From Catellatospora sichuanensis (GTDB taxonomy: Bacteria > Actinomycetota > Actinomycetes > Mycobacteriales > Micromonosporaceae), in assembly GCF_007483665.1 (NCBI RefSeq), contig NZ_ML660184.1, forward strand, positions 226,932 to 290,931: a DNA stretch of 64,000 bases. The letters are read 5' to 3'. Shown here in pieces: positions 1-64,000 of this stretch. Position 1 is the first letter of the stretch. Each line of letters begins with the position of its first letter. The notes under the pieces are model-generated. The model was not told where the DNA came from. It made no database searches and saw nothing but the letters and a program-made list of their open reading frames with translations. The position numbers and the translations under genes are program-made.

Positions 1-333
1 GCGGCCACCGTGTACGACCCCTCGGCCATCCTCGACCCGAACCGCGGCGTCGCGAAGCTGCTCAGCTCTGTGAAGACCGCGACCACCCAGGCCAAGGAGA
101 CGGTCGACGGCAAGGAGACCTACAAGATCCAGGTCGAGCCCGACCCGGTCGCGCTGGCCACGCTGATCCCGGGCGTCGGGGCCGGCGTCACCGGGCACGT
201 CTGGCTCGACGCGACCTCGAAGCAGCTGGTCAAGGGCGAGTTCACCATCCCGGCGAAGGGCAGCGACCCGGCCGGCACGGTCACCGTGACGTTCACCAAG
301 TACAACGACCCGGTGACGATCAGTGCGCCCTGA
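1..333 (+). CDS. LprG/LppX-family lipoprotein, C-terminal part (5' end outside window)
   Basis: Open from the first base in frame 1 and ending at TGA 331-333, so only about the last 110 residues are present and the signal peptide and lipobox lie outside. The visible part has the alternating beta-strand pattern of the LppX/LprAFG fold (stretches such as [20 protein letters not shown] and [16 protein letters not shown]), the half-barrel that binds acylated lipids in mycobacterial LprG. The next gene is an MFS exporter whose GTG start lies inside the end of this frame, matching the mycobacterial lprG-p55 pair, in which the lipoprotein and exporter move triacylated lipids or envelope components. 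Family call rests on the C-terminal half and on context. Confidence 0.75.
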
Positions 334-1918
334 TCACGGCGCCACGGGCGGCGGGGCGGCTGCGGCCGCCCCGCGGCACCGCCTCGCCGTCGGCATGGGC
401 GGGCTGGCCGTGCTGCTCGGTGCGCTCGACGCGTACGTGCTGGTCTCGGTGCTGATCGACATTGTCAACGACCTCGGCATCCCGATCAACCACCTGGAGC
501 GGGCCACCCCGCTGGTCACCGGCTACCTGCTCGGCTACGTCGCGGCGATGCCGCTGCTGGGCAGCCTGTCCGACCGGTACGGCCGCCGCCTGCTGATCCT
601 CGCCTGCCTGGCCGCGTTCGCCGTCGGCTCCGTCGTCACCGCCACCGCGACCGACCTGGTCCCGCTGGTCGCCGGCCGGGCACTGCAGGGCATGGCCGGT
701 GGCGCGCTGCTGCCCGTGACCATGGCGCTGATCGCCGACCTGTTCCCGCCCGCCACCCGGCCCACCGCCCTCGGCTGGGTCGGCGCCGCGCAGGAACTGG
801 GCGCGGTGCTCGGCCCGCTGTTCGGCGCGGCCGTGGCGCTCTGGATCGGCTGGCGCGGCATCTTCTGGATCAACATCCCGCTGGCCGTGCTCATCGGCGT
901 CGCGGTCTGGCTGCTGGTGCCCCCGCACCGCCCCGACCCCGAAACTCCCCCGCGTCGCGTCGACGTGGTCGGCGGCCTGCTGCTCGCGCTCACCCTCGGG
1001 CTGTGCGTGGTCGGCTTGTACAACCCCGACCCCGCGCACGCCGTGCTGCCCAGCTGGGGACCCGCCGTACTCGCCGGGGCGGGCGTGGCACTGGCCGCGT
1101 TCGTCGCCTGGGAGTGGCGCGCCCGCACCCGCCTGCTCGACCCGGCCGGCGTCGCCATGGGACCGCTGCTGGCCACGCTGGCCGCCAGCGCCTGCGCGGG
1201 CGCCGCGCTCATGGTCACCCTGGTCGACGTGGAACTGGTCGGGCACACCCTGCTCCGGCTGGACACCCTCGACAGCACGCTGCTGCTCACCCGGTTCCTG
1301 GTCGCGCTGCCGATCGGCGCGGTGCTCGGCGGCCTGGTGCTGCGCCGCTTCGGCGAACGCCTGCTCACCGTCGTCGGCCTGGCCGGATCCGCCGGGGCTT
1401 ACCTGCTGATCGCCGGCTGGCCCGCCGACCTGCTCGCCGCCCGGCACGAACTCGGCCCGCTCAGCCTGCCCCGGCTCGACACCGACCTGGTGCTGGCCGG
1501 GCTCGGCCTGGGCCTGGTCATCGCCCCGCTGTCGGCACTGGTGCTGCGCATCGTGCCGGCCGTCCAGCACGGCGTGGCCTCGGCCGCGGTGGTGGTCGCC
1601 CGGATGATGGGCATGCTGCTCGGCGTTGCCGCGCTGACCGCCTGGGGCCTGCACCGCTTCCAGGAGTTCACCAAGGACCTGCCCACACCGCTGCCGTTCG
1701 GTATGACCGAGGACGAGTTCCGGCGCGCGCTGGCGGCGTACCAGGCCGCCCTCGACGGCGCGCTGCGCGCCGAATACCGCGAGATCTTCCTCGGCACCGC
1801 CGCGATCTGCCTGCTCGGCGCGCTCGCCGCCCTGGGCATGCGAGCCCCCCGCGACCCAGCCGCTCCCGCCCCGACGGACTCCCCCGCCGCAGCCGAACCG
1901 GAGCTGGACAAGGTCTGA
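323..1918 (+). CDS. MFS transporter, P55-like (DHA2-type)
   Basis: A 531-residue integral membrane protein. The GTG start at 323 overlaps the end of the LprG-like gene by 11 bp, so the two are translationally coupled. Residues 86-96 carry the MFS loop 2-3 signature ([10 protein letters not shown]), and hydrophobic segments run along the whole length, which fits the 14-helix drug:H+ antiporter class to which mycobacterial P55 belongs. The C-terminal 30 residues are polar, Pro/Ala-rich and probably cytoplasmic. By analogy with lprG-p55 it probably exports lipids or drugs together with its lipoprotein partner. A simple multidrug exporter is the alternative. A hairpin repeat follows directly downstream. 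Confidence 0.85.
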
Positions 1919-1933
1919 CCCGGCGGTGTCCGA

Positions 1934-1981
1934 AGGAAGGGCACCTTCTTGACGCTATGCGTTGTAGAAGGTGCCCTTCCT
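1934..1981. repeat. palindromic repeat family A, copy 1 (possible bidirectional terminator)
   Basis: Perfect 16-bp inverted arms (1934-1949 and 1966-1981) around a 16-nt loop; the arm contains GGAAGGGCACCTTC. It lies between the convergent MFS gene and DNA glycosylase gene, 15 bp after the MFS stop. Near-identical elements, including loop bases such as CGCTATGCG, are at 18675-18722 and 45074-45121, and a degenerate one is at 60297-60378. The shared loop sequence marks it as a dispersed family rather than a chance terminator. Confidence 0.85.
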
Positions 1982-2001
1982 GACGTCTGCGGTGGAGGAG
2001 G

Positions 2002-2583
2002 TCAGGGTTTGTCAGCTTTTGCGTCGGCCTTCATCTGCTTCTTGAACTCGCGGACCTTGGCCAGGGAGGCCGCGTCGCGGATGTCGGCGACCGAGCGCAG
2101 CGAGCCCTCCTCGCCGTACACCCCCGCGACCTCGCGCCAGCCCTCCGGCTGCACGTCGAACTGCTTGCCCAGCAGCGCGATGAAGATCTGCGCCTTCATC
2201 TTGCCGAAGCCCGGCAGCGCGGACAGCCGCTTGAACAGGTCCTTGCCGTCCTTGGCCCCGGTCCAGATGGTGGCGGCGTCGCCGTCGTACTCGTCGACGA
2301 TGGCGCGGGCGAGTTTCTGCGTGCGCTCGGCCATCGAGCCGGGGAAACGGTGGATCGCCAGCGGGGTCGCGAACAGCTCCGCGAACGCGGCCGGGTCGTA
2401 CTCGGCGATCTGCGTCGCGTCGAGCCGCTCCACGCCCATCCGCCCAGCCAGCCGGTAGGGCCCCACGAACGCCTTCTCCAGCGGGATCTGCTGGTCGAGC
2501 AGCATGGCGGTGATCAGGGCGAGCGGATCGTGCCGCAACATCTCGTCGGCGGCGGGCTCCTGCGCGAGCCACAGCTTCGTCAT
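2002..2583 (-). CDS. HhH-GPD family base-excision DNA repair protein
   Basis: A 193-residue protein of the endonuclease III/AlkA superfamily as found in actinobacteria. It has the N-terminal helix ALITAMLLDQQIPLEKAF and a helix-hairpin-helix-like LPGFGKMKAQIFIALLG near residue 140. This small actinobacterial branch lacks the C-terminal FeS cysteines of Nth, and none are seen here. The substrate is unknown; excision of damaged bases is the expected role. The start ATG (2583) is chosen because the frame upstream is compositionally non-coding and overlaps a palindromic repeat (2652-2728). The C-terminus is Lys-rich. Confidence 0.8.
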   Translation of the reverse strand: MTKLWLAQEPAADEMLRHDPLALITAMLLDQQIPLEKAFVGPYRLAGRMGVERLDATQIAEYDPAAFAELFATPLAIHRFPGSMAERTQKLARAIVDEYDGDAATIWTGAKDGKDLFKRLSALPGFGKMKAQIFIALLGKQFDVQPEGWREVAGVYGEEGSLRSVADIRDAASLAKVREFKKQMKADAKADKP

Positions 2584-2651
2584 GCCTACAGCCTGCCAGA
2601 ACCCCCGCCGCCCCGACCGTCGCACCGCGCCCTCCGTCCCCGCGCACCCCG

Positions 2652-2729
2652 AAGATCGTCGGACTTGCCAGGCACCTGTGCGTATCTTGAACGCGCATAC
2701 GCCCTGTTGCCAGGCAACTCGGACGATCA
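2652..2729. repeat. palindromic repeat family B, copy 1
   Basis: The left part reads AAGATCGTCGGACTTGCC (2652-2669) and the right part GGCAACTCGGACGATC (2713-2728); the outer 16-bp arms pair with two mismatches. The middle contains GCGTATCTTGA. A second copy with the same order of blocks is at 32387-32465. Both are intergenic. Confidence 0.75.
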
Positions 2730-2751
2730 ACGCCGCGCCGCGCCGCGCTGC

Positions 2752-3306
2752 TCAGGCCGGGACGGGGACGCGGGCGCGGGACCACCATGGACGGGTCGCC
2801 AGGCCGCCGAGCAGGCAACCGACGGCGTTGACCAGCACGTCGTCCACGCTGCACACCCGGTTGGTGACGAACAGCAGTTGGGTCACCTCGATCATCAGCG
2901 AGCAGGCCGCCCCGAGCAGCAGCAGCAGCCGCGCGGGCGCGGCGAACGCCGCGAAACGCACCGGCGCGCCCGCACCCAGCGCGAAGAACACCAGCAGGTT
3001 GCCGCCCACCTGCGTGATCACCCACGGCAGCGGCTGGGTGAGCTGGGCGCGCAGGTCGCTCAGGGGCTCCAGGTACACCAGCACCGTGCCGGGCGGCACC
3101 TGCACCGGGGTCAGCGTCATCCATACCCAGGGCAGTGTCCCGAGCACCATCGCGCCCTCGGCCAGCGACCACCGCCACGCACGGCCACGCGACACGCCCG
3201 CGCGCGATCGGCGCCGGACCATCCCGGCGACGACCAGCAGGGTCAGGGGTACCAGCGCCGCCGTCGTGATCAATACGGTGTGCCAGTGCGCCCATACCTG
3301 TGCCAT
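2752..3306 (-). CDS. VanZ-like membrane protein
   Basis: A 184-residue membrane protein with several hydrophobic helices. The VanZ/acidobacterial-type pattern is seen as GNLLVFFALGAG, then SLMIEVTQLLF, then VDDVLVNAVGCLLGG; the acidic-plus-Asn motif VDD.L.N is typical of the family. VanZ homologues are linked loosely to glycopeptide (teicoplanin) resistance, but most chromosomal copies have no known function. ATG 3306 is preferred over an upstream start because the upstream residues overlap a repeated motif in the divergent promoter region. The next gene is divergent. Confidence 0.75.
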   Translation of the reverse strand: MAQVWAHWHTVLITTAALVPLTLLVVAGMVRRRSRAGVSRGRAWRWSLAEGAMVLGTLPWVWMTLTPVQVPPGTVLVYLEPLSDLRAQLTQPLPWVITQVGGNLLVFFALGAGAPVRFAAFAAPARLLLLLGAACSLMIEVTQLLFVTNRVCSVDDVLVNAVGCLLGGLATRPWWSRARVPVPA

Positions 3307-3311
3307 GCGCA

Positions 3312-3359
3312 GCACGTTAGTGCACACGTAGCTGCACCGTACGCCGCACGTTGGTGCAC
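3312..3359. promoter_or_regulatory. pair of 14-bp direct repeats in a divergent promoter region
   Basis: GCACGTTAGTGCAC (3312-3325) and GCACGTTGGTGCAC (3346-3359) are direct repeats with one mismatch, 34 bp apart start to start. Each ends in the palindrome GTGCAC. They sit between the divergent VanZ-like and methyltransferase genes, and the second overlaps the methyltransferase start. This could be an operator pair; no regulator is identified. Confidence 0.4.
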
Positions 3360-4832
3360 GATGTCAGGGTGCAGACGCTGCTGGAGACCGCTGACATCGA
3401 TCATCTGCGTACCGCGCTGACCAGCGCCGGGTTCACCGCCGCGGGCATCGCGGCGCGGCTGGGGCCGCAGGCGTCGGCCGACGCGGGGCGCAGCGACTTC
3501 CGCGCCGCGCTGCGGATCACCGGTTCGGGTGATCCACTGGACACCCTGATCCGGCTGTTCATCTGCGGGCAGACCGAACCGCAGCCGGCCGTCGCCGCCG
3601 CGCTGGCCCCGCTGCCGGTCGCCGCGGCCCGCGCGGCCGGGCTCGTCGTGCAGGGCGAGGGAGGGCTCGCGGCGGGCGTCGACCTGGAGCCGTACGGCGA
3701 CTGGTGGGTCCTGTCGGACCTGCCCGCCCAGCCGGGCCGTCAGCTGCCCGCCGACCATGTGCTCGGGGTCGGCGGCGCGTCCACCACACTGGCCGGTGCG
3801 ACGGTGCGTACGCCCGTCGGCACCGCGCTCGACCTCGGCACCGGCTGCGGCGTGCAGGCGCTGCACCTCAGCACCCACGCGCGCGCCGTCACCGCGACCG
3901 ACCTGTCGCCCCGCGCACTGCGCTTCGCCGCGACGACGGCCGCGCTCAACGGCCTGAGCTGGGAGCTGCTGCAGGGCGACATGCTGGCGCCGGTCGCCGA
4001 CCGCCGGTTCGACCTGGTGGTCAGCAACCCGCCGTTCGTGGTCGGGCCCGGCCTGGCCACCCACGTCTACCGCGACTCCGGCCGGGCCGGTGACGGCGTC
4101 TGCGCCGAGCTCGCCGGGGCCGCGCCGACCCTGCTGTCCGAGGGCGGCACGCTGCAGTTCCTGGCCAACTGGGTGCACGTGAAGGGCGAGGACTGGGAGG
4201 ACCGGGTCGCGGGCTGGTTCGCCGGCACCGGCATGGACCTGTGGGCGATCCAGCGCGAGGTCAGCGACCCGCTGGACTACGTACGCCTGTGGCTGGCCGA
4301 CGCGAGCGAGAAGCACGACGCCCAGCGGGCCGCCGAGTGGCTGGACTGGTTCGCCGCGCACGGCGTCGAGGCGATCGGCTTCGGCCTGGTCACCGCCCGC
4401 AACAGCGGCAAGACCGACCCGTCGGTGGTCTGCGAGGACCTGCGCCAGCAGGTGCAGGCCCCGCTCGGCGACCGGGTGGCGGAATGGTTCGCCCGCCGCG
4501 ACTGGCTGGACGTCCGCGACCGCGAGCAGCTCCTCGCGGCCCGCTACCGCCGCGTCGACGGCCTCCAGCTGCGCCAGGAGGCCACCATGGGCGACGACGG
4601 CTGGATCGTCGACCGCCAGCTCCTGGCCATGCCCGAGGGCCTGCGCTGGGTCGAGGAGATCGACCCCCTCATCCTCGCCCTGGTCAGCGGCTCCAACGGC
4701 GATCTCCCCCTCCACGACCAGATCGCCCTGCTCGCCACCGCCCACGAGGCCCCCGTCGACGCCCTCTCCGAAGCCCTCCTCCCCGTCATCGACCACCTGG
4801 TCGAACGCGGCCTCCTCCTCCCCACCTACTGA
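3354..4832 (+). CDS. class I SAM-dependent methyltransferase (HemK/MTS-like) with N-terminal domain
   Basis: About 492 residues. The SAM-binding motif DLGTGCGVQALHL is near residue 160 and the NPPF motif (VVSNPPFVVGPG) near residue 225; NPP(F/Y) is typical of methyltransferases acting on an amide or exocyclic nitrogen (HemK, RsmC, N6-adenine enzymes). Before it is a domain of about 140 residues without recognisable motifs, and after it about 230 more residues, so the protein is far larger than HemK. Similar large methyltransferases occur widely in actinobacteria; the substrate is unknown. Starts at TTG 3351, GTG 3354 or GTG 3369 are all possible, since no clear ribosome binding site decides. 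Confidence 0.75.
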   Translation: MHDVRVQTLLETADIDHLRTALTSAGFTAAGIAARLGPQASADAGRSDFRAALRITGSGDPLDTLIRLFICGQTEPQPAVAAALAPLPVAAARAAGLVVQGEGGLAAGVDLEPYGDWWVLSDLPAQPGRQLPADHVLGVGGASTTLAGATVRTPVGTALDLGTGCGVQALHLSTHARAVTATDLSPRALRFAATTAALNGLSWELLQGDMLAPVADRRFDLVVSNPPFVVGPGLATHVYRDSGRAGDGVCAELAGAAPTLLSEGGTLQFLANWVHVKGEDWEDRVAGWFAGTGMDLWAIQREVSDPLDYVRLWLADASEKHDAQRAAEWLDWFAAHGVEAIGFGLVTARNSGKTDPSVVCEDLRQQVQAPLGDRVAEWFARRDWLDVRDREQLLAARYRRVDGLQLRQEATMGDDGWIVDRQLLAMPEGLRWVEEIDPLILALVSGSNGDLPLHDQIALLATAHEAPVDALSEALLPVIDHLVERGLLLPTY

Positions 4833-4835
4833 CTG

Positions 4836-4897
4836 GTTGATCATGAACTTATGGCAAGGTTCGACGGTGTGTCGTCGGCCTGACTTCATGATCGACG
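4836..4897. repeat. palindromic repeat family C, copy 1 (upstream of dtd)
   Basis: GTTGATCATGAACTTATGGC (4836-4855) faces GGCCTGACTTCATGATCGAC (4878-4897), an imperfect inverted repeat. The left arm is identical over 20 bp to the left arm of the copy at 5404-5464. It lies in the 84-bp gap between the methyltransferase and dtd. Confidence 0.8.
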
Positions 4898-4916
4898 CGA
4901 CGGAAGGGGTGCGCCG

Positions 4917-5339
<423 letters not shown>

Positions 5340-5358
5340 CCCCGACCGCGAGCCGGGC

Positions 5359-5394
5359 CGGCGCGGCGCGGCGCGGCGCGGCGCGGCGCGGCGG
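5359..5394. repeat. GGCGC pentamer tandem repeat
   Basis: About seven tandem copies of a GCGGC/GGCGC pentamer lie immediately after dtd. This is low-complexity GC sequence, a likely slippage site, and not coding. Confidence 0.8.
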
Positions 5395-5403
5395 CCGAGC
5401 ATA

Positions 5404-5464
5404 GTTGATCATGAACTTATGGCGGTGACACTCCGTCGAGCCGTGCCATAAGTTCATGATCAAC
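5404..5464. repeat. palindromic repeat family C, copy 2 (downstream of dtd)
   Basis: Perfect 20-bp inverted arms at 5404-5423 and 5445-5464 with a 21-nt centre. It lies between the convergent dtd and spo0M-like genes, so it may act as a bidirectional terminator. The left arm is identical to that of the copy at 4836. Confidence 0.85.
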
Positions 5465-5478
5465 GCCCGAAAGCGGGG

Positions 5479-6258
5479 TCAGAACAGGGGGCCCTTGCGG
5501 GCGGTGGATTGGGTCAGCCAGTCTTTGAGGAGGCCGCGCCAGTCGGTGTCGGCGAGGGTGGCGGGGTCGACCGTGAAACGGCCGAAGATGTCGCGGTCGG
5601 CCAGGGGGCCGACCTTTCTGTCCAGTTCCATCACGACGTGCAGCTTGCGGTCGGTGGCGACGAAGGTGACCTCGAGGTTGCGCAGCTGGGCGGCGTACGC
5701 CGTGCCGGGCAGGAACTCGATCTCCTGGTAGAAGGGCAGCGTCTGCGGCAGTCCGCGCAGGCGGCCCTTCTCCATGTGGGCCTTCACGAACTGGAAGCCG
5801 AGCTTGCTCAGCGCGTCCAGGATGTGCTGCTGCGCGGGCATCGGATCGATCTCGACCGGGTCCAGGTCGGTCCGGTCGACCTCGCGGGCCACCTCCAGCT
5901 CGGTGCGCAGACCGACGTTCATTCCGGCTATCGGCTGCCCGAAGGCCCGGGTCAGCGGGGTCTCCAGTGGCACGTCGCAGGTGATGTCGAATATCCGACG
6001 CTCCCGCGCGGCCAGCGTGAAACCCTCCACGACCTTCTGCCGGCTGACCTCTCCCGTGGACTGGCTTCCGGCCAGCCCGCCCTGCACACCGACGTCGGTG
6101 ACCAGCGTCAACGCGATGTACCCGATGGAAACCTGGTGATCCCCGCCGGTGACCTCGACCGTGCCGCTGAGTTTGCCGCCGGGCTTGGCCCGCGACACCT
6201 TCAACTCCGTACGCACCGACGGTCCGCCGACCCCGAACATGCGCATCAGGCGCTTCAC
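5479..6258 (-). CDS. Spo0M-like sporulation-control protein (arrestin-like fold)
   Basis: About 259 residues with the SpoOM family pattern: an N-terminal [21 protein letters not shown] strand region, the middle segment about [22 protein letters not shown], and a C-terminal [19 protein letters not shown]. Spo0M proteins are cytosolic, arrestin-like beta-sandwich proteins with a reported role in sporulation and cell division in Bacillus; actinobacterial homologues are common and poorly defined. GTG 6258 is chosen as the start because GGGAGGG lies about 10 bases upstream. GTG 6264 and an internal ATG are alternatives. The gene is divergent from the sigma factor gene. Confidence 0.75.
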
Positions 6259-6377
6259 GACCACACGTCCCTCCCCTGTCCGCCCCATCGTGGCAGATTC
6301 ACGAAATCGTCTCACCGCCGTCTCACGCGCCATACACCAAGCTGTCCAGTACACAAGGCGACACGGGGAGGACAGCG

Positions 6378-7358
<981 letters not shown>

Positions 7359-7376
7359 CGTTTGCCCAGCTAGAGC

Positions 7377-7408
7377 GCGCGGCCCCGGCCTCATGGCCGG
7401 GGCCGCGC
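7377..7408 (+). terminator. hairpin terminator after the sigma factor gene
   Basis: Perfect 14-bp arms (7377-7390 and 7395-7408) with a 4-nt TCAT loop, starting 19 bp after the stop codon. There is no T-run, as is usual in high-GC actinobacteria. Confidence 0.7.
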
Positions 7409-7488
7409 CGCGTTACCCTCTGCCGCGCTCAACCTTTCGGACTCCTCGAGTGTTCGGTGGGGTGAACACACGAGGGGAGACCGACCCG

Positions 7489-7989
7489 ATGCCCGACGAC
7501 GACTTCCAGGCGTTCGTGGAGCAGCGCTACACCGCGCTGTTACGCACGGCATACCTGCTGTGCGGTTCCCGCGACCGCGCGGAGGACCTGCTGCAGAACG
7601 CGCTCGCCGCGGCGCTGCCCAAGTGGCGGCGGATGGACCACCCGGAGGCGTACGTGCGCCGGATCATGGTCAACCAGCTCGCCAACGACTGGCGGCGGCC
7701 GATCCGCGAGATCGTCACCGCGGTCCTGCCGGACCGGGCGCGCCACACCGGCGATGCCGTCGAGGAGCGCGACCAGCTGTGGAGCGCGCTGCGCCGCCTG
7801 CCCGTGCGCATGCGCGCCGTGCTGGTGCTGCGGTACTGGGAGGACCGGTCGGAGCAGGAGACCGCGCAGATCCTCGGGGTGACCGTGGGCACGGTCAAGA
7901 GCCACTCCTCGCGCGGCCTGGCCCGGCTGCGCGAACTGATCGAGCCGGGCCCGTCGGCCGCTCTCACCACCGCGAACGGGGGCAACTGA
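7489..7989 (+). CDS. SigE-family ECF RNA polymerase sigma factor
   Basis: A 166-residue two-domain sigma factor. Region 2 is at about residues 5-70 (LLRTAYLLCGSRDRAEDLLQ; PEAYVRRIMVNQLANDWRR), and region 4 at about 100-155 (LPVRMRAVLVLRYWEDRSEQET; LGVTVGTVKSHSSRGLARLR). It belongs to the SigE-family type abundant in Micromonosporaceae and Streptomyces. ATG 7489 is preceded by GAGGGGAGA. Upstream, AACCTT at 7431 followed by CGAG at 7447 resembles an ECF-type promoter and may mean autoregulation, at low confidence. The next gene starts 1 bp after its stop and encodes a membrane-anchored protein, probably its partner. Confidence 0.88.
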   Translation: MPDDDFQAFVEQRYTALLRTAYLLCGSRDRAEDLLQNALAAALPKWRRMDHPEAYVRRIMVNQLANDWRRPIREIVTAVLPDRARHTGDAVEERDQLWSALRRLPVRMRAVLVLRYWEDRSEQETAQILGVTVGTVKSHSSRGLARLRELIEPGPSAALTTANGGN

Positions 7990-7990
7990 C

Positions 7991-9418
7991 ATGATCGAGG
8001 AACTTCGGGCGACTTTGGACCGGCACGCCGCACAGGTGACACCGCAGCCCGACCCGTACCCCCGGGTGGTCAGCCGGCACCACCGGCGGCGGCGTCGCGT
8101 CACCGCCGCAATCGCGGCCGTCGCCATGCTGCTGGTCGTCGCACCGGGCGCCTGGCTGCTCGGCAGGCCGCAGCCGTACCTCCCGGTCGCCGGACCGCCG
8201 CCGGCCGCGCTGCTGCCGCTGCTGAACTCCCCCACCCGGGGCAGCCTCGCCGCGGACAACGCCTACATCGAGTCGCTGCGGCAGATGGCGGCGGACCTGG
8301 CGATGAACGACGACAGCACCGGATCCCGGCTGCCCGACGATCCTGCCATGATCAAGGTGCTGTTCGCCGGGGACATCGGTGCGCGGCGCATCGCGGTGGT
8401 CGCCAGCGTGGACGGCAAACCGCTGGTGGCGGCGTTTCAGGGGGAGCCTGGAGACGGCGCCGACGAGCTGAAGCACAGCATGCTCAGCATGATGGAACCA
8501 GCTCTGGGCACGGGCTTCGCGATGGGCTCCGGGAACGCCGAGCGGACCTTCCTGTTGCTCGGCCCCGTCGGCGCGGTCTACGAGACGGCGGAGACCCGCT
8601 ACACCGGCACCGGAGTCAAGCGGAGCTGGACGCGCCTGGACGCGCCCGACGGTTATGTCGGCATCGCCGACCTGGTCGGGCAGCAGCGCTTCCGGGTGCT
8701 CACCGGCGGAACGGTGCTCTACGAGACCGAGGGCGGCGCGGCGGCCGCTCCCGGAAAACCGGTCACGGTGGACCCGCAGCCGGCCGGTGGCCGGGGCAGG
8801 CCGATGCCCGCCGCCGCCACGCAGATCGCCGCCGGGCTGGCCACACTGACCAGGCTGACCGGGCCGGACGTGACGTACCGGGTGCTGTGGAGTGATGAGA
8901 TCGACATGCCGGGTACGACCACCGGACGAGCCGCCATCGTCACCGTGCAGGCGGTCACCGCGGACGGCGGCGGCCCGTACACCACCGGCACGATCGACAC
9001 CGGGGACGGCTCCTACCGCGACCATCCCTCGGGTTACGGCATCGCCGGCGATGTGGAGCACAGCCTGCTCGCCATGCGGTTGCCGTGGTACCAGGTGGAG
9101 AGCGATCACTTGCAGATCGTCGCCCCGCCCGCCGCGGTCCGCGCCGAGGTGGTCCGCGGCGCGCAGACGGCCGAGGCCGCCCTCGTCAACGGCGTCGGCG
9201 GGCTGGCGGTGCCGCTGGGGTCGCAGCTCACGATCCGGGTGTACGACGCCGCGGGTGCGCTGCTGGCGACACTGGAGTACGCGGACCGCGACAAATTCGG
9301 CTGCGACCGGTTCGACCCGGCCGCCTGCGCGACCGGTTCACCGCCGCCGTCCGGGACGGAGAGCCCGACCGCGGCGGTGACACCGACTGCAGTGGTCACT
9401 CCCACGGCGACACGGTAG
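7991..9418 (+). CDS. membrane-anchored extracytoplasmic protein, partner of the ECF sigma factor
   Basis: A 475-residue protein with a short basic cytoplasmic N-terminus (about 35 residues, RHHRRRRR), one transmembrane helix at about residues 37-58 (TAAIAAVAMLLVVAPGAWLLG), and a large exported beta-rich domain. It ends in a Pro/Thr/Ser tail. No zinc-type (ZAS) anti-sigma motif HxxxCxxC is seen. It is co-transcribed with the sigma factor with a 1-bp gap, an arrangement common for SigE-family sigma factors in this group, so a sensing or anti-sigma-like role is plausible but inferred. The exported domain is not recognised. Confidence 0.7.
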   Translation: MIEELRATLDRHAAQVTPQPDPYPRVVSRHHRRRRRVTAAIAAVAMLLVVAPGAWLLGRPQPYLPVAGPPPAALLPLLNSPTRGSLAADNAYIESLRQMAADLAMNDDSTGSRLPDDPAMIKVLFAGDIGARRIAVVASVDGKPLVAAFQGEPGDGADELKHSMLSMMEPALGTGFAMGSGNAERTFLLLGPVGAVYETAETRYTGTGVKRSWTRLDAPDGYVGIADLVGQQRFRVLTGGTVLYETEGGAAAAPGKPVTVDPQPAGGRGRPMPAAATQIAAGLATLTRLTGPDVTYRVLWSDEIDMPGTTTGRAAIVTVQAVTADGGGPYTTGTIDTGDGSYRDHPSGYGIAGDVEHSLLAMRLPWYQVESDHLQIVAPPAAVRAEVVRGAQTAEAALVNGVGGLAVPLGSQLTIRVYDAAGALLATLEYADRDKFGCDRFDPAACATGSPPPSGTESPTAAVTPTAVVTPTATR

Positions 9419-9460
9419 GACCTGTCGGCAGTCGACCGCGGGATGGTCCCGAACGGAGCG

Positions 9461-9488
9461 CCCGGCCATGGCGCGCGTCATGGCCGGG
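9461..9488. terminator. hairpin between convergent genes
   Basis: CCCGGCCATG (9461-9470) pairs with CATGGCCGGG (9479-9488) around an 8-nt loop. Outer GGTCCC/GGGACC at 9445 and 9486 may extend it. It is placed between the ends of the ECF partner gene and patA. Confidence 0.55.
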
Positions 9489-9527
9489 ACCTTCTGCCTC
9501 GGAGGTGCGAGGTGGCAGGCGCCATCC

Positions 9528-12128
9528 TCACCTCAGCTGGCGGGGGCCGGTGTCGGGGCGGGGGGTGGCTTCGGTCAGCTCGCCGCGCGCGTGCAGGACG
9601 GAGACGCCCGAGGCGTGCACCAGGACCGGGTTCAGCACCAGGTGGCGTAGGCGCGCGGTGTCGGCGGCCAGCCGACCGAGGCGGACCAGCAGCTCCGCCA
9701 GGGCGGACGCGTCGGCGGCGGCCAGCAGCGGGGCCGCCTTGGGCGCCCGGACCAGTGCGGCGGCGTCGGTATCGGTGAGCGGCGCGGCCCGCCAGGCCCG
9801 GTCACCCACCAGCTCGGTCACCGGCCCGGCCAGCCCGAACCCGACCACCGGCCCGAACGCAGGGTCATCGACGATCTCGATCACGCAGGCCACACCGGGC
9901 GACACCATCGGCTGCACCAGCACCTCCACGCCGGCACCGAACAAAGCCTCCAGATCGGCGTAGGCGCGCCGAACCTCGTCTGGGCCGCTGAGGTTGAGGC
10001 GTACCGCGCCCAAGTCGATCCGGTTCGGCCGGTCCGCGACCTTCAGCACCACCGGGGCCGAGTACGCCGCCGTCGCCGCCGCGGCAGCGTCCCCGCCGGC
10101 CGCCCGGGTGCTCGGCACCAAGGTGACGCCGTACGCGTCGAGCAGGGCGTCGACCGTTGGCGCGAGCGGATCGGCACCGGGCGGCGGGGGTGGCAGCGTG
10201 CCGGGCGGCTCGCGCAGCCAGGCGGCGCGCCGGGTCACCTGTGCGAGCGCCCGCACCGCCTCCTCGATCGACCGGTAGGACGGCACCTGCGCCGGTCCCC
10301 GCCCGGCGAGGAAGCTCGCCAGCACCGGCTTGTCCGCCTCCTCGACGACCTTGGCCAGCGCGTCGGCGTACGGCCCCAGCAAAGCCGTCTCCGCGCTCTG
10401 GTCGGCGGCGAGCGGGCCGGTGGGCAGCGGCGGCGCGACCACCACGATCACCGCATCGGTGTCGTCGCTGTGCAGCGCGGCGTGCACCGCGGCGGCGAAC
10501 TCGTCCGGCCCGGCGGCCGGGCCGACCGCACCCGCCCGGCCGACGCGCAGCCCGGCGGCCCGGATCTCGGCCGAGGCCAGCGCCGACAGCGCGAACGCGT
10601 TGCTCACCACGCCGATCCGGTCGCCGGTCGGCAGCGGCTGGGCCGCCAGCAGCGTCGCCACGTCGAACAGCTCGCCGACGGTGCCGACCTCGATCACGCC
10701 GGAGTGGGCCCGCAGCGCCTGCATCGCGGCGTCGTCCAGGGCGGAGCCGCCATGGCCGGTGTGCCCGGCCAGCATCACGATCGGCTTGTGCCGTCCCGCG
10801 GTGCGCACGATGCGGGCGAACTTGCGCGGGTTGCCGAACGACTCCAGGTACATCGCGACGACGTCGGTGTGCGGGTCCTCGGCCCAGAACTGCAGCAGGT
10901 CGTTGCCGGACACGTCGGCCCGGCGGCCCGCGCTGACGAAGCCGCTCATGCCCAGCCCGCGCCGCTCGGCCTCGGCCAGCAGCAGCAGGCCCAGCGTGCC
11001 GGAGTGGCAGAACAGGCTGACCCGGCCGGGGCCGGGCAGCCGCGGCACGAGCGTGGCGTTGAGGCGTACCGCGTGGTCGGCGATGCCGAGGCTGCCGGGG
11101 CCGATCACCCGCATGCCCGCGATCCGCGCGGCCCGCACCAGGTCGCGCCGCTGCGCCGGGTCCATCTCGGTGAGCACCAGCAGCCCGTGCACCCCGGCCG
11201 CGGCGGCGTCGGCCAGCACGTCCGGCAGCGCCAGGGGCGGCGTCGCCACGACCGCGAGATCGATCATCGGTTCGGCCTCCGACTCGCCCGGATGTGCCAG
11301 GCCGGATCCCGGCTCCCAGGGACGGGGCGACCCCGGCACACCGGGTGCGGCTGCCGCGCCCGCACCGTGGCTGCCGCCGGTGGGCGACGCGGTCACCGGT
11401 GCGGGGGCCAGGTCGGCGAGCGAGCGCAGTGGCCCGTCCGGGTGCACGTGGTGCACCGGCCCGGTGAAGCCCGAGGCGCGCAGGTGGGCCAGCACGGCCG
11501 CGCCGACGCCGTGGCCGGACGCGCTCGCGCCGTAGACGGCGATCGCGCGCGGGCGCAGCAGGCGGGCCACCGAACGGGCCTCGGTGCGCTGCTCGCGGTC
11601 GGCCTGCACGGCGCGGGAGCGCTCGGTGGGCGCGACCGGGAAGGTCAGCGTCACCACGCCGTCGGCGTAGCGCCGGGTGACCTCGTATCCGGCGTCGGTG
11701 AACACGCGCAGCATGGCGCCGTTCTCCGGGAGCACCTCGGCGACGAACCGGGTGACGCCCGCCTCGGCAGCCGCGGCGGCGAGGTACTCCAGGAGCACCG
11801 AGCCGACACCGCGGCCCTGGTAGGCGTCCTCGACCACGAACGCGACCTCGGCTTCGTGCGACAACGCGCCGAGCCGCTCGTAGCGGCCCACCGCGACCAG
11901 GCGCTCGCCCGCGGCGACCACGAACGCCTCCCGGTCGACGTGGTCGACGTTGACGAAGCGGTGCAGGTCGCGGGCGGGAATCCGGGGGTACGGCGAGAAG
12001 TAGCGCAGGTAGCGGGTGCGCTCGGAGAAGCGCGAGTGCATCGCCACCACCGCGTCGGCGTCCAACGGCGTGATCTGCCGCAGGTGGACCGTGGTGCCGT
12101 CGGAAAGCAGCACATCCGCGCCGGTCAC
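9528..12128 (-). CDS. GNAT-acyl-CoA synthetase fusion, Pat-type protein lysine acetyltransferase
   Basis: An 866-residue fusion. Residues about 10-165 are a GNAT acetyltransferase (acetyl-CoA motif YQGRGVGSVLLEYL). Then come a CoA-binding Rossmann domain (about 185-330, AIAVYGASASGHGVG), succinyl-CoA-ligase-like domains, and an ATP-grasp domain (about 640-860). GNAT at the N-terminus is the order of Streptomyces PatA; Salmonella Pat has it at the C-terminus. The SHTG loop usual in active ADP-forming acyl-CoA synthetases reads AGHTGHGGS here, which fits a regulatory rather than catalytic synthetase part. The likely role is acetylation of acetyl-CoA synthetase and other AMP-forming ligases. GTG 12128 lies 3 bp after the acuC stop, so the two are coupled. 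Confidence 0.82.
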   Translation of the reverse strand: MTGADVLLSDGTTVHLRQITPLDADAVVAMHSRFSERTRYLRYFSPYPRIPARDLHRFVNVDHVDREAFVVAAGERLVAVGRYERLGALSHEAEVAFVVEDAYQGRGVGSVLLEYLAAAAAEAGVTRFVAEVLPENGAMLRVFTDAGYEVTRRYADGVVTLTFPVAPTERSRAVQADREQRTEARSVARLLRPRAIAVYGASASGHGVGAAVLAHLRASGFTGPVHHVHPDGPLRSLADLAPAPVTASPTGGSHGAGAAAAPGVPGSPRPWEPGSGLAHPGESEAEPMIDLAVVATPPLALPDVLADAAAAGVHGLLVLTEMDPAQRRDLVRAARIAGMRVIGPGSLGIADHAVRLNATLVPRLPGPGRVSLFCHSGTLGLLLLAEAERRGLGMSGFVSAGRRADVSGNDLLQFWAEDPHTDVVAMYLESFGNPRKFARIVRTAGRHKPIVMLAGHTGHGGSALDDAAMQALRAHSGVIEVGTVGELFDVATLLAAQPLPTGDRIGVVSNAFALSALASAEIRAAGLRVGRAGAVGPAAGPDEFAAAVHAALHSDDTDAVIVVVAPPLPTGPLAADQSAETALLGPYADALAKVVEEADKPVLASFLAGRGPAQVPSYRSIEEAVRALAQVTRRAAWLREPPGTLPPPPPGADPLAPTVDALLDAYGVTLVPSTRAAGGDAAAAATAAYSAPVVLKVADRPNRIDLGAVRLNLSGPDEVRRAYADLEALFGAGVEVLVQPMVSPGVACVIEIVDDPAFGPVVGFGLAGPVTELVGDRAWRAAPLTDTDAAALVRAPKAAPLLAAADASALAELLVRLGRLAADTARLRHLVLNPVLVHASGVSVLHARGELTEATPRPDTGPRQLR

Positions 12129-12131
12129 GGC

Positions 12132-13307
12132 TCAGTCCCGCGGGTCGTGCGGGTCGAGCCCGTGCAGCGGGAAGACCGCCCGGCGCGCCGCCATGATCGC
12201 TCGGTCCAGCCGGTCTCCGTCGGACTCGGGCTGCCACGGGGTGAACGTCACGTCGCCACCGTCGGTGAGCGTGGTCGGCACGTCCCGGCCGGGCACGCGC
12301 GCGGCGGCGAACCGCCGCCACGACTCCGGCAGCGGCGTGGCCGGGTCCAGCGGCTCGCCGGTGACCATCGCCAGCAGGTGGGTCCAGGCCCGCGGCACCA
12401 CCTCGACCAGGGCGTATCCGCCCCCGCCGGTGGCCACCAGCCGCCCTTCGCACAGCTCGTCGGCCAGCGCCCGCACGGCCAGCTGAGCCGCCCGCTGCCC
12501 GTCCACGGTCAGCCGCAGGTTCGCCAGCGGGTCCAGCCGGTGCGTGTCCGCCCCGGCCTGCAGCACGATGAGCTGCGGCCGGAACGCGCGCACCACCGAC
12601 GGCACCACCGCGTGGTACGCGCGCAGCCAGCCCGTATCGCCGGTGCCCGGGGGCAGCGGCACGTTCACCGCGGTGCCCTCCGCCTTCGGGCCGCCGGTCT
12701 CCTCGACGTATCCGGTGCCGGGGAACAGCGTCAGCGGGCCCTCGTGCAGGCTCACCGTGAGCACCCGCGGATCGTCGTAGAAGATCTCCTGCACGCCGTC
12801 GCCGTGGTGCACGTCGATGTCGATGTACGCGATCCGCTCCGCACCCTGGGCCAGCAGGTCGGCGATGGCGACGGCCGGGTCGTCGTACACGCAGAACCCG
12901 GCCGCGCGGGCCGGCATGGCGTGGTGCAGGCCGCCCGACACGTTGACGGCGCGCTGTGCCCGGCCCGACCACACGGCCCGTGCCGCGGCCAGCGTCGCGC
13001 CGCAGACCAGCGCCGACGACTCGTGCATGTGCTCGAAGACGGGGTTGTCCGGGGTGTTGAGGCCGTACCCGCGGAAGAACGGGTCGTCCGGCGCGGCCCG
13101 CACCGCGTCCAGATAGTCCCGGCGGTGCACCCGCAGCAGCTCGGCCTCGGTGGCCGGTTCCGGTGCGACCAGCTCCACCCCGGGCCGGTCGAGCACGCCC
13201 AGCTCGCGGGCCAGCGCCATGGTCAGCTCGACCCGCACCGGGTTCAGCGGATGGTCGCCCAGGTCGTAGGCGAGCAGCGCGTCGCTCCACACCACGGTCG
13301 CCGTCAT
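12132..13307 (-). CDS. acuC: AcuC-type protein deacetylase (histone deacetylase family)
   Basis: A 391-residue class I HDAC-like enzyme, close to the usual AcuC length. The zinc and charge-relay motif DIDVHHGDGVQEIFYDDPRV lies near residue 140, the early HPLNPVR segment near residue 19, and the GGGGY loop (ATGGGGYALVEV) near residue 310. In Bacillus, AcuC deacetylates and reactivates acetyl-CoA synthetase. Here it lies 22 bp after sseA and 3 bp before the Pat-type acetyltransferase, so writer and eraser are co-expressed. ATG 13307. Confidence 0.9.
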   Translation of the reverse strand: MTATVVWSDALLAYDLGDHPLNPVRVELTMALARELGVLDRPGVELVAPEPATEAELLRVHRRDYLDAVRAAPDDPFFRGYGLNTPDNPVFEHMHESSALVCGATLAAARAVWSGRAQRAVNVSGGLHHAMPARAAGFCVYDDPAVAIADLLAQGAERIAYIDIDVHHGDGVQEIFYDDPRVLTVSLHEGPLTLFPGTGYVEETGGPKAEGTAVNVPLPPGTGDTGWLRAYHAVVPSVVRAFRPQLIVLQAGADTHRLDPLANLRLTVDGQRAAQLAVRALADELCEGRLVATGGGGYALVEVVPRAWTHLLAMVTGEPLDPATPLPESWRRFAAARVPGRDVPTTLTDGGDVTFTPWQPESDGDRLDRAIMAARRAVFPLHGLDPHDPRD

Positions 13308-13329
13308 GCCGCGCCCTCGCTCCGCTCGC

Positions 13330-14145
13330 TCATACGCGGCCGACCGGCCGGGACGGGTCGGTGATCCAGTTGCTCCAGGAGCCGACGTAGAGCGCGGCGT
13401 CGGTGCGGCCCGCGGCGTGCAGGGCCAGCACGGTGTGCGCGGCGGTCACGCCGGAGCCGCAGTATGCCCCGATCGGCCCGTCGCCGAGGTCGGCGAACAC
13501 GTCGGCGAGGTCGGCGCGCAGCGTTCCGTCGGCGGCGACCAGCTCCCCGTAGGGCAGGTTGCGGGCGCCCGGGATGTGCCCGGCCACCGCGTCGATCGGC
13601 TCGGTCTCGCCCCGGAACCGCGGCCCGACCCGCGCGTCCAGCAGGACCCCGTCCGCGGCGAGCACGGCCGCGGCGGCGGCGTCGAGCACCGGCATACCTC
13701 CGGGCACGACGACCACGTCGCCCCGGACCAGCTCGGCCGGCTTGTCGGTCACCTCGCCGCCCGCGACGGACCAGGCGGCGAAGCCGCCGTCGAGCACGCG
13801 TACGTCGGCGTGTCCGGCCCAGCGCAGCGTCCACCAGGCACGGGCCGCGGCCATGCCGTCACCGGCGTCGTAGACGACGACCGGCCTGCCTTCGCGTACG
13901 CCCGCGGCGCGCAGCGCGCCCTCCAGCGCCTCCGGGTGCGGCAGCGGGTGGCGGCCGGCCGGACCGGGCGGCCCGCACAGGTCGCGGTCCAGGTCGACGA
14001 AGACCGCACCCGGCAGGTGGCCGGCGTCGTAGTCGTCGCGGCCGGGCGGGCCGGACAGCCGCCACCGCACGTCCAGCAAGGTCGTGGGCTGCCCGGAGCG
14101 GAGGCGGTCGGCCAGTTCCGCCACAGTGATCAGTGGAGTACGCAC
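13330..14145 (-). CDS. sseA: sulfurtransferase (tandem rhodanese, SseA-like)
   Basis: A 271-residue protein with two rhodanese domains: an inactive N-terminal one (about residues 5-130; TTLLDVRWRL) and a catalytic C-terminal one (about 155-265) with active-site Cys229 in CGSGVTA. That loop is typical of 3-mercaptopyruvate sulfurtransferases rather than CRKG-type thiosulfate rhodaneses. It moves sulfane sulfur to thiol acceptors or cyanide. GTG 14145 starts the gene, which heads the sseA-acuC-patA unit. Confidence 0.87.
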   Translation of the reverse strand: MRTPLITVAELADRLRSGQPTTLLDVRWRLSGPPGRDDYDAGHLPGAVFVDLDRDLCGPPGPAGRHPLPHPEALEGALRAAGVREGRPVVVYDAGDGMAAARAWWTLRWAGHADVRVLDGGFAAWSVAGGEVTDKPAELVRGDVVVVPGGMPVLDAAAAAVLAADGVLLDARVGPRFRGETEPIDAVAGHIPGARNLPYGELVAADGTLRADLADVFADLGDGPIGAYCGSGVTAAHTVLALHAAGRTDAALYVGSWSNWITDPSRPVGRV

Positions 14146-14217
14146 ACTCGCCAGTCAACACCATCGGCGGGCGTGTGTCGTAGCGCACTGTCCCACCCCG
14201 CTGGGAGACTTCCGGCC

Positions 14218-14649
14218 ATGTCTTTCGCCGGTCGCATCAGCATGGTGACCCTCGGTGTCACCGACCTGGCCCGCTCCACCGCCTTCTACCAGGCGCTGGG
14301 CTGGCCGCTGTCCGCTCGCTCGCAGGACGGCATCAGCTTCTTCCGCACCGCGGGCGCCCTGCTGGCGCTCTTTCCCAGCGCCGAGCTGGCCGCCGACGCG
14401 CTGCAGCCCGCGCACGAGCCGGCCGGGTTCCGCAACGTCACGTGCGCGGTGAACCTCGCCACCGAGGCCGCGGTGGACGAGGCGCTCGCGACAGCCGTGG
14501 CGGCCGGTGCGACACTGCTGAAACCCGCCCAGAAGGTGGAGTGGGGCGGCTATTCGGGCTACTTCGCCGATCCGGACGGACATGCCTGGGAGGTGGCATA
14601 CAACCCGTTCTGGCCGCTCAACGACGCGGGCCTGCCCGAACTGCCATGA
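14218..14649 (+). CDS. VOC-family (glyoxalase/bleomycin-resistance fold) protein
   Basis: A 143-residue single-module pair with VTLGVTDLARSTAFYQALGW at residues 10-29 and the closing GYFADPDGHAWEVAYNPFW near residue 115, the usual VOC signature with a metal-ligand Glu. The substrate is unknown; such proteins range from dioxygenases to antibiotic-binding proteins. ATG 14218 begins right at the conserved N-terminus. Confidence 0.82.
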   Translation: MSFAGRISMVTLGVTDLARSTAFYQALGWPLSARSQDGISFFRTAGALLALFPSAELAADALQPAHEPAGFRNVTCAVNLATEAAVDEALATAVAAGATLLKPAQKVEWGGYSGYFADPDGHAWEVAYNPFWPLNDAGLPELP

Positions 14650-14748
14650 GCGGCGCGGCCACAGGTTGATCAACAGACATACGCCGACGGGTGTCGCTGC
14701 GGTGACACGCAATAGAATCGCAGCCAGCGACTTGGAGAGGACCCGTTC

Positions 14749-15453
14749 ATGTCCGACCTCATTGACACCACCGAGATGTACCTGCGCACCATCCTCGAGC
14801 TCGAGGAGGAGGGCGTGCCGCCGCTGCGCGCCCGCATCGCCGAGCGCCTGCACCAGAGCGGCCCCACGGTCAGCCAGACCGTGGCCCGTATGGAGCGCGA
14901 CGGTCTGCTGACCGTCGTGGAGACCGATCGCCATCTGCAGCTGTCCGAGTCCGGCCGGGCACACGCCGTCGCCGTCATGCGCAAGCACCGCCTCGCCGAG
15001 CTGCTCCTGGTCAACGTCATCGGCATGCCCTACGAGGAGGCCCACGAAGAGGCCTGCCGGTGGGAGCACGTGATGAGCGACGCCGTGGAGAAGCGCGTCT
15101 ACGACCTGCTGAACCGGCCCACCCGGTCACCGTACGGCAACCCGATCCCCGGCCTGGACGCCCTCGACATCAAGCCCCGCGACACCGAGGGCGGCGACAC
15201 CCCCGAGCGCAACCTCGCCTTCCCCGGACTCACCGGCCAGGTCGTGGTCCGCCGGATCTGCGAGAGCGTGCAGACCGACTCCGAGGTGCTGCGCCAGCTG
15301 CACGCCGCCGGCGTCGACCCGGGCGCGACGGTCACCGTCGCCCAGGAGCGCGACGGCGTCTCGATCGACCACGGCGGCGAACCTGTCCGCCTGCCCCGCG
15401 AGGTCGCCTCGCGAGTGTTCGTCACAGTATCGCTGGCGCCCGCAGCTGTGTAG
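14749..15453 (+). CDS. DtxR/IdeR-family metal-dependent transcriptional repressor
   Basis: A 234-residue protein: winged helix-turn-helix (residues 1-65, LRARIAERLHQSGPTVSQTV), a dimerisation and metal domain (about 66-140), and a C-terminal SH3/FeoA-like domain (about 150-230). Counting gives Met10, Cys103, Glu106 and His107 for the primary metal site and His80, Glu84 and His99 for the ancillary site, the full DtxR/IdeR ligand set shifted by one. It should therefore respond to Fe(II) (or Mn) and control iron uptake and storage. No iron-uptake gene is adjacent. The upstream TAGAAT at 14713 could be a -10 element, and the segment GTTGATCAAC (14665-14674) is palindromic. Confidence 0.9.
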   Translation: MSDLIDTTEMYLRTILELEEEGVPPLRARIAERLHQSGPTVSQTVARMERDGLLTVVETDRHLQLSESGRAHAVAVMRKHRLAELLLVNVIGMPYEEAHEEACRWEHVMSDAVEKRVYDLLNRPTRSPYGNPIPGLDALDIKPRDTEGGDTPERNLAFPGLTGQVVVRRICESVQTDSEVLRQLHAAGVDPGATVTVAQERDGVSIDHGGEPVRLPREVASRVFVTVSLAPAAV

Positions 15454-15478
15454 CCGGCGCCCGCCTCCGGCGAGCGCG

Positions 15479-15563
15479 GCGTTCGGCCTCTCAGCCGGCG
15501 TCACGCGCCAGTCGTCGGCTTCGCTTACCTCCTTGGTGGCGCGTGACGCCGGCGGCCGAACGC
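15479..15563. repeat. long inverted repeat downstream of the DtxR gene
   Basis: The segment at 15479-15510 and the segment at 15537-15563 are inverted copies over about 27 bp, the left arm carrying an extra TCTCA. Shared blocks are GCGTTCGGCC and GCCGGCGTCACGCGCCA. It is non-coding and starts 25 bp after the dtxR stop. Confidence 0.75.
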
Positions 15564-15597
15564 GGTGGGCGGCAGGGTCGAACACGGGTCGTTGATG

Positions 15598-15649
15598 AAC
15601 GAGGTTCCGTTCGCGCCGTTCTGATGGCGCGACGGGGCCTCGTTCTTTT
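15598..15649 (+). terminator. terminator between the convergent DtxR and lipoprotein genes
   Basis: AACGAGGTTCCGT (15598-15610) pairs, with two G-U pairs, to ACGGGGCCTCGTT (15632-15644). It is followed by CTTTT, which gives a rare U-tract for this genome. Confidence 0.65.
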
Positions 15650-15657
15650 CGCGCAGG

Positions 15658-16188
15658 TCAGACTCCGGCGCGGTCGATGTCCTTGGCCAGCTCGACGACG
15701 TCGGGCAGCAGGGCCGCGGCGTCGCCGCCCTCCGGCAGGGTGACCTTCAGCACGAGCAGGCGGGCGTTGCCGGCCAGCCAGCCGATCTCCACGTACGGCC
15801 CGCGGCCCTTGACGGCTGGTTTGAGCTGCGAGTAGGCGACCTTGCCCAGCGCCGTCACGGCCTTCGCGCCGTCGGGCAGCATCGCGGCCCGGAACACGGC
15901 GACGTCGGCCTTGCTGGGGGTGACCGACACGCTCAGTTCGGGTAGCGCCGCCTCGGTCGGCCGGGCCACGCACGTGCTGGTCTTGTCGTGGTTCGCCGCG
16001 CCGGCCACCGCCATGCGCACGTGCAGCCGCTGCTCGATGCGGGGGAAGTCCAGCAGCAGGCAGGCGCCGGTCGGCGCGGGAGGGCTTGGCGACACCACCG
16101 CGGGCGGCTCGTGCGCGGACGCCCCGGCGCCCGAGCAGCCGGCCAGCAGCGTTCCGCTCGCCATCAGGGCCACCACCGTCGTCCGCAC
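15658..16188 (-). CDS. hypothetical secreted lipoprotein
   Basis: 176 residues. The N-terminus is a lipoprotein signal, MRTTVVALMASGTLLAGC, with lipobox LLAGC and Cys18. A Pro/Ser-rich linker follows, then a globular domain with Cys pairs in the exported part (GACLLLDFPRIEQRL; STCVARP). It resembles DUF3558-type actinobacterial lipoproteins in layout, but I do not recognise the domain with certainty. It would be anchored on the outer face of the membrane. Confidence 0.65.
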   Translation of the reverse strand: MRTTVVALMASGTLLAGCSGAGASAHEPPAVVSPSPPAPTGACLLLDFPRIEQRLHVRMAVAGAANHDKTSTCVARPTEAALPELSVSVTPSKADVAVFRAAMLPDGAKAVTALGKVAYSQLKPAVKGRGPYVEIGWLAGNARLLVLKVTLPEGGDAAALLPDVVELAKDIDRAGV

Positions 16189-16261
16189 CGGACCAAACTA
16201 GCCGCTGCCGGGGTACGCCGAAAGTCCGGTCGCGCCCCGACCGAGTGCCTAACCTGAGGCC

Positions 16262-16639
16262 ATGACGGGAAAAGTGGTGCATTTCGAGCTTCCGGCCGAC
16301 GACGTCGAGCGGGCCCGCGCGTTCTACACCGACGCCTTCGGCTGGCAGCTCGACGCCATGCCGGAGTTCGACTACATCTGGGTGCGCACCGTCGCCACGG
16401 ACGACCGGGGCAACCCCACCGAGCCCGGTGCCATCAACGGCGGCATGACCCGGCGCGAGGCGCCGGTGACCGGGCCGGTCATCACGGTCGAGGTCGAGGA
16501 CATCGACACCGCCCTGGCCAAGATCGTCTCGTGTGGCGGCCGGGTGCTCCAGGAACGCCAGGCCGTCGGCACGATGGGCTTCACCGCGTACATCGCCGAC
16601 AGCGAGGACAACACGGTCGGGCTCTGGCAGAACGCGTGA
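16262..16639 (+). CDS. VOC-family protein
   Basis: 125 residues with both betaalphabetabetabeta halves: VVHFELPADDVERARAFYTDAFGW at the start and IADSEDNTVGLWQ at the end. This subtype (VHFELPADD...GWQ) is frequent in actinobacteria, and its ligand is unknown. It stands alone: the upstream lipoprotein gene is divergent and the downstream gene convergent. Confidence 0.82.
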   Translation: MTGKVVHFELPADDVERARAFYTDAFGWQLDAMPEFDYIWVRTVATDDRGNPTEPGAINGGMTRREAPVTGPVITVEVEDIDTALAKIVSCGGRVLQERQAVGTMGFTAYIADSEDNTVGLWQNA

Positions 16640-16674
16640 CGGGGCGGGATCCCCCGCCCCGTCACGCGATCCGG

Positions 16675-17490
16675 TCAGCCCTGCTTCTCGATCTGGCTGC
16701 GCATCTGCACGAACTCGGCCTTGACCTCGTCCACGGTCTTGAAGTACCAGACCACCATGCCCAGGCTGCCCTTGTCGGCCCAGGCGCAGACCACGAGCGG
16801 CACCGCCTCGGCCTTGGCGCTGCCGCACTTCGCCTCGCCGCCGAGCGGGCCCGGGTCGACCGGAGCGATCCCGGTGGCGACGACACCCGAGGTGCCCATG
16901 CCCGTGAACGCGGCATCGAGCTCCCGGCCGGGATTGGTGATCGGCGCCGCGGCCGCGAAGATCATCACCAGGTCCTGCTTGGCCTGGTCGCCGTAGAACG
17001 CCGCCACGGCGGCCGTCGACGACGGCAGCATCGTCTCGAAGCTGCCCTTCATGGTCTCCGTCAGCGTCTGGAGCTGCGGATCGGTGGACTTGACGCGTCC
17101 CGCGAGCGTGGCCGGCGCGACCACGGTGATCGGCTTGGCCGCGGCCTGCGCGCTGGCCGAGGCGAGCACGTCCTCGACGCCCTGCTCGATCTGGTCTGCG
17201 GTGTCCTTGAGCAGGTACCAACCGCCGACGCCACCGCCGCAGCAGAGCAGCAGCACGCCGAGCCCGATGCCGATCCACAGGCCGGCCCGGGACTTCTTCG
17301 GGGCCGGCGGCACGGGCTGCCCCGGGTAACCGGGCTGGCCGGGATACCCCGGCTGCGCCGGGTAGCCGGGCTGGGCGGGATATCCGGGCTGCACGGGATA
17401 GCCCGGCTGGGCGGGATATCCGGGCTGGGCGGGTTGGCCGGGCTGCTGCGGGTAGCCGGGCTGTTCCGGGGACGGGGGCGGATACGACAT
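16675..17490 (-). CDS. membrane protein with QPGYPA repeats and an exported C-terminal domain
   Basis: 271 residues. Residues about 6-60 are Pro/Gly/Gln/Tyr-rich with about eight copies of a QPGYPx hexapeptide, cytoplasmic and disordered. A basic stop (KKSR) is followed by one transmembrane helix (about 70-92, [24 protein letters not shown]) and an exported domain of about 175 residues. The repeats show at DNA level as a near-periodic 18-bp array (17317-17460), likely to vary in copy number. The exported domain is not recognised. ATG 17490 is preceded by AGGAG five bases upstream. Confidence 0.65.
17317..17460. repeat. near-tandem 18-bp coding repeats (QPGYPx)
   Basis: Degenerate 18-bp units built on CCGGGCTG and GGGTA/GATATCC, read on the minus strand as [12 protein letters not shown] and QPGYPG. 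They form the N-terminal low-complexity tail of the membrane protein at 16675-17490. Confidence 0.65.
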
Positions 17491-17668
17491 GGGGGCTCCT
17501 GGCACTCGGGGTCAGCGCATCGTATCGGCGCACCCTGTCATCCGGACCCGTCGGTGTCCGGGTCCGGACGCAGGACGGCACCGCTCGGGCGAGGGCGCGC
17601 CGAGTCCCCGTCCCGCGGGGACCCGGCTACGCGGGCGCGCCCGCCCCGTCCGGGGAGAAGATGGAGTC

Positions 17669-18670
17669 ATGACCGCTATGCGACGCATCGGCAGCAACGG
17701 ACCCGAGGTCAGCGCCATCGGCCTCGGCTGCATGGGCATGAGCTTCGCCTACGGGCAGCGCGACGACGAGGGGTCGGCCGCGACGCTGCGGCGTGCCCTG
17801 GACATCGGGGTGACGCACTTCGACACCGCCGACATGTACGGGTTCGGCCACAACGAGGAGCTGATCGGCCGCACCATCGGCGACCGGCGCGACGAGTACG
17901 TGCTGGCCACCAAGTTCGCCAACCGCGGCGAGCCGGACGCGCAGGGCGACGTCGTCCGGCGCTGGGTCGACTCGTCGCCGCAGTGGGCCCGCCAAGCGGT
18001 GGAGGACTCGCTGCGCCGCCTGCGCACCGACCACATCGACCTGTACTACATGCACCGGCGCAGCCCCGACGTGCCGATCGAGGACACCGTCGCGGCCATG
18101 GCCGACTTCGTCAAGCAGGGCAAGGTCCGCTACCTCGGGTTGTCCGAGGTCAGCCCTGCGACGCTGCGGGCCGCCCACGCCGTGTTCCCGATCACCGCGG
18201 TGCAGATGGAGTACTCCCTGTTCACCCGCTTCGTCGAGGACGAGATGCTGGCGACCTGCCGCGAGCTCGGGGTGGGCCTGGTGGCGTACTCCCCCGTCGG
18301 CCGCGGCTGGCTCACCGGCAAGATCACCTCACCGGCGGATCTGGCCGCCGACGACTTCCGGCGCACCGTGCCGCGTTTCGCCGAGGAGAACTTCGCCCAC
18401 AACATGGCCCTGGTGCAGGCCGTCCGCGAGGTCGCCGACGAGATCGGGGCGACACCCGCCCAGGCCGCGCTGGCCTGGCTGCTCGCCCAGGGCGACGACG
18501 TCCTGCCGATCCCCGGCACCAAACGCGTGCCGTACCTCGAGGAGAACACCGCCGCCGCCGACCTCGTCCTCACCGCAGACCAACTCCGACGCCTCACCGA
18601 AGCCGTCCCACCCGACGCCGTGGCCGGCGAACGCTACGCCGAATCCGGCATGGCCACCGTCAACCAGTAA
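17669..18670 (+). CDS. aldo/keto reductase
   Basis: A 333-residue (alpha/beta)8 NADPH-dependent oxidoreductase of the AKR13/YakC-like branch. The catalytic set is visible: Asp in FDTADMYG (Asp and Tyr, near residue 56), Lys in ATKFANRG, and His in YYMHRRSP (near 128). The cofactor end is [13 protein letters not shown] near residue 275. Such enzymes reduce aldehydes and ketones; no pathway context is present. ATG 17669. A family A hairpin repeat begins 5 bp after its stop. Confidence 0.88.
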
Positions 18671-18674
18671 CGAA

Positions 18675-18722
18675 AGGAAGGGCACCTTCACATCGCAATA
18701 CGTAGAGGAAGGTGCCCTTCCT
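18675..18722. repeat. palindromic repeat family A, copy 2
   Basis: 15-bp perfect arms (18675-18689 and 18708-18722) with an 18-nt centre. The sequence is nearly identical to the copies at 1934 and 45074. It lies between the convergent aldo/keto reductase and EamA genes. Confidence 0.85.
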
Positions 18723-18770
18723 AACGCGGGGTTGGTCGTGGCCTGCGGGTTTGGGCACGGTGGTCGGCGG

Positions 18771-19720
18771 CTATCCGGTGCGGGCCAGGCCGGCGACCGC
18801 CGCCAGCATCAGCGCCGCTCCGGCGGCCGCGGCCAGGGTGATCCGCTCGCCCAGCAGGCCGACCGCGATCAGCACCCCCGCCACCGGCTCCACCAGCGTC
18901 ACCACCGCCGTCACCGTCGCGGGGACCGCCGCCACCCCGGCGAAGAACAGCCGGTACGCCAACGCCGTCGGCACCGCCCCCAGGTACAGCAGCCAGCCGG
19001 CCGTCCCCGCGAGCCCGCCCGCCGACAGCACCGCCGGACCGCCCGCCGACAGCACCGCCGGACCGCCCGCCGACGGCAGCAGCCCCTCCGCCGCCGCGAT
19101 CGGCAACAGGCAGCCCGCCGCCACCCCGAACGAGGCGACCGTGGCCCCGGACAGGTCACCCCCGGCCCGCCGCGAGTAGATCGTCACCACGGCGTACCCG
19201 GCCGCCGACAGCAGCCGAACGCCACTCCCAGCACCGGTGCGGCCCCGGCCTGCCCGCCGCCTCCCACCAGCAGCACCAGCCCCGCCAGCCCCACCGCCAC
19301 CGCGGCGACCCGGCCCGCGGTCAGCGCTTCGCCGAGCACCCATCGGGCCGCGAGCGCGATCACCACAGGGCAGGCCCCGAGCGTGACCACGGTGCCGACG
19401 GCCAGCCCGGCGTACGCGATCGAGCCGTAGTACGCCGTCTGGTACACCGCCAGCCCGGCCCCGAGCACCAGCGCGTCACGCCATCGCGCGCCGAGCCGCT
19501 CACCGACGGCCAGGTGCAGCCCGACCAGCACGGCGATGCCGAGCACCAGCCGCCAGAAGGACACCGCGACCGGCCCGAGGCCGCTGGTGCGGTAGAGGAC
19601 CGCGGCGACCGCGCCGCCGGTGCCCCAGGCGGTCGCCGCGACCGCCACGTAGAACATGCCGCGCCCGTACGACGCGGTCCGGCCCGCGCGCGACGGCGCG
19701 AGCCCTGAACCGGACTCCAT
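18771..19720 (-). pseudogene. EamA/DMT-family transporter, split by a frameshift
   Basis: Two frames together encode one 10-helix EamA exporter. The N-terminal half (19720 down to about 19215) includes [23 protein letters not shown] and [24 protein letters not shown]. The C-terminal half (about 19217 down to 18771) includes [16 protein letters not shown] and LGAVPTALAYRLFFAGVAAVPAT. The frames join at GVAFG / LLSAAG near 19213-19217, where one base appears to be missing. The second half also has an in-frame 24-bp duplication (19021-19068). It may be a real pseudogene or a sequencing or assembly error in GC-rich DNA; both halves otherwise keep good coding character. Confidence 0.75.
19021..19068. 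repeat. 24-bp tandem duplication inside the EamA gene
   Basis: Two identical 24-bp units (19021-19044 and 19045-19068), in frame, duplicating the residues GGPAVLSA in a loop between membrane helices. Confidence 0.85.
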
Positions 19721-19912
19721 CTCTTCCTGTCTCCACTGCTCGATGGCCGACGATTCCGCGTACGCGGACGGGCCACCGGACGCACGGCCGTGCCGTCACG
19801 TCAGTGGTGCGACGCCGTCCGCCTCAGGCGACCGGCGGGGAGATGATCGAGTGAGCCATGCCCGCGATGCTAGCCAGGGAATGCGCGGCCCATCCAGCGA
19901 GTTGTCCGATGC

Positions 19913-20221
19913 GTGGGAATCCTGGAGGAGTACGAGCGCGGAAGGCTGTTCTTCGACTACGGCGACTACATCACGGCTGCCCAGATCCTGGGACCCGTGG
20001 TGGACGAAGCGCCCGACGACGTGGCGCCCCGGCTGCTGCTGGCCCGCGCCTACTACCACTCGGCCCAGCTGCACAAGGCCGAGGATCAGCTGCGCAAGGT
20101 GCTCGACCACGACCCCGCCGAGCACTACGCCCACCTCATGCTGGGCCGCTGCCTCCAGCGGCAGAGCCGCCACGACGAGGCCCGCCCGCACCTGCGCATC
20201 GCCGACGCGATGGGCGCCTGA
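19913..20221 (+). CDS. small tetratricopeptide-repeat protein
   Basis: 102 residues made of about three TPR units (FDYGDYITAAQILGPVVDEAPDD; RLLLARAYYHSAQLHKAEDQLRKVLDHDP; AHLMLGRCLQRQSRHDEARPHLRIADAMGA). It is a cytoplasmic helical scaffold with unknown partners. The GTG start at 19913 opens right before the first repeat. Such single small TPR proteins are common and conserved in Micromonosporaceae. Confidence 0.78.
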   Translation: MGILEEYERGRLFFDYGDYITAAQILGPVVDEAPDDVAPRLLLARAYYHSAQLHKAEDQLRKVLDHDPAEHYAHLMLGRCLQRQSRHDEARPHLRIADAMGA

Positions 20222-20245
20222 GGCCGGGCCGGCCGAGGGCAGGCA

Positions 20246-20279
20246 CCGGGGCCGGACACCGTTGCCCGTCCGGCCCCGG
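20246..20279. terminator. bidirectional hairpin terminator
   Basis: 12-bp perfect arms (20246-20257 and 20268-20279) with a 10-nt loop, 25 bp after the TPR gene stop and facing the convergent gene that ends at 20338. Confidence 0.65.
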
Positions 20280-20337
20280 ACCCCGCGCTCCGTCGCGGCG
20301 ACCGCGTCGCCGGCTCAGCGACCGAACCCGCCGCCGG

Positions 20338-20835
20338 TCACTCGTGTTCGTAGTACTCGACCGTGATGCCGGTGCGCCGGACGGTCACCGTGGCGTGGTC
20401 GCCGAACGCCTCCAGCAGCACGTCGTCGAACTCGCCGTCCCAGACGGCGTCCGCCAGCGCCCGCACCCGCTCGTAGCGCTCCTGCTCATTGCCTTCGTAT
20501 GGCAACTCGGCCCGCGGATACGTGCCGTGGTCCGGCAGGCAGCGTCCGCCCAGGGTCGGATGCAGGCCGCAGTACTTGCCGACCCCCAGCACGTGCAGAT
20601 CGTCGCGCGCGGCGTCCGAAACCGTACGCACCCAGAACGAGTGCGCATCGAACTCGCACGTGTCGCCGTCGTTGAAATACGGCGTGTACTGCTGCCAGCC
20701 GAACTCCACGATCGCGTCGTCGTCCAGCACCGCCGTCAGCAGCGGCCGCAGGTCCGACAGCGGGCGCTGCGGCACCCGGTCGCTCCTGGTGATCTCACCC
20801 TCGACCGGGATGCCCAGGAAACTCGTGTGGCTCAT
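20338..20835 (-). CDS. hypothetical protein, second gene of a coupled pair
   Basis: 165 residues, acidic, with no signal peptide or membrane segment and therefore cytoplasmic. Notable are EFGWQQYTPYFNDGDTCEFDAHSFW and a Cys/His stretch (GKYCGLHPTLGGRCLPDHGTY) that could bind metal. Its ATG overlaps the stop of the upstream gene by 4 bp (ATGA), so the two are coupled. I do not recognise the family. Confidence 0.6.
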   Translation of the reverse strand: MSHTSFLGIPVEGEITRSDRVPQRPLSDLRPLLTAVLDDDAIVEFGWQQYTPYFNDGDTCEFDAHSFWVRTVSDAARDDLHVLGVGKYCGLHPTLGGRCLPDHGTYPRAELPYEGNEQERYERVRALADAVWDGEFDDVLLEAFGDHATVTVRRTGITVEYYEHE

Positions 20836-21194
20836 CGGTGGTCCTCTCCCAACAACGTCGACAACGGCACCTCTTTGCGCTGCGCGCCCGACATCCACGG
20901 CTTGAGCGCCATGCCGGCGATGTAGTCGGCGGGCGAGGGCAGCCAGCCCAGGTCCTCCAGGATGTGCCGCTCGGCGATCAGCCGGACCGGGATGCGCTTG
21001 CGCCCCACCTGCAGCGTGTCGCCGAAGATGCGCTGGCACAGGTAGACGCCCGCGGTGTGGTGGTACATCGAGCGGTGCCGGACGTCGCCGATGATCTGCT
21101 TCGAGGAGTCGATGAACTCCTCGATGGCCAGGTAGTCCTCCGGCTCGCCGCCCCACTTGCGGGCGGCCGACAACGCGTGGTGCCACGAATTCAT
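20832..21194 (-). CDS. hypothetical protein (DUF6915-like), first gene of a coupled pair
   Basis: 120 residues starting MNSWHHALSAARKWGG, with VRHRSMYHHTAGVYLCQRIFG in the middle and ILEDLGWLPSPADYIAGMALKPWM near the end. Conserved His, Trp and Tyr pairs suggest an enzyme or nucleic-acid-linked fold. It resembles, from memory, the uncharacterised DUF6915 family seen in phage and bacterial genomes; this is uncertain. It is followed by a gene overlapping by ATGA and is divergent from the lactonase-like gene. Confidence 0.6.
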   Translation of the reverse strand: MNSWHHALSAARKWGGEPEDYLAIEEFIDSSKQIIGDVRHRSMYHHTAGVYLCQRIFGDTLQVGRKRIPVRLIAERHILEDLGWLPSPADYIAGMALKPWMSGAQRKEVPLSTLLGEDHR

Positions 21195-21250
21195 GGCGCG
21201 AAGGTTAGGCAGCTCCCCCGACAATTCGTGATCGGTGCCAGGATGGCGTG

Positions 21251-21949
21251 ATGGCGGGCGACAACGCGGTACGCAGACTCGATCTCGGCTACTTCATCCG
21301 GCCCGCCGAGGAGGCCGGAGGTCCACATCCGAGGGTCGAAGCGGCCCTGGCCTACCTGGTGGACAGCGCGGACGGGCTCCTCCTGTTCGACACCGGCCTG
21401 GGCCGCGGCGACGACGAGACCGAGGCGCACTACCGGCCGCACCGCCGCCCGCTGCCGCAGGCGCTGGCCGACGCGGGCGCACGCCTCGACGACATCGCCC
21501 TGGTCGTCAACTGCCACCTGCACTTCGACCACTGCGGCGGCAACCCGCTGCTGCCCGGCCGCCCCGTGTTCACGCAGCGAACCGAGCTGGCGACCGCGCG
21601 CGCCGGGAACTACACCTTCGACCACCTGGTCGACTTCCCCGGCGTCGACTACCGGGAGCTCGACGGCGAGGCTGAGATCAGCCCCGGCGTGTGGACCGTC
21701 CCGACGCCCGGCCACACCGCCGGGCACCAGAGCCTGGTGGTACGCGGTCCCGACGGCGTCACCACCGTGCTGGCCGGGCAGGCCTATGACCTGGCCACCG
21801 ACTTCAGCTGCGCACAGCTCGCCCGCCGGGCCGCCGCCGACGGGGCCGCCGACCCGCTCCCGCCGTACCACCCCTGGTTGGACCGCCTCGCCACCCTCGA
21901 CCCGCAGCGCGTCCTCTTCGCCCACGACCCCGCCACCTGGCTCGCCTGA
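21251..21949 (+). CDS. metallo-beta-lactamase-fold hydrolase (AHL-lactonase-like)
   Basis: 232 residues. The metal motif HLHFDHCGG (HxHxDH) is near residue 94 and a further His is in TPGHTAGHQSL near 157, as in AiiA-type N-acyl-homoserine lactonases. The position of the bridging Asp in AiiA appears here as LAGQAYD, so Gln may replace it. The late His lies in LFAHDPATW. It is cytoplasmic. It may hydrolyse a lactone, but quorum quenching is only inferred. The start may also be GTG 21248. Confidence 0.75.
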   Translation: MAGDNAVRRLDLGYFIRPAEEAGGPHPRVEAALAYLVDSADGLLLFDTGLGRGDDETEAHYRPHRRPLPQALADAGARLDDIALVVNCHLHFDHCGGNPLLPGRPVFTQRTELATARAGNYTFDHLVDFPGVDYRELDGEAEISPGVWTVPTPGHTAGHQSLVVRGPDGVTTVLAGQAYDLATDFSCAQLARRAAADGAADPLPPYHPWLDRLATLDPQRVLFAHDPATWLA

Positions 21950-21983
21950 AGCTCAGGACCCTTCGGCGGACTTAAGTCGGAGG

Positions 21984-22907
21984 TCAGGTGAGAGCGGCGA
22001 TCAGCACGTCGTTCAGGATGGCCGCCGTGGTCGTCTCGGCGTTGCTGAGGATCACGATGCGGTGGTTCGAGGCCGGTACGCAGGCGTTGTAGGTGCGGAA
22101 GCCGCCGTTGCCGCCGGAGTGGTGGAACCAGGCCCGGCCGTCGAAGGTCCCGACGACCCAGCCGTAGCCGTACCCGCTGGCCTCCGGACGGCCACCGGTG
22201 GGAGCCTGCTCGGACAGCATCAGCCCGAGGTGGTGTTCGTCGAGCAGCCGCCCGGCCCGCAGCCCGTCGATCCAGCGGACCACGTCGCCGGTGGTGGACC
22301 AGAGGTCGCCCGCCCCCATCCCCACCACGTCCAGCTCGAACGACGGCGTCGGCAGGCCGTCCTCGCCGAGGCCGACGGCGAGGTCCGTCCGGTCGCCCGG
22401 CTCCCCGACGAACGTGTCCGCGAGCCCCAGCGGGGTGAAGATCTCCCGCTCCAGCAATTCCCGGTACGGCGTGTCCGCGGCCCGCTCCGCCACGTGCGCC
22501 AGCAGTACGTACCCGGGGCTGCTGTAGTGCCAACCGCCGCCGGGCGCGAACAGCTGCGGCACCTCGTGGAACGTCTTCAGCAACTCGGCCGGCGGCACCC
22601 ACCGGAACAGGTCGATCATCGGGTACTCGTCCCAGTGACCGAGCCCCGACGAGTGCGCCAGCAGGTGGTGCAGCGTGATGTCCTGCCATGACGGCGGGCA
22701 GCCGCCGATCCACCGCCCGACGGGGTCGTCCAGGCGCAGCAGGCCCCGTTGGGCCTGCAGCAGCACGGCCGCGGCGGTGAACTGCTTGCTCACCGAGGCG
22801 AGCTGGAAACGGGTGCGCGCGGTCACGCCGGGGCTGGTGACGTCCGCGATTACGTCGTCACCCTTCATGATCAGCACCGCGCCGGGGATCTCGGGGAGGG
22901 TCGGCAT
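21984..22907 (-). CDS. serine hydrolase (beta-lactamase / PBP-like family)
   Basis: 307 residues with the SxxK nucleophile motif (ASVSKQFT, near residue 40), a Tyr motif at YSSPGYVLLA (near 133) and a third motif HHSGGNGGF near 275 in place of KTG. No signal peptide is seen, so it is probably cytoplasmic, like many class C-type esterases (EstB-like) of actinobacteria. It may be an esterase or peptidase; true beta-lactam resistance is unlikely without export. Confidence 0.78.
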   Translation of the reverse strand: MPTLPEIPGAVLIMKGDDVIADVTSPGVTARTRFQLASVSKQFTAAAVLLQAQRGLLRLDDPVGRWIGGCPPSWQDITLHHLLAHSSGLGHWDEYPMIDLFRWVPPAELLKTFHEVPQLFAPGGGWHYSSPGYVLLAHVAERAADTPYRELLEREIFTPLGLADTFVGEPGDRTDLAVGLGEDGLPTPSFELDVVGMGAGDLWSTTGDVVRWIDGLRAGRLLDEHHLGLMLSEQAPTGGRPEASGYGYGWVVGTFDGRAWFHHSGGNGGFRTYNACVPASNHRIVILSNAETTTAAILNDVLIAALT

Positions 22908-22956
22908 CCACCGACCCTACGACCGGCCGACCGACCCCGCCGCCCCGGAAAACGGG

Positions 22957-22989
22957 GAACGGGACCGGGCCCAGGGCCCGATCCCGTTC
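22957..22989 (-). terminator. terminator downstream of nrdJ
   Basis: 16-bp perfect arms (22957-22972 and 22974-22989) with a 1-nt centre, 37 bp past the nrdJ stop on the minus strand. In RNA the loop would take a few arm bases. Confidence 0.6.
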
Positions 22990-23025
22990 TCTCGTCACGT
23001 CACCGGCTCATACCGCCGGGGGTGC

Positions 23026-25833
23026 TCAGCTGCAGCCGCTGGTGGAGCCGCAGCCCTCGCAGACGTAGCAGCTGCCCGCGGGGCGCATCTTGGTGCCGCA
23101 GGTGTAGCACAGCGGCGCGTCCGACGCCTTGCCCGTGATGGACTCCAGCACCTCGGTCGAGGAGCCGACCCGCACCGGGGCGGCCGGGACCACGGCCGAC
23201 GGGGCGGCGGCGGCTGCCTGCGGCACCCACTCCACGCCCTCCTCCTCGGCCCGCAGCCGCGCGGCGCGCTCGGCGGCGGTGAAGACGCCCAGCTCGGCCC
23301 GCTGCTCGTAGGGCAGGAAGTCGAGCGCCAGGCGGCGGAAGATGTAGTCCATCACCGAGTTCGACAGGCGGATGTCCGGGTCGTCGGTCATGCCGGCGGG
23401 CTCGAACTTCATGTTCATGAACTTCTCGACGTACGTCTGCAGCGGCACGCCGTACTGCAGCGCGACGGAGACGGCGATCGAGAACGCGTCCATGACACCG
23501 GCCAGGGTCGAGCCCTGCTTGCCCAGCTTGAGGAAGACCTCACCGAGGCCGTCGTCGGGGTACGACGACGCGGTCAGGTAGCCCTCGGCCTCGCCGACGG
23601 TGAAGGAGACCGTCTGCGACGGACGCTTCTTCGGCAGGCGCTTGCGCACCGGGCGGTACTCGATGACCTTCTCCACGACCGGCGCGGAGACGGGGGCGAC
23701 GGCCGTGGCGGCCGGAGCCTCCTTCTTGGAGACCGACAGCGGCTGGCCGACCTTGCAGTTGTCCCGGTAGATGGCCAGGGCCTTGAGGCCCAGGCGCCAT
23801 CCGTCGAAGTACATCTGCTCGACCTCTTCGACCGTCGCCGACTCCGGCATGTTGACGGTCTTGCTGATCGCGCCGGAGATGAAGGGCTGCACCGCGGCCA
23901 TCATCAGCACGTGGCCCATCGGCGCGATCGAGCGCTCGCCCATCGCGCAGTCGAAGACCGCGTAGTGCTCCGGCTTGAGGCCGGGGGCGTCCACGACGTG
24001 GCCGTGCTCGGCGATGAACTCGGTGATCGCCTCGACCTGCTCCTCCTGGTAGCCCAGGTTGCGCAGGGCGCGCGGCACGGTCTGGTTGACGATCTGCATC
24101 GAGCCGCCGCCGACGAGCTTCTTGAACTTGACCAGCGCCAGGTCCGGCTCCACGCCGGTGGTGTCGCAGTCCATCATGAAGCCGATGGTGCCGGTGGGGG
24201 CGAGCACGCTGGCCTGGGAGTTGCGCCAGCCCTGCTTCTCACCGAGGGCGTTGCCCGCCTTCCACTGCTTCTGCGCCTCCTTGGCCACCAGGGTCGCGAC
24301 CGGACCCTGCGGCTTGAGGGCTTCGGCGGCGGAGGCGTGCTTGCGCATGACCCGCTGGTGCGGGGTGGCGTTGCGGGCGTATCCGTCGTACGCGCCGACG
24401 ACGCCGGCCAGCTCCGCCGAGCGCCGGTAGGCCACGCCGGTCATCAGCGCGGTGATCGCGGCGGACAGCTGGCGGCCGCCCTCGGAGTCGTACGGCAGGC
24501 CCGACGCCATGAGCAGCGCGCCCAGGTTGGCGTAGCCGATGCCGAGCTGCCGGTAGGCCCGGGTGTTCTCGGTGATCTTCTGGGTCGGGAAGTCCGCGAA
24601 GCAGATGGAGATGTCCATCGCGGTGATCACGAACTCGACCGACTTCGAGAACCGCGCCACGTCGAACGAGCCGTCCGTGCCGAGGAACTTGAGCAGGTTC
24701 AGCGAGGCCAGGTTGCAGGACGTGTCGTCCAGGTGCAGGTACTCCGAGCACGGGTTGCTGGCCGTGATGCGGCCGGTCTCCGAGCAGGTGTGCCAGTCGT
24801 TGATGGTGTCGTCGTACTGGATGCCCGGGTCGGCGCAGGCCCAGGCGGCCTCGGCCAGCTTGCGGAACAGGCCCTTGGCGTCGACGGTGTCGATGACCCG
24901 GCCGTCGAGGCGGCCCAGCAGGTCGAAGCTCTTGCCCTCCTCGACCGCGGACATGAACTCGTCGGAGACGCGCACCGAGTTGTTGGCGTTCTGGTACTGC
25001 ACGCTGACGATGTCGCGGCCGCCCAGGTCCATGTCGAAACCGGCGTCGCGCAGCGCGCGGATCTTGTCCTCCTCGCGCGCCTTGGTCGCGATGAACTCCT
25101 CGATGTCCGGGTGGTCCACGTCGAGGATGACCATCTTGGCCGCGCGGCGGGTGGCGCCGCCGGACTTGATGGTGCCGGCCGAGGCGTCGGCGCCGCGCAT
25201 GAAGCTGACCGGGCCGGAGGCGGTGCCGCCCGAGGAGAGCAGCTCCTTGCTGGCGCGGATGCGGGAGAGGTTGACGCCGGAACCGGAGCCGCCCTTGAAG
25301 ATCAGGCCCTCTTCCTTGTACCAGTCCATGATGGAGTCGACCGAGTCGTCCACGGACAGGATGAAGCAGGCGCTGACCTGCTGCGGGCTGGCGGTGCCCA
25401 CGTTGAACCAGACCGGCGAGTTGAAGCTGAACACCTGGTGCACCAGCATCCAGACCAGCTCGTGCTCGAACAGCTCCGCGTCGGCGGGGGTGGCGAAGTA
25501 GCCGTGCTTCTCACCGGCGGCCCGGTAGGTCTTGGCGACCCGGTCCACCAGCTGCTTGAGGCTCCACTCCCGCTCGGGGGTGTCCACCGCGCCGCGGAAG
25601 TACTTCGTCGTCACGATGTTCGTCGCGTTGACGCTCCAGAAGTCGGGGAACTCGACCCCGCGCTGCTCGAAATTGATCGAGCCGTCACGCCAGTTCGTCA
25701 TCACGACGTCCCGGCGCTCCCAGGTGATCTCGTCGTACGGATGCACGCCCTCGGTCGTCCACACCCGCTCGATCTTCAGACCTCCGGCGTTCGCCCGCGT
25801 GCGCTTCGCGCTCGCCGTGGCGTTCTCCCCCAT
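23026..25833 (-). CDS. nrdJ: vitamin B12-dependent (class II) ribonucleoside-diphosphate reductase
   Basis: A 935-residue NrdJ. It reduces ribonucleotides to deoxyribonucleotides with adenosylcobalamin as the radical source. The active-site loop is NPCSEYLHLDDTSCNLASLNL (near residue 375, with Cys and Glu), the first redox Cys is in SACFILSVDDSVDS (near 150), and the substrate loop has PTGTIGFMMDCDTTG near 595. The C-terminus is a four-Cys zinc-ribbon-like tail (CYTCG...CYVCEGCG...C) that carries the redox thiols. ATG 25833 is preceded by GAGGGG. It follows nrdR by 59 bp and shares its NrdR-controlled promoter. No cobalamin riboswitch was seen upstream. Confidence 0.96.
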   Translation of the reverse strand: MGENATASAKRTRANAGGLKIERVWTTEGVHPYDEITWERRDVVMTNWRDGSINFEQRGVEFPDFWSVNATNIVTTKYFRGAVDTPEREWSLKQLVDRVAKTYRAAGEKHGYFATPADAELFEHELVWMLVHQVFSFNSPVWFNVGTASPQQVSACFILSVDDSVDSIMDWYKEEGLIFKGGSGSGVNLSRIRASKELLSSGGTASGPVSFMRGADASAGTIKSGGATRRAAKMVILDVDHPDIEEFIATKAREEDKIRALRDAGFDMDLGGRDIVSVQYQNANNSVRVSDEFMSAVEEGKSFDLLGRLDGRVIDTVDAKGLFRKLAEAAWACADPGIQYDDTINDWHTCSETGRITASNPCSEYLHLDDTSCNLASLNLLKFLGTDGSFDVARFSKSVEFVITAMDISICFADFPTQKITENTRAYRQLGIGYANLGALLMASGLPYDSEGGRQLSAAITALMTGVAYRRSAELAGVVGAYDGYARNATPHQRVMRKHASAAEALKPQGPVATLVAKEAQKQWKAGNALGEKQGWRNSQASVLAPTGTIGFMMDCDTTGVEPDLALVKFKKLVGGGSMQIVNQTVPRALRNLGYQEEQVEAITEFIAEHGHVVDAPGLKPEHYAVFDCAMGERSIAPMGHVLMMAAVQPFISGAISKTVNMPESATVEEVEQMYFDGWRLGLKALAIYRDNCKVGQPLSVSKKEAPAATAVAPVSAPVVEKVIEYRPVRKRLPKKRPSQTVSFTVGEAEGYLTASSYPDDGLGEVFLKLGKQGSTLAGVMDAFSIAVSVALQYGVPLQTYVEKFMNMKFEPAGMTDDPDIRLSNSVMDYIFRRLALDFLPYEQRAELGVFTAAERAARLRAEEEGVEWVPQAAAAAPSAVVPAAPVRVGSSTEVLESITGKASDAPLCYTCGTKMRPAGSCYVCEGCGSTSGCS

Positions 25834-25892
25834 CGTCAGCCCCCTCAGTTCTCTACTCAACAACAATCAACTGCACGTTCTGATGCCGTCGC

Positions 25893-26423
25893 TCAGCTCG
25901 CGACGTGACCGGCGGGCATACCGCTGTCGGCCTCGTCGGCGGTGAGTTCGGCTGGCTCTTGCCCAGCCGCCGGGTTTTTAACCGCGGCACGCAGTGCCTC
26001 GATCTCCCGGATGAAGTCGTCGGCGGACTGGAAATCCTGGTACACGCTGGCGAAGCGCAGGTAGGCCACCTCGTCCAGGTCGCGCAGCGGCCCAAGGATG
26101 GCCAGCCCGACCTCCCCGCTGGGCACCTCCGCCGCCCCCCGCGCGCGGACCGCCTCCTCCACCCGCTGCGCCAGCAGCGCGATGGCGTCCTCGTCGACCG
26201 GCCGGCCCTGGCAGGCCTTGCGCACGCCGCCCATGATCTTCACGCGGCTGAACGGCTCGGTCACCCCGCTGCGCTTGACCACTGCCAGCACCGACTCCTC
26301 GACCGTGGTGAACCGCTTGCCACATTCGGGGCAGTGCCGGCGGCGGCGGATGAGCTGGCCGTCGTCGGCCTCCCGGGAGTCCACCACGCGGGAGTCCGGG
26401 TGCCTGCAGTACGGGCATCGCAT
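25893..26423 (-). CDS. nrdR: NrdR transcriptional repressor of ribonucleotide reductase
   Basis: 176 residues. The N-terminal zinc ribbon has CPYC and CPEC (residues 3-34, with the [15 protein letters not shown] block), followed by an ATP-cone (about 49-139; [23 protein letters not shown]). NrdR senses dATP/ATP and represses nrd genes by binding paired 16-bp boxes, and such a pair lies upstream (26568-26614). ATG 26423 has GGGAGGTGA seven bases upstream. The tail after residue 150 is longer than in enterobacteria, as in other actinobacteria. Confidence 0.96.
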
Positions 26424-26567
26424 CGCTGTCACCTCCCACGTCGTCGTCCTCTTGGGCGGTTTCCCGACCCGCGTCCAGGCACGGCACCGCCGGCGTCCGC
26501 GTCGTCGCGGGCGCCCGGGGGTGGGTGCGGATGCGGGGGTACGGCCATACCCCCAGATCGGGCTCTT

Positions 26568-26614
26568 ACCCCAATCTATGGGTGGTCGGCTCAGTGCCAC
26601 CACAAGATGTTGGG
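26568..26614 (-). promoter_or_regulatory. candidate tandem NrdR boxes
   Basis: ACCCCAATCTATGGGT (26568-26583) and CCACAAGATGTTGGGG (26599-26614) are two 16-bp imperfect palindromes separated by 15 bp, i.e. 31 bp centre to centre or three helical turns. This matches the known paired layout of NrdR boxes. They lie 145-190 bp upstream of nrdR and would give autoregulation of nrdR-nrdJ. Confidence 0.6.
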
Positions 26615-26735
26615 GTTGAACCTATGCCCCAACCGACGCGTAGGCAAGTTGAAACGCCCTTGCGAGTGGCGTGTCGCGGACAACAACACGCACCGTCACC
26701 CACTCGTGAAACATGCGTGACACCGTCGACAGAGT

Positions 26736-26749
26736 CGTACAGATGTTTG
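26736..26749 (+). promoter_or_regulatory. LexA (SOS) box of lexA
   Basis: CGTACAGATGTTTG matches the Gram-positive/actinobacterial SOS consensus CGAACRNRYGTTYG at 13 of 14 positions. It lies 76 bp before lexA, consistent with autorepression. Confidence 0.75.
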
Positions 26750-26824
26750 AAACTGACATCATGTCGCATTAGTGTGTCCGGTGAGAGTCGCTGTTCACTT
26801 GTCACGATCCACCGGAGGTCCGAC

Positions 26825-27565
26825 ATGTCCCCCACTGAGCGAGCGTCCCGGCCCGGCCGGTCGCCCGCGGCGCCTGCCGGCGCGGGGCCTCTGCGCGCGG
26901 TCGCCGCGACCAGCGCCTCCCCCGCCGACCTGCAGGCCGCCGACCTGAGCAGCCGCCAGAAGCGCATCCTCGCCGTCATCCGCGAGTGGGTGGAGCAGCA
27001 CGGCTACCCGCCGACCGTGCGCGAGATCGGCGAGGCCGTCGGCCTGGTCTCCCCGTCCTCGGTCGCCTACCAGCTCAAGGAGCTGGAGCGGAAAGGCTTC
27101 CTGCGCCGCGACCCGTCGCGCCCGCGCGCGGTGGACGTGCGCACCCCGGTCGACCCCGACGAGGAGGCCGCTGCCCTGCTGGCCCGGCCCACCCCGGCAT
27201 ACGTGCCGCTGCTGGGCCGCATCGCCGCCGGCGGGCCGATCCTGGCCGAGGAGTCGATCGAGGAGGTGCTGCCGCTGCCGCGCGAGCTGGTCGGCCAGGG
27301 CACGCTCTTCTCGCTCCAGGTCAAGGGCGACTCGATGATCGAGGCCGCGATCTGCGACGGCGACTGGGTCGTGGTGCGCCAGCAGCCCAACGCCGAGAAC
27401 GGCGACATCGTCGCGGCGATGATCGACGGCGAGGCCACGGTCAAGGTCTACCGGCTGCGCGAGGGCCACGTGCTGCTGATGCCGCGCAACCCGGCCTACG
27501 ACCCGATCCCCGGCGACGCCGCGGTCATCCTCGGCAAGGTCGTCTTCGTGATGCGCCGCGTCTGA
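26825..27565 (+). CDS. lexA: LexA repressor of the SOS response
   Basis: 246 residues. The winged-HTH DNA-binding domain is at about 40-105 ([33 protein letters not shown]), the Ala-Gly self-cleavage site is in GRIAAGGPI (near residue 135), the catalytic Ser in [16 protein letters not shown] (near 168) and the Lys in [10 protein letters not shown] (near 205). RecA filaments trigger its cleavage and release SOS genes; the recA gene of this window has a LexA box too. ATG 26825 has GGAGG six bases upstream. The first 40 residues are a disordered Pro/Ala-rich extension. Confidence 0.96.
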
Positions 27566-27573
27566 GTCCTGGC

Positions 27574-27621
27574 AACAAGGAAGCGGCCCGCCCCTGATCG
27601 GGGGCGGGCCGCTTCCTTGTT
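27574..27621. terminator. strong hairpin terminator after lexA
   Basis: 21-bp perfect inverted arms (27574-27594 and 27601-27621) with a 6-nt loop. It lies between the convergent lexA and the tail-rich membrane protein gene, which ends 3 bp later, and so probably serves both. Confidence 0.85.
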
Positions 27622-27623
27622 CC

Positions 27624-29267
27624 TCAGCGGTACTGCTCGTAGCCCTGCTGGTTCGGGTGGCCGCCGTCCGCCGGGTAGTAGGCGGGCTCGGGCTGGTAGA
27701 CGCCGTCACCGGGCACCTGGCCGCCGTACTGCTGGCCCTGGTACTGCTGGTGGCCGCCGTACTGCTGGCCGTAACCCGGCTGCTGGCCGTAGCCCGGCTG
27801 GCCCTGGCCCTGGTTGCCGTAGCCCTGGTTGCCGTAGCCGGGGTCGTAGCCCTGCTGGCCGCCGCCCTCGTAGCCGTTGCCCGCGTACACCTGCTGGCCG
27901 CCACCGTAGTTCGGGTCGTAGCCGCCCGGCTGGCCGTAGCCCTGGCCGCCGTACTGCTGGCCGTGACCCGGGCCGTAGCCGCCGCCCTGCTCCGCGTAGT
28001 AGCCGGACTGGTAGCCGCCGCCGACCGGCGCCAGCATGGTGGTTTCCGAGTTGTCGGCCGGCTCGAGACCGTCGTCGACGTCGCCGCCCTTGCGGCCCTT
28101 GCGCTTGCGGCCCTTGATCACGCCGACCACGCCGAGCACCACCAGCAGCACCCCGAACACGCCGACCCCGGCCAGCGCCATGTAGAGCTGGCTGATGTCG
28201 CTGAAGAGGCTGAGGTACCAGGCCTTGCCCGCCTTCTCGGGGCCCTTCTCGGGGGCCTGCTCGAAGAACTCCTTCTCGGACGGGGTGTAGCTCAGCATCA
28301 CCGGCTTCTGCGGGTCTGCCGTCTTGGTGCGGGTCTGCTCGGTCTCCGAGACGGTGACGAACTTGCCCCCGGGCCCGTACGTGATGGCCTCGCCGAACGG
28401 CTCCTCCGGCAGGTGTGTGACCCGCGGCTTGTCCTTGGTCAGCGCGCCGACGATGTCGTTGCCCTTGACGTCCCACTCGAACGCGTCGGCGTACGTGCGC
28501 AGCACGACCTTGGTGCCGTCGGCGTTCTTGGCCGCGCCGGTCACCTGCCGGCGGCCCAGGCCGCCCATCGGGTTGGCGGTCTGCGTGCGCGGCAGGGTGA
28601 GCGAGCCCAGTTCCTTCATCGGCGTCGGCTCACCGCCCGCGACCAGCGGCCCGGTCGGCGCGAAGAGGTACGTCTTCCCCTCGGCGGCAGTGAAGTCCCA
28701 GTCCTTGGTGACGAGGATCGGCTTGCCCTCGGAGTCGATGATCAGCGCCTCGGAGTCGAACTTCTTCGCCGGGTAGGACAGCCGGAAGGGGCCGGTCATC
28801 CTGCCTGCGGCGAACTTCCACAGCGCGACCCGGTCGCGGGTGTGGGAGACGGTGAAGTTCTCGTTGTTGATCTTCGAGTCACCGGTGTCGGCGATCCAGA
28901 TCGCCCCGTCCGGGGCGACCGCGATGTCCTCCGGATCGACCGGGGTGTTGTTGTACTTGTACGTGTTCGTCACCTTGCAGGCCGCGTTGAGCTTGAACAG
29001 CTTCATCTTCGCGGTGGGCTCGGCACTGTCGTTGATCACGTAGTACGCGTTTCCCGTGTGGACCAGCCCGGACAGCTCGTTCATGCCCGGGTCCTTGGCG
29101 GGGGACACGATGGTGCAGGCCGGCGTGCCCGGCACGACCTTCTCTCCCGCCGCACCGCTCGGAGCCGGGCTGGGCGCGGCCCCCGCGGGGGCGCTGAGCA
29201 GCCCGACTCCGAGCGCAGCCGCGAAAGTGGCCGCACCTGCCTTCACCAGGATTCCCGTTAACCGCAT
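27624..29267 (-). CDS. secreted beta-propeller-like membrane protein with Gln/Gly/Tyr-rich cytoplasmic tail
   Basis: 547 residues. A signal peptide (1-30, ending SAPAGAA) precedes an exported domain of about 300 residues with propeller-like blades (DIAVAPDGAIWIADTGD; EALIIDSEGKPILVTKDWDF; AFEWDVKGNDIVG). One transmembrane helix follows at about 363-388 (MALAGVGVFGVLLVVLGVVGVI), then a basic stop (KGRKRKGRKGG). The last 140 residues are low-complexity GYGQ/GGYG repeats, similar in composition to prion-like domains. The exported part may sense a ligand or envelope component; function unknown. The gene is 51 bp behind hflX in the same direction. Confidence 0.7.
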   Translation of the reverse strand: MRLTGILVKAGAATFAAALGVGLLSAPAGAAPSPAPSGAAGEKVVPGTPACTIVSPAKDPGMNELSGLVHTGNAYYVINDSAEPTAKMKLFKLNAACKVTNTYKYNNTPVDPEDIAVAPDGAIWIADTGDSKINNENFTVSHTRDRVALWKFAAGRMTGPFRLSYPAKKFDSEALIIDSEGKPILVTKDWDFTAAEGKTYLFAPTGPLVAGGEPTPMKELGSLTLPRTQTANPMGGLGRRQVTGAAKNADGTKVVLRTYADAFEWDVKGNDIVGALTKDKPRVTHLPEEPFGEAITYGPGGKFVTVSETEQTRTKTADPQKPVMLSYTPSEKEFFEQAPEKGPEKAGKAWYLSLFSDISQLYMALAGVGVFGVLLVVLGVVGVIKGRKRKGRKGGDVDDGLEPADNSETTMLAPVGGGYQSGYYAEQGGGYGPGHGQQYGGQGYGQPGGYDPNYGGGQQVYAGNGYEGGGQQGYDPGYGNQGYGNQGQGQPGYGQQPGYGQQYGGHQQYQGQQYGGQVPGDGVYQPEPAYYPADGGHPNQQGYEQYR

Positions 29268-29318
29268 CCGGACAGTTTGCCACGACTGGGCACTGTCCCG
29301 TGTAACGCGATTAATACG

Positions 29319-30755
29319 TCACGATGCGTCGGTAACCCAGTCACTTTCTGTAATCACATAAACGCCCAGCTCAGCAGCCAGCTCGCGGTCCACGCGGACC
29401 TTCAACTGGGTCCCGGCGGCGGTGTGTCCCGACGCCAGCACCTCACCCCTGCGGTGGACCTTCGCCACCAGATCGCCCCGGTCGTACGGGACGCAGGCGA
29501 CGACCTCCACCGCCGGGACCGGCAGCTTCGACTCGATGATCTCGCGCAGCTCCTCGATGCCCTGCCCGGTCCGGGCCGACACGAACACCGCGTCCGGCCA
29601 CTCCCGCTTGAGCCGCAGCAGCATCTCCTGCGGGGCGGCATCGGCCTTGTTGACCACCAGCAGCTCGGGCAGCCGGTCCGCGCCGACCTCGGCCAGCACC
29701 TCGCGCACGGCCCGCACCTGCTCCTCGGGGTCCGGGTGGGCCCCGTCGACCACGTGCACCACCAGGTCCGCGTAGGCGACCTCCTCCAGCGTGGAGCGGA
29801 ACGCCTCGACCAGCTGGTGCGGCAGGTGCCGCACGAAACCGACCGTGTCCGACAGGGTGTACACCCGGCCGTCGCGCGCCTCGGTGCGCCGGGTCGCCGT
29901 GTCCAGGGTCGCGAACAGCGCGTCCTCGACCAGCAACCCGGCTCCGGTGAGCCGGTTGAGCAGGCTGGACTTGCCCGCGTTGGTGTACCCGGCGATGGCC
30001 ACCGACGGCACCGTGTTGCGGCGCCGGCCGGCCCGCTTGGTGTCGCGGATGACCCCCATCGCGGTGATCTCCCGCTTGAGCTTGGCGATCCGGGTGCGGA
30101 TACGCCTGCGGTCGGTCTCCAGCTTCGTCTCACCGGGACCGCGCAGACCCACGCCGCCGCCCGCGCCGCCGCCGCGACCGGAACCACCGGTCTGCCGCGA
30201 CAGGGCCTCGCCCCAGCCTCGCAGGCGCGGCACCAGGTACTGCAGCTGCGCCAGCTCGACCTGGGCCTTGCCCTCCTTGCTCTTGGCGTGCTGGGCGAAG
30301 ATGTCCAGGATCAGCGCGGTCCGGTCGACCACCTTGACCTTGATCTTCTGCTCCAGGTTGCGCAGCTGGCTCGGGGACAGCTCGCCGTCGCAGATCACGG
30401 TGTCCGCGCCGGTCGACTCCACCGCCGCCTTCAGCTCGTCCACCTTGCCGCGGCCGATGAATGTCGCGGCGTCAGGCTGGCTGCGCCGCTGGATCAGGCC
30501 TTCGAGCACCTGCGAGCCGGCGGTCTCCGCGAGCGCGGCGAGCTCCGCGAGGGAGTTCTCCGCGTCCACGACGGTGCCGGAGGTCCAGACGCCCACCAGC
30601 ACCACCCGTTCCAGCCGCAGCTGCCGGTATTCGACCTCGGTGACATCGGCGAGCTCGGTGGAGAGCCCGGCCACCCGGCGCAGCGAATGCCGCTCCGAGA
30701 GTTCAAGGTCACCGGTGGTCTCTTCGGCCACCAGGATGTCGGGGAAAGTAGGCAA
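29319..30755 (-). CDS. hflX: GTPase HflX (ribosome-splitting/recycling)
   Basis: 478 residues. The N-terminal HflX domain includes GRGKVDELK and ALILDIFAQHAKSKEGKAQVELAQLQYL. The linker is Gly-rich (GGSGRGGGAGGGVGLRGPGETKLE). The GTPase domain has G1 GYTNAGKSSLLN, G3 DTVGFVRHLPH and G4 NKAD. HflX splits stalled 70S ribosomes under heat or antibiotic stress. The start is TTG 30755, with GGAG six to seven bases upstream in GAAGGAGCAGATTTG. The gene is divergent from the malic enzyme gene. Confidence 0.94.
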   Translation of the reverse strand: MPTFPDILVAEETTGDLELSERHSLRRVAGLSTELADVTEVEYRQLRLERVVLVGVWTSGTVVDAENSLAELAALAETAGSQVLEGLIQRRSQPDAATFIGRGKVDELKAAVESTGADTVICDGELSPSQLRNLEQKIKVKVVDRTALILDIFAQHAKSKEGKAQVELAQLQYLVPRLRGWGEALSRQTGGSGRGGGAGGGVGLRGPGETKLETDRRRIRTRIAKLKREITAMGVIRDTKRAGRRRNTVPSVAIAGYTNAGKSSLLNRLTGAGLLVEDALFATLDTATRRTEARDGRVYTLSDTVGFVRHLPHQLVEAFRSTLEEVAYADLVVHVVDGAHPDPEEQVRAVREVLAEVGADRLPELLVVNKADAAPQEMLLRLKREWPDAVFVSARTGQGIEELREIIESKLPVPAVEVVACVPYDRGDLVAKVHRRGEVLASGHTAAGTQLKVRVDRELAAELGVYVITESDWVTDAS

Positions 30756-30941
30756 ATCTGCTCCTTCGTCTCTCGATCTGTCGGCTTCAAGGTTGGCACG
30801 GAACTACCCGAAGCGCACCTGTGTTACCCGCTCGACGCGGTGAACGTCGTCAGGGGTTACCGCAGGGTTCAGCAGGCGGTGCAGGAGCCGTGCCCACGAA
30901 GTGGGAAAATAAAACAGACTGACTCCACGAAAGGCGACATC

Positions 30942-32384
30942 GTGCCCACTACCCGCCTGCCCAGCGCCGGATACTCCATCACCGTACGCGTGGCGGTGAT
31001 CGCCGACTCCTCGGCGATCGGCCGGCTCACCATGGCGGTAGGCGAGGCGGGCGCCATCGTCACCGCGGTCGACGTGGTCGACTCGGACCACGTCCGCGTG
31101 GTCGCCGACGTCACCTGCGACACCGCCGACAGCGCCCACGCCGACCAGGTCGTCAAGACCCTGGAGGCGATGGAGGGCGTGGAGGTCCGCAAGGTCTCCG
31201 ACCGCACCTTCCTGCTCCACCTCGGGGGCAAGATCGAGGTCACCTCCAAGGTCAACCTGAAGACGCGTGACGAGCTGTCCCGGGCGTACACCCCGGGTGT
31301 CGCCCGGGTCTGCCAGGCCATTGCCGACAACCCCGAGGACGCCCGCCGGCTGACCATCAAGCGCAACACCGTCGCGGTCGTCACCGACGGCTCGGCCGTG
31401 CTCGGCCTGGGCAACCTCGGCCCGGCCGCCGCGCTGCCGGTGATGGAGGGCAAGGCCGCCCTGTTCAAGCGCTTCGGCGGGGTCGACGCCTGGCCGGTCT
31501 GCCTGGACACCCAGGACACCGAGGAGATCATCAAGATCGTCAAGGCGATCGCCCCGGTGTACGGCGGCATCAACCTGGAGGACATCGCCGCGCCGCGCTG
31601 CTTCGAGATCGAGGCCCGGCTGCGCGAGATGCTCGACATCCCGGTCTTCCACGACGACCAGCACGGCACCGCGATCTGCGTGCTGGCCGCGCTGACCAAC
31701 GCGCTGCGCGTCGTCGGCAAGAAGCTCGCCGACGTCAAGGTCGTCGTCTCCGGCGCGGGCGCGGCGGGCACCGCGATCATGAAGCTGCTGCTGCGCCAGG
31801 GCGTCGGCGACGTCATCGCGTACGACCGCCGCGGCGCGCTGCACCGCGACATGGCCAACCTCGGCCCCAACTGGCAGTGGCTGGTCGAGCACACCAACAA
31901 GGACGGCTACTCCGGCGACCTGCCCGGCGCGATCGTGGGCGCCGACGTGTTCATCGGCGTCAGCGCGCCCAACCTGCTGACCGGCGACGACATCGCCCGG
32001 ATGGCCCCGAACGCGATCGTGTTCGCGCTGGCCAACCCCGACCCGGAGGTCGACCCTCGGGAGGCCCGCAAGCACGCCGCGGTGGTCGCCACCGGGCGCT
32101 CCGACCAGCCCAACCAGATCAACAACGTGCTGGCCTTCCCCGGCGTGTTCCGCGGCATGCTCGATGCGCAGGCCAGGGAGTTCACCGAGGAGATGGCACT
32201 GGCCGCCGCTGTGGCCATCGCGGACGTGGTCGGCGAGGAGAAGCTCAACCCCAGCGTCATCGTGCCGAGCGTGTTCGACCCCCGCGTCGCCCCCGCGGTC
32301 GCGGCCGCCGTCCGCGCGGTGGCCCAGCAGTCCACCACCGCCTCCCTCCTGGACTCCGACCCGTCCCCGACCCCGGAGGCGTAG
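30942..32384 (+). CDS. NAD(P)-dependent malic enzyme with N-terminal ACT domain
   Basis: 480 residues. The ACT-like regulatory domain (about 10-85; [26 protein letters not shown]) precedes the malic N-terminal domain ([15 protein letters not shown] with the catalytic Tyr, near 110; the Lys in [16 protein letters not shown]; metal ligands in FHDDQHGT) and the NAD-binding domain ([16 protein letters not shown], near 270). It converts malate to pyruvate and CO2. The ACT domain suggests feedback control by a small metabolite, perhaps an amino acid. The GTG start at 30942 follows GAAAGGCGACATC. The gene is an insertion into the otherwise conserved hflX-dapF-miaA order. Confidence 0.9.
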
Positions 32385-32386
32385 CC

Positions 32387-32465
32387 AAGATCATCCGACT
32401 TGCCTGGCAGGTGGGCGTATCTTGACCCGCCTTTCGCCCACTTGCCGGGCAAATCCAGCGATCTT
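32387..32465. repeat. palindromic repeat family B, copy 2
   Basis: It starts AAGATCATCCGACTTGCC and ends ..TTGCCGGGCAAATCCAGCGATCTT, with GCGTATCTTGA in the middle as in the copy at 2652-2729. It starts 3 bp after the malic enzyme stop and lies before the convergent dapF end, so it may also act as a terminator. Confidence 0.75.
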
Positions 32466-32479
32466 GCGCGCGCCGGAAG

Positions 32480-33280
32480 TCAGGGGCGGCGGACGAGGGA
32501 CGTGGGGTCGAGTTCGCCGGTGAAGGTGAGGACGGCGGGGCCCGCCAGCCAGGAGGTGCGCTCGTCGCGGGTGACCTCGAGGCGGCCCCCGGGCACGTCG
32601 ACGGTGACCGTGCCGGTGTCGCGGCCGCTGGTGTGCAGGGCGGCGACGCCGACGGCGGTCGCGCCGGTGCCGCAGGACATGGTCTCGCCGGAACCGCGCT
32701 CGTACACCCGCATGCGCCGGTGGTCCTCGGCGAGCTTGACCGAGAACTCGACGTTGACCCCGGCCGGGAACAGCTCAGGGTCGGTCTGCGGGGCACGGGA
32801 CAGGTCGACGGCTTCGGCCACCTCGGCGGGCACGTCGCAGACCAGGTGCGGGTTGCCCATGGAGATCGCCAGGCCCGGGTAGCTCACCCCGTCGATCACC
32901 GCGGTGGACGTGCCGAGCAGCGCGGGCGGGGCCATGTCGACCCGGACCAGGTCTCCTTCGACGTACGCGGTGCGCAGCCCGCCCCGGGTGGACAGCGGGA
33001 TCTCGTCACCGGCCAGGCCGGTGGTGTACAGGTAGCGCGCGAAGACACGCACGCCGTTGCCGCACATCTCCGACAGCGAGCCGTCGGAGTTCCAGTAGTC
33101 CATGAAAAAGCGGGCGCCGGGATCGCTCGACGGCTGCACCCGCAGCACGCCGTCGCCGCCGATGCCGAACCGCCGGTCGCACAGGGCCGCGACGAGGGCG
33201 GGCGTCAATTCGACGGTGCCCTCGAGATCCTCGATGATCACGAAGTCGTTGCCGGTGCCGTGCCCCTTGGTGAACTTCAC
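32480..33280 (-). CDS. dapF: diaminopimelate epimerase
   Basis: 266 residues. It interconverts LL- and meso-diaminopimelate for lysine and peptidoglycan synthesis. The start KFTKGHGTGNDFVII is diagnostic. The two catalytic cysteines are in EMCGNGVRVFARY (near residue 80) and ETMSCGTGATAV (near 220), and GRGSGE-type substrate contacts precede the second. The GTG start at 33280 overlaps the miaA stop by 4 bp (GTGA), so the two are coupled. Confidence 0.95.
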   Translation of the reverse strand: MKFTKGHGTGNDFVIIEDLEGTVELTPALVAALCDRRFGIGGDGVLRVQPSSDPGARFFMDYWNSDGSLSEMCGNGVRVFARYLYTTGLAGDEIPLSTRGGLRTAYVEGDLVRVDMAPPALLGTSTAVIDGVSYPGLAISMGNPHLVCDVPAEVAEAVDLSRAPQTDPELFPAGVNVEFSVKLAEDHRRMRVYERGSGETMSCGTGATAVGVAALHTSGRDTGTVTVDVPGGRLEVTRDERTSWLAGPAVLTFTGELDPTSLVRRP

Positions 33281-34206
33281 GGCGTCTCCCTCACCATCCG
33301 CAGCGCCTGCGCCACCAGGTCGGGGGCTGCGCCGTCGAGCCAGCGTACCGAGGGGTCTCGGCGCAGCCACGAGCGCTGGCGCCGGACGAACCGGCGCGTG
33401 CCGGTGACGGTGTCGTCGTGGGCCTGCTGCTCGGTGCACCTACCGTCAAGGTACGCCAGGACCTGCTGGTAGCCGAGCGCCCGCGACGCGGTCAGGCTGC
33501 CCGCCAGCCCTTCCGGCAGCAGCCCGCGCACCTCGTCGACCAGCCCGTCGGCCCACATCTTGTCCACCCGCTGCTCGACCCGCACGTCGAGGTCGGCGCG
33601 ATCCACCGCGAGCTGGAGGACCGGGTACACCGGCACCGGGTCGGGCAGCGAGGCGGTGAACGGCTGCCCGGTGAGCTCGATCACCTCCAGCGCGCGCACG
33701 ATACGCCGGCCGTTGCTCGGCAGGATCTTGTCACCGGCGGCCGGGTCGGCCGCACGCAGCCGCTCGTGCAGCGGGCCGGGGCCCTCCTCGGCCAGCTCGG
33801 CCTCCAGCCGCGCCCGCACGTCGGGGTCGGTGCCCGGGAAGGAGAAGTCCTCCAGCACGGCCCGCTGGTAGAGGCCGGACCCGCCGACCAGCAGCGCCAC
33901 CCGGCCGCGGGCCTGGATGCCGTCGATCGCCGCGCGGGCCAGGCGCTGGTACTCCGCGACACTGGCGGGCTCGGTGACCGGCCAGATGTCGAGCAGGTGG
34001 TGCGGGATCCCCGCGCGCTCGGCGAGGGTCAGTTTGGCGGTGCCGATGTCCATGCCGCGGTAGAACTGCATCGAGTCGCAGTTGACTACTTCACCGCCTA
34101 GGGTGTGGGCTAGCGCGAGGGACAGCGCCGACTTTCCCGCGGCGGTGGGACCGACCACCGCGATCACCGTTGCGTCCGTTTTCGCACCTGTCTCGTTCAC
34201 CCGCAC
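33277..34206 (-). CDS. miaA: tRNA dimethylallyltransferase
   Basis: About 309 residues. It adds a dimethylallyl group to N6 of A37 in tRNAs that read UNN codons; MiaB, also in this window (45320-46849), then thiomethylates it. P-loop VVGPTAAGKSALS (near residue 15), DSMQFYRGMDIGTAK, and the tRNA-binding ALGYQQVLAYLDG and TRRFVRRQRSWLRRD blocks are present. GTG 34206 or GTG 34200 is the likely start; residues further upstream look non-coding. Confidence 0.94.
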   Translation of the reverse strand: MRVNETGAKTDATVIAVVGPTAAGKSALSLALAHTLGGEVVNCDSMQFYRGMDIGTAKLTLAERAGIPHHLLDIWPVTEPASVAEYQRLARAAIDGIQARGRVALLVGGSGLYQRAVLEDFSFPGTDPDVRARLEAELAEEGPGPLHERLRAADPAAGDKILPSNGRRIVRALEVIELTGQPFTASLPDPVPVYPVLQLAVDRADLDVRVEQRVDKMWADGLVDEVRGLLPEGLAGSLTASRALGYQQVLAYLDGRCTEQQAHDDTVTGTRRFVRRQRSWLRRDPSVRWLDGAAPDLVAQALRMVRETP

Positions 34207-34440
34207 GGGACAACCGTAATCGGATCGTGCTCTGCACAGCGGGGCGGAGCAGGTGCGGTGTCGGCGCGGACCCCGTAAGGTCACCTTGTCCTGGGCGCGC
34301 GCCGCGCGTCCAGCCGGACCTGTGACAATGCTGAAGGAGAGACGAACTACTCTCCCCGGTACAACGGGTCAACTGCGCTGTGGCGGCGACCTCGCACGTG
34401 ATGGCGAGGTTCGGTCGGGAAGAACGAGGATGGGCACATC

Positions 34441-35649
34441 ATGAGCGACTGGGCATCGTATGGCCGGGTGGACGCGGACGGCACGGTCTGGGTGAAGTCG
34501 GCCGCGGGCGAGCGCGCCGTCGGATCATGGCAGGCCGGCACCCCGGAAGAGGGGCTGGCGCACTTCGTCCGCCGGTACGAGGATCTCGTCACCGAGGTCG
34601 ACCTGATCGAGACCCGCCTCAAGTCCGGGGCCGCGGACGCCTCGCAGACCCTGACCACCGTCAAGCGGCTGCGCGCCGGCCTGGACGAGGCACACGTCGT
34701 CGGCGACATCGACGGCCTGGCCGCCCGGCTGGACCGCCTGACCACCCTGGCCGAGGAGAAGGCGGGCGAGGCCAAGGCCGCCCGCGACGCCGCCCGGGTC
34801 GAGGCCGTGGCCCGCAAGACCGCCCTGGTCGACGAGGCGGAGAAGCTCGCCGCCGAGTCCACCAGCTGGAAGGCGACCGGCGACCGGTTCAAGGAGATCC
34901 TCGACGAGTGGAAGACCATTCGCGGGGTCGACAAGAAGACCGACGGTGACCTGTGGAAGCGGTTCTCGGTCGCCCGGGACAGCTTCACCCGCCGTCGCGG
35001 CGGGCACTTCGCGACCCTCGACGCCGCCCGCAAGCAGGCCCAGACCGCCAAGGACGACCTCGTCGCCGAGGCCGAGTCGCTGGCCGAGTCGACCGACTGG
35101 GCGGCCACCGCGGCCCGGCTCAAGGAGCTCATGGCCGACTGGAAGGCCGCGCCGCGCGCCTCCAAGGAGGCCGAGCAGAAGCTGTGGGACCGGTTCCGCG
35201 CCGCGCAGGACGCGTTCTTCACGCGCCGCAGCGAGGTCTTCTCGGCCCGCGACAACGAGCAGAAGGCCGCGCTGACCCGGCGTCAGGAGCTGCTGACCCA
35301 GGCCGAGGCCATCGACGTGGACGCCGACCCGAAGGCCGCGCAGAACCTGCTGCGCGACATCCAGGGCCAGTGGCACGACACCGGCCGCGTCCCCCGCGAG
35401 AACGTGGCCGGCCTCGACCGCCGCCTGCGCGCGGTCGAGGACAAGGTGCGCGACGCGATGGACGCCGCCTGGCGGCGTACCGAGCCGTCGGCGAACCCGC
35501 TGCTCAAGCAGATGCGCGAGCAGGTCGCCGAGGCCGAGGCGCGGCTGGAGCGGGCGCAGGCCGCCGGCGACGCCAAGCGCATCAAGGAGGCCGAGCAGGC
35601 CCTGGCCGGCAAGCGGAACTTCCTGGCCCTGGCCGAGAAGTCGAGCTGA
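34441..35649 (+). CDS. DUF349-domain coiled-coil protein
   Basis: 402 residues, almost wholly helical and highly charged. An N-terminal beta segment (YGRVDADGTVWVKSAAGERAVGSW) is followed by DUF349 repeats near 130-180, 205-250 and 285-330, each with a WK or W aromatic pair (SWKATGDRFKEILDEWKTI; DWAATAARLKELMADWKAA; DIQGQWHDTGRVPREN). Its position beside miaA-dapF-miaB is conserved in actinobacteria, but the molecular role is not established. ATG 34441. A hairpin follows at 35667-35696. Confidence 0.85.
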   Translation: MSDWASYGRVDADGTVWVKSAAGERAVGSWQAGTPEEGLAHFVRRYEDLVTEVDLIETRLKSGAADASQTLTTVKRLRAGLDEAHVVGDIDGLAARLDRLTTLAEEKAGEAKAARDAARVEAVARKTALVDEAEKLAAESTSWKATGDRFKEILDEWKTIRGVDKKTDGDLWKRFSVARDSFTRRRGGHFATLDAARKQAQTAKDDLVAEAESLAESTDWAATAARLKELMADWKAAPRASKEAEQKLWDRFRAAQDAFFTRRSEVFSARDNEQKAALTRRQELLTQAEAIDVDADPKAAQNLLRDIQGQWHDTGRVPRENVAGLDRRLRAVEDKVRDAMDAAWRRTEPSANPLLKQMREQVAEAEARLERAQAAGDAKRIKEAEQALAGKRNFLALAEKSS

Positions 35650-35666
35650 CCTACAGCTGAACGACA

Positions 35667-35696
35667 AAGGGGCGGTCGCGCGAGCGGCCGCCCCTT
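35667..35696 (+). terminator. hairpin terminator after the DUF349 gene
   Basis: AAGGGGCGGTCGC pairs with GCGGCCGCCCCTT, with one mismatch, starting 17 bp after the stop. Confidence 0.65.
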
Positions 35697-35792
35697 GCTG
35701 TGTACGCCATCGGCGGTGCACGATGTACCCGGAGCCAGGGCAGGCACGCATTTCCCGATCACGCACGTCCGTTGTGGATGGAGCAATCCGAA

Positions 35793-37490
35793 ATGCGTTG
35801 GAAGACTCGCACGACCGCGGTCACCGCCGCCCTGGCCGCCGTGCTCGCCGCCGCGGCCACCGCCCTCGTGGCGATCACCTTCTCCGCCGAACCCGCCAAT
35901 GCCGACACCGGCACGGGTTACCTGCGCACCAGCGGCCGCAACATCGTCGACAGTACCGGCCGTACGGTGCGCCTGACCGGCATCAACTGGTTCGGCATGG
36001 AGACCGACAACAAGACCTTCCACGGCCTGTGGGCCAACGCGCCCGCCACCTGGAAGGGCCAGCTCGACCGGATGGCCTCGCTGGGCTTCAACACCCTGCG
36101 CGTGCCGTACTCCGGGGACGCGCTCAAAGCCGGGGCGGTCGCCACCGGCATCAACGACTTCACCAACCCCGACCTGGTCGGCAACTCGCCGCTGCAGATC
36201 CTCGACAAGGTCGTCAACTACGCGGGCACCAAGGGCATGCGGGTCATCCTGGACCGGCACCGGCCGACCGCGGCCGGGCAGACCCCGCTCTGGTACACCG
36301 CGTCGGTCTCCGAAGCCAGCATGATCGCCGACTGGCAGATGCTCGCCCAGCGGTACGCCGGCAACTCGACGGTGATCGGGGCCGACCTGTTCAACGAGCC
36401 GCACGCCGAGGGCACCGACCCGAACGCGACCGGCGCCTGCTGGGGCTGCGACGTGCAGGCCCGCGACTGGCGGCTGGCCGCGGAGCGGATCGGCAACGCG
36501 GTCCTGGCGACCAACCCCAACTGGCTGATCTTCGTCGAGGGGGTGAGCTGCCTGTCCGGTGGCGTCGCCAACGAGTGGGACAACATCCCCGACGACCCGA
36601 TGGCCTGCGACTGGTGGGGCGGCAACCTGTCCGCCGCGATCGACAAGCCGGTACGCCTGAACGTCGCCAACCGGCTCGTCTACGCCCCGCACGACTACGG
36701 CATCTCCGTGTTCGACCGGCAGAAGTGGTTCAACGACCCGAACTTCCCGAACAACCTGCCCGCGGTCTGGGACTTCTTCTGGGGCAAGATCGCCAAGCAG
36801 AACGTCGCCCCGATCCTGGTCGGCGAGTTCGGCAGCACGCTGGCCAACCCGCTGGACACGCAGTGGCTGACCAAGCTGATGAGCTACATCGGCGAGAACG
36901 GGCTGTCGTTCACGTACTGGTCGTGGAACCCGAACTCCGGTGACACCGGCGGCATCGCGCTGGACGACTGGTACTCGATCAACCAGACCAAGTACAACAT
37001 CCTCCAGCCGTACCTGAACCCGCCGTCGGGCAACCCGAACCCGACCACACCGGGCCCGTCGCCGTCGATCTCGCCGTCCCGGCCGCCGTCGCCGTCCCCG
37101 TCGGTGTCCCCCTCGCGGCCCCCGTCGCCGTCGGTCTCGCCGTCGGCCTCACCGTCCGCGCCGCCGAGTCCCGGCACCGGGGCCTGCACGAAGGCCGTCG
37201 TGATCACCAACTCCTGGCAGGGCGGCTACCAGGCCGAGGTGCGGGTGACCAACACCGGGAGCAGCGCCGTCAACCCGTGGTCGGTGACCTGGACCGTGCC
37301 GAGCGGAGTCACTCTGACCAACGGCTGGAACGCGACGGTGACCCAGAGCGGCACCACGTTCACCGCCGCCGCGCCGAGCTGGAGCCCGTCGCTGGCCCCG
37401 AGCGCCACGGCGACGATCGGCTTCACCGCGACCGGCCCGTCCTCACCGGCTCCGAGCAACGTCCGCCTCAACGGCGCGGTCTGCGCCTGA
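35793..37490 (+). CDS. secreted GH5 endoglucanase with C-terminal CBM2
   Basis: 565 residues. A Sec signal peptide occupies residues 1-36 (ending EPANA). The GH5 catalytic barrel (about 40-405) closely resembles Acidothermus E1 endoglucanase: RVILDRHRPTAAGQ, ADLFNEPH with the acid/base Glu, and ILVGEFGST with the nucleophile Glu. A Pro/Ser linker (about 410-460) and a CBM2 cellulose-binding module with conserved Trp residues and terminal Cys pair (ACTK... to GAVCA) complete it. It cleaves beta-1,4-glucan outside the cell. ATG 35793 gives a clean signal peptide; ATG 35778 is possible. It is placed among housekeeping genes, an accessory insertion. Confidence 0.93.
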   Translation: MRWKTRTTAVTAALAAVLAAAATALVAITFSAEPANADTGTGYLRTSGRNIVDSTGRTVRLTGINWFGMETDNKTFHGLWANAPATWKGQLDRMASLGFNTLRVPYSGDALKAGAVATGINDFTNPDLVGNSPLQILDKVVNYAGTKGMRVILDRHRPTAAGQTPLWYTASVSEASMIADWQMLAQRYAGNSTVIGADLFNEPHAEGTDPNATGACWGCDVQARDWRLAAERIGNAVLATNPNWLIFVEGVSCLSGGVANEWDNIPDDPMACDWWGGNLSAAIDKPVRLNVANRLVYAPHDYGISVFDRQKWFNDPNFPNNLPAVWDFFWGKIAKQNVAPILVGEFGSTLANPLDTQWLTKLMSYIGENGLSFTYWSWNPNSGDTGGIALDDWYSINQTKYNILQPYLNPPSGNPNPTTPGPSPSISPSRPPSPSPSVSPSRPPSPSVSPSASPSAPPSPGTGACTKAVVITNSWQGGYQAEVRVTNTGSSAVNPWSVTWTVPSGVTLTNGWNATVTQSGTTFTAAAPSWSPSLAPSATATIGFTATGPSSPAPSNVRLNGAVCA

Positions 37491-37556
37491 CCGACACCCC
37501 ACCACCGACCCGGCGCGTCCATCTGTTTAGGACAATGGGCCCGCCGGGCACATGGC

Positions 37557-37649
37557 ACCTGGCGCCCTGCATCGATCCCACCGGCAATCGTCGGGAATGG
37601 GCGCCAGGTCTCGCCGGCCCGACTGCGACCGCCGCACCGGGCCGGCGAG
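37557..37649. terminator. double hairpin between convergent cellulase and ebo operon
   Basis: Two adjoining hairpins: 37557-37567 with 37599-37609 (11-bp arms ACCTGGCGCCC), then 37610-37621 with 37638-37649 (12-bp arms CTCGCCGGCCCG). Both lie between the ends of convergent genes. Confidence 0.7.
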
Positions 37650-37663
37650 GTCCTCCCCGCCCT

Positions 37664-39049
37664 TCAGAGGCCGGATAGGCGGAGGAGGAGGGGTTTGACG
37701 TCGGTGGCGGCGAAGGCGTCGCGGTGTTGGGTGGGGTCGGAGCAGATCAGGAGGGGGCCGTCGGCGGCGTCGGCGGGCAGGCGGCCGTGTGAGCCGCGGA
37801 CGGCGCGCGCGCCCGCGTCGAGGCCGACCACGTTCATCAGGTAACGCATGCCGGCCTTCTTGCGCAGCAGGGCGGTGGCGGCACGGCGCTTGGCGGCGGC
37901 GGGGGCGGCCGGGTCGAAGAACAGCTCGGCGGGGTCGTAGCCGGGCTTGCGGTGGATCTCGACCAGGCGGGCGAAGTCCGGGGCTTTGGCGTCGTCGAGC
38001 CAGTAGTAGTAGGTGAACCAGGCGTCCGGTTCGGCGACGAGGACCAGCTCGCCCGAGCGCGGATGGTCGAGTCCGTGGGCGGCCTTGCCCGCGTCGTCGA
38101 GCACCTGCGCCACCCCGGGCAGGTTCGCGCAGATCTTGGCGACGACGGCCCGATCGGCCGGGTCGGCGACGTACACGTGCGCGATCTGGTGGTCGGCGAC
38201 CGCGAAGGCCCGCGAGGTCCACGGGTCGAGGTATTCCATGCCGGCCTGGGTATGCACGCGCAGCAGCCCCTCGGCGCGCAACGCCCGGTTGACGTCCACG
38301 GGTCGGCGCACCGGGGTGATGCCGTACTCCGACAGTGCCACCACGGTCGCCCCGCGCGCCGCGGCGGCGTCGAGCAGTGGCTCGAGGACGCCGTCCAGCT
38401 CGGCCGCGGCCGCGGCCGCCTCGGGGCCGTACGGGCCGAAGCGCTGCAGGTCGTAGTCGAGGTGCGGCAGGTAGACGAGGGTCAGGTCGGGCTGGTGCGC
38501 GGCCATGATGTGCCGGGCCGCGGCCGCGATCCAGCGACTGGAGGCGATGCCCGCCCCCGGGCCCCAGAACTGGAACAGCGGAAACGTGCCCAGTTCGGCG
38601 GTGAGCGCGTCGTGCAGTTGCGGCGGGTCGGTGTAGCAGTCGGGCTCCTTGCGCCCGTCGGCCCGGTACACCGGCCGCGGCGTGACCGTCCAGTCCACGT
38701 CCGCGCCCATGGCGTACCACCAGCAGACATTGGCCACCGTGTAGCCGGGACGGGCCTTGCGCGCCGCCTGCCACACCTTCTCACCGCCGACCAGCGCGTG
38801 GTGCTGCCGCCACAGCAGCACCTCGCCCAGGTCGCGGAAGTACCAGCCGTTGCCGACCACGCCGTGCTCGGCAGGCAGCACGCCGGTCAGCAGGGTCGAC
38901 TGGGCCGAGCAGGTGACCGCCGGCAGCACCGTGCCCAGCGGCGCGGCGAAGCCGGTGTCGGCGAGTGCCCGCAACCGGGGCATGTGCTCCAGCAGGCGGG
39001 AGGTCAGCCCGACGACGTCGAGCACGACCAGCGGGGTCACGGTGTCCAC
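37664..39049 (-). CDS. ebo-cluster alkaline phosphatase/nucleotide pyrophosphatase-family protein
   Basis: 461 residues of the alkaline phosphatase superfamily (type I phosphodiesterase/nucleotide pyrophosphatase). Likely elements are VLDVVGLTSRLLEHMPRL at the start (metal Asp), AVTCSAQSTLLTG with the Thr or Ser nucleophile region near residue 47, YLPHLDYDLQRFGP near 195 (metal Asp and His) and ALSEYGITPV near 240. No signal peptide is seen. It is the last gene of the six-gene operon and overlaps the EboE-type gene by 13 bp; GTG 39049 follows AGGAGGT. It corresponds in type to the phosphatase gene of ebo clusters. The substrate is unknown, possibly a phosphodiester intermediate. Confidence 0.8.
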   Translation of the reverse strand: MDTVTPLVVLDVVGLTSRLLEHMPRLRALADTGFAAPLGTVLPAVTCSAQSTLLTGVLPAEHGVVGNGWYFRDLGEVLLWRQHHALVGGEKVWQAARKARPGYTVANVCWWYAMGADVDWTVTPRPVYRADGRKEPDCYTDPPQLHDALTAELGTFPLFQFWGPGAGIASSRWIAAAARHIMAAHQPDLTLVYLPHLDYDLQRFGPYGPEAAAAAAELDGVLEPLLDAAAARGATVVALSEYGITPVRRPVDVNRALRAEGLLRVHTQAGMEYLDPWTSRAFAVADHQIAHVYVADPADRAVVAKICANLPGVAQVLDDAGKAAHGLDHPRSGELVLVAEPDAWFTYYYWLDDAKAPDFARLVEIHRKPGYDPAELFFDPAAPAAAKRRAATALLRKKAGMRYLMNVVGLDAGARAVRGSHGRLPADAADGPLLICSDPTQHRDAFAATDVKPLLLRLSGL

Positions 39050-40254
39050 GGGCGGACCTCCTGCAGCTCCATCGTGCCGAGTGGTTCGGTGGGCCGGCCC
39101 GGGGCCAGCCCGAGCGCGATGAGCTCGTCGCGGGCGAACGCCAGCTCCGCGGCGATCCCTGCGGCCAGCTGCGCGGGGGTGACCGGCCGCTGCGCCGGGG
39201 GCAGCACGTTCCAGGTGTACGTCTCCACGTCGACGTGGTCGCAGCCCGCGGTCGGCCCGCCGAACAGCTCCTTCAGCGCCACCCGCAGCTCGGGCAGGGT
39301 GCTGCCGAGCGGCGCGGCGGGTTCGGCGTGCAGCGGCACGTGGTAGTGCACCCGCCACGGCTGCGGGGTGCGGCGCGGGCGCGGCAGCAGCCGATCGAGG
39401 GCCTCGCCGAGGTCGTCGGCGGCCTCACCGCGCGAGCCGCGGGTCTGGTGCAGGAAACGGGGTTCGTCGTAGCCGCGCAGCACGGCCTGCGCCGCGACCG
39501 GGTCGTCGGCGGTCAGCGCGGCGGAGATCTGCACCTTCATCACCGGCAGCCCGGCGCGGGCGAGCCGGGACAGCGCCGCGGCGGGCTCCTCCCAGGCGCA
39601 GGCCAGGTGCGCGAGGTCGAGGCATACGCCGAGCCAGTCGCCGTCCATGCCGGCCCACAGCCGGGCGGCCTGCTCGGTGGTCTCCACCACGCAGCCGGGC
39701 TCGGGCTCGAAGCCGACCTGCACGGTGCGACCGGTGCGGCCGGCGATGGCGGCCAGCCCGTCGGCCAGCTCGTCCAGCACCCGCCCGGCCGTGCCGGCGC
39801 GCTCGGTGTCCCAGGGCTCGCGCCAGGCCAGCGGGAGCGTCGAGATGGAGCCGCGCACCGCGTCGTCGGGCAGCAGATCGGCCAGCACCACGGCCAGGTC
39901 GAGGGTGTAGCGCAGGCGTTCCGGGGTGGTCCAGTCCGGGTGGTACACCGCGTGCTTGACGACCTCGGCCTGGAAGGACTGGTACGGGAAGCCGTTGAGG
40001 GTGACCACCTCCAGCCCGCGCGAGTCCAGCTCACGCCGCAGCCGGCGGCGCAGGTGCGGCTCGGCGGCGAGCGCGGACGCCGCGGGTGCGGCCAGCCACA
40101 GGCCCAGCCCCAGCACGTCGGCGTCCAGCTCACGGCGGATCGCCGTGCCGTACGTGTCGAGCTGCGCCACGATGCCGTCGAGGTCCTCGGCCGGATGCAC
40201 GTTGGTGCAGTAGCTCAGATGCACCGTCTGCCCGTCGGCATGAGCCAGCCGCAT
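39037..40254 (-). CDS. eboE: EboE-type TIM-barrel metabolite-traffic protein
   Basis: 405 residues of the xylose-isomerase-like TIM-barrel superfamily. Visible are HLSYCTNVHPAEDLDGI at the start, LNGFPYQSFQAEVVKHAVYHPDW near 105 (a hallmark of EboE), VQVGFEPEPGCVVET near 185, and VETYTWNVLP near 345. EboE is part of the ebo system, shown in a cyanobacterium to act in moving a scytonemin precursor to the periplasm; its catalytic role is unknown. ATG 40254 shares one base with the TatD-type stop (TGATG). Confidence 0.82.
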   Translation of the reverse strand: MRLAHADGQTVHLSYCTNVHPAEDLDGIVAQLDTYGTAIRRELDADVLGLGLWLAAPAASALAAEPHLRRRLRRELDSRGLEVVTLNGFPYQSFQAEVVKHAVYHPDWTTPERLRYTLDLAVVLADLLPDDAVRGSISTLPLAWREPWDTERAGTAGRVLDELADGLAAIAGRTGRTVQVGFEPEPGCVVETTEQAARLWAGMDGDWLGVCLDLAHLACAWEEPAAALSRLARAGLPVMKVQISAALTADDPVAAQAVLRGYDEPRFLHQTRGSRGEAADDLGEALDRLLPRPRRTPQPWRVHYHVPLHAEPAAPLGSTLPELRVALKELFGGPTAGCDHVDVETYTWNVLPPAQRPVTPAQLAAGIAAELAFARDELIALGLAPGRPTEPLGTMELQEVRPWTP

Positions 40255-41102
40255 CAGGCGCCCCCACGCTTGATCGAGTTCCCGGCGAAGTCTGCGGGCG
40301 AGTCGGCGTCGGCGAGGTCCAACCGCCCGGACTGGCCGTAGAACTCGACCGGGTTGCGCCACAGCACCCGGTCCACGTCGTCTTCGGTGAACCCGGCCGC
40401 GAGCATCGCCTCGCCGGTGCGCCGGGTGAGCAGCGGGTCGGAGCGGCCCCAGTCGGCCGCCGAGTTGACCAGCATGCGCTCGGTGCCGTGGCGGCGCAGC
40501 AGCTCGACCATGCGCGGCGGGGACATCTTGGTGTCCGGGTAGATCGAGAAGCCCAGCCAGCAGCCGGTGTCGCGGACCAGCTCCACGGTCACCTCGTTGA
40601 GGTGGTCGATCACCACGCGTCCGGGATCGATGCCGGACTCCTTCACCACGTCCAGGCTGCGCTGGGTGCCGCGGACCTTGTCCCGGTGCGGCGTGTGCAC
40701 CAGCGCCGGCAGGTCGAACTCGACCGCCAGCCCGAGCTGCGCCGCGAAGGCGAGGTCCTCCAGCGGCGTCATCGAGTCGTAGCCGATCTCGCCGACCGCG
40801 ACCACCGCGTCCTTGTCCAGGTAACGCGGGACCAGTTCGAGCACCTCGCGGCAGCGCGGGTCGTTGGCCTCCTTCGGGTTCAGCGCGATGGTGGCGTGGT
40901 GGCGGATGCCGAACTGCCCGGCCCGGAACGGCTCCCAGCCGATCAGCGCGTCGAAGTAGTCGGCGAACGAGCCGGGGCTGGTGCGGGGCTGGCCGAGCCA
41001 GAACGACGGCTCCACCACGGCGCGCACCCCGGCGGCCGCCATCGCCTCGTAGTCGTCGGTGGTGCGTGAGGTCATGTGCACGTGCGGGTCGAAGATGCGC
41101 AT
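40254..41102 (-). CDS. eboB: TatD-family metal-dependent hydrolase (EboB-type)
   Basis: 282 residues of the amidohydrolase superfamily. Metal ligands are HVH in FDPHVHMTSRTTDDY (residues 5-19), Glu in VAVGEIGYDSMTP (near 115), His in LVHTPHRDK (near 150), His in VVIDHLN (near 180) and Asp in SAADWGRSDPL (near 225). It is an EboB-type branch (EVGYD-like pocket, FSIYPDTKMSP). Ebo clusters carry such a hydrolase with unknown substrate. ATG 41102 overlaps the upstream stop by one base. Confidence 0.82.
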   Translation of the reverse strand: MRIFDPHVHMTSRTTDDYEAMAAAGVRAVVEPSFWLGQPRTSPGSFADYFDALIGWEPFRAGQFGIRHHATIALNPKEANDPRCREVLELVPRYLDKDAVVAVGEIGYDSMTPLEDLAFAAQLGLAVEFDLPALVHTPHRDKVRGTQRSLDVVKESGIDPGRVVIDHLNEVTVELVRDTGCWLGFSIYPDTKMSPPRMVELLRRHGTERMLVNSAADWGRSDPLLTRRTGEAMLAAGFTEDDVDRVLWRNPVEFYGQSGRLDLADADSPADFAGNSIKRGGA

Positions 41103-42607
41103 CAGATCCCCTTCTCTGCTTTGAGGCGGGCCAGCAGCGCCGCGGCGTCGGCCGGCAGCTCGCGCCCGGCGGCGTGGCGCTCGTCGGCGACCCCGGCCAG
41201 CATCGCGGCCAGCTCGCTGTCGGCCCGGTGGTCGAGGTCGTCGACGCAGGCCAGCGCGATGCCCATGAACACGCACTTGACCACCGCCTGCCGCCAGGCG
41301 GCCGCGTCCAGGTGCGCCGCGTACGGGCCCAGCGCGGCGGCGACCAGCCGGGTGTCGTTGGTGCGGATCGCGTCGTGCAGCAGCTCCACCGCGCTCGCGC
41401 CGACCGGCAGCAGCGGCAGCGCGCGCAGCACCGCCCGCTTCTCCGCCGCGTCGCCGTGCCGGTAGAGCGCGCGGGCCTGCACCACCGCGCGTTCGGCGGG
41501 CAGCGTGGCCAGCAGCACCGCGCGGGCCGCCTCGTCGGCCGTCCAGCCTGGCAGGACCTCGGCGCGCCCGCAGCGGCGGGCCGCGGCCGGGAACAGCCGG
41601 CTGATCACGGACGGGTCGGCGGCCACCCGGCGCAGCGCCTCGTCCAGCCAGCCGCCGTCGTCGACGGCGGCCAGCGCGGCGCGCAGCACCTCCGGTGCGG
41701 GCACCGCCCCGGCCGGGCGGCGCTGCCCGGGCGCGCGCTGTCCCAGCGCGGGGGCGCGGTCGGCCGTACCGCCGGACTGCCCGGCGGCGGCGCGCAGGAA
41801 CGTCAGCGAGCGCCGTGCGACGTCCGGCGCGGCGTGCGAGTGCCGGGGCAACTCCACCCCGACCAGGCCGCGGTATCCGGCGTCGGCCAGCGCCCGCAGC
41901 ACCGGCGGGAAGTCGATCTCACCCTCGCCGAACTCCAGGTGCTCGTGCACGCCCCGGCGCATGTCCTCGATCTGCACGTTGACCAGCCACGGCGCGGCCG
42001 ACACGACGCAGTCCGCGACCGGCTCGGGCTCCAGGCACCGGCAGTGCCCGATGTCGAGGGTCAGCCCGAACGCGCGCGGCATGCCCAGCGCCCGGTGCAG
42101 CGTCCGCCAGCCCGCCAGGTCCTGCACGAACATGCCCGGCTCCGGCTCGAAGCCGACCGGCACGCCCGCCTTGGACGCCGCCTCGGTGAGCCGGGCGCAG
42201 CCGTCGACCAGGCGGTCCCAGGCCAGCTGTGCGTCGACGGCCGGCGGTCGCACCCCCGACCAGCACGACACCGCCTCCGCGCCCAGGTCGGCTGCGATGG
42301 ACACCGCGCGCAGCAGGAAGTCCAGCCGCACCTCGCGCTCGTCGTGCAGCAGTGTGGGCGCGTGCTTGCGGCGCGGGTCGAGCAGGTAACGCGCGCCTGT
42401 CTCGATCACCACGGACAGGCCCAGCTCCATCAGCCGGGTGGCCAGGCCGGAGACCCGGCGGGCCAGGCCCGGGGCGTACGGGTCGAGGTGGTGGTGGTCG
42501 AGGGTGAGCGCGACGCCGTCGTAGCCGAGGTCGGCGAGCACGGCCAGCGCGTCACCGAGGCGGTGGTTGGCGAAGCCGTTGGTGCCGTACCCGAAGCGCA
42601 GGTTCAT
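41102..42607 (-). CDS. sugar-phosphate-isomerase-like TIM barrel fused to an EboA domain
   Basis: 501 residues with two parts. Residues 1-275 form an AP-endonuclease-2/xylose-isomerase-like TIM barrel (FGYGTNGFANHRLGDALAVLADLGYDGV; VPVGFEPEPGMFV near 148; GLTLDIGHCRCLEPE near 184; VGVELPRHSH near 250). A Gly/Ala/Pro linker leads to an EboA-type helical domain (about 310-501; AVVQARALYRHGDAAEKRAVLRALPLLP; AAWRQAVVKCVFMGIALACVDDLDHRAD). EboA alone is a separate small protein in cyanobacteria, so this is a fusion. It starts 4 bp inside the end of the UbiA-type gene. Confidence 0.8.
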   Translation of the reverse strand: MNLRFGYGTNGFANHRLGDALAVLADLGYDGVALTLDHHHLDPYAPGLARRVSGLATRLMELGLSVVIETGARYLLDPRRKHAPTLLHDEREVRLDFLLRAVSIAADLGAEAVSCWSGVRPPAVDAQLAWDRLVDGCARLTEAASKAGVPVGFEPEPGMFVQDLAGWRTLHRALGMPRAFGLTLDIGHCRCLEPEPVADCVVSAAPWLVNVQIEDMRRGVHEHLEFGEGEIDFPPVLRALADAGYRGLVGVELPRHSHAAPDVARRSLTFLRAAAGQSGGTADRAPALGQRAPGQRRPAGAVPAPEVLRAALAAVDDGGWLDEALRRVAADPSVISRLFPAAARRCGRAEVLPGWTADEAARAVLLATLPAERAVVQARALYRHGDAAEKRAVLRALPLLPVGASAVELLHDAIRTNDTRLVAAALGPYAAHLDAAAWRQAVVKCVFMGIALACVDDLDHRADSELAAMLAGVADERHAAGRELPADAAALLARLKAEKGI

Positions 42608-43818
42608 GTGGCCGAGATCCTCCGGACCAGGCGCCGGGCCAGCGGCGCGAGCGCGGCGAGGGCGAGGGCGGTGAGCCCAGCCCCGGTGCGGGCGGCCAGC
42701 GTGGCCTGCAACGTGGGCAGGCCGGTGATGCCCGAGCCGACGGCGGCGCGGACCCGGGCCGCGTCGGGCTGCGCAGCCGCGCGGGCCTGCGCCCGGCCGT
42801 AGTGGCTGAGATACCAGCCGGCCAGTGCCACGGGCAGCACGGCCCGCCAGCCCCTGGCCCGGGTGGCACCGGCCGCGGTCGCGGCGACGGCCACCGTGCC
42901 GGCCAGCGTCGCCACCGGCAGGTTCGCGTCCGCGCCGGACACCTCACGCCGGGACAGCGCGGTGACCGTGTACGTGTGCGCGGCGACGGTCAGCGCCGCG
43001 GGCACCGCCTTCGCCGCCCGGCCGGTCGACGCGCCGAGCAGCACGTCCAAGCCCCGGCAGGCGGCCATCACGGCGGGACCGGCCGCGGTGTTCTTGGCTT
43101 TCACGTCGTACGCCCACACGGTCGCGGCCAGCGGCACGGCCGTGGCCAGGCCGCGGCGGCCGCCCGCCCACGCGGCCAGACCCACTCCCGCGGCGGTGAG
43201 CCCGGCGGCCAGCCCGAGCGCGGTCCGAGGCGACACCCGCCCGCTGGGGATCGGCCGCTCGGGGCGCTCGACGGCGTCGAGGTCCCGATCGGCCCAGTCG
43301 TTGGCGGCCATGCCCGCCCAGTACAGGCACACCGACGCGGCGGCCAGCCCCGGCGTGCGCCGGTTCAGCGTTCCGGCGGCGGCCGCTCCCGCGATGACGT
43401 CTCCCGGCACCGAAAGCGCCGCGGGTGCTCGCACCAGTTCGGCGACGTCTCGCAGCACGGCCGTCCACCCGCCGCGAGACCGGCGTTGCGCGCCGGTCTC
43501 GCGCTCGGCCGCCCCGCTCCCGATGTCGGCTCGGCGTGCGGACGGCACGGCGGCTCCGCTCGCGGCGGCTGTCCCGTCCGCGGTCGACGGGCCGCGGCGA
43601 CGCCTCGCCCCCGCTCCGGGCACGGGGCCGCGGCGGATCTTGTGCAGTTCGCGTTGTTCCGGCGACACCGACTGCACAAGATCCAGCTCACGGGCCGGGC
43701 GGGCGTCCGACTGGCGCGGGTCGGCCGGGCGGGCTGGACGGCGCTGGCCCTGGGCGGCGCGCAGGGCGCGGGCGGCGGGTAGCGCCGCGGCGCGCTGCGC
43801 CTCGGAAGGCGCGGTCAC
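42604..43818 (-). CDS. eboC: UbiA-type prenyltransferase (EboC-type) membrane protein
   Basis: Up to 404 residues from GTG 43818, which overlaps the inositol-phosphate synthase stop by 4 bp. The UbiA core begins at about residue 122 (ELVRAPAALSVPGDVIAGAAAAG). The first Asp motif is NDWADRDLDAVERPERPIPSGR near 170, and the second Asp-rich position is degenerate (VWAYDVKAKNTAAGP near 235). Multiple hydrophobic helices follow. It probably joins a prenyl or isoprenoid chain to a polar acceptor in the membrane. Residues before 121 are low-complexity and contain a palindromic repeat (43635-43684), so a later start, e.g. GTG 43458 (284 residues), may be the true one. Confidence 0.75.
   Translation of the reverse strand: MTAPSEAQRAAALPAARALRAAQGQRRPARPADPRQSDARPARELDLVQSVSPEQRELHKIRRGPVPGAGARRRRGPSTADGTAAASGAAVPSARRADIGSGAAERETGAQRRSRGGWTAVLRDVAELVRAPAALSVPGDVIAGAAAAGTLNRRTPGLAAASVCLYWAGMAANDWADRDLDAVERPERPIPSGRVSPRTALGLAAGLTAAGVGLAAWAGGRRGLATAVPLAATVWAYDVKAKNTAAGPAVMAACRGLDVLLGASTGRAAKAVPAALTVAAHTYTVTALSRREVSGADANLPVATLAGTVAVAATAAGATRARGWRAVLPVALAGWYLSHYGRAQARAAAQPDAARVRAAVGSGITGLPTLQATLAARTGAGLTALALAALAPLARRLVRRISAT
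43635..43684. repeat. 14-bp inverted repeat within the N-terminal extension of the UbiA-type gene
   Basis: GGATCTTGTGCAGT (43635-43648) and ACTGCACAAGATCC (43671-43684) are perfect inverted arms with a 22-nt centre. It looks like an intergenic REP-type element that the coding frame happens to pass through. Confidence 0.75.
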
Positions 43819-44948
43819 GCCAGGCCCTCGACCATCCGGACCAGCGCGTCGAACTGGGCGGTCAGGCCGTGCTCGACGTCGCCGAGCGGGTCCTTGAAGA
43901 AGAAGGCCAGCTCCGGCAACGGGCCGCTGCGCCCGGCGCGGTGCGCGGCGGCGGTGAGCCGGACCAGGTCCAGCACCAGTGGGGCGGCCAGCGCCGAGTC
44001 GCAGCCGTGCCAGCTGAACTCCATGCGCATCGCGGTGCCGAGGAACCCGCGGAAGGTGATCAGGTCCCAGGCGGTCTTGAACTCGCCCAGGTCCTCGACG
44101 TACTCGATGCGGGTGTCGCCCTGCGGCTGGTAGCCCAGCGTCTCGGCGAGCACCCGCTGCTTGCTGGCGGCCTTGGCGGCGTTCGGCGCGGGCTGGGCCA
44201 GGTTGGCCCCGTCGCCGCCGCCGAGCAGGTTGGCCCCGGACCAGCTGCGCACGGCCAGGTGCCGCATCGCGAACATGGGCGCGAGCACCGACTTGACCAG
44301 GGTCTCCCCCGTCTTGCCGTCGTGCCCGGCGTACGGCACGCCGCGCTCGTGGGCGAGCTGCGCCAGTGCCGGCAGCCTGGCGCCGGTGGACGGGGTGAAG
44401 TCGACGAACGAGCACCCCGCGGTGAACGCCGCGTACGCGTACAGCGAGCTGGGCGGCAGCACCGGCACCGGCCCGCGCAGAGCCTCGCGCAGCACGTCGA
44501 GCGCGGCGTGCGCCTCGTGCGGCTCGGCGGCGGGCTCGGTGGACGACACGTTGACGACCACGACCCGCCCCAGCTCGTGGCGGCGGCGGAACTCGTCGAT
44601 GTCGGCCGCGATGAGCGCGGCGGTCTCGGCCTGCGTCGCGCCGCGCGGCGCGGGCCGCACTTCGGCGTCGAGCGCGGCCAGTTCCGGCTGCAGGGCGGTG
44701 ACCAGGCGGCCGGGCAGCACACCCGCGTCGGCGAGCGCGTCGGCCTTCTTGAGGATCGGGGTCGCGATCACGTCGTGCCCACCGAACACCAGGTCGGCCA
44801 GATGGGGCAGTTGAGGGTGCCGTAGCTGCGGCAGTTCCGTGACGCAACCGGTGGGCTCGGCGAGCCCCGCGCGCAGCGCGACGGCTCCGACCATGCTGGT
44901 GACGGCGACCGACCCCCGCCCACCGACCAGCCAAACACCTGTTCGCAT
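43815..44948 (-). CDS. myo-inositol-1-phosphate synthase-like protein of the ebo operon
   Basis: 377 residues. The NAD-binding start MRTGVWLVGGRGSVAVTSMVGAVAL, the middle GVPYAGHDGKTGETLVKSVLAPMF (equivalent to the GDDxKSG region, near residue 208), the WSGANLLGGGDGANL turn (near 240; the SYNHLGNNDG region of classic enzymes) and the lysine-bearing FFFKDP near 355 all fit the MIPS family. It would form a cyclitol phosphate from a hexose phosphate. It is the first gene of the six-gene operon. In cyanobacterial ebo clusters the matching place is taken by a dehydroquinate-synthase-like gene, another cyclising enzyme. ATG 44948. Confidence 0.82.
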   Translation of the reverse strand: MRTGVWLVGGRGSVAVTSMVGAVALRAGLAEPTGCVTELPQLRHPQLPHLADLVFGGHDVIATPILKKADALADAGVLPGRLVTALQPELAALDAEVRPAPRGATQAETAALIAADIDEFRRRHELGRVVVVNVSSTEPAAEPHEAHAALDVLREALRGPVPVLPPSSLYAYAAFTAGCSFVDFTPSTGARLPALAQLAHERGVPYAGHDGKTGETLVKSVLAPMFAMRHLAVRSWSGANLLGGGDGANLAQPAPNAAKAASKQRVLAETLGYQPQGDTRIEYVEDLGEFKTAWDLITFRGFLGTAMRMEFSWHGCDSALAAPLVLDLVRLTAAAHRAGRSGPLPELAFFFKDPLGDVEHGLTAQFDALVRMVEGLA

Positions 44949-45073
44949 GCGGTCTCCCGGGGAGATGGAGGAGAAACCAAGACAGATTACTTGATTTCGC
45001 CGAGACTACCCGGATTCGGACCTACCGGCGTTTTGCGAAACATCGTCGCAGCTCACCCCCGCGTTTCGAACGA

Positions 45074-45121
45074 AGGAAGGGCACCTTCTTATCGCTATGC
45101 GATGTAGAAGGTGCCCTTCTT
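45074..45121. repeat. palindromic repeat family A, copy 3
   Basis: 16-bp arms (45074-45089 and 45106-45121) with one mismatch and a 16-nt loop. The loop TATCGCTATGCGATGT shares CGCTATGCG with copy 1. Confidence 0.85.
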
Positions 45122-45158
45122 AACGCTCATTACGGCTCTGGCGCTCCGGCTGCGGACG

Positions 45159-45223
45159 AAGATCGCCGTTTCGGGTCAAGATCTGCGGTGCGACCGCAGG
45201 TTTCGACCGCAAACCGCGATCTT
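45159..45223. repeat. inverted repeat family D, copy 1
   Basis: AAGATCGCCGTTT (45159-45171) pairs with AAACCGCGATCTT (45211-45223), with one mismatch. The GATCGC.GTTT core recurs at 50396-50459 and 56649-56705. Confidence 0.6.
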
Positions 45224-45319
45224 GTCCTGAGCCCGGCGCCGAACCGCGTGCCGACGCGGCACGCGCACCGGCTCAGGGTGCTGGCCGGCGCGGGCCGGTG
45301 CCGCCGCGGAGCAGCGCCG

Positions 45320-46849
45320 TCAGCAGGTGGCGCAGGCGGAGTCGGTCGGGGTGGGCTGTGCGGGAGGCTTGCCGATGGTGGGCAGGCCGAGCATCACCCC
45401 GGCGGTACGCGCCACCCGTCCCGCCTCGTACGCGTCACCGGCCCGCGTGCGCCGGTGCGACACCAGCGGCCCGTCGCAGTTCAGGTGGTGCGGCGCGGCG
45501 TAGTCGACCGCGGTGTGCACGACATCGCCCGGCCGTACGAGCGCAGCCTGCTCGGGCGCCACCGCGAAGTGCACCAGCCGGCCGTCCCGGGCCCGTCCGG
45601 ACATCCGGCCGGTGGCCTGGTCCTTGCGGCCCTCGCCGACGGCGACCAGCACCTCGACCTCACGCCCGACCAGCTTCCTGTTCTCCGCCCAGGTGATCTC
45701 CTCCAGGGTGGCCACGAGCCGCTCGTAGCGCTCCTGCACCACCGCCTTGGGCACCTGGCCGTCCATGGTCGCCGCGGGCGTGCCGGGCCGGATCGAGTAC
45801 TGGAAGGTGAACGCGCTGGAGAACCGCGACTCGCGCACCACCCGCAGGGTCTCTTCGAAGTCGGCCTCGGTCTCACCCGGGAAGCCCACGATGATGTCGG
45901 TGGTGATCGCAGCGTCCGGCATGGCCGCGCGCACCTTATCGATGATCGACAGGTACCGGTCGGACCGGTACGAGCGCTTCATCGCCTTCAGCACCGCGTC
46001 GGAGCCCGACTGCAGCGGCATGTGCAGCGAGTGGCAGACGTTGTCCGTCTCGGCCATCGCCTCGATCACGTCGTCGGTGAAGGCGGCCGGGTGCGGGCTG
46101 GTGAAGCGCACCCGCTCCAGCCCCTTGTCCCGCAGCCGGCCGGTGGCGCGCAGCAGCTTGCCGAAGGCGAGCCGGTCGCCGAACTCGACACCGTACGTGT
46201 TCACGTTCTGGCCGAGCAGGGTCACCTCGAGCACGCCCTCGGCGACCAGCGCCTCGACCTCGGCGAGCACGTCGCCGGGGCGGCGGTCCTTCTCCTTGCC
46301 GCGCAGGCTGGGCACGATGCAGAAGGTGCAGGTGTTGTTGCAGCCGACCGAGATCGACACCCAGCCGGAGTAGGTCGACTCGCGCCGGGTCGGCAGCGTC
46401 GACGGGAAGACCTCCAGCGACTCCAGCAGCTCGACCTGCGCCTGCTCGTTGTGGCGGGCCCGCTCCAGCAGCACCGGCAGCGAGCCGATGTTGTGGGTGC
46501 CGAACACCACGTCGACCCAGGGCGCCTTCTTGACGATCTCGCCCTGGTCCTTCTGCGCGAGGCAGCCGCCGACGGCGATCTGCATACCCGGGTGCTTGTC
46601 CTTGACCGGGCGCAGGTGGCCGAGGTTGCCGTAGAGGCGGTTGTCGGCGTTCTCGCGCACCGCGCAGGTGTTGAACACGACGACGTCCGGGGTGCGACCC
46701 GGTTCGGCCGCCGGGTCCAGCCGCACGTATCCCGCACCGTCGAGCAGGCCCGAGATGCGCTCGGAATCGTGCACGTTCATCTGGCACCCGTACGTGCGCA
46801 CCTCGTAGGTGCGGGCGGGTGCGCTCTGGGTTTCAGGCTGACTGGTCAT
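45320..46849 (-). CDS. miaB: tRNA-2-methylthio-N6-dimethylallyladenosine synthase
   Basis: 509 residues. The N-terminal UPF0004 domain has the three cluster cysteines ([31 protein letters not shown]). The radical-SAM core has CNNTCTFC (near residue 175) with GRNVNTYG-type [10 protein letters not shown], and the C-terminal TRAM domain is near 390-465 ([35 protein letters not shown]). It adds a methylthio group to C2 of i6A37 made by MiaA. The GTG-free ATG start at 46849 is good. Divergent from the glutamate transporter. Confidence 0.95.
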
Positions 46850-46995
46850 CTCAATCGACCAGGGTATCCGGTCGCGGGCACGGGCACGGAATCCGGGGAA
46901 GTTACCCGGCTGTGACCATCCAGCGCCGTTGCCGTCGCTTCAGCCGCACTAAGTTCTGTGGGACGACGATGTACGGACGCCGAAAGGACGGTGGC

Positions 46996-47739
46996 ATGTC
47001 CCACGAACCGCTCATTGTGCTGGATGCGGTGAACAAGTGGTTCGGAGACCTGCACGTGCTCCGCGATGTGAGCCTCACGGTCGACCGCGGTGAGGTCGTC
47101 GTGGTGATCGGCCCGTCGGGCTCCGGCAAGTCGACGCTGTGCCGCGCGGTCAACCGGCTGGAGACGATCAACTCGGGGACGATCCGCTTCGACGGCAAGG
47201 AGCTGCCCGCCGAGGGCCGGTCCCTGGCGAAGCTGCGCAGCGAGGTCGGCATGGTCTTCCAGTCCTTCAACCTCTTCGCCCACATGAGCATCCTCGACAA
47301 CGTCATGCTCGGCCCGGTCAAGGTGCGCGGCGAGAGCAAGGCCGTCGCCCGCGAGCGCGCCCTCGCGCTGCTCGACCGGGTGGGCATCGCCAACCAGGCC
47401 GACAAGCTGCCGGTGCAGCTGTCCGGCGGCCAGCAGCAGCGCGTCGCGATCGCGCGCGCGCTGGCGATGCAGCCCAAGGCGATGCTGTTCGACGAGCCCA
47501 CCAGCGCGCTGGACCCGGAGATGGTCGGCGAGGTGCTGGAGGTCATGACCTCGCTGGCCAAGGAGGGCATGACCATGATCGTGGTGACCCACGAGATGGG
47601 CTTCGCCCGGGCCGCGGCCGACCGGGTCGCCTTCATGGCCGACGGGCAGCTCGTCGAGCAGGCGCCGCCCGCCGAGTTCTTCGGCAACCCGAAGAGCGAG
47701 CGGGCGCGGGACTTCCTGTCGAAGGTCCTGCAGCACTGA
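46996..47739 (+). CDS. gluA: glutamate-type ABC transporter, ATP-binding protein
   Basis: 247 residues of the polar-amino-acid ABC ATPase type. Walker [10 protein letters not shown] (near residue 39), Q-loop [16 protein letters not shown], signature [15 protein letters not shown] (near 140), Walker [17 protein letters not shown] (near 160) and the His switch VVTHEMGFA (near 197) are complete. It energises uptake through the two permeases encoded downstream. ATG 46996 is preceded by GAAAGGA. The position next to miaB is conserved in actinobacteria, as in the corynebacterial gluABCD system. Confidence 0.9.
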
Positions 47740-47822
47740 GACTTCCGTCGTCGTGACCGACGGCGGCTGCAACTCCGGCACCGCTGACCGTGGGGCCGGG
47801 CTGATGAGGGAGGACACATTCC

Positions 47823-48683
47823 ATGCGTATGAAGCGTCTGGCCGCTGTCGCGGCCGTTGCCCTGCTCGCGCTCGGCGCCGCCGCGTGCGGCACCGACACG
47901 GAGACCCCGAGCACCCCGTCGGGCGAGAGCCCGCTGGTGGGCAAGGCGACCGCGGGCTCGCTGAAGTTCGGCGTGAAGGCCGACCAGCCTGGCCTGGGCC
48001 TGCAGGCCGGTGCCGCCTACGAGGGCTTCGACATCGAGATCGCGAAGATCATCGCGAAGGGCCTCGGCGGCGACCCGGCCAAGAACACCTACGTGACGAC
48101 GGTGTCGGCCAACCGTGAGCCGTTCATCCAGTCCGGCCAGGTGGACATCGTGGTGGCCACGTACACCATCAACGACGACCGCAAGAAGAAGGTCAACTTC
48201 GCCGGTCCGTACTTCACCGCCGGCCAGGACCTGCTGGTCAAGGTCGACTCGACGATCGCCGGCCCGGAGGGCCTGGACGGCAAGAAGGTCTGCTCGGTGA
48301 CCGGCTCGACCCCGGCCAAGCGGATCAAGGAGAAGTTCCCGAAGGTGCAGCTGCAGGAGTTCGACGCGTACTCCAAGTGCGTCGAGGCGCTGGCCAACGG
48401 CACCGTCGACGCGGTGACCACCGACGACATCATCCTCGCGGGCTACGCGTCGCAGGCGCAGTACGTCGGCAAGTTCAAGGTCGTCGGCAAGCCGTTCTCC
48501 TCGGAGCCCTACGGCATCGGCCTGAAGCTCGAGGACAAGGCCGGCTGCACCAAGATCAACGAGATCCTGAAGGAGTCGGTCACCAACGGCTCGTACAAGG
48601 CGGCCTGGGACGCGACGCTCGGCAAGAGCGGCACCCCGGCGCCGACCCTGGACGTCAGCAAGCTGACCAACTGCCCTGCGTGA
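47823..48683 (+). CDS. gluB: glutamate-type ABC transporter, substrate-binding lipoprotein
   Basis: 286 residues. The lipoprotein signal is MRMKRLAAVAAVALLALGAAAC (lipobox GAAAC, Cys22). The SBP family 3 fold follows (LKFGVKADQPGLGLQ; YEGFDIEIAKIIAKGLGGD; VDIVVATYTINDDRKKKVNFAGPYF; DAVTTDDIILAGYA). It captures acidic amino acids, most likely glutamate, outside the membrane. A strong hairpin between this gene and the first permease gene (48690-48724) would lower downstream expression, giving binding protein in excess. Confidence 0.9.
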   Translation: MRMKRLAAVAAVALLALGAAACGTDTETPSTPSGESPLVGKATAGSLKFGVKADQPGLGLQAGAAYEGFDIEIAKIIAKGLGGDPAKNTYVTTVSANREPFIQSGQVDIVVATYTINDDRKKKVNFAGPYFTAGQDLLVKVDSTIAGPEGLDGKKVCSVTGSTPAKRIKEKFPKVQLQEFDAYSKCVEALANGTVDAVTTDDIILAGYASQAQYVGKFKVVGKPFSSEPYGIGLKLEDKAGCTKINEILKESVTNGSYKAAWDATLGKSGTPAPTLDVSKLTNCPA

Positions 48684-48689
48684 TCATCT

Positions 48690-48724
48690 CGGGTGGGACG
48701 GGCGGCCTTCGCCCGTCCCACCCG
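48690..48724 (+). terminator. intra-operon hairpin (attenuating terminator)
   Basis: 14-bp perfect arms (48690-48703 and 48711-48724) with a 7-nt loop between the binding-protein and permease genes; this is typical of partial termination in binding-protein operons. Confidence 0.7.
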
Positions 48725-48739
48725 CATTCCTGAAGGACC

Positions 48740-49426
48740 GTGAAGGGCAAGATGGACGTCTTCTCCGATCCGGCGAACCTGCAGCTGTACATCGACGGCT
48801 TCCTGATGATCCTGAAGCTGACCGGTGCCTCCACGCTGCTGGCACTGGTGCTGGGACTGCTGCTGGCGGCGTGCCGGGTGTCGCCGGTGCCGGTGCTGCG
48901 CGCCTTCGGCGCGGGCTGGGTGCACCTGTTCCGCAACACCCCGCTGACGCTGGTCATCCTGTTCTGCTTCTTCGGGCTCTACAGCGCGGTGGGCGTGGAG
49001 TTCTCCGACGACCTGCACATCAACAACTACTGGCTGGCGGTCACCGGCCTGTCGGCGTACACGGCCGCGTTCGTCTGCGAGGCGATCCGCTCGGGCATCA
49101 ACACCGTGCCGCTCGGGCAGGCCGAGGCCGCTCGCGCGCTGGGGCTGACCTTCACCCAGAACCTGCGCCTGATCATCCTGCCGCAGGCCATGCGCTCGGT
49201 GGTGGCCCCGCTCGGCAGCATCGTGATCGCGCTCACCAAGAACGCGACCATCGCCGGGGTCATCGGCGTCCCTGAGGCCTCGAACTCGATGAAGACCCTG
49301 ATCGAGGCTCGCGGCGACCAGACCATCGCGATCTTCGCAGTGTTCGCGCTGACCTTCGTGGCGTTGCTGGTGCCGGTCGGCTATGGCTTCAGCGCACTGG
49401 CCAACCGGCTGATGGTGCGCCGATGA
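48740..49426 (+). CDS. gluC: glutamate-type ABC transporter permease
   Basis: 228 residues, HisM-type permease with about five helices. The EAA loop with conserved Gly is SGINTVPLGQAEAARALGLTFTQNLRLIILPQAMRS (near 125-160), which docks the ATPase. RNTPLTLVILFCFFGLY is near residue 66. GTG 48740 or ATG 48752 may start it; the ribosome binding sites GAAGGA and GAAGGG do not decide. Confidence 0.9.
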   Translation: MKGKMDVFSDPANLQLYIDGFLMILKLTGASTLLALVLGLLLAACRVSPVPVLRAFGAGWVHLFRNTPLTLVILFCFFGLYSAVGVEFSDDLHINNYWLAVTGLSAYTAAFVCEAIRSGINTVPLGQAEAARALGLTFTQNLRLIILPQAMRSVVAPLGSIVIALTKNATIAGVIGVPEASNSMKTLIEARGDQTIAIFAVFALTFVALLVPVGYGFSALANRLMVRR

Positions 49427-49469
49427 GCCGCCCCCCGACCCCGTCCCGCCCCGTCTGGTTGGAGGCCCG

Positions 49470-50381
49470 ATGAGCGCGAACCTGCTCTACGACCACCCCG
49501 GCCCTCGGGCCCGCGTGCGCAACCGCGTCCTCAGCCTCGTCTTCGCGGTGCTGTTGCTGGCCGGCCTGTACGGCATCTACCGGTCCTTCGACAGCACCGA
49601 CCAGTGGACCTGGCAGAAGTGGCAGCCGTTCTTCCAGACCGTGACGCTGCCGGGCGGCCAGGAGGTCAACTTCTGGACCGACTACGCCGTCCCCGGCCTG
49701 CTCGGCACGCTACGGGCCGCCGCCACCGCGATGCTGTTCGCGCTCGCGTTCGGCCTGGTGTTCAGCGCCGCCCGGCTGTCGGAGCACCGCTGGATCCGGG
49801 TGCCGGCGGGCGTGGTCGTGGAGTTCTTCCGCGCCGTCCCGGTGCTGCTGATGATCTTCTTCCTGTCGTACGGCGGATTCTGGGTCTTCGGCACGTTGAT
49901 CGAGCCGTTCTGGTCGGTCGTCATCGGCCTGACCTTCTACAACGGCTCGGTGCTGGCCGAGGCGTTCCGGTCGGGCATCCTCGCCGTGCCGAAGGGCCAG
50001 TCGGAGGCCGCGTACAGCCTCGGGCTGGTCAAGTCGCAGGTCATGCGGATGATCCTGGTGCCGCAGGCGGCACGCACCATGCTGCCGGTGATCGTCAGCC
50101 AGCTCGTCGTCGTGCTCAAGGACACCGCGCTCGGCTACATCGTGTCCTACCCGGAGCTGATGCTCGAGGGCAGCAAGAGCTCCGCGGTCTTCGGTAACGC
50201 GGTGCCGACGTTCATGGTGCTCGCCATGATCTACATCGTGATCAACGCGACCCTCACCCTCGTCGCGCATCTGCTCAAGCGGCGCGCCGACCGCCGCGGC
50301 GTCACGAACACCAGCACCAAGGCCGCTGCCGCGAACGCGGCCGCCGCGGGTCTGGGCGGTGGCGTCGGCGTGGCCGGCTGA
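49470..50381 (+). CDS. gluD: glutamate-type ABC transporter permease
   Basis: 303 residues, second HisM-type permease. It has a longer N-terminus (first helix at about 22-45) and the EAA loop SGILAVPKGQSEAAYSLGLVKSQVMRMILVPQAART near 167-203. The C-terminal tail (about 275-303) is Ala/Gly-rich. ATG 49470 has GGTTGGAGG upstream. It probably pairs with the other permease as a heterodimer. Confidence 0.9.
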   Translation: MSANLLYDHPGPRARVRNRVLSLVFAVLLLAGLYGIYRSFDSTDQWTWQKWQPFFQTVTLPGGQEVNFWTDYAVPGLLGTLRAAATAMLFALAFGLVFSAARLSEHRWIRVPAGVVVEFFRAVPVLLMIFFLSYGGFWVFGTLIEPFWSVVIGLTFYNGSVLAEAFRSGILAVPKGQSEAAYSLGLVKSQVMRMILVPQAARTMLPVIVSQLVVVLKDTALGYIVSYPELMLEGSKSSAVFGNAVPTFMVLAMIYIVINATLTLVAHLLKRRADRRGVTNTSTKAAAANAAAAGLGGGVGVAG

Positions 50382-50395
50382 GCCCTCGCCGCCTT

Positions 50396-50459
50396 AAAGA
50401 TCGCTGTCTCCGGTCAGACCTGAGGTCACACCAGGTTCTGACCGGAGACAGCGATCTTT
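50396..50459. terminator. long hairpin between convergent gluD and rny (family D-like)
   Basis: 22-bp perfect inverted arms (50396-50417 and 50438-50459) with a 20-nt centre. The arm AAAGATCGCTGTCTCCGGTC gives a T-rich end on both strands, so it can terminate both genes. It shares the GATCGCTGT core with family D. Confidence 0.8.
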
Positions 50460-50478
50460 CGCGTTGAGCAGAGTCAGC

Positions 50479-52335
50479 TCAGCGGGCGATCTCCGTGGTG
50501 CGGGACTCGCGGACGACCGTGATGCGGATCTGGCCGGGGTAGGTCAGCTCCTCCTCGATCTGCTTGGCCACGTCCCGGGCCAGCACCGCGGCGCCGATCT
50601 CGTCGACCTCCTCGGGCCGGACCATGACCCGGATCTCCCGCCCGGCCTGCATCGCGAACACCTTGTCCACGCCGCTCTTGGCCCCGGCGATCTCCTCGAT
50701 GCGCTCCAGCCGCTTGACGTACGCCTCCAGCGACTCCCGCCGCGCCCCCGGCCGCCCGCCCGAGCAGGCGTCCGAGGCCTGGGTCAGCACGGCCTCGATG
50801 GTCTGCGGCGGCACCTCGTTGTGGTGCGCCTCGATCGCGTGCACCACCTCGTCGCTCTCCCCGAAGCGCCGGGCCACGTCCGCGCCGATCAGCGCGTGGG
50901 AGCCCTCGACCTCGTGGGTGAGCGCCTTGCCGATGTCGTGCAGGAACGCCGACCGCTTGATCAGCTCGGGGTCCAGCTTCAGCTCCGACGCCATGATCCC
51001 CGCGATGTGCGCCGTCTCCACCAGGTGCTTGAGCACGTTCTGCCCGTACGACGTCCGGTAGCGCAGCCGGCCCAGCAGGGTGACCAGCTCCGGGTGGATG
51101 TCGGTGATGCCGACCTCGACCAGTGCGTCCTCCGCAGCGCGCTGGCACATCCGCTCGACCTCGAACCGGGCGACGTCGTAGACCTCCTCGATGCGGTGCG
51201 GATGGATCCGCCCGTCGAGGACCAGCTTCTCCAGGGTGAGCCGGCCGACCTCCCGGCGCACCGGGTCGAAGCAGGACAGCAGCACCGCCTCGGGGGTGTC
51301 GTCGATGATGAGGTTGACCCCGGTGACCGTCTCGAAGGCCCGGATGTTGCGGCCCTCCCGGCCGATGATGCGGCCCTTCATCTCGTCGCTGGGCAGGTGC
51401 AGCACGCTGACCACGCTTTCGGCGGTCTGCTCGCTGGCCACCCGCTGGATCGCGTCGACCACGATGTGGCGGGCCCGGGACTCGCCGGTGGACCGGGCGT
51501 CGGCCTCGATGTCGCGCACCAGCAGCGCGGCCTCGCGCTTGGCCTGGTTCTCGATGGTCTCGACCAGCTCGCCCTTGGCGGCGTCGGCGGTCAGCCCGGC
51601 GACCCGCTCCAGCTCCTTGCGCCGCTGCGCCTGCGCCTGGGCCAGCTCCTGCTCCTTGCCCTGCAGGCCCAGCTCCCACTTGGCGAGCTCGGCCTCGGCT
51701 GCGGCGATGCGGCGGTCGCGTTCGGCGAGGCGCTCGGCCTCCTCCACGTTCTGGCGTTCCCGCTCGGCGAGGCGCTCGGCCTCGGCCGCGTGCATCCGCT
51801 CCCGCTCATCCAGGCGCTGCAGCCGCCGCTCGGCCTCGGCGGCCTGGTCCTTGGCGGTGGAGGTGAGCATCGCGATCTCGCGCTCGCCGGTGCGCCGGGC
51901 GGTCGACCGGACCTGCTCGGCGTCCTCCTCGGCCTGGCGGTGCGCCCGCTGCAGCACGGTGTCGGCCTCGGCGTGGGCCGCGTCGAGCACCCGCTGCGCC
52001 TCGGCGCGGGCCGTGGTCACCTCGGCCTTCGCGGCGGCGTTCTCGGCGCGTACGGCGGTGGCCTCGGCTCGGGCGGCGGCCACGGAACGGCGCTCGGTTT
52101 CCAGCGCGGTCTGCGCGTCGGAGACGGAGTTCTGCAGCTCGACCAGGGTCTGGCGCTGGCGCTCGCGCTCGGCCACCGCCTCCGGATCGTCCACGACCAC
52201 GCTCAGCGGCTGACCGGTCGGGGCGGTGGGAGCAGCCAGCCGGCGCACCAGGCGCACGCCGACCGCCAGCATCCCCGCCACCATCAGCGCGAGGAGGACG
52301 ATCGCCGCCAGCAGCAGCCCTTCCATCGTGGTCAT
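50479..52335 (-). CDS. rny: ribonuclease Y
   Basis: 618 residues. An N-terminal membrane helix (about 3-24; GLLLAAIVLLALMVAGMLAVGV) is followed by a long coiled coil (about 45-300, Glu/Arg/Ala-rich), a KH domain (IIGREGRNIRAFETVTGVNLIIDDTPEAV, near 325), and an HD phosphohydrolase domain (LHDIGKALTHEVEGSHALIG, near 465; HHNEVPPQT). It starts mRNA decay by endonucleolytic cuts at the membrane. ATG 52335 overlaps the stop of a nine-codon minigene (ATGA). Actinobacterial copies are longer in the coiled coil than Bacillus Rny. Confidence 0.92.
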   Translation of the reverse strand: MTTMEGLLLAAIVLLALMVAGMLAVGVRLVRRLAAPTAPTGQPLSVVVDDPEAVAERERQRQTLVELQNSVSDAQTALETERRSVAAARAEATAVRAENAAAKAEVTTARAEAQRVLDAAHAEADTVLQRAHRQAEEDAEQVRSTARRTGEREIAMLTSTAKDQAAEAERRLQRLDERERMHAAEAERLAERERQNVEEAERLAERDRRIAAAEAELAKWELGLQGKEQELAQAQAQRRKELERVAGLTADAAKGELVETIENQAKREAALLVRDIEADARSTGESRARHIVVDAIQRVASEQTAESVVSVLHLPSDEMKGRIIGREGRNIRAFETVTGVNLIIDDTPEAVLLSCFDPVRREVGRLTLEKLVLDGRIHPHRIEEVYDVARFEVERMCQRAAEDALVEVGITDIHPELVTLLGRLRYRTSYGQNVLKHLVETAHIAGIMASELKLDPELIKRSAFLHDIGKALTHEVEGSHALIGADVARRFGESDEVVHAIEAHHNEVPPQTIEAVLTQASDACSGGRPGARRESLEAYVKRLERIEEIAGAKSGVDKVFAMQAGREIRVMVRPEEVDEIGAAVLARDVAKQIEEELTYPGQIRITVVRESRTTEIAR

Positions 52336-52361
52336 GCCACTCGCCCGTCGTACTCGGTCAT
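52332..52361 (-). CDS. nine-codon leader minigene coupled to rny
   Basis: ATG 52361 to TGA 52332, encoding MTEYDGRVA. A perfect AGGAGG lies six bases before its ATG, whereas rny itself lacks a good ribosome binding site. The TGA overlaps the rny ATG as ATGA, so ribosomes ending the minigene can restart on rny. The peptide itself need have no function. Confidence 0.5.
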   Translation of the reverse strand: MTEYDGRVA

Positions 52362-52837
52362 GGCCCGCCTCCTGACGTTCCGAACCGCCGACACGGTGGT
52401 GCCGGCGCGGAGGCAACCCGACCAGGTGTGCGGACCCGTCACACGCCGCGCACGGCGCGGCCCGGCGGCACCCGCCGTTTCAGCGGGTGCGACCGACGCG
52501 TCGGAGCCCGCGAACCGCTTCAACGGCCCTGAGCTGCGACTACATGTAGGCAGCCGCAGGGGTACGGCGGCTGCACGTGTCCTCACCAGGAAAAACTGTT
52601 GTCGTACTGTTACACGTTCTATGTTGTGTGGTTTAACACGAACTGGTCGGTGATACCTCTCCTGCGAGGCTAGGTTGCCGATGGCGGTCCGGTCAAGAAC
52701 TCATGATCGGACACCAAGACGGACGCATCGCCCATTGTGTCCGGTTGTCAGGCAGGCCATCGATGCCGAACCGTGACCTGACCGGCGAACCCACGCCCTG
52801 TCCGGCGTGTCGCGAACCCGACCGAAGGCCGAGAAAA
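52362..52837. other. rny-recX intergenic region
   Basis: About 475 bp without a convincing gene. It holds a short hairpin (52468-52475 with 52483-52490, GCACCCGC arms) and the most AT-rich segment of this neighbourhood (about 52588-52645, with runs such as AAAAACTGTTGTCG and GTGTGGTTTAACACG), which probably includes the rny promoter read leftward. The rest is end-of-recX sequence. Confidence 0.5.
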
Positions 52838-53626
52838 TCACTGCTCCGGCGTGTCGAACAGATCCGGGTCGAGCAGCTCCGCCAGCTCCGCGTCCTCGGC
52901 ACTGCGGGCGGCCAGGGCGTCCTTCACGGCACGCACCGCCACCCCGCCCGGATAACCCTTGCGCGCCAGCGCGCCCACCACCCGGCGGAACACCGCGTCC
53001 GGCTCGCCCCGCGTCGTGCGCAGCTTGCGCACCGCCAGCTCGTACGCCGTCTGCGCCTGCGTCTCGTCGTCCAGCTCGGCCAGCGCCTCGGTGACCACCT
53101 CGGCCTCCACGCCCCGCCGGCGCAGCTCCTGCCCCAGCGCCCGGGACGCCAGGCCCTTGCCGTGATGGCGGCTGGACACCCAGGCCCGCGCGAACGCCGC
53201 ATCGTCGATCATGCCGACCTCGTCGTAGCGGTCGAGCACCGCCTCGGCGACCTCGTCGGCCACGCCCTTGCTCCGCATCGCCGCGGCCAGCTCCGACCGG
53301 GTGCGCGGACGCACCGAGAGCTGGCGCAGGCAGATCTCCCGCGCCAGCTCGTGTGGATCCCGCTCGGCCTGCCGCCGCGCGGCCCGCTCCGCTCTCGGGG
53401 ACCCGTCGTCGCTCGCCGGGCCGTCGCCGGAGGCGGACCCGAACCGGCCCGCTGGCCGACGACCGCCTCCTGCGGCGAAACGGCCCTCCGCACCCTCCGC
53501 GGCCTCGCCGTCCGAGGGCCCGGACCAGCCCGTGCCGTCGTCACCGGGGCGCGCGGGCCGGGCCGGGGCGGGCGGTTTCGCATCCCATCCCCGGCCGGTG
53601 CGCGCACCGCGGCGTCGTCCCGTCAT
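52838..53626 (-). CDS. recX: RecX regulatory protein
   Basis: 262 residues. The RecX three-helix repeats occupy about residues 95-250 (LAREICLRQLSVRPRTRSELAAAM; VIDDAAFARAWVSSRHHGKGLASRALGQELRRRGV; RRVVGALARKGYPGGVAVRAVKDAL). The first 90 residues are a disordered Gly/Ala/Pro/Arg-rich extension, longer than usual. RecX binds RecA and limits filament activity. It lies 26 bp after recA and is probably co-transcribed with it under LexA control. Confidence 0.88.
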   Translation of the reverse strand: MTGRRRGARTGRGWDAKPPAPARPARPGDDGTGWSGPSDGEAAEGAEGRFAAGGGRRPAGRFGSASGDGPASDDGSPRAERAARRQAERDPHELAREICLRQLSVRPRTRSELAAAMRSKGVADEVAEAVLDRYDEVGMIDDAAFARAWVSSRHHGKGLASRALGQELRRRGVEAEVVTEALAELDDETQAQTAYELAVRKLRTTRGEPDAVFRRVVGALARKGYPGGVAVRAVKDALAARSAEDAELAELLDPDLFDTPEQ

Positions 53627-53652
53627 GACGGTCCGTCAGTCTCAGGCATCGA

Positions 53653-54699
53653 TCAGAAGTCGACCGGCGGCAGCGCCGGGCCGCCCGCGGCGTCCGACAC
53701 GCTCGACTGGCCGACGCCCAGCTTCTCCAGGATCTTCTTCTCGATCTCGGCGGCGACGTCCGGGTTCTCCTTCAGGAACTCGCGCGCCTTCTCCTTGCCC
53801 TGGCCCAGCTGGTCGCCCTCGTACGTGTACCAGGCGCCCGCCTTGCGGATGATGTTCTGCTCGACGCCCACGTCGATCAGCGAACCCTCACGCGAGATGC
53901 CCTTGCCGTACATGATGTCGAACTCGGCCTGCTTGAACGGCGAGGCGACCTTGTTCTTGACCACCTTGACGCGGGTGCGGTTGCCCACGACCTCGGTGCC
54001 GTCCTTCAGGCTCTCGATGCGGCGGATGTCCAGGCGCACCGAGGCGTAGAACTTCAGCGCCTTGCCACCGGTGGTGGTCTCCGGGCTGCCGAACATGACG
54101 CCGATCTTCTCGCGCAGCTGGTTGATGAAGATCGCGGTGGTGTTGGAGCCGTGCAGGCCACCGGTCATCTTGCGCAGCGCCTGGCTCATGAGGCGGGCCT
54201 GCAGGCCGACGTGGCTGTCGCCCATCTCACCCTCGATCTCGGCACGGGGCACCAGCGCCGCCACCGAGTCGATCACGATGAGGTCCAGCGCGCCGGAGCG
54301 CACCAGCATGTCCGCGATCTCCAGCGCCTGCTCACCGGTGTCGGGCTGGGAGACCAGCAGGGCGTCGGTGTCCACGCCGAGGTTCTTGGCGTACTCAGGG
54401 TCGAGCGCGTGCTCGGCGTCGATGATCGCGGCGATGCCGCCGGCGCGCTGCACGTTCGCGATCGCGTGCAGGGCCAGCGAGGTCTTTCCGCTCGACTCCG
54501 GGCCGTAGATCTCGACGATGCGCCCGCGCGGCAGGCCGCCGATGCCCAGCGCCACGTCCAGGGCGATCGAGCCGGTGGGGATGATCGCCATCTGCACCTG
54601 CGGCCGCTCGCCGAGGCGCATCACCGAGCCCTTGCCGAACTGCTTGTCGATCTGGGCGAGCGCCAGGTCGAGAGCCTTGCTCTTATCGGGATTAGCCGC
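53653..54699 (-). CDS. recA: RecA recombinase
   Basis: 348 residues from ATG 54699, which has AGAGGTGG upstream; a GTG at 54762 would add 21 residues (MTKKAAK...) but lacks a good site. The start [31 protein letters not shown] is typical. Walker [15 protein letters not shown] (near 65), the [19 protein letters not shown]alker B/L1 region (near 140) and the L2-region [38 protein letters not shown] (near 190) are complete. It carries out homologous recombination and triggers LexA cleavage. A LexA box lies 162-175 bp upstream. Confidence 0.96.
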
Positions 54700-54860
54700 C
54701 ATCTTCGTCGCCACCTCTTTTAGGGCACTGTCAGTCGCCGACTTCGCAGCCTTCTTCGTCACGCCGACACGCTAGGCGCTGGGTCCGACAAAGGCGATAC
54801 GGGCACGCCGGGCCTGTGGACAACCGCGGCATGCACAAAGCACTGGTTGTGGACGATAGC

Positions 54861-54874
54861 CGAACACGTGTACG
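54861..54874 (-). promoter_or_regulatory. LexA (SOS) box of recA
   Basis: CGAACACGTGTACG matches CGAACRNRYGTTYG at 13 of 14 positions. It lies upstream of recA in the gap before the DUF3046 gene. Confidence 0.75.
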
Positions 54875-54920
54875 AGCGCCATCCTGCCACGCCGTAGGTG
54901 TGCTCGCACACGGAAGACGG

Positions 54921-55121
54921 TCAGCGCAGGCGGCCGGGCACCCGTTCGGCGTACTGGTCGCACACGGCACGCCAGATGATGTGCACCTCCTCGCCCTCGG
55001 CCAGGGCGGTGTCGATCGTCCGCCCGCCCAGCTGCGGCAGCACCTGGTCGGCGGCGACGCTGGCGGCGTAGGCGGGGCCGAAGACCTCGGTCAGCCGCTC
55101 ATAGAAGTCGGTCCGTCGCAT
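54921..55121 (-). CDS. DUF3046-family small protein
   Basis: 66 residues, MRRTDFYERLTEVFGPAYAASVAADQVLP..., with GRTIDTALAEGEEVHIIWRAVCDQYAERVP at the end. DUF3046 proteins are small, cytoplasmic and found next to recA throughout actinobacteria; function unknown. ATG 55121 is 4 bp after the MFS gene stop. Confidence 0.9.
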   Translation of the reverse strand: MRRTDFYERLTEVFGPAYAASVAADQVLPQLGGRTIDTALAEGEEVHIIWRAVCDQYAERVPGRLR

Positions 55122-55125
55122 CGGG

Positions 55126-56559
55126 CTAGTCTGCCACCTTCACCGCGGCGAGCGTGGACGGCCGCAGCGCCAGCGCGATCAGCGGGATCGTGGCCAGCCC
55201 CGCCAGCACGGCCAGCACGGCGTATCCCGCCAGCTCGACGACGATCCCGGACAGCACCCCGGCGCTCGCCCCGGCCAAGCCGGTGACCAGGTCGGACAGG
55301 CCCTGCGCGCGGGCCTTGACCGCGGTCGGCAGCGATTCGGTGAACAGCGTCGACCCGGCGACCATGGTGCCGGACCAGCCCAGCCCCAGCATCAGCAGCG
55401 CGGTGGTGAGCAGTGCCGTGTCGTGGCCCGCGGTGGCGGCGACCGCACACGCGGCGATCAGCAGCGCGACCCCGCCCAGGATCACCGGCACCCGGCCCGC
55501 CCGGTCGGTGAGCCAGCCCACCACCGGCGACAGCCCGTACATCCCCGCCACGTGCGCGCTCAGCACGAAACCGACGATGCGCAGCGTGTCCGGGGCACTG
55601 TGCGTCTCGCCGATGTGCACCGGCGTCATCGCCATCACCGCGACCATGACCAGGTGGCCCAGCGCCATCGCGGCCATGCCGAGCCGGGCGGCTGGCGAGG
55701 CCAGCACCGCCCGCGCCGCCGAGCCCAGCGTGTGCCGCTGCGCCGCACCGGCGGCGGCGGGCGCGGGGCCCCCGGCCGACGCGGTGGCCACTGCGAGCGT
55801 GGCGACCGCGGGAGCCGTCCGGGCTGCGGGTGCCGTGGCTGCGGCCGCGCCGGGTGCCGTGGGTGCGGCCGCCGTGGGTGCGGCAGCGGCGGCCGTCCCC
55901 GCGCCGGCCGGCACCGGGTCCGGGCCGGGGGCGCCGGCCAGGGCCTGGGCCGTCAGCAGCGGATCGGGGCGCAGGAAGAAGGTGAGCAGCAGGGCGCTGA
56001 GCAGGAATGAAGCGGTCGCGAAGGCGAACGGGCCGGCCAGCTCGGGCACGCCGTAGGGCGACAGCACCCCGCCCAGCGGGGAGGCCAGGTTCGGGCCGAC
56101 CACCGCGCCGAGCGTGGTGGACCACACCACCAGCGACAGCTGGCGACCGCGGCGGTGCGGCTCGGCCAGGTCGGTGGCGGCGTAGCGGGCCTGCAGCTTC
56201 GCCGTGCTACCCGCACCGAACAGGAAGAAGCCGACGAACAGCAACGGAATCGAGTCGAGCAGTGCCGAGGCCAGCACCGCCACCCCGCCCACCGCGCCAG
56301 TGAGGTAGCACAGGGCCAGGCCGGGCCGCCTGCCGTACCGGCTCATCAGCGCCGCGGCAGGCACGGCCAGCACACCGCCGCCGACGACGGCCGCGCTCTG
56401 CGCCGCCCCGGACAGGGCGGTGCCCGCCATCGCCCGGGTCAGCAGCGCGCCGACCGAGATGCCCATGGCCACGCCCAGGCCGCTGACGACCTCGACGAGC
56501 ATGAGCAGGCGGATGGTCCTGACCTGCACCGCGCTGCGCACAGCGACAGCAGACGTCAT
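55126..56559 (-). CDS. MFS transporter with Ala/Pro-rich central loop
   Basis: 477 residues, 12-helix MFS type with MSRYGRRPGLALCYLTGAVGG as the 2-3 loop. Between the two six-helix halves (about residues 215-265) there is an Ala/Pro/Thr low-complexity loop rich in PTAAAPTAPGAAAAT-type units, coded by short near-repeats. The C-terminal half has VVGWLTDRAGRVPVILGG. The substrate is unknown; a drug or metabolite exporter is likely. Confidence 0.82.
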   Translation of the reverse strand: MTSAVAVRSAVQVRTIRLLMLVEVVSGLGVAMGISVGALLTRAMAGTALSGAAQSAAVVGGGVLAVPAAALMSRYGRRPGLALCYLTGAVGGVAVLASALLDSIPLLFVGFFLFGAGSTAKLQARYAATDLAEPHRRGRQLSLVVWSTTLGAVVGPNLASPLGGVLSPYGVPELAGPFAFATASFLLSALLLTFFLRPDPLLTAQALAGAPGPDPVPAGAGTAAAAAPTAAAPTAPGAAAATAPAARTAPAVATLAVATASAGGPAPAAAGAAQRHTLGSAARAVLASPAARLGMAAMALGHLVMVAVMAMTPVHIGETHSAPDTLRIVGFVLSAHVAGMYGLSPVVGWLTDRAGRVPVILGGVALLIAACAVAATAGHDTALLTTALLMLGLGWSGTMVAGSTLFTESLPTAVKARAQGLSDLVTGLAGASAGVLSGIVVELAGYAVLAVLAGLATIPLIALALRPSTLAAVKVAD

Positions 56560-56648
56560 GAGGGGGCTCCCAGGGTGTAAGGGGTGTGGGCGCTTCCCCT
56601 ACCTTGCCCGATCCCCTGCCCCCGCGTCGCCCCGGATCCCACGGGAGG

Positions 56649-56705
56649 TCGCTGTTTCGTGCCGAATACTCAGGTCGATCGCGGTTTCCGACCCCGGAAC
56701 AGCGA
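56649..56705. repeat. inverted repeat family D, copy 3
   Basis: TCGCTGTTTCG (56649-56659) pairs with CGGAACAGCGA (56695-56705), with one mismatch. The core (GATCGCTGTT) is shared with 45159 and 50396. It lies between two co-directional genes. Confidence 0.5.
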
Positions 56706-56746
56706 TCTCACATGGCTGTCGGCGGTGCGGCCGGACGCGCGGATGG

Positions 56747-57253
56747 TCAGCGAAGGTCCTCGGGGAGGAGGTCCATCAGGAGACCGTCGTGCCAGGAGCC
56801 GTCGGGGCCGAGTTCGTAGCGGCGCATCACGCCCACCGGCTGGAAGCCGACCTTGGCGTAGCAGGCGATGGCCGCGGTGTTGTCCGCGGCGGGGTCGATG
56901 ACGAGCCGGTGGTGCCCCAGCTCCTGGATCAGGTGCCGGGACAGCGTGCGCACCGCGTCCGAGCCCAGGCCGCGGCCGTGCACCACGGGGTCGAGGTAGA
57001 GGTCCATGCCCGCGTGGCGGTACATGGCGTCGGTCTCCTCGTGCCACTGGATGGCGCCGACGACCCGGCCCTCGTGCTCGATCGCCAGCAGTTCGAGATC
57101 CGGATCGGCCAGGTCGTCCTTGATCTCCGCGGCGAGGTCGGCGCCCTGCCACCGGACGTGGACCTCCGGCGTGGCCCGGATCGCGGCGAGGCCGTCCACG
57201 TCCTCCGGACCGGCCGGCCGCAGCGTGACCCGCTCGCCGTGCAACGTCGTCAT
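56747..57253 (-). CDS. GNAT-family N-acetyltransferase (AAC(6')-type branch)
   Basis: 168 residues. GNAT features are LRPAGPEDVDGLAAI at the start, GAIQWHEETDAMYRHAGMDLYLDP (near 65-88), the acetyl-CoA loop VHGRGLGSDAVRTL (near 90-103) and ADNTAAIACYAKVGFQPVGV near 125. This pattern is that of the aminoglycoside 6'-N-acetyltransferase-like branch, but resistance cannot be inferred. ATG 57253. Confidence 0.8.
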   Translation of the reverse strand: MTTLHGERVTLRPAGPEDVDGLAAIRATPEVHVRWQGADLAAEIKDDLADPDLELLAIEHEGRVVGAIQWHEETDAMYRHAGMDLYLDPVVHGRGLGSDAVRTLSRHLIQELGHHRLVIDPAADNTAAIACYAKVGFQPVGVMRRYELGPDGSWHDGLLMDLLPEDLR

Positions 57254-57337
57254 GCCGTCACCGTACGGCCCGGTCCGCCCCCAGGCCCGCGGATTACCCA
57301 TGATCGACTCTGGACGCGACTGGGTAGGCTCGGGCAC

Positions 57338-57643
57338 ATGCAGATGACATGCCCGAAATGCCATGGACAGATGCGGCAGTACGAGCGCAACGGCGTCACC
57401 GTCGACCAGTGCGCCGAGTGCCGCGGCATCTTCCTCGACCGCGGCGAGCTGGAGCGGCTGACCGCGGCCGAGAACGCCTGGCACGGCAGCCAGCAGCACG
57501 CCGCCCCGCCGCCGCCCCCGCAGCAGCAGCACGGTTACCAGGACCCGTCGTACCCCCGCCACGACCAGCACCGCCACGACGACCACGGCCACCACAAGAA
57601 GCACAAGAAGCAGGAGTCCTTCTTCGAGGACCTCTTCGGCTGA
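57338..57643 (+). CDS. zinc-ribbon (TFIIB-type) protein with His-rich tail
   Basis: 101 residues. The zinc ribbon is CPKC...CAEC (residues 5-28) with RNGVTVDQCAECRGIFLDRGELERL, the zf-TFIIB pattern. A Pro/Gln linker and a His/Lys-rich stretch (about 73-90, HDQHRHDDHGHHKKHKK) follow, ending ESFFEDLFG. The His cluster may bind metal. Function unknown; small proteins of this type are common in actinobacteria. ATG 57338. Confidence 0.82.
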   Translation: MQMTCPKCHGQMRQYERNGVTVDQCAECRGIFLDRGELERLTAAENAWHGSQQHAAPPPPPQQQHGYQDPSYPRHDQHRHDDHGHHKKHKKQESFFEDLFG

Positions 57644-57703
57644 TCCACCCGCGAGCGGGCCGCGACCCGGCCCGCTCGCCCGTTCCCGGCTGCTGAAACC
57701 CGT

Positions 57704-59035
57704 TCAGCGCAGCACCGCGCCCGCGGACGGGTGGACGGCCGCGGCCACCGCCGCGGCCAGCGGCTCGATCTCGTCGAACCGCAGCGTCGCGATGGTGATC
57801 CGGATGCCCGGCCCGGTCGCGGTGCGGAACACGTGCCCGGGGACCACCGCGTATCCCGCGTCGCGCAGCGCGGTCACCGCGCCGGTCTCGTCGGGCACCG
57901 GCACCCACACGTTGATCCCGGTGCGCCCGATCGCGGCGACGCCCCGGTGGCGCAGGGCTTCGACCAGGGCGTTGCGGCGCTCGTCGTACACCCGGCCGGC
58001 CTCGGTCACCGCCCGCTCCGCCGCCGGATCCCGCCACAGGCCCAGCAGCGTGCGCTGGAGCAGCCCGGACACCCAGCCCGGGCCGAGCCGCAGCCGCCCC
58101 GCCACCCGCGACACCGTCTCGGCATCCCCGGCGATCACCGCGCAGCGCAGGTCGGGGCCGTAGGGCTTGCTGGCGCTGCGCACGAACGCCCAGTGCGCCC
58201 CGTCCGCGACCGGGTGCGACGGGACCGCCGCCAGCTCGCCGGCGTGGTCGTCCTCGATCGTGAGCACGTCGCGCAGCAGTGGCCGCAGCTCCCGCGCCCG
58301 CGCCGCGCTCACCGCCGCACCGGTCGGGTTCTGCGCCCGGGTGGTGATCACCGCGGCGCGCACGCCCGCGGCGACCGCCGCCCGCACCCCGTCCGGCAGC
58401 GGCCCCTCCTCGTCGACCGGCATGGAGACCGGGACCAGGCCCAGGGCCGCGATCAGGTTCAGCAGCGCGCCCCAGCCCGGATCCTCGACCGCCACCCGGT
58501 CACCGGCCCGCAACCGGGCGCCGAGCAGCCGGTCGATGCCGTCCAGAGCCCCACTGACCAGGGTGTACGCCGCACCGTCCGGCAGCTCGGGCAGCCGGGC
58601 ACGGGCCTGTTCGAGCAGCTCGGGCAGCGGCCCGGCGTCGGCGTAACGCAGCGGGGCCGCACCGCCGTCGAACGAGTCGGCGACGTGGCGCAGCACCGGG
58701 GCGAGGTCCGGCAGCAGCGCCGGATTCGGCTCACCGTCGGACAGGTCGCGTACGCCCGCCGGCAGTGGCACGGCGCGGGCCGTCCGATCGGTCGCGATCG
58801 GCGTCACCGGACGCACCCGGGTGCCGTGGCGGCCCGCGGTCACCACGATCCCCCGGTCACGCAACCGCTGGTAGGCGGCCGCGACGGTGGCCGGGCTGAC
58901 GGAGAGCTCCTCGGCCAGGCCCCGCACGCTGGGCAGCGCGTCCCCGGCGGCGAGCGCGCCGCGGCGCACGCCCTCCTCCACGCAGGACGCGATAGCCGTT
59001 GCCGTGCTCCCGATGATCGGATATCGTACTGGCAC
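57704..59035 (-). CDS. MocR-type GntR/aminotransferase transcriptional regulator
   Basis: 443 residues. The N-terminal GntR winged helix (about 10-75; ALPSVRGLAEELSVSPATVAAAYQRLRDRGIVV) is fused to a fold-type I aminotransferase domain (about 95-440) with the PLP lysine region VRSASKPYGPDLRCAVIAGD near residue 285 and ARAQNPTGAAVSAARARELRPLL near 240. MocR proteins sense PLP or amino acids. It is divergent from a PNPOx-GNAT gene, with a perfect palindrome between the two. GTG 59035 starts it. Confidence 0.88.
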   Translation of the reverse strand: MPVRYPIIGSTATAIASCVEEGVRRGALAAGDALPSVRGLAEELSVSPATVAAAYQRLRDRGIVVTAGRHGTRVRPVTPIATDRTARAVPLPAGVRDLSDGEPNPALLPDLAPVLRHVADSFDGGAAPLRYADAGPLPELLEQARARLPELPDGAAYTLVSGALDGIDRLLGARLRAGDRVAVEDPGWGALLNLIAALGLVPVSMPVDEEGPLPDGVRAAVAAGVRAAVITTRAQNPTGAAVSAARARELRPLLRDVLTIEDDHAGELAAVPSHPVADGAHWAFVRSASKPYGPDLRCAVIAGDAETVSRVAGRLRLGPGWVSGLLQRTLLGLWRDPAAERAVTEAGRVYDERRNALVEALRHRGVAAIGRTGINVWVPVPDETGAVTALRDAGYAVVPGHVFRTATGPGIRITIATLRFDEIEPLAAAVAAAVHPSAGAVLR

Positions 59036-59045
59036 AAAGCTTAGT

Positions 59046-59059
59046 ATGTACTAGTACAT
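59046..59059. promoter_or_regulatory. candidate MocR operator
   Basis: ATGTACTAGTACAT is a perfect 14-bp palindrome within the 46-bp divergent gap. A related half-site, CGTACTGG, lies at 59025-59032. MocR regulators often bind repeated sites in such gaps. Confidence 0.6.
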
Positions 59060-59081
59060 TATTCGAGTCAAGGAGGCGGGC

Positions 59082-60362
59082 GTGACCACCTTCCCGCAGA
59101 CCCCGCGCACCACCGCGCTGCGAATGCGCGAGCGCATGTCCTACGAGCGCAGCGCCGCGCACGCGATCCTCGACGAAGCCTGGCACTGCACCCTCTCCTT
59201 CGTGCTCGACGGCGAGCCACGGGCGCTGCCCACCCTGCACATACGCGTCGACGACACGCTCTACCTGCACGGCTCCAGCGGCGGCCGGATGGGCCTCGAG
59301 GCGCGCACCGGGCTGCGCGTCGCGGCCTGCGTAACCCACCTGGACGGCCTGGTGCTGGCCCGCTCCCAGTTCCACCACAGCGCCAACTACCGCTCGGTCA
59401 TCGCCCACGGCACCGCCACGCTGGTCACCGACGAGCAGGAGAAGCTCCGCGTGTTCACCGCGCTGGCGGAGAAGATCGGCGCGGGCCACGCCGCACGGAC
59501 CCGCCCGCCGTCGGCCAAGGAACTGGCCCAGACGGCACTGCTGGCACTGCCGCTGGACGAGGTCTCGGTGCGCGCCCGCACCGGCACCGCGGGCGATGAC
59601 GAGGAGGACCTGGCCCTGCCGTACTGGGCCGGCGTGCTGCCCTTCAAGATCACCGCCGGTCCGGCCGAACCCGCGCCGGGCGTCACCGTGCCCGCCCCGG
59701 CCTACCTGCGCCCCGACCGCGGCCCGTGGCACGAGCCCGCGGTGCTGCGCGGGGACGTGGTGACCCTGGAGCCGCTGGACATGTCCCACGTCGACGGCCT
59801 GTACGCCGTTGCCGGCGACGACGAGGAGGTCTGGCGCTGGCTCCACTCGCCCGCCCCGCGCAGCCGAGACGAGATGGCCGCCGTCGTCGCCGAGGCGCTC
59901 GCCATGCAGGCCCGCGGCGAGCGGGTCCCGTGGGTGCAGCGCGCCGCCACCACCGGCGAGATCCTGGGCACCACCTCCTACTACGCCATCGACCCGGTAC
60001 GGCGGCAACTCGGCATCGGCTACACCCTCCTGGGCCGCAAGGCCTGGCGCACCGGGATCAACACCGAGTCCAAGCTGCTCCTGCTGGAGCGCGCCTTCGA
60101 GGTCCTGAACGCCGAACGCGTCGAGTGGCACACGCACCACAACAACCAGCGCTCCCAGGCCGCCATCGCCCGCCTCGGCGCGGTCCGCGAGGGCGTTCTG
60201 CGCCACCACCGCATGCACCACGACGGCCAGTGGCGCGACACCGTCACCTTCAGCATGCTCGCCGCCGAATGGCCCACCGCCCGCACCCGCCTCACCGAAG
60301 GAAGGGCACCGTCGGCTCGCATCAGCGAGACGAGCAGCAGCTCTGCACATCGCCCCGCGTAA
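59082..60362 (+). CDS. pyridoxamine-phosphate-oxidase-like (FMN split barrel) - GNAT fusion
   Basis: 426 residues. Residues about 15-215 form an FMN/F420-binding split barrel of the PNPOx type (RAAHAILDEAWHCTLSFVLDGEPRALPTLH-like, with VIAHGTATLV and LPYWAGVLPFKITAG). Residues about 220-405 form a GNAT domain (LEPLDMSHVDGLYAV; GIGYTLLGRKAWRTGINTESKLLLLERAF; HHNNQRSQAAIARLGAVREGVLRHH). The GTG start at 59082 has AAGGAGG upstream. The last 20 residues (after RTRLTE) come from a degenerate family A repeat. The target is unknown; its MocR neighbour hints at vitamin B6 or amino-group chemistry. Confidence 0.82.
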   Translation: MTTFPQTPRTTALRMRERMSYERSAAHAILDEAWHCTLSFVLDGEPRALPTLHIRVDDTLYLHGSSGGRMGLEARTGLRVAACVTHLDGLVLARSQFHHSANYRSVIAHGTATLVTDEQEKLRVFTALAEKIGAGHAARTRPPSAKELAQTALLALPLDEVSVRARTGTAGDDEEDLALPYWAGVLPFKITAGPAEPAPGVTVPAPAYLRPDRGPWHEPAVLRGDVVTLEPLDMSHVDGLYAVAGDDEEVWRWLHSPAPRSRDEMAAVVAEALAMQARGERVPWVQRAATTGEILGTTSYYAIDPVRRQLGIGYTLLGRKAWRTGINTESKLLLLERAFEVLNAERVEWHTHHNNQRSQAAIARLGAVREGVLRHHRMHHDGQWRDTVTFSMLAAEWPTARTRLTEGRAPSARISETSSSSAHRPA

Positions 60363-60378
60363 CGGAAGGGCACCTTCT
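60297..60378. repeat. degenerate palindromic repeat family A, copy 4
   Basis: GAAGGAAGGGCACC (60297-60310) and GGAAGGGCACCTTCT (60364-60378) are two left-arm sequences in direct orientation. The first runs into the 3' end of the PNPOx-GNAT gene. No paired right arm was found. Confidence 0.6.
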
Positions 60379-60530
60379 CCTCTCGGCAACTGACTCCTGC
60401 CTGCGCGCAGCGATCGGCCGCCCCGGTGCCGGGGCGGCCGTTCCCTCGGCTGGGCCGGTGACGTAGGGCACGTTCGAGGTGTCCTATCGGCCGAGGCCGG
60501 GGCCGAGTCGATCGCGGGAGGATGTAAGGC

Positions 60531-61187
60531 ATGCTGGGCGTTACGGACCTGTACACCTTCGTGCTCGGCACGATAGCGATCGTCCTGCTGCCTGGACCGA
60601 ACTCGCTGTACGTGCTGGCCGTCGCGGCCCGCCGCGGCGTACGGCAGGGCTACCGCGGGGCGATGGGCGTCTTCTGCGGCGACGGCGTGCTCATGCTGGT
60701 GTCCGCGGCGGGCATGGCCTCGCTGCTGCGCGCGGTGCCCGCGCTGTTCATGGTCGTCAAATACGCAGGCGCCGCCTACCTCGGCTTCGTCGGCGTCAAG
60801 ATGCTCGTCGGCGCGATCCGCGGCTGGCGGGACCGGTCCGCGGGACGGGTCGCGGCGAGCACGCCCGAGCCCGAGCCCCGGGCGGAGAACGCGTTCCGGC
60901 GGGCGTTCACGATCAGCCTGATGAACCCGAAGGCGATCCTGTTCTTCGTCTCGTTCTTCATCCAGTTCGTCGACCCGGGGTACGCGTACCCGGCGGTGTC
61001 GTTCCTGCTGCTGGCGATCATCGTGCAGATCTGCAGCGCGCTCTACCTGAGCGCGCTGATCTTCAGCGGCAACCGGCTGGCCGCCACCTTCCGCAGCCGC
61101 CGCCGACTGGCCGCGGCCGGCACCAGCGCCATCGGCGCCCTCTTCGTCGGCTTCGGCGTCAAGCTCGCCACCTCGTCCCTGGCCTGA
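60531..61187 (+). CDS. LysE-family amino-acid exporter (LeuE-like)
   Basis: 218 residues, six-helix exporter. The family start GTIAIVLLPGPNSLYVLAVAARRGVRQGYRGA (residues 14-45) and the mid FRRAFTISLMNPKAILFFVSFFIQFV (near 123-148) are diagnostic. It exports an amino acid, perhaps leucine or another neutral one. ATG 60531 is preceded by GGGAGG at wider spacing. A perfect hairpin lies 84 bp after the stop. Confidence 0.87.
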   Translation: MLGVTDLYTFVLGTIAIVLLPGPNSLYVLAVAARRGVRQGYRGAMGVFCGDGVLMLVSAAGMASLLRAVPALFMVVKYAGAAYLGFVGVKMLVGAIRGWRDRSAGRVAASTPEPEPRAENAFRRAFTISLMNPKAILFFVSFFIQFVDPGYAYPAVSFLLLAIIVQICSALYLSALIFSGNRLAATFRSRRRLAAAGTSAIGALFVGFGVKLATSSLA

Positions 61188-61270
61188 CGCACCCCCGAAG
61201 TCCCCCGTTCCGCACGCGGCCCGCAGTCGGCCCGGACCGCGCACGAAGGACTCGACCGGCGTACACGAAA

Positions 61271-61330
61271 AGACGTTGGCCTGTCCGGATGTAATTCGAA
61301 GATCGAACTCATCCGGACAGGCCAACGTCT
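61271..61330. terminator. perfect 21-bp hairpin between convergent genes
   Basis: Arms at 61271-61291 and 61310-61330 are perfectly complementary over 21 bp (AGACGTTGGCCTGTCCGGAT plus one base) with an 18-nt AT-richer loop. It probably terminates the LysE gene and the convergent small gene; it may also belong to a repeat family. Confidence 0.8.
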
Positions 61331-61409
61331 ACGAGAAAACCGTCGCCGACGTCCATAAAAAACGGCGGTCGGCGCTGGGCCGGTCGCGCGTCGGCGGATC
61401 CGGCGGGGC

Positions 61410-61784
61410 TCAGGCGGCGGCCGGCTCCGGGATCAGCAGGTCGTGGCGGCCGAGGTCGCGGATGATGTCGTTGACCACCCACACGTCGACGTGCGCGGGG
61501 CGGGCGTGGGTGTGCGGGTGCCGGGCATCGCGGTTGCGCACCACGAAGTAGTGCACGGCTGCGCGCACGCGGGCCCGGTCGACGGCGCTGGCGCGCACCG
61601 TGTCGCGGATCAGCTGGCGCAGGTGCGCGGCGATGCGCTCGGCCAGGGCCATTTCGTGGCCGGAGTGCTGGGACTGGCCTGCCTGCAGACGGGCGAGGTG
61701 CCCGTCGAGCTGGCGCAGCAGGACGTCCGATTCGTGGCGGCTGTTCTTCCTGTCGACGGCCGGTGTGGTCTGTCGTTCGGTCAT
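61410..61784 (-). CDS. hypothetical small protein
   Basis: 124 residues, rich in Arg, His and Gln, mostly helical (LLRQLDGHLARLQAGQSQ; MALAERIAAHLRQLIRDTVRASAVDRARVRAAVHYFVVR), ending VDVWVVNDIIRDLGRHDLLIP. It is cytoplasmic. No family is recognised. ATG 61784 has GGAGGGTGAGC upstream, a better site than the ATG at 61799. Divergent from the helicase gene. Confidence 0.6.
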   Translation of the reverse strand: MTERQTTPAVDRKNSRHESDVLLRQLDGHLARLQAGQSQHSGHEMALAERIAAHLRQLIRDTVRASAVDRARVRAAVHYFVVRNRDARHPHTHARPAHVDVWVVNDIIRDLGRHDLLIPEPAAA

Positions 61785-62001
61785 GCTCACCCTCCGCACA
61801 CCGTGTTCGATGGACTACTCATCGTGAGCAAGACGGTACGTGATTCGGGCGCATCCGGGCAAGACTCCCAACGAAACCGTCTCATCCACTGGGCCTACCC
61901 CTGCGGGGCGTGTGGTTAACGCCTCACCTGCGGCATCACCCGGACGAGACCCGAAACGGGTGCCGGGCGATTGTCGGTGGCGGGGGGCAGGATGGTCGGT
62001 G

Positions 62002-64000
62002 ATGACTACGCCCGCCGCCCCGTTCGGCCCTGCCACGCAGGCCTGGTTCGACGCGGCCTTCGCCGCGCCCACCCCGGCCCAGGCGGGCGCCTGGAAGGCT
62101 GTCAGCGCCGGTGACCACGCCCTGGTGGTGGCCCCGACGGGCTCTGGAAAGACCCTGGCGGCGTTCCTCTGGGCGCTGGACCGGCTCGCGCACGAAGCGC
62201 TGCCCGAGGACCCGACCCGGCGCTGCCGGGTGCTCTACGTCAGCCCGCTCAAGGCCCTGGCCGTGGACGTCGAGCGCAACCTGCGCACCCCACTCACCGG
62301 CATCCGGCACGCGGCGGCCCGCCTCGGGCTGAAGGAACCGGACATCACGGTCGGCATGCGTACGGGCGACACACCCGCGGACGAACGCCGCATCTTCAAC
62401 AGGCGCCCGCCGGACATCCTGATCACCACGCCGGAGTCGCTGTTCCTGCTGCTCACCTCGCAGGCGCGGGAGTCGCTGCGGGGCGTCGAGACGGTGATCG
62501 TCGACGAGGTGCACGCGGTCACCGGCACCAAACGCGGCGCGCACCTGGCTCTCTCGCTGGAGCGGCTGGACGCGCTGCTGGCCAAGCCCGCGCAGCGGAT
62601 CGGCCTGTCGGCGACGGTGGAGCCGGTCGAGGCGGCGGCCCAGTTCCTGGGCGGGGCCGCGCCGGTGCACGTGGTGCAGCCGAAGTCCGCCAAGACCATC
62701 GAGGTCAGCGTCGAGGTGCCGGTCGAGGACATGACCGCGCTCGACGAGGGCCGCCCCGACGACGAAGGCCCGCGCCGGGCCTCGATCTGGCCCGCGGTCG
62801 AGGAGCGGGTGTTCGAGCTGATCGGCCAGCACCGCAGCACCATCGTCTTCACCAACTCCCGCCGCGGGGCCGAGCGCCTCTGTGCCCGGCTCAACGAGCT
62901 GGCGGCCGAGCACCTGGTCACGGCCGTGCCGCCACCCGCGCAGATCATGGCCCAGTCCGGCGCGGGGTACGGCGCACCGGCGCAGATCGCCCGCGCGCAC
63001 CACGGCTCGGTCTCCAAGGAGGAGCGCAAGCAGATCGAGGAAGAGCTGAAGTCCGGTCGGCTGCCCGCCGTGGTGGCCACCTCCAGCCTCGAACTCGGCA
63101 TCGACATGGGCGCGGTAGACCTGGTCGTGCAGGTCGGCGCGCCGCCCAGCGTGGCAGCCGGGCTGCAGCGGGTAGGCCGGGCCGGGCACCAGGTCGGCGC
63201 GGTCTCGCGCGGTGTGGTGTTCCCGACGCACCGCGGCGACCTGCTGTCCTGCGCCGTGGTCGCGGGGCGGATGACCGCGGGCCGGCTGGAGCCGCTGGCC
63301 TTCCCGCACAGCCCGCTCGACGTGCTGGCGCAGCACATCGTGGCGATGACGGCGCTGGACGAGTGGACCGTCGCCGAGCTGTCCACGCTGGTGCGCCGGG
63401 CCGCACCGTTCGCCGCGCTGCCCGAGTCGGCGCTGCACGCGGTGCTGGACATGCTGGCCGGGCGCTACCCGTCGACGGCCTTCGCCGAGCTGCGCCCGCG
63501 CATCGTCTGGGACCGCGCGGCCGACAAGCTCACCGGCCGCCCCGGCAACCAGCGCCTGGCCGTCACCTCCGGCGGCACCATCCCCGACCGCGGCCTGTTC
63601 GGTGTCTTCCTGGCCGGGTCGGAGAAGGCCTCCCGGGTCGGCGAGCTGGACGAGGAGATGGTGTACGAGTCCCGCGTCGGCGACGTGTTCGCGCTGGGCA
63701 CCAGCTCCTGGCGGATCGAGGACATCACGCCCGACCGGGTGCTGGTCTCCCCCGCGCCGGGCCAGCCCGCCCGGCTGCCGTTCTGGAAGGGCGACCAGGC
63801 GGGCCGCCCGGTCGCGCTGGGCAAGGCGCTCGGAGCGTTCCTGCGCAACCCATCGGGTATGGACAGCCTCGACCCGTCCGCGGTGGGCAACCTGACGGCA
63901 TACCTGGAGGAGCAGCGGGCGGCGACCCGGCACCTGCCGGACGACCGGACCGTGCTGGTCGAGCGCTTCCGCGACGAGCTGGGCGACTGGCGCATCGTGC
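62002..64000 (+). CDS. lhr: Lhr-type DEAD/DEAH-box ATP-dependent helicase (3' end outside window)
   Basis: 666 residues present, open at the right edge; full-length actinobacterial Lhr has about 1500. Motif I APTGSGKTLAAF (near residue 44), Ia YVSPLKALAVDVERNL, motif II VDEVHAV (DEVH, near 168), motif III GLSATVE (near 200), motif IV IVFTNSRRGAERL, motif V VVATSSLELGIDMGAVDLV and motif VI QRVGRAGH (near 392) are all intact. It is a DNA-damage-linked translocase with a winged-helix scaffold. ATG 62002 starts it. Expected order beyond the edge: the Lhr-core C-terminal region. Confidence 0.92.
   Translation, partial: MTTPAAPFGPATQAWFDAAFAAPTPAQAGAWKAVSAGDHALVVAPTGSGKTLAAFLWALDRLAHEALPEDPTRRCRVLYVSPLKALAVDVERNLRTPLTGIRHAAARLGLKEPDITVGMRTGDTPADERRIFNRRPPDILITTPESLFLLLTSQARESLRGVETVIVDEVHAVTGTKRGAHLALSLERLDALLAKPAQRIGLSATVEPVEAAAQFLGGAAPVHVVQPKSAKTIEVSVEVPVEDMTALDEGRPDDEGPRRASIWPAVEERVFELIGQHRSTIVFTNSRRGAERLCARLNELAAEHLVTAVPPPAQIMAQSGAGYGAPAQIARAHHGSVSKEERKQIEEELKSGRLPAVVATSSLELGIDMGAVDLVVQVGAPPSVAAGLQRVGRAGHQVGAVSRGVVFPTHRGDLLSCAVVAGRMTAGRLEPLAFPHSPLDVLAQHIVAMTALDEWTVAELSTLVRRAAPFAALPESALHAVLDMLAGRYPSTAFAELRPRIVWDRAADKLTGRPGNQRLAVTSGGTIPDRGLFGVFLAGSEKASRVGELDEEMVYESRVGDVFALGTSSWRIEDITPDRVLVSPAPGQPARLPFWKGDQAGRPVALGKALGAFLRNPSGMDSLDPSAVGNLTAYLEEQRAATRHLPDDRTVLVERFRDELGDWRIV

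Follow-up and report, generated by a model that had tools for sequence, protein, structure and literature searches.

The window, a 64,000-nucleotide stretch of Catellatospora sichuanensis DNA, carries a variant ebo operon in which the dehydroquinate-synthase-like enzyme EboD is exchanged for two proteins: a myo-inositol-phosphate-synthase-like (mIPS) cyclase and a TIM-barrel protein. Here mIPS and TIM stand as a pair where other ebo operons have EboD alone. We judge it somewhat probable that such mIPS-type operons make a membrane-bound prenylated cyclitol-derived compound, serving extracytoplasmic chemistry or metabolite transfer. The initial annotation had proposed the replacement of one cyclizing enzyme by another; it could not show that the TIM barrel belongs to the exchange, that the variant is widespread, that the genome holds a second operon, or that a prenyl-diphosphate synthase gene and secreted ThuA/GSDH-type genes often adjoin such operons, though not this copy. 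Several of the families already carry NCBI names. Searches of open-access PMC articles listed no paper on the mIPS exchange, and the main text of PMC5133447 makes no mIPS link and does not use the word inositol.

The operon comprises six overlapping genes on the minus strand (44948–37664), encoding mIPS, an EboC/SCO3242-type prenyltransferase, a TIM–EboA fusion, EboB, EboE, and EboF, as the initial annotation had laid them out; the 1–13 bp overlaps that it gave are right for the starts chosen. The mIPS and EboC genes overlap by 4 bp at GTGA (EboC GTG at 43818, mIPS stop at 43815), EboC and the fusion by 4 bp at ATGA, and the fusion/EboB and EboB/EboE pairs by 1 bp at TGATG. EboE and EboF overlap by 4 bp if the GTG at 39040 is used, or by 13 bp with the GTG at 39049. 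Because the identical order (mIPS-C-TIM-A-B-E-F) recurs in 51 mIPS-type operons, two of them in the window's genome, the operon is not a chance arrangement; five of the 51 (L071, L152, L157, L162, and L197) show one or two of their genes split over two matches, which may be frameshifts. The window copy is flanked by miaB and a cellulase gene, a placement shared by all seven fetched same-genus copies. The mIPS-set loci were chosen for holding ebo genes or relatives of P0001, and comprise 12 of the 48 plasmid records that matched EboE, 19 loci from an Actinomycetota draw, and 41 chosen places, where divergent and same-genus copies were included deliberately. L069 and L230 represent a single plasmid region, L200 and L201 are near-duplicates within one genome, and L150 is in both sets.

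Profile searches, the test that the initial annotation had named, assigned the EboA and EboE parts to the expected families. The EboA domain (41135..41536, minus strand; residues 358–491 of the fusion, whose whole gene spans 41102–42607) matched NF035938 at 148 bits (cutoff 50), and EboE, a xylose-isomerase-like TIM barrel (39037..40254, minus strand), matched NF035939 (TIM_EboE) at 414 bits (cutoff 250). The EboC assignment held in part: The protein exceeds the SCO3242_trans model (385 bits, cutoff 260) and the Pfam UbiA gathering score, and falls below the cutoff of NCBIfam EboC proper (NF035940; 145 bits vs. 250). EboB, a TatD/amidohydrolase-type hydrolase (40254..41102, minus strand; TatD_DNase, 44 bits), and EboF, of the type I phosphodiesterase/nucleotide pyrophosphatase family (37664..39040, minus strand; Phosphodiest, 220 bits), pass Pfam gathering scores and match profiles from both ebo types, which were built from few seeds; no NCBIfam EboB or EboF model was among the matches of the operon proteins. 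EboB also matches PDB 3guw (AF_1765) at 101 bits. AP_endonuc_2 exceeds its gathering score in two operon proteins, including the xylose-isomerase-like TIM half of the fusion (41768..42607, minus strand; 126 bits), whose nearest folds are mostly ketose 3-epimerases. The EboA structure model is mostly helical with high confidence; the 50 matches listed in the fold search are TIM-barrel sugar enzymes and leave the EboA fold without a name.

The mIPS-like cyclase (377 aa; 43815..44948, minus strand) carries both Pfam mIPS domains above gathering score (NAD_binding_5, 172 bits; Inos-1-P_synth, 103 bits), and its nearest solved relative is the Archaeoglobus fulgidus mIPS (1u1i, 229 bits). It retains N240, K259, K263, K291, D317, and K352, six key residues, the catalytic lysines among them, that are found in all 89 mIPS proteins encoded next to EboC, a set that includes short duplicate loci; PDB entries of the A. 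fulgidus enzyme carry mutations at three of these sites. By alignment the active-site residues are intact, which backs the proposed replacement by a cyclase of the inositol-phosphate synthase type. Equating the protein with the mycothiol Ino1 was rejected (mycothiol_INO1, TIGR03450; 35 bits vs. a cutoff of 638).

UbiA prenyltransferases carry an Asp-rich NDxxDxxxD region, and its N50, D51, D54, and D58 are conserved in 95% or more of 113 EboC proteins. The EboC gene spans 42604..43818 (minus strand, GTG start), with the conserved UbiA domain at about 42604–43449. The 351 nt between the mIPS stop and this domain are in frame and stop-free; among same-genus copies the stretch ranges from 33 to 402 nt over 11 length classes, in every case divisible by 3 and with a GTG at −3. 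Because of these two regularities, the stretch (43450..43818, minus strand, from the start-codon survey) reads as an N-terminal extension of EboC that is in frame and hypervariable. We dropped the reading that it is intergenic, the stretch being in frame here and in ten further same-genus length classes. The extension contains an inverted repeat at about 43637–43682, and its exact pattern is found at three genomic sites.

Across loci, EboD and the mIPS–TIM pair nearly exclude each other. Among 80 EboE loci from outside the Actinobacteria, 67 carry EboD and none carries mIPS/TIM, and TIM is found in 0 of 50 EboD genomes. No EboD lies in the 22 kb around the window operon, and the sole profile match in the genome is a DHQS-type gene at 138 bits, in a search that scored two true EboD proteins at 667–679 bits. 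Because EboD was not found, the operon is filed as a variant rather than as canonical ebo. Three genomes have an ebo core whose locus lacks EboD, and in these mIPS and TIM are encoded at another site; two of the three are close relatives sharing one unrelated cluster. The exclusion is not absolute, because one genome (G544) holds EboD together with an EboC–mIPS–TIM contig and another (G547) has EboD alongside a stand-alone mIPS; both break a strict rule of mIPS only without EboD. TIM is the sharper marker. It also accompanies mIPS in an unrelated glycosyltransferase/YcaO cluster, and one locus (L153) has TIM without mIPS, though a full operon is present in its genome. Solitary EboE loci L120, L128, and L144 have Gfo/Idh neighbors.

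Gemmatimonadota probably made the exchange separately; the one-clade test is no proof of this. At two Gemmatimonadota loci, EboB, EboC, EboE, and EboF all have EboD-type proteins as their nearest matches. In a careful 43-row tree, Gemmatirosa EboE groups with EboD-type rows (bootstrap 98–99), and one clade of mIPS-type EboE appears in 0 of 200 bootstrap trees. The AU test on this tree does not reject one clade (p 0.26; held tree 12 log units worse), nor does a quick-search AU test that left out rows without either cyclase and the long row L168 (p 0.75; held tree 23 log units better). A rejection of one clade at p-AU 2e-45 was withdrawn: Rows without either cyclase sat outside the clade, and the misplaced rows included actinobacterial ones belonging in the mIPS-type clade.

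Neighboring genes may bear on the tail and on the use of the product. A prenyl-diphosphate synthase gene lies 0–221 bp downstream on the same strand in 19 of 30 operons from a Micromonosporaceae family draw, the second operon copy of the window's genome among them, which lends support to the "prenylated" part of the initially predicted pathway; the window copy itself has neither this gene nor ThuA/GSDH-type neighbors. Secreted ThuA/GSDH-type genes occur at 29 of 54 mIPS-type and 18 of 64 EboD-type loci in several phyla, and at 43 of these 47 such a gene lies among the ebo genes or no more than 1.7 kb from them; one (at L127) carries a fused cytochrome c domain. A Pfam run on one gene in 13 of the 47 loci confirmed every one; the 47 include ten low-scoring loci outside that check (L074, L083, L085, L088, L092, L101, L105, L119, L123, and L129). 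The control is weak. Its 40-locus remainder also holds loci with a partial ebo set and solitary loci of EboE or of mIPS; three matches that adjoin ebo genes (L093, L219, and L257) were taken out, leaving 0 of 37. Plasmid-borne Streptomyces ebo copies adjoin biosynthetic-cluster genes. Such an association was dropped as a rule, the window copy lying in its conserved place between miaB and the cellulase gene.

For the membrane-bound compound that we favor, we infer the substrate, order of steps, product, and extracytoplasmic role. The mIPS would cyclize a hexose phosphate, of which glucose 6-phosphate is the likeliest, and so yield inositol 3-phosphate or its inosose-phosphate intermediate. This cyclitol would be reshaped by the EboA-linked TIM-barrel protein, which resembles metal-dependent epimerases and isomerases; mIPS and TIM together would do what EboD does alone elsewhere. 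EboC would add an isoprenoid taken from a short-chain prenyl diphosphate, and EboB (hydrolase), EboE (isomerase/dehydratase-like), and EboF (phosphodiesterase-like) may finish or recycle the molecule. Ubi-297, an EboC-type enzyme that farnesylates an aromatic acid in vitro (PMC9235831), counts against this scheme because its acceptor is not a cyclitol. mIPS enzymes retain the phosphate on their product. EboD is posited to use sedoheptulose 7-phosphate and release phosphate (section 3.7 of PMC5133447), a difference that speaks for a changed product: EboB, EboC, EboE, and EboF would tolerate both cyclitols, and identical tail chemistry would yield a C6 cyclitol-phosphate lipid in the mIPS type and a C7 cyclitol lipid in the EboD type, not an equivalent route. 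EboD-type EboE rows, about 30–41% identical to the window's EboE, fit that reading, but the two Gemmatimonadota loci pair mIPS and TIM with EboD-type-like EboB, EboC, EboE, and EboF. Because they mix both types, either cyclase seems able to feed the enzymes common to both operons, and we regard a changed product as possible but on the unlikely side.

The farnesylated aromatic acid would fit a meroterpenoid-like scheme, in which EboE dehydrates the cyclic ketone from EboD or mIPS plus TIM to an aromatic quinol that EboC then prenylates. The EboE model (pLDDT 94.6) has the fold of inosose dehydratases and 3-dehydroshikimate dehydratases, with IolE, IolI, and the 3-dehydroshikimate dehydratase AsbF among its fold matches. 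BE-40644 combines a cyclitol and farnesyl. The fold matches are broad and include many sugar isomerases, a profile search for solved EboE relatives by sequence gave no convincing match, and the operon is without an oxidoreductase; we hold the quinol to be unlikely. Because ThuA/GSDH-type genes adjoin ebo loci in several phyla, the product might instead be a prenylated cyclitol-derived redox lipid or cofactor, outward-facing, for secreted sugar- or metabolite-oxidizing proteins, with the scytonemin defect as one case. Its users might be GSDH/ThuA/3-keto-disaccharide hydrolase and ScyE-like proteins, and inositol-type and dehydroquinate-type cyclases would then both lead to one new head group. 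Both the redox role and these users seem doubtful to us, given the weak control and the window copy's lack of such a neighbor. A published Nostoc punctiforme ebo phenotype concerns metabolite transfer to the periplasm, and ebo mutants keep the monomer in the cytoplasm while a scyE mutant does not, a difference that a pure redox role fails to explain. The initial statements on algae and precursor transfer agree with passages in PMC5133447 and PMC6282210. A transport complex making no small molecule, its enzyme-like domains acting as scaffolds, is very improbable: Catalytic-type residues are conserved in mIPS, TIM, EboB, EboC, EboE, and EboF, NCBIfam and Pfam searches linked none of the six to a transporter family, and a prenyl synthase is a frequent neighbor. 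Already disfavored, and hardly credible, is a housekeeping mIPS that supplies inositol for mycothiol or phosphatidylinositol and has come to lie here by chance. The plain annotation of its relatives, inositol-3-phosphate synthase, would fit this, but a separate mycothiol-type Ino1 lies elsewhere in the genome (C12; 649 bits, cutoff 638), the operon position is fixed in all 51 operons, and EboD rarely coexists with mIPS plus TIM.

The ebo set occurs in many bacterial phyla and some algal plastids, and a second version narrows the possible products. The swap is a natural experiment: It suggests a head group that is a carbocycle reachable from both cyclases and predicts rescue of an eboD mutant by mIPS plus TIM. 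As a well-understood cyclase type, mIPS offers a tractable entry to the pathway; the prenyl synthase neighbor points to the molecule's second half, and the ThuA/GSDH neighbors are a place to seek the product's use.

Among known systems, the five-membered-cyclitol-phosphate synthase (6k96) belongs to the same superfamily as the window mIPS, which scores 54 bits against it vs. 229 for A. fulgidus mIPS. The latter agrees at 12 of 12 checked positions and 109 of 251 aligned residues; the window enzyme differs in sitting within an ebo operon. The prenyltransferase family model is named after Streptomyces coelicolor SCO3242, whose neighbor SCO3243 is given in PMC3610822 as a myo-inositol phosphate synthase, among genes of the calcium-dependent antibiotic cluster; the window operon lies between miaB and cellulase. 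Actinobacterial TIM–EboA hybrid proteins, noted in PMC5133447, have the same domain pair as the window fusion. The canonical ebo operon (eboA–F; cyanobacteria, Bacteroidota, Pseudomonadota, and eustigmatophyte plastids; EDB cluster) has the same tight linkage of EboA, EboB, EboC-type, EboE, and EboF; the window operon departs from it in having mIPS and the TIM-barrel protein in place of EboD, in the fusion of TIM and EboA in this genome, and in its fixed order from mIPS to EboF.

The genome holding the window spans 9.45 Mb, and the window lies on contig C4. The operon comprises six genes on the minus strand (44948 to 37664), which NCBIfam and Pfam assign in order to the mIPS (inositol-phosphate synthase-type cyclase) superfamily, SCO3242/EboC-type UbiA, a TIM (xylose-isomerase-like) barrel with an EboA domain, TatD-type EboB, EboE, and phosphodiesterase-type EboF. 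These profile searches agree with the initial annotation for the EboA and EboE parts, and its claim of 1–13-bp overlaps at every junction is borne out: The genes overlap by 4, 4, 1, 1, and 4 (or 13) bp. The mIPS is 96% identical to a Catellatospora sp. protein and EboE 95% to one from Catellatospora methionotrophica. The operon is flanked upstream by miaB and downstream by the gene of a GH5 cellulase carrying a cellulose-binding domain, and both flanks are conserved in all seven fetched same-genus loci of this first-copy operon. The N-terminal extension of EboC (43450–43818) ranges from 11 to 134 aa among close relatives with the frame always kept; in the window copy it contains an inverted repeat present at three genome sites.

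We compared cyclase content across two sets of loci, using ebo profiles seeded with the window and with annotated plasmid loci. A search led by an alphaproteobacterial EboE returned at least 583 places encoding relatives, of which the best 80, none titled actinobacterial, were kept. Among these 80, the dehydroquinate-synthase-like cyclase EboD lay within 67 loci, profile searches found mIPS or TIM in none, and 13 carried neither cyclase. Nine of the 13 are EboE alone, two are contigs shorter than 6 kb (L077, L139), and two are full ebo cores (L084, L089). In the genome of L145, an EboD-like gene (505 bits) lies on another contig. The second set held 63 loci chosen for ebo genes: the window, the second copy, plasmid records, and Actinomycetota and Gemmatimonadota loci, leaving out 14 fetched loci without ebo genes or at contig ends (L171–L182, L184, L185). 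The order mIPS-EboC-TIM-EboA-EboB-EboE-EboF occurs in 51 of these, and six are EboD loci. Three are Gemmatimonadota loci with divergent EboE and EboB-EboF-EboC-mIPS-TIM (two being the same plasmid region), and the remaining three are a broken copy (L170), a solitary EboE (L064), and L153, an operon that lacks mIPS but whose genome carries a complete one as well. The proposed replacement of EboD by an inositol-phosphate synthase type holds with one amendment: TIM is also part of the exchange. In a scripted test, nine loci had TIM fused to EboA (same-genus copies plus one from Nonomuraea), and 35 pairs were separate; the two also overlap in frame in the second-copy operons of the genus.

The exchange partners can also lie apart from the ebo core. 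In genomes G545, G546, and G427, a complete or broken core without EboD is accompanied by TIM and mIPS elsewhere in the genome, directly adjacent in G427; G545 and G546 are close relatives, judged by a cluster in common. With the G427 TIM as query (E ≤ 1e-30), TIM was found in 0 of 50 EboD-type genomes searched of 63 listed; no TIM-positive genome was among those searched, the positives coming from a separate search with a related query. Two genomes count against a simple exclusion rule: G544 carries EboD beside EboE plus a separate EboC-mIPS-TIM contig, and G547 has EboD together with a distant mIPS but no TIM.

The exchange may have occurred more than once. A careful 43-row tree of EboE groups the Gemmatirosa protein, encoded beside mIPS and TIM, with EboD-type rows (bootstrap 98–99), and two changes of type are required in 200 of 200 bootstrap trees. 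A single clade of mIPS-type EboE is not rejected by the AU test, either on this tree (p 0.26) or on a quick 106-row tree (p 0.75). By BLAST, two Gemmatimonadota loci have EboB, EboC, EboE, and EboF that are each closest to EboD-type proteins; for Gemmatirosa, the best EboD-type versus best mIPS-type identities are 61 versus 42% (EboE), 74 versus 43% (EboB), 71 versus 59% (EboF), and 62 versus 51% (EboC). Because of this placement and these affinities, a separate exchange in Gemmatimonadota is likely, though not proven.

In sequence, the window mIPS comes closest to the Archaeoglobus fulgidus enzyme, an archaeal mIPS (229 bits), with weaker matches to five-membered-cyclitol-phosphate synthase (54 bits) and the 1gr0 inositol-3-phosphate synthase (41 bits). 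All 12 aligned positions checked against the A. fulgidus enzyme are identical; we take these to be catalytic or substrate-binding sites, and three (N255, K278, K367) are the residues mutated in PDB 3qw2, 3qvw, and 3qvx. Six key residues are retained in 89 of 89 mIPS from beside EboC, a count that takes in short duplicate loci with the same genes, and in 5 of 5 not beside EboC. A mycothiol-type Ino1 of this genome is a separate gene scoring above its cut-off. In the predicted TIM-EboA model the TIM barrel is confident, and its closest folds are mostly ketose 3-epimerases; E154, D185, H188, H221, H223, and E252, presumably a metal site, are retained in ≥97% of 56 TIM sequences.

The same TIM type and mIPS recur outside ebo operons alongside a methyltransferase, a YcaO protein, and a GT4-type glycosyltransferase, in a conserved cluster (L223:9404–18055, L172:1944–10606, L224/L250) from one Micromonosporaceae genome and two alphaproteobacterial MAGs. 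L223 additionally encodes a PIG-L-type deacetylase and a Gfo/Idh gene. Families were assigned by Pfam for eight L223 and two L172 proteins and otherwise by likeness, with NCBIfam also used. The mIPS/TIM/glycosyltransferase/deacetylase set resembles mycothiol-type logic, and the cluster looks like an inositol-glycoside pathway of a new type with a YcaO step. That TIM and mIPS travel together in this mycothiol-like setting supports an inositol-type substrate for TIM.

A second six-gene ebo operon lies on contig C21 of the same genome, identical in order to the window operon at 56–82% identity. A quick mIPS tree does not pair these two copies with each other: That of the window groups with one same-genus copy, and that of C21 with another same-genus copy as well as one from a different genus (L191). 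A prenyl-diphosphate synthase gene lies ~0.2 kb downstream of the C21 operon and a divergent ThuA gene ~0.2 kb upstream.

Both neighbors recur. Among 30 family-draw operons, 19 carry, in the same orientation and 0–221 bp past the EboF match, a gene for a short-chain-type prenyl-diphosphate synthase: 7/7 second-copy operons of the genus, 12/15 from other genera, and 0/8 first-copy operons (the window judged from its gene list). The best NCBIfam model for this enzyme, that of mycobacterial farnesyl/geranyl diphosphate synthase, gives 269 bits against a cut-off of 600. No such gene was found in the best 80 non-actinobacterial loci (of at least 583) in a search of loci >8 kb at E ≤ 1e-6. EboC residues N50, D51, D54, D58, R62, Y114, and K119 are retained in ≥95% of 113 sequences of both ebo types.

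ThuA, GSDH, 3-keto-disaccharide hydrolase, or ScyD/E-like genes accompany 29 of 54 mIPS-type and 18 of 64 EboD-type loci, the nearest lying within or ≤1.7 kb from the ebo genes in 43 of 47 (further off in L070, L123, L129, and L169). All 10 ThuA/GSDH-search genes run on Pfam bear the expected domains, in agreement with earlier scans. A weak control gave 3 of 40 loci, all three beside ebo genes, and 0 of 37 once these were removed; no ThuA/GSDH-type gene was found within 22 kb around the window copy. One EboD-type operon, in Flagellimonas, has at a distance of 128 bp a gene (L127:12709–16074) whose single product combines ThuA, GSDH, PKD, cytochrome c, and CBM6 domains. In PMC6282210, an L-sorbosone dehydrogenase serves as a periplasmic marker protein. 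A pure redox role would leave unexplained the Nostoc phenotype, in which the monomer is retained in the cytoplasm in ebo mutants and not in a scyE mutant; a transfer-linked role is favored.

Relatives of the window mIPS (P0001) occur in 94 of 150 family genomes (E ≤ 1e-30), a count including mIPS not tied to ebo, such as those of L171–L182. Four of these loci (L179–L182), which carry no ebo gene, encode mIPS 53–57% identical to the window's and within the ebo-linked clade of the mIPS tree. EboE exceeded its cut-off in 18 of 396 evenly drawn Actinomycetota genomes and in 2 of 200 from the phylum of a Gemmatimonadetes MAG, where a third EboE is in two pieces. Two Streptomyces plasmids carry polyketide clusters that resemble each other, with a complete mIPS-type ebo operon in one (L063) and EboE only in the other (L064); the same methyltransferase-type gene adjoins EboE where it stands alone. 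Lone EboE-like genes in L120, L128, and L144 adjoin a Gfo/Idh-type dehydrogenase, other ebo genes being absent from the locus.

Together, mIPS and TIM would take the place of EboD, and the operon would yield a prenylated cyclitol-derived molecule. The EboE model has a xylose-isomerase fold whose matches include sugar isomerases, IolE, IolI, and a 3-dehydroshikimate dehydratase, so isomerization or dehydration of a cyclic ketone by EboE is possible. In the literature searched, we found neither the exchange of EboD for mIPS and TIM nor the prenyl synthase and ThuA/GSDH links. The parts of the operon belong to known families, with NCBI names (EboE, EboA domain, SCO3242 family) already in use, and the gene set is of a known kind. 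PMC5133447 already proposes that EboD and EboC give an isoprenoid-cyclitol product and regards some ebo sets lacking eboD as possible assembly gaps; the present results fit and extend that isoprenoid-cyclitol proposal.
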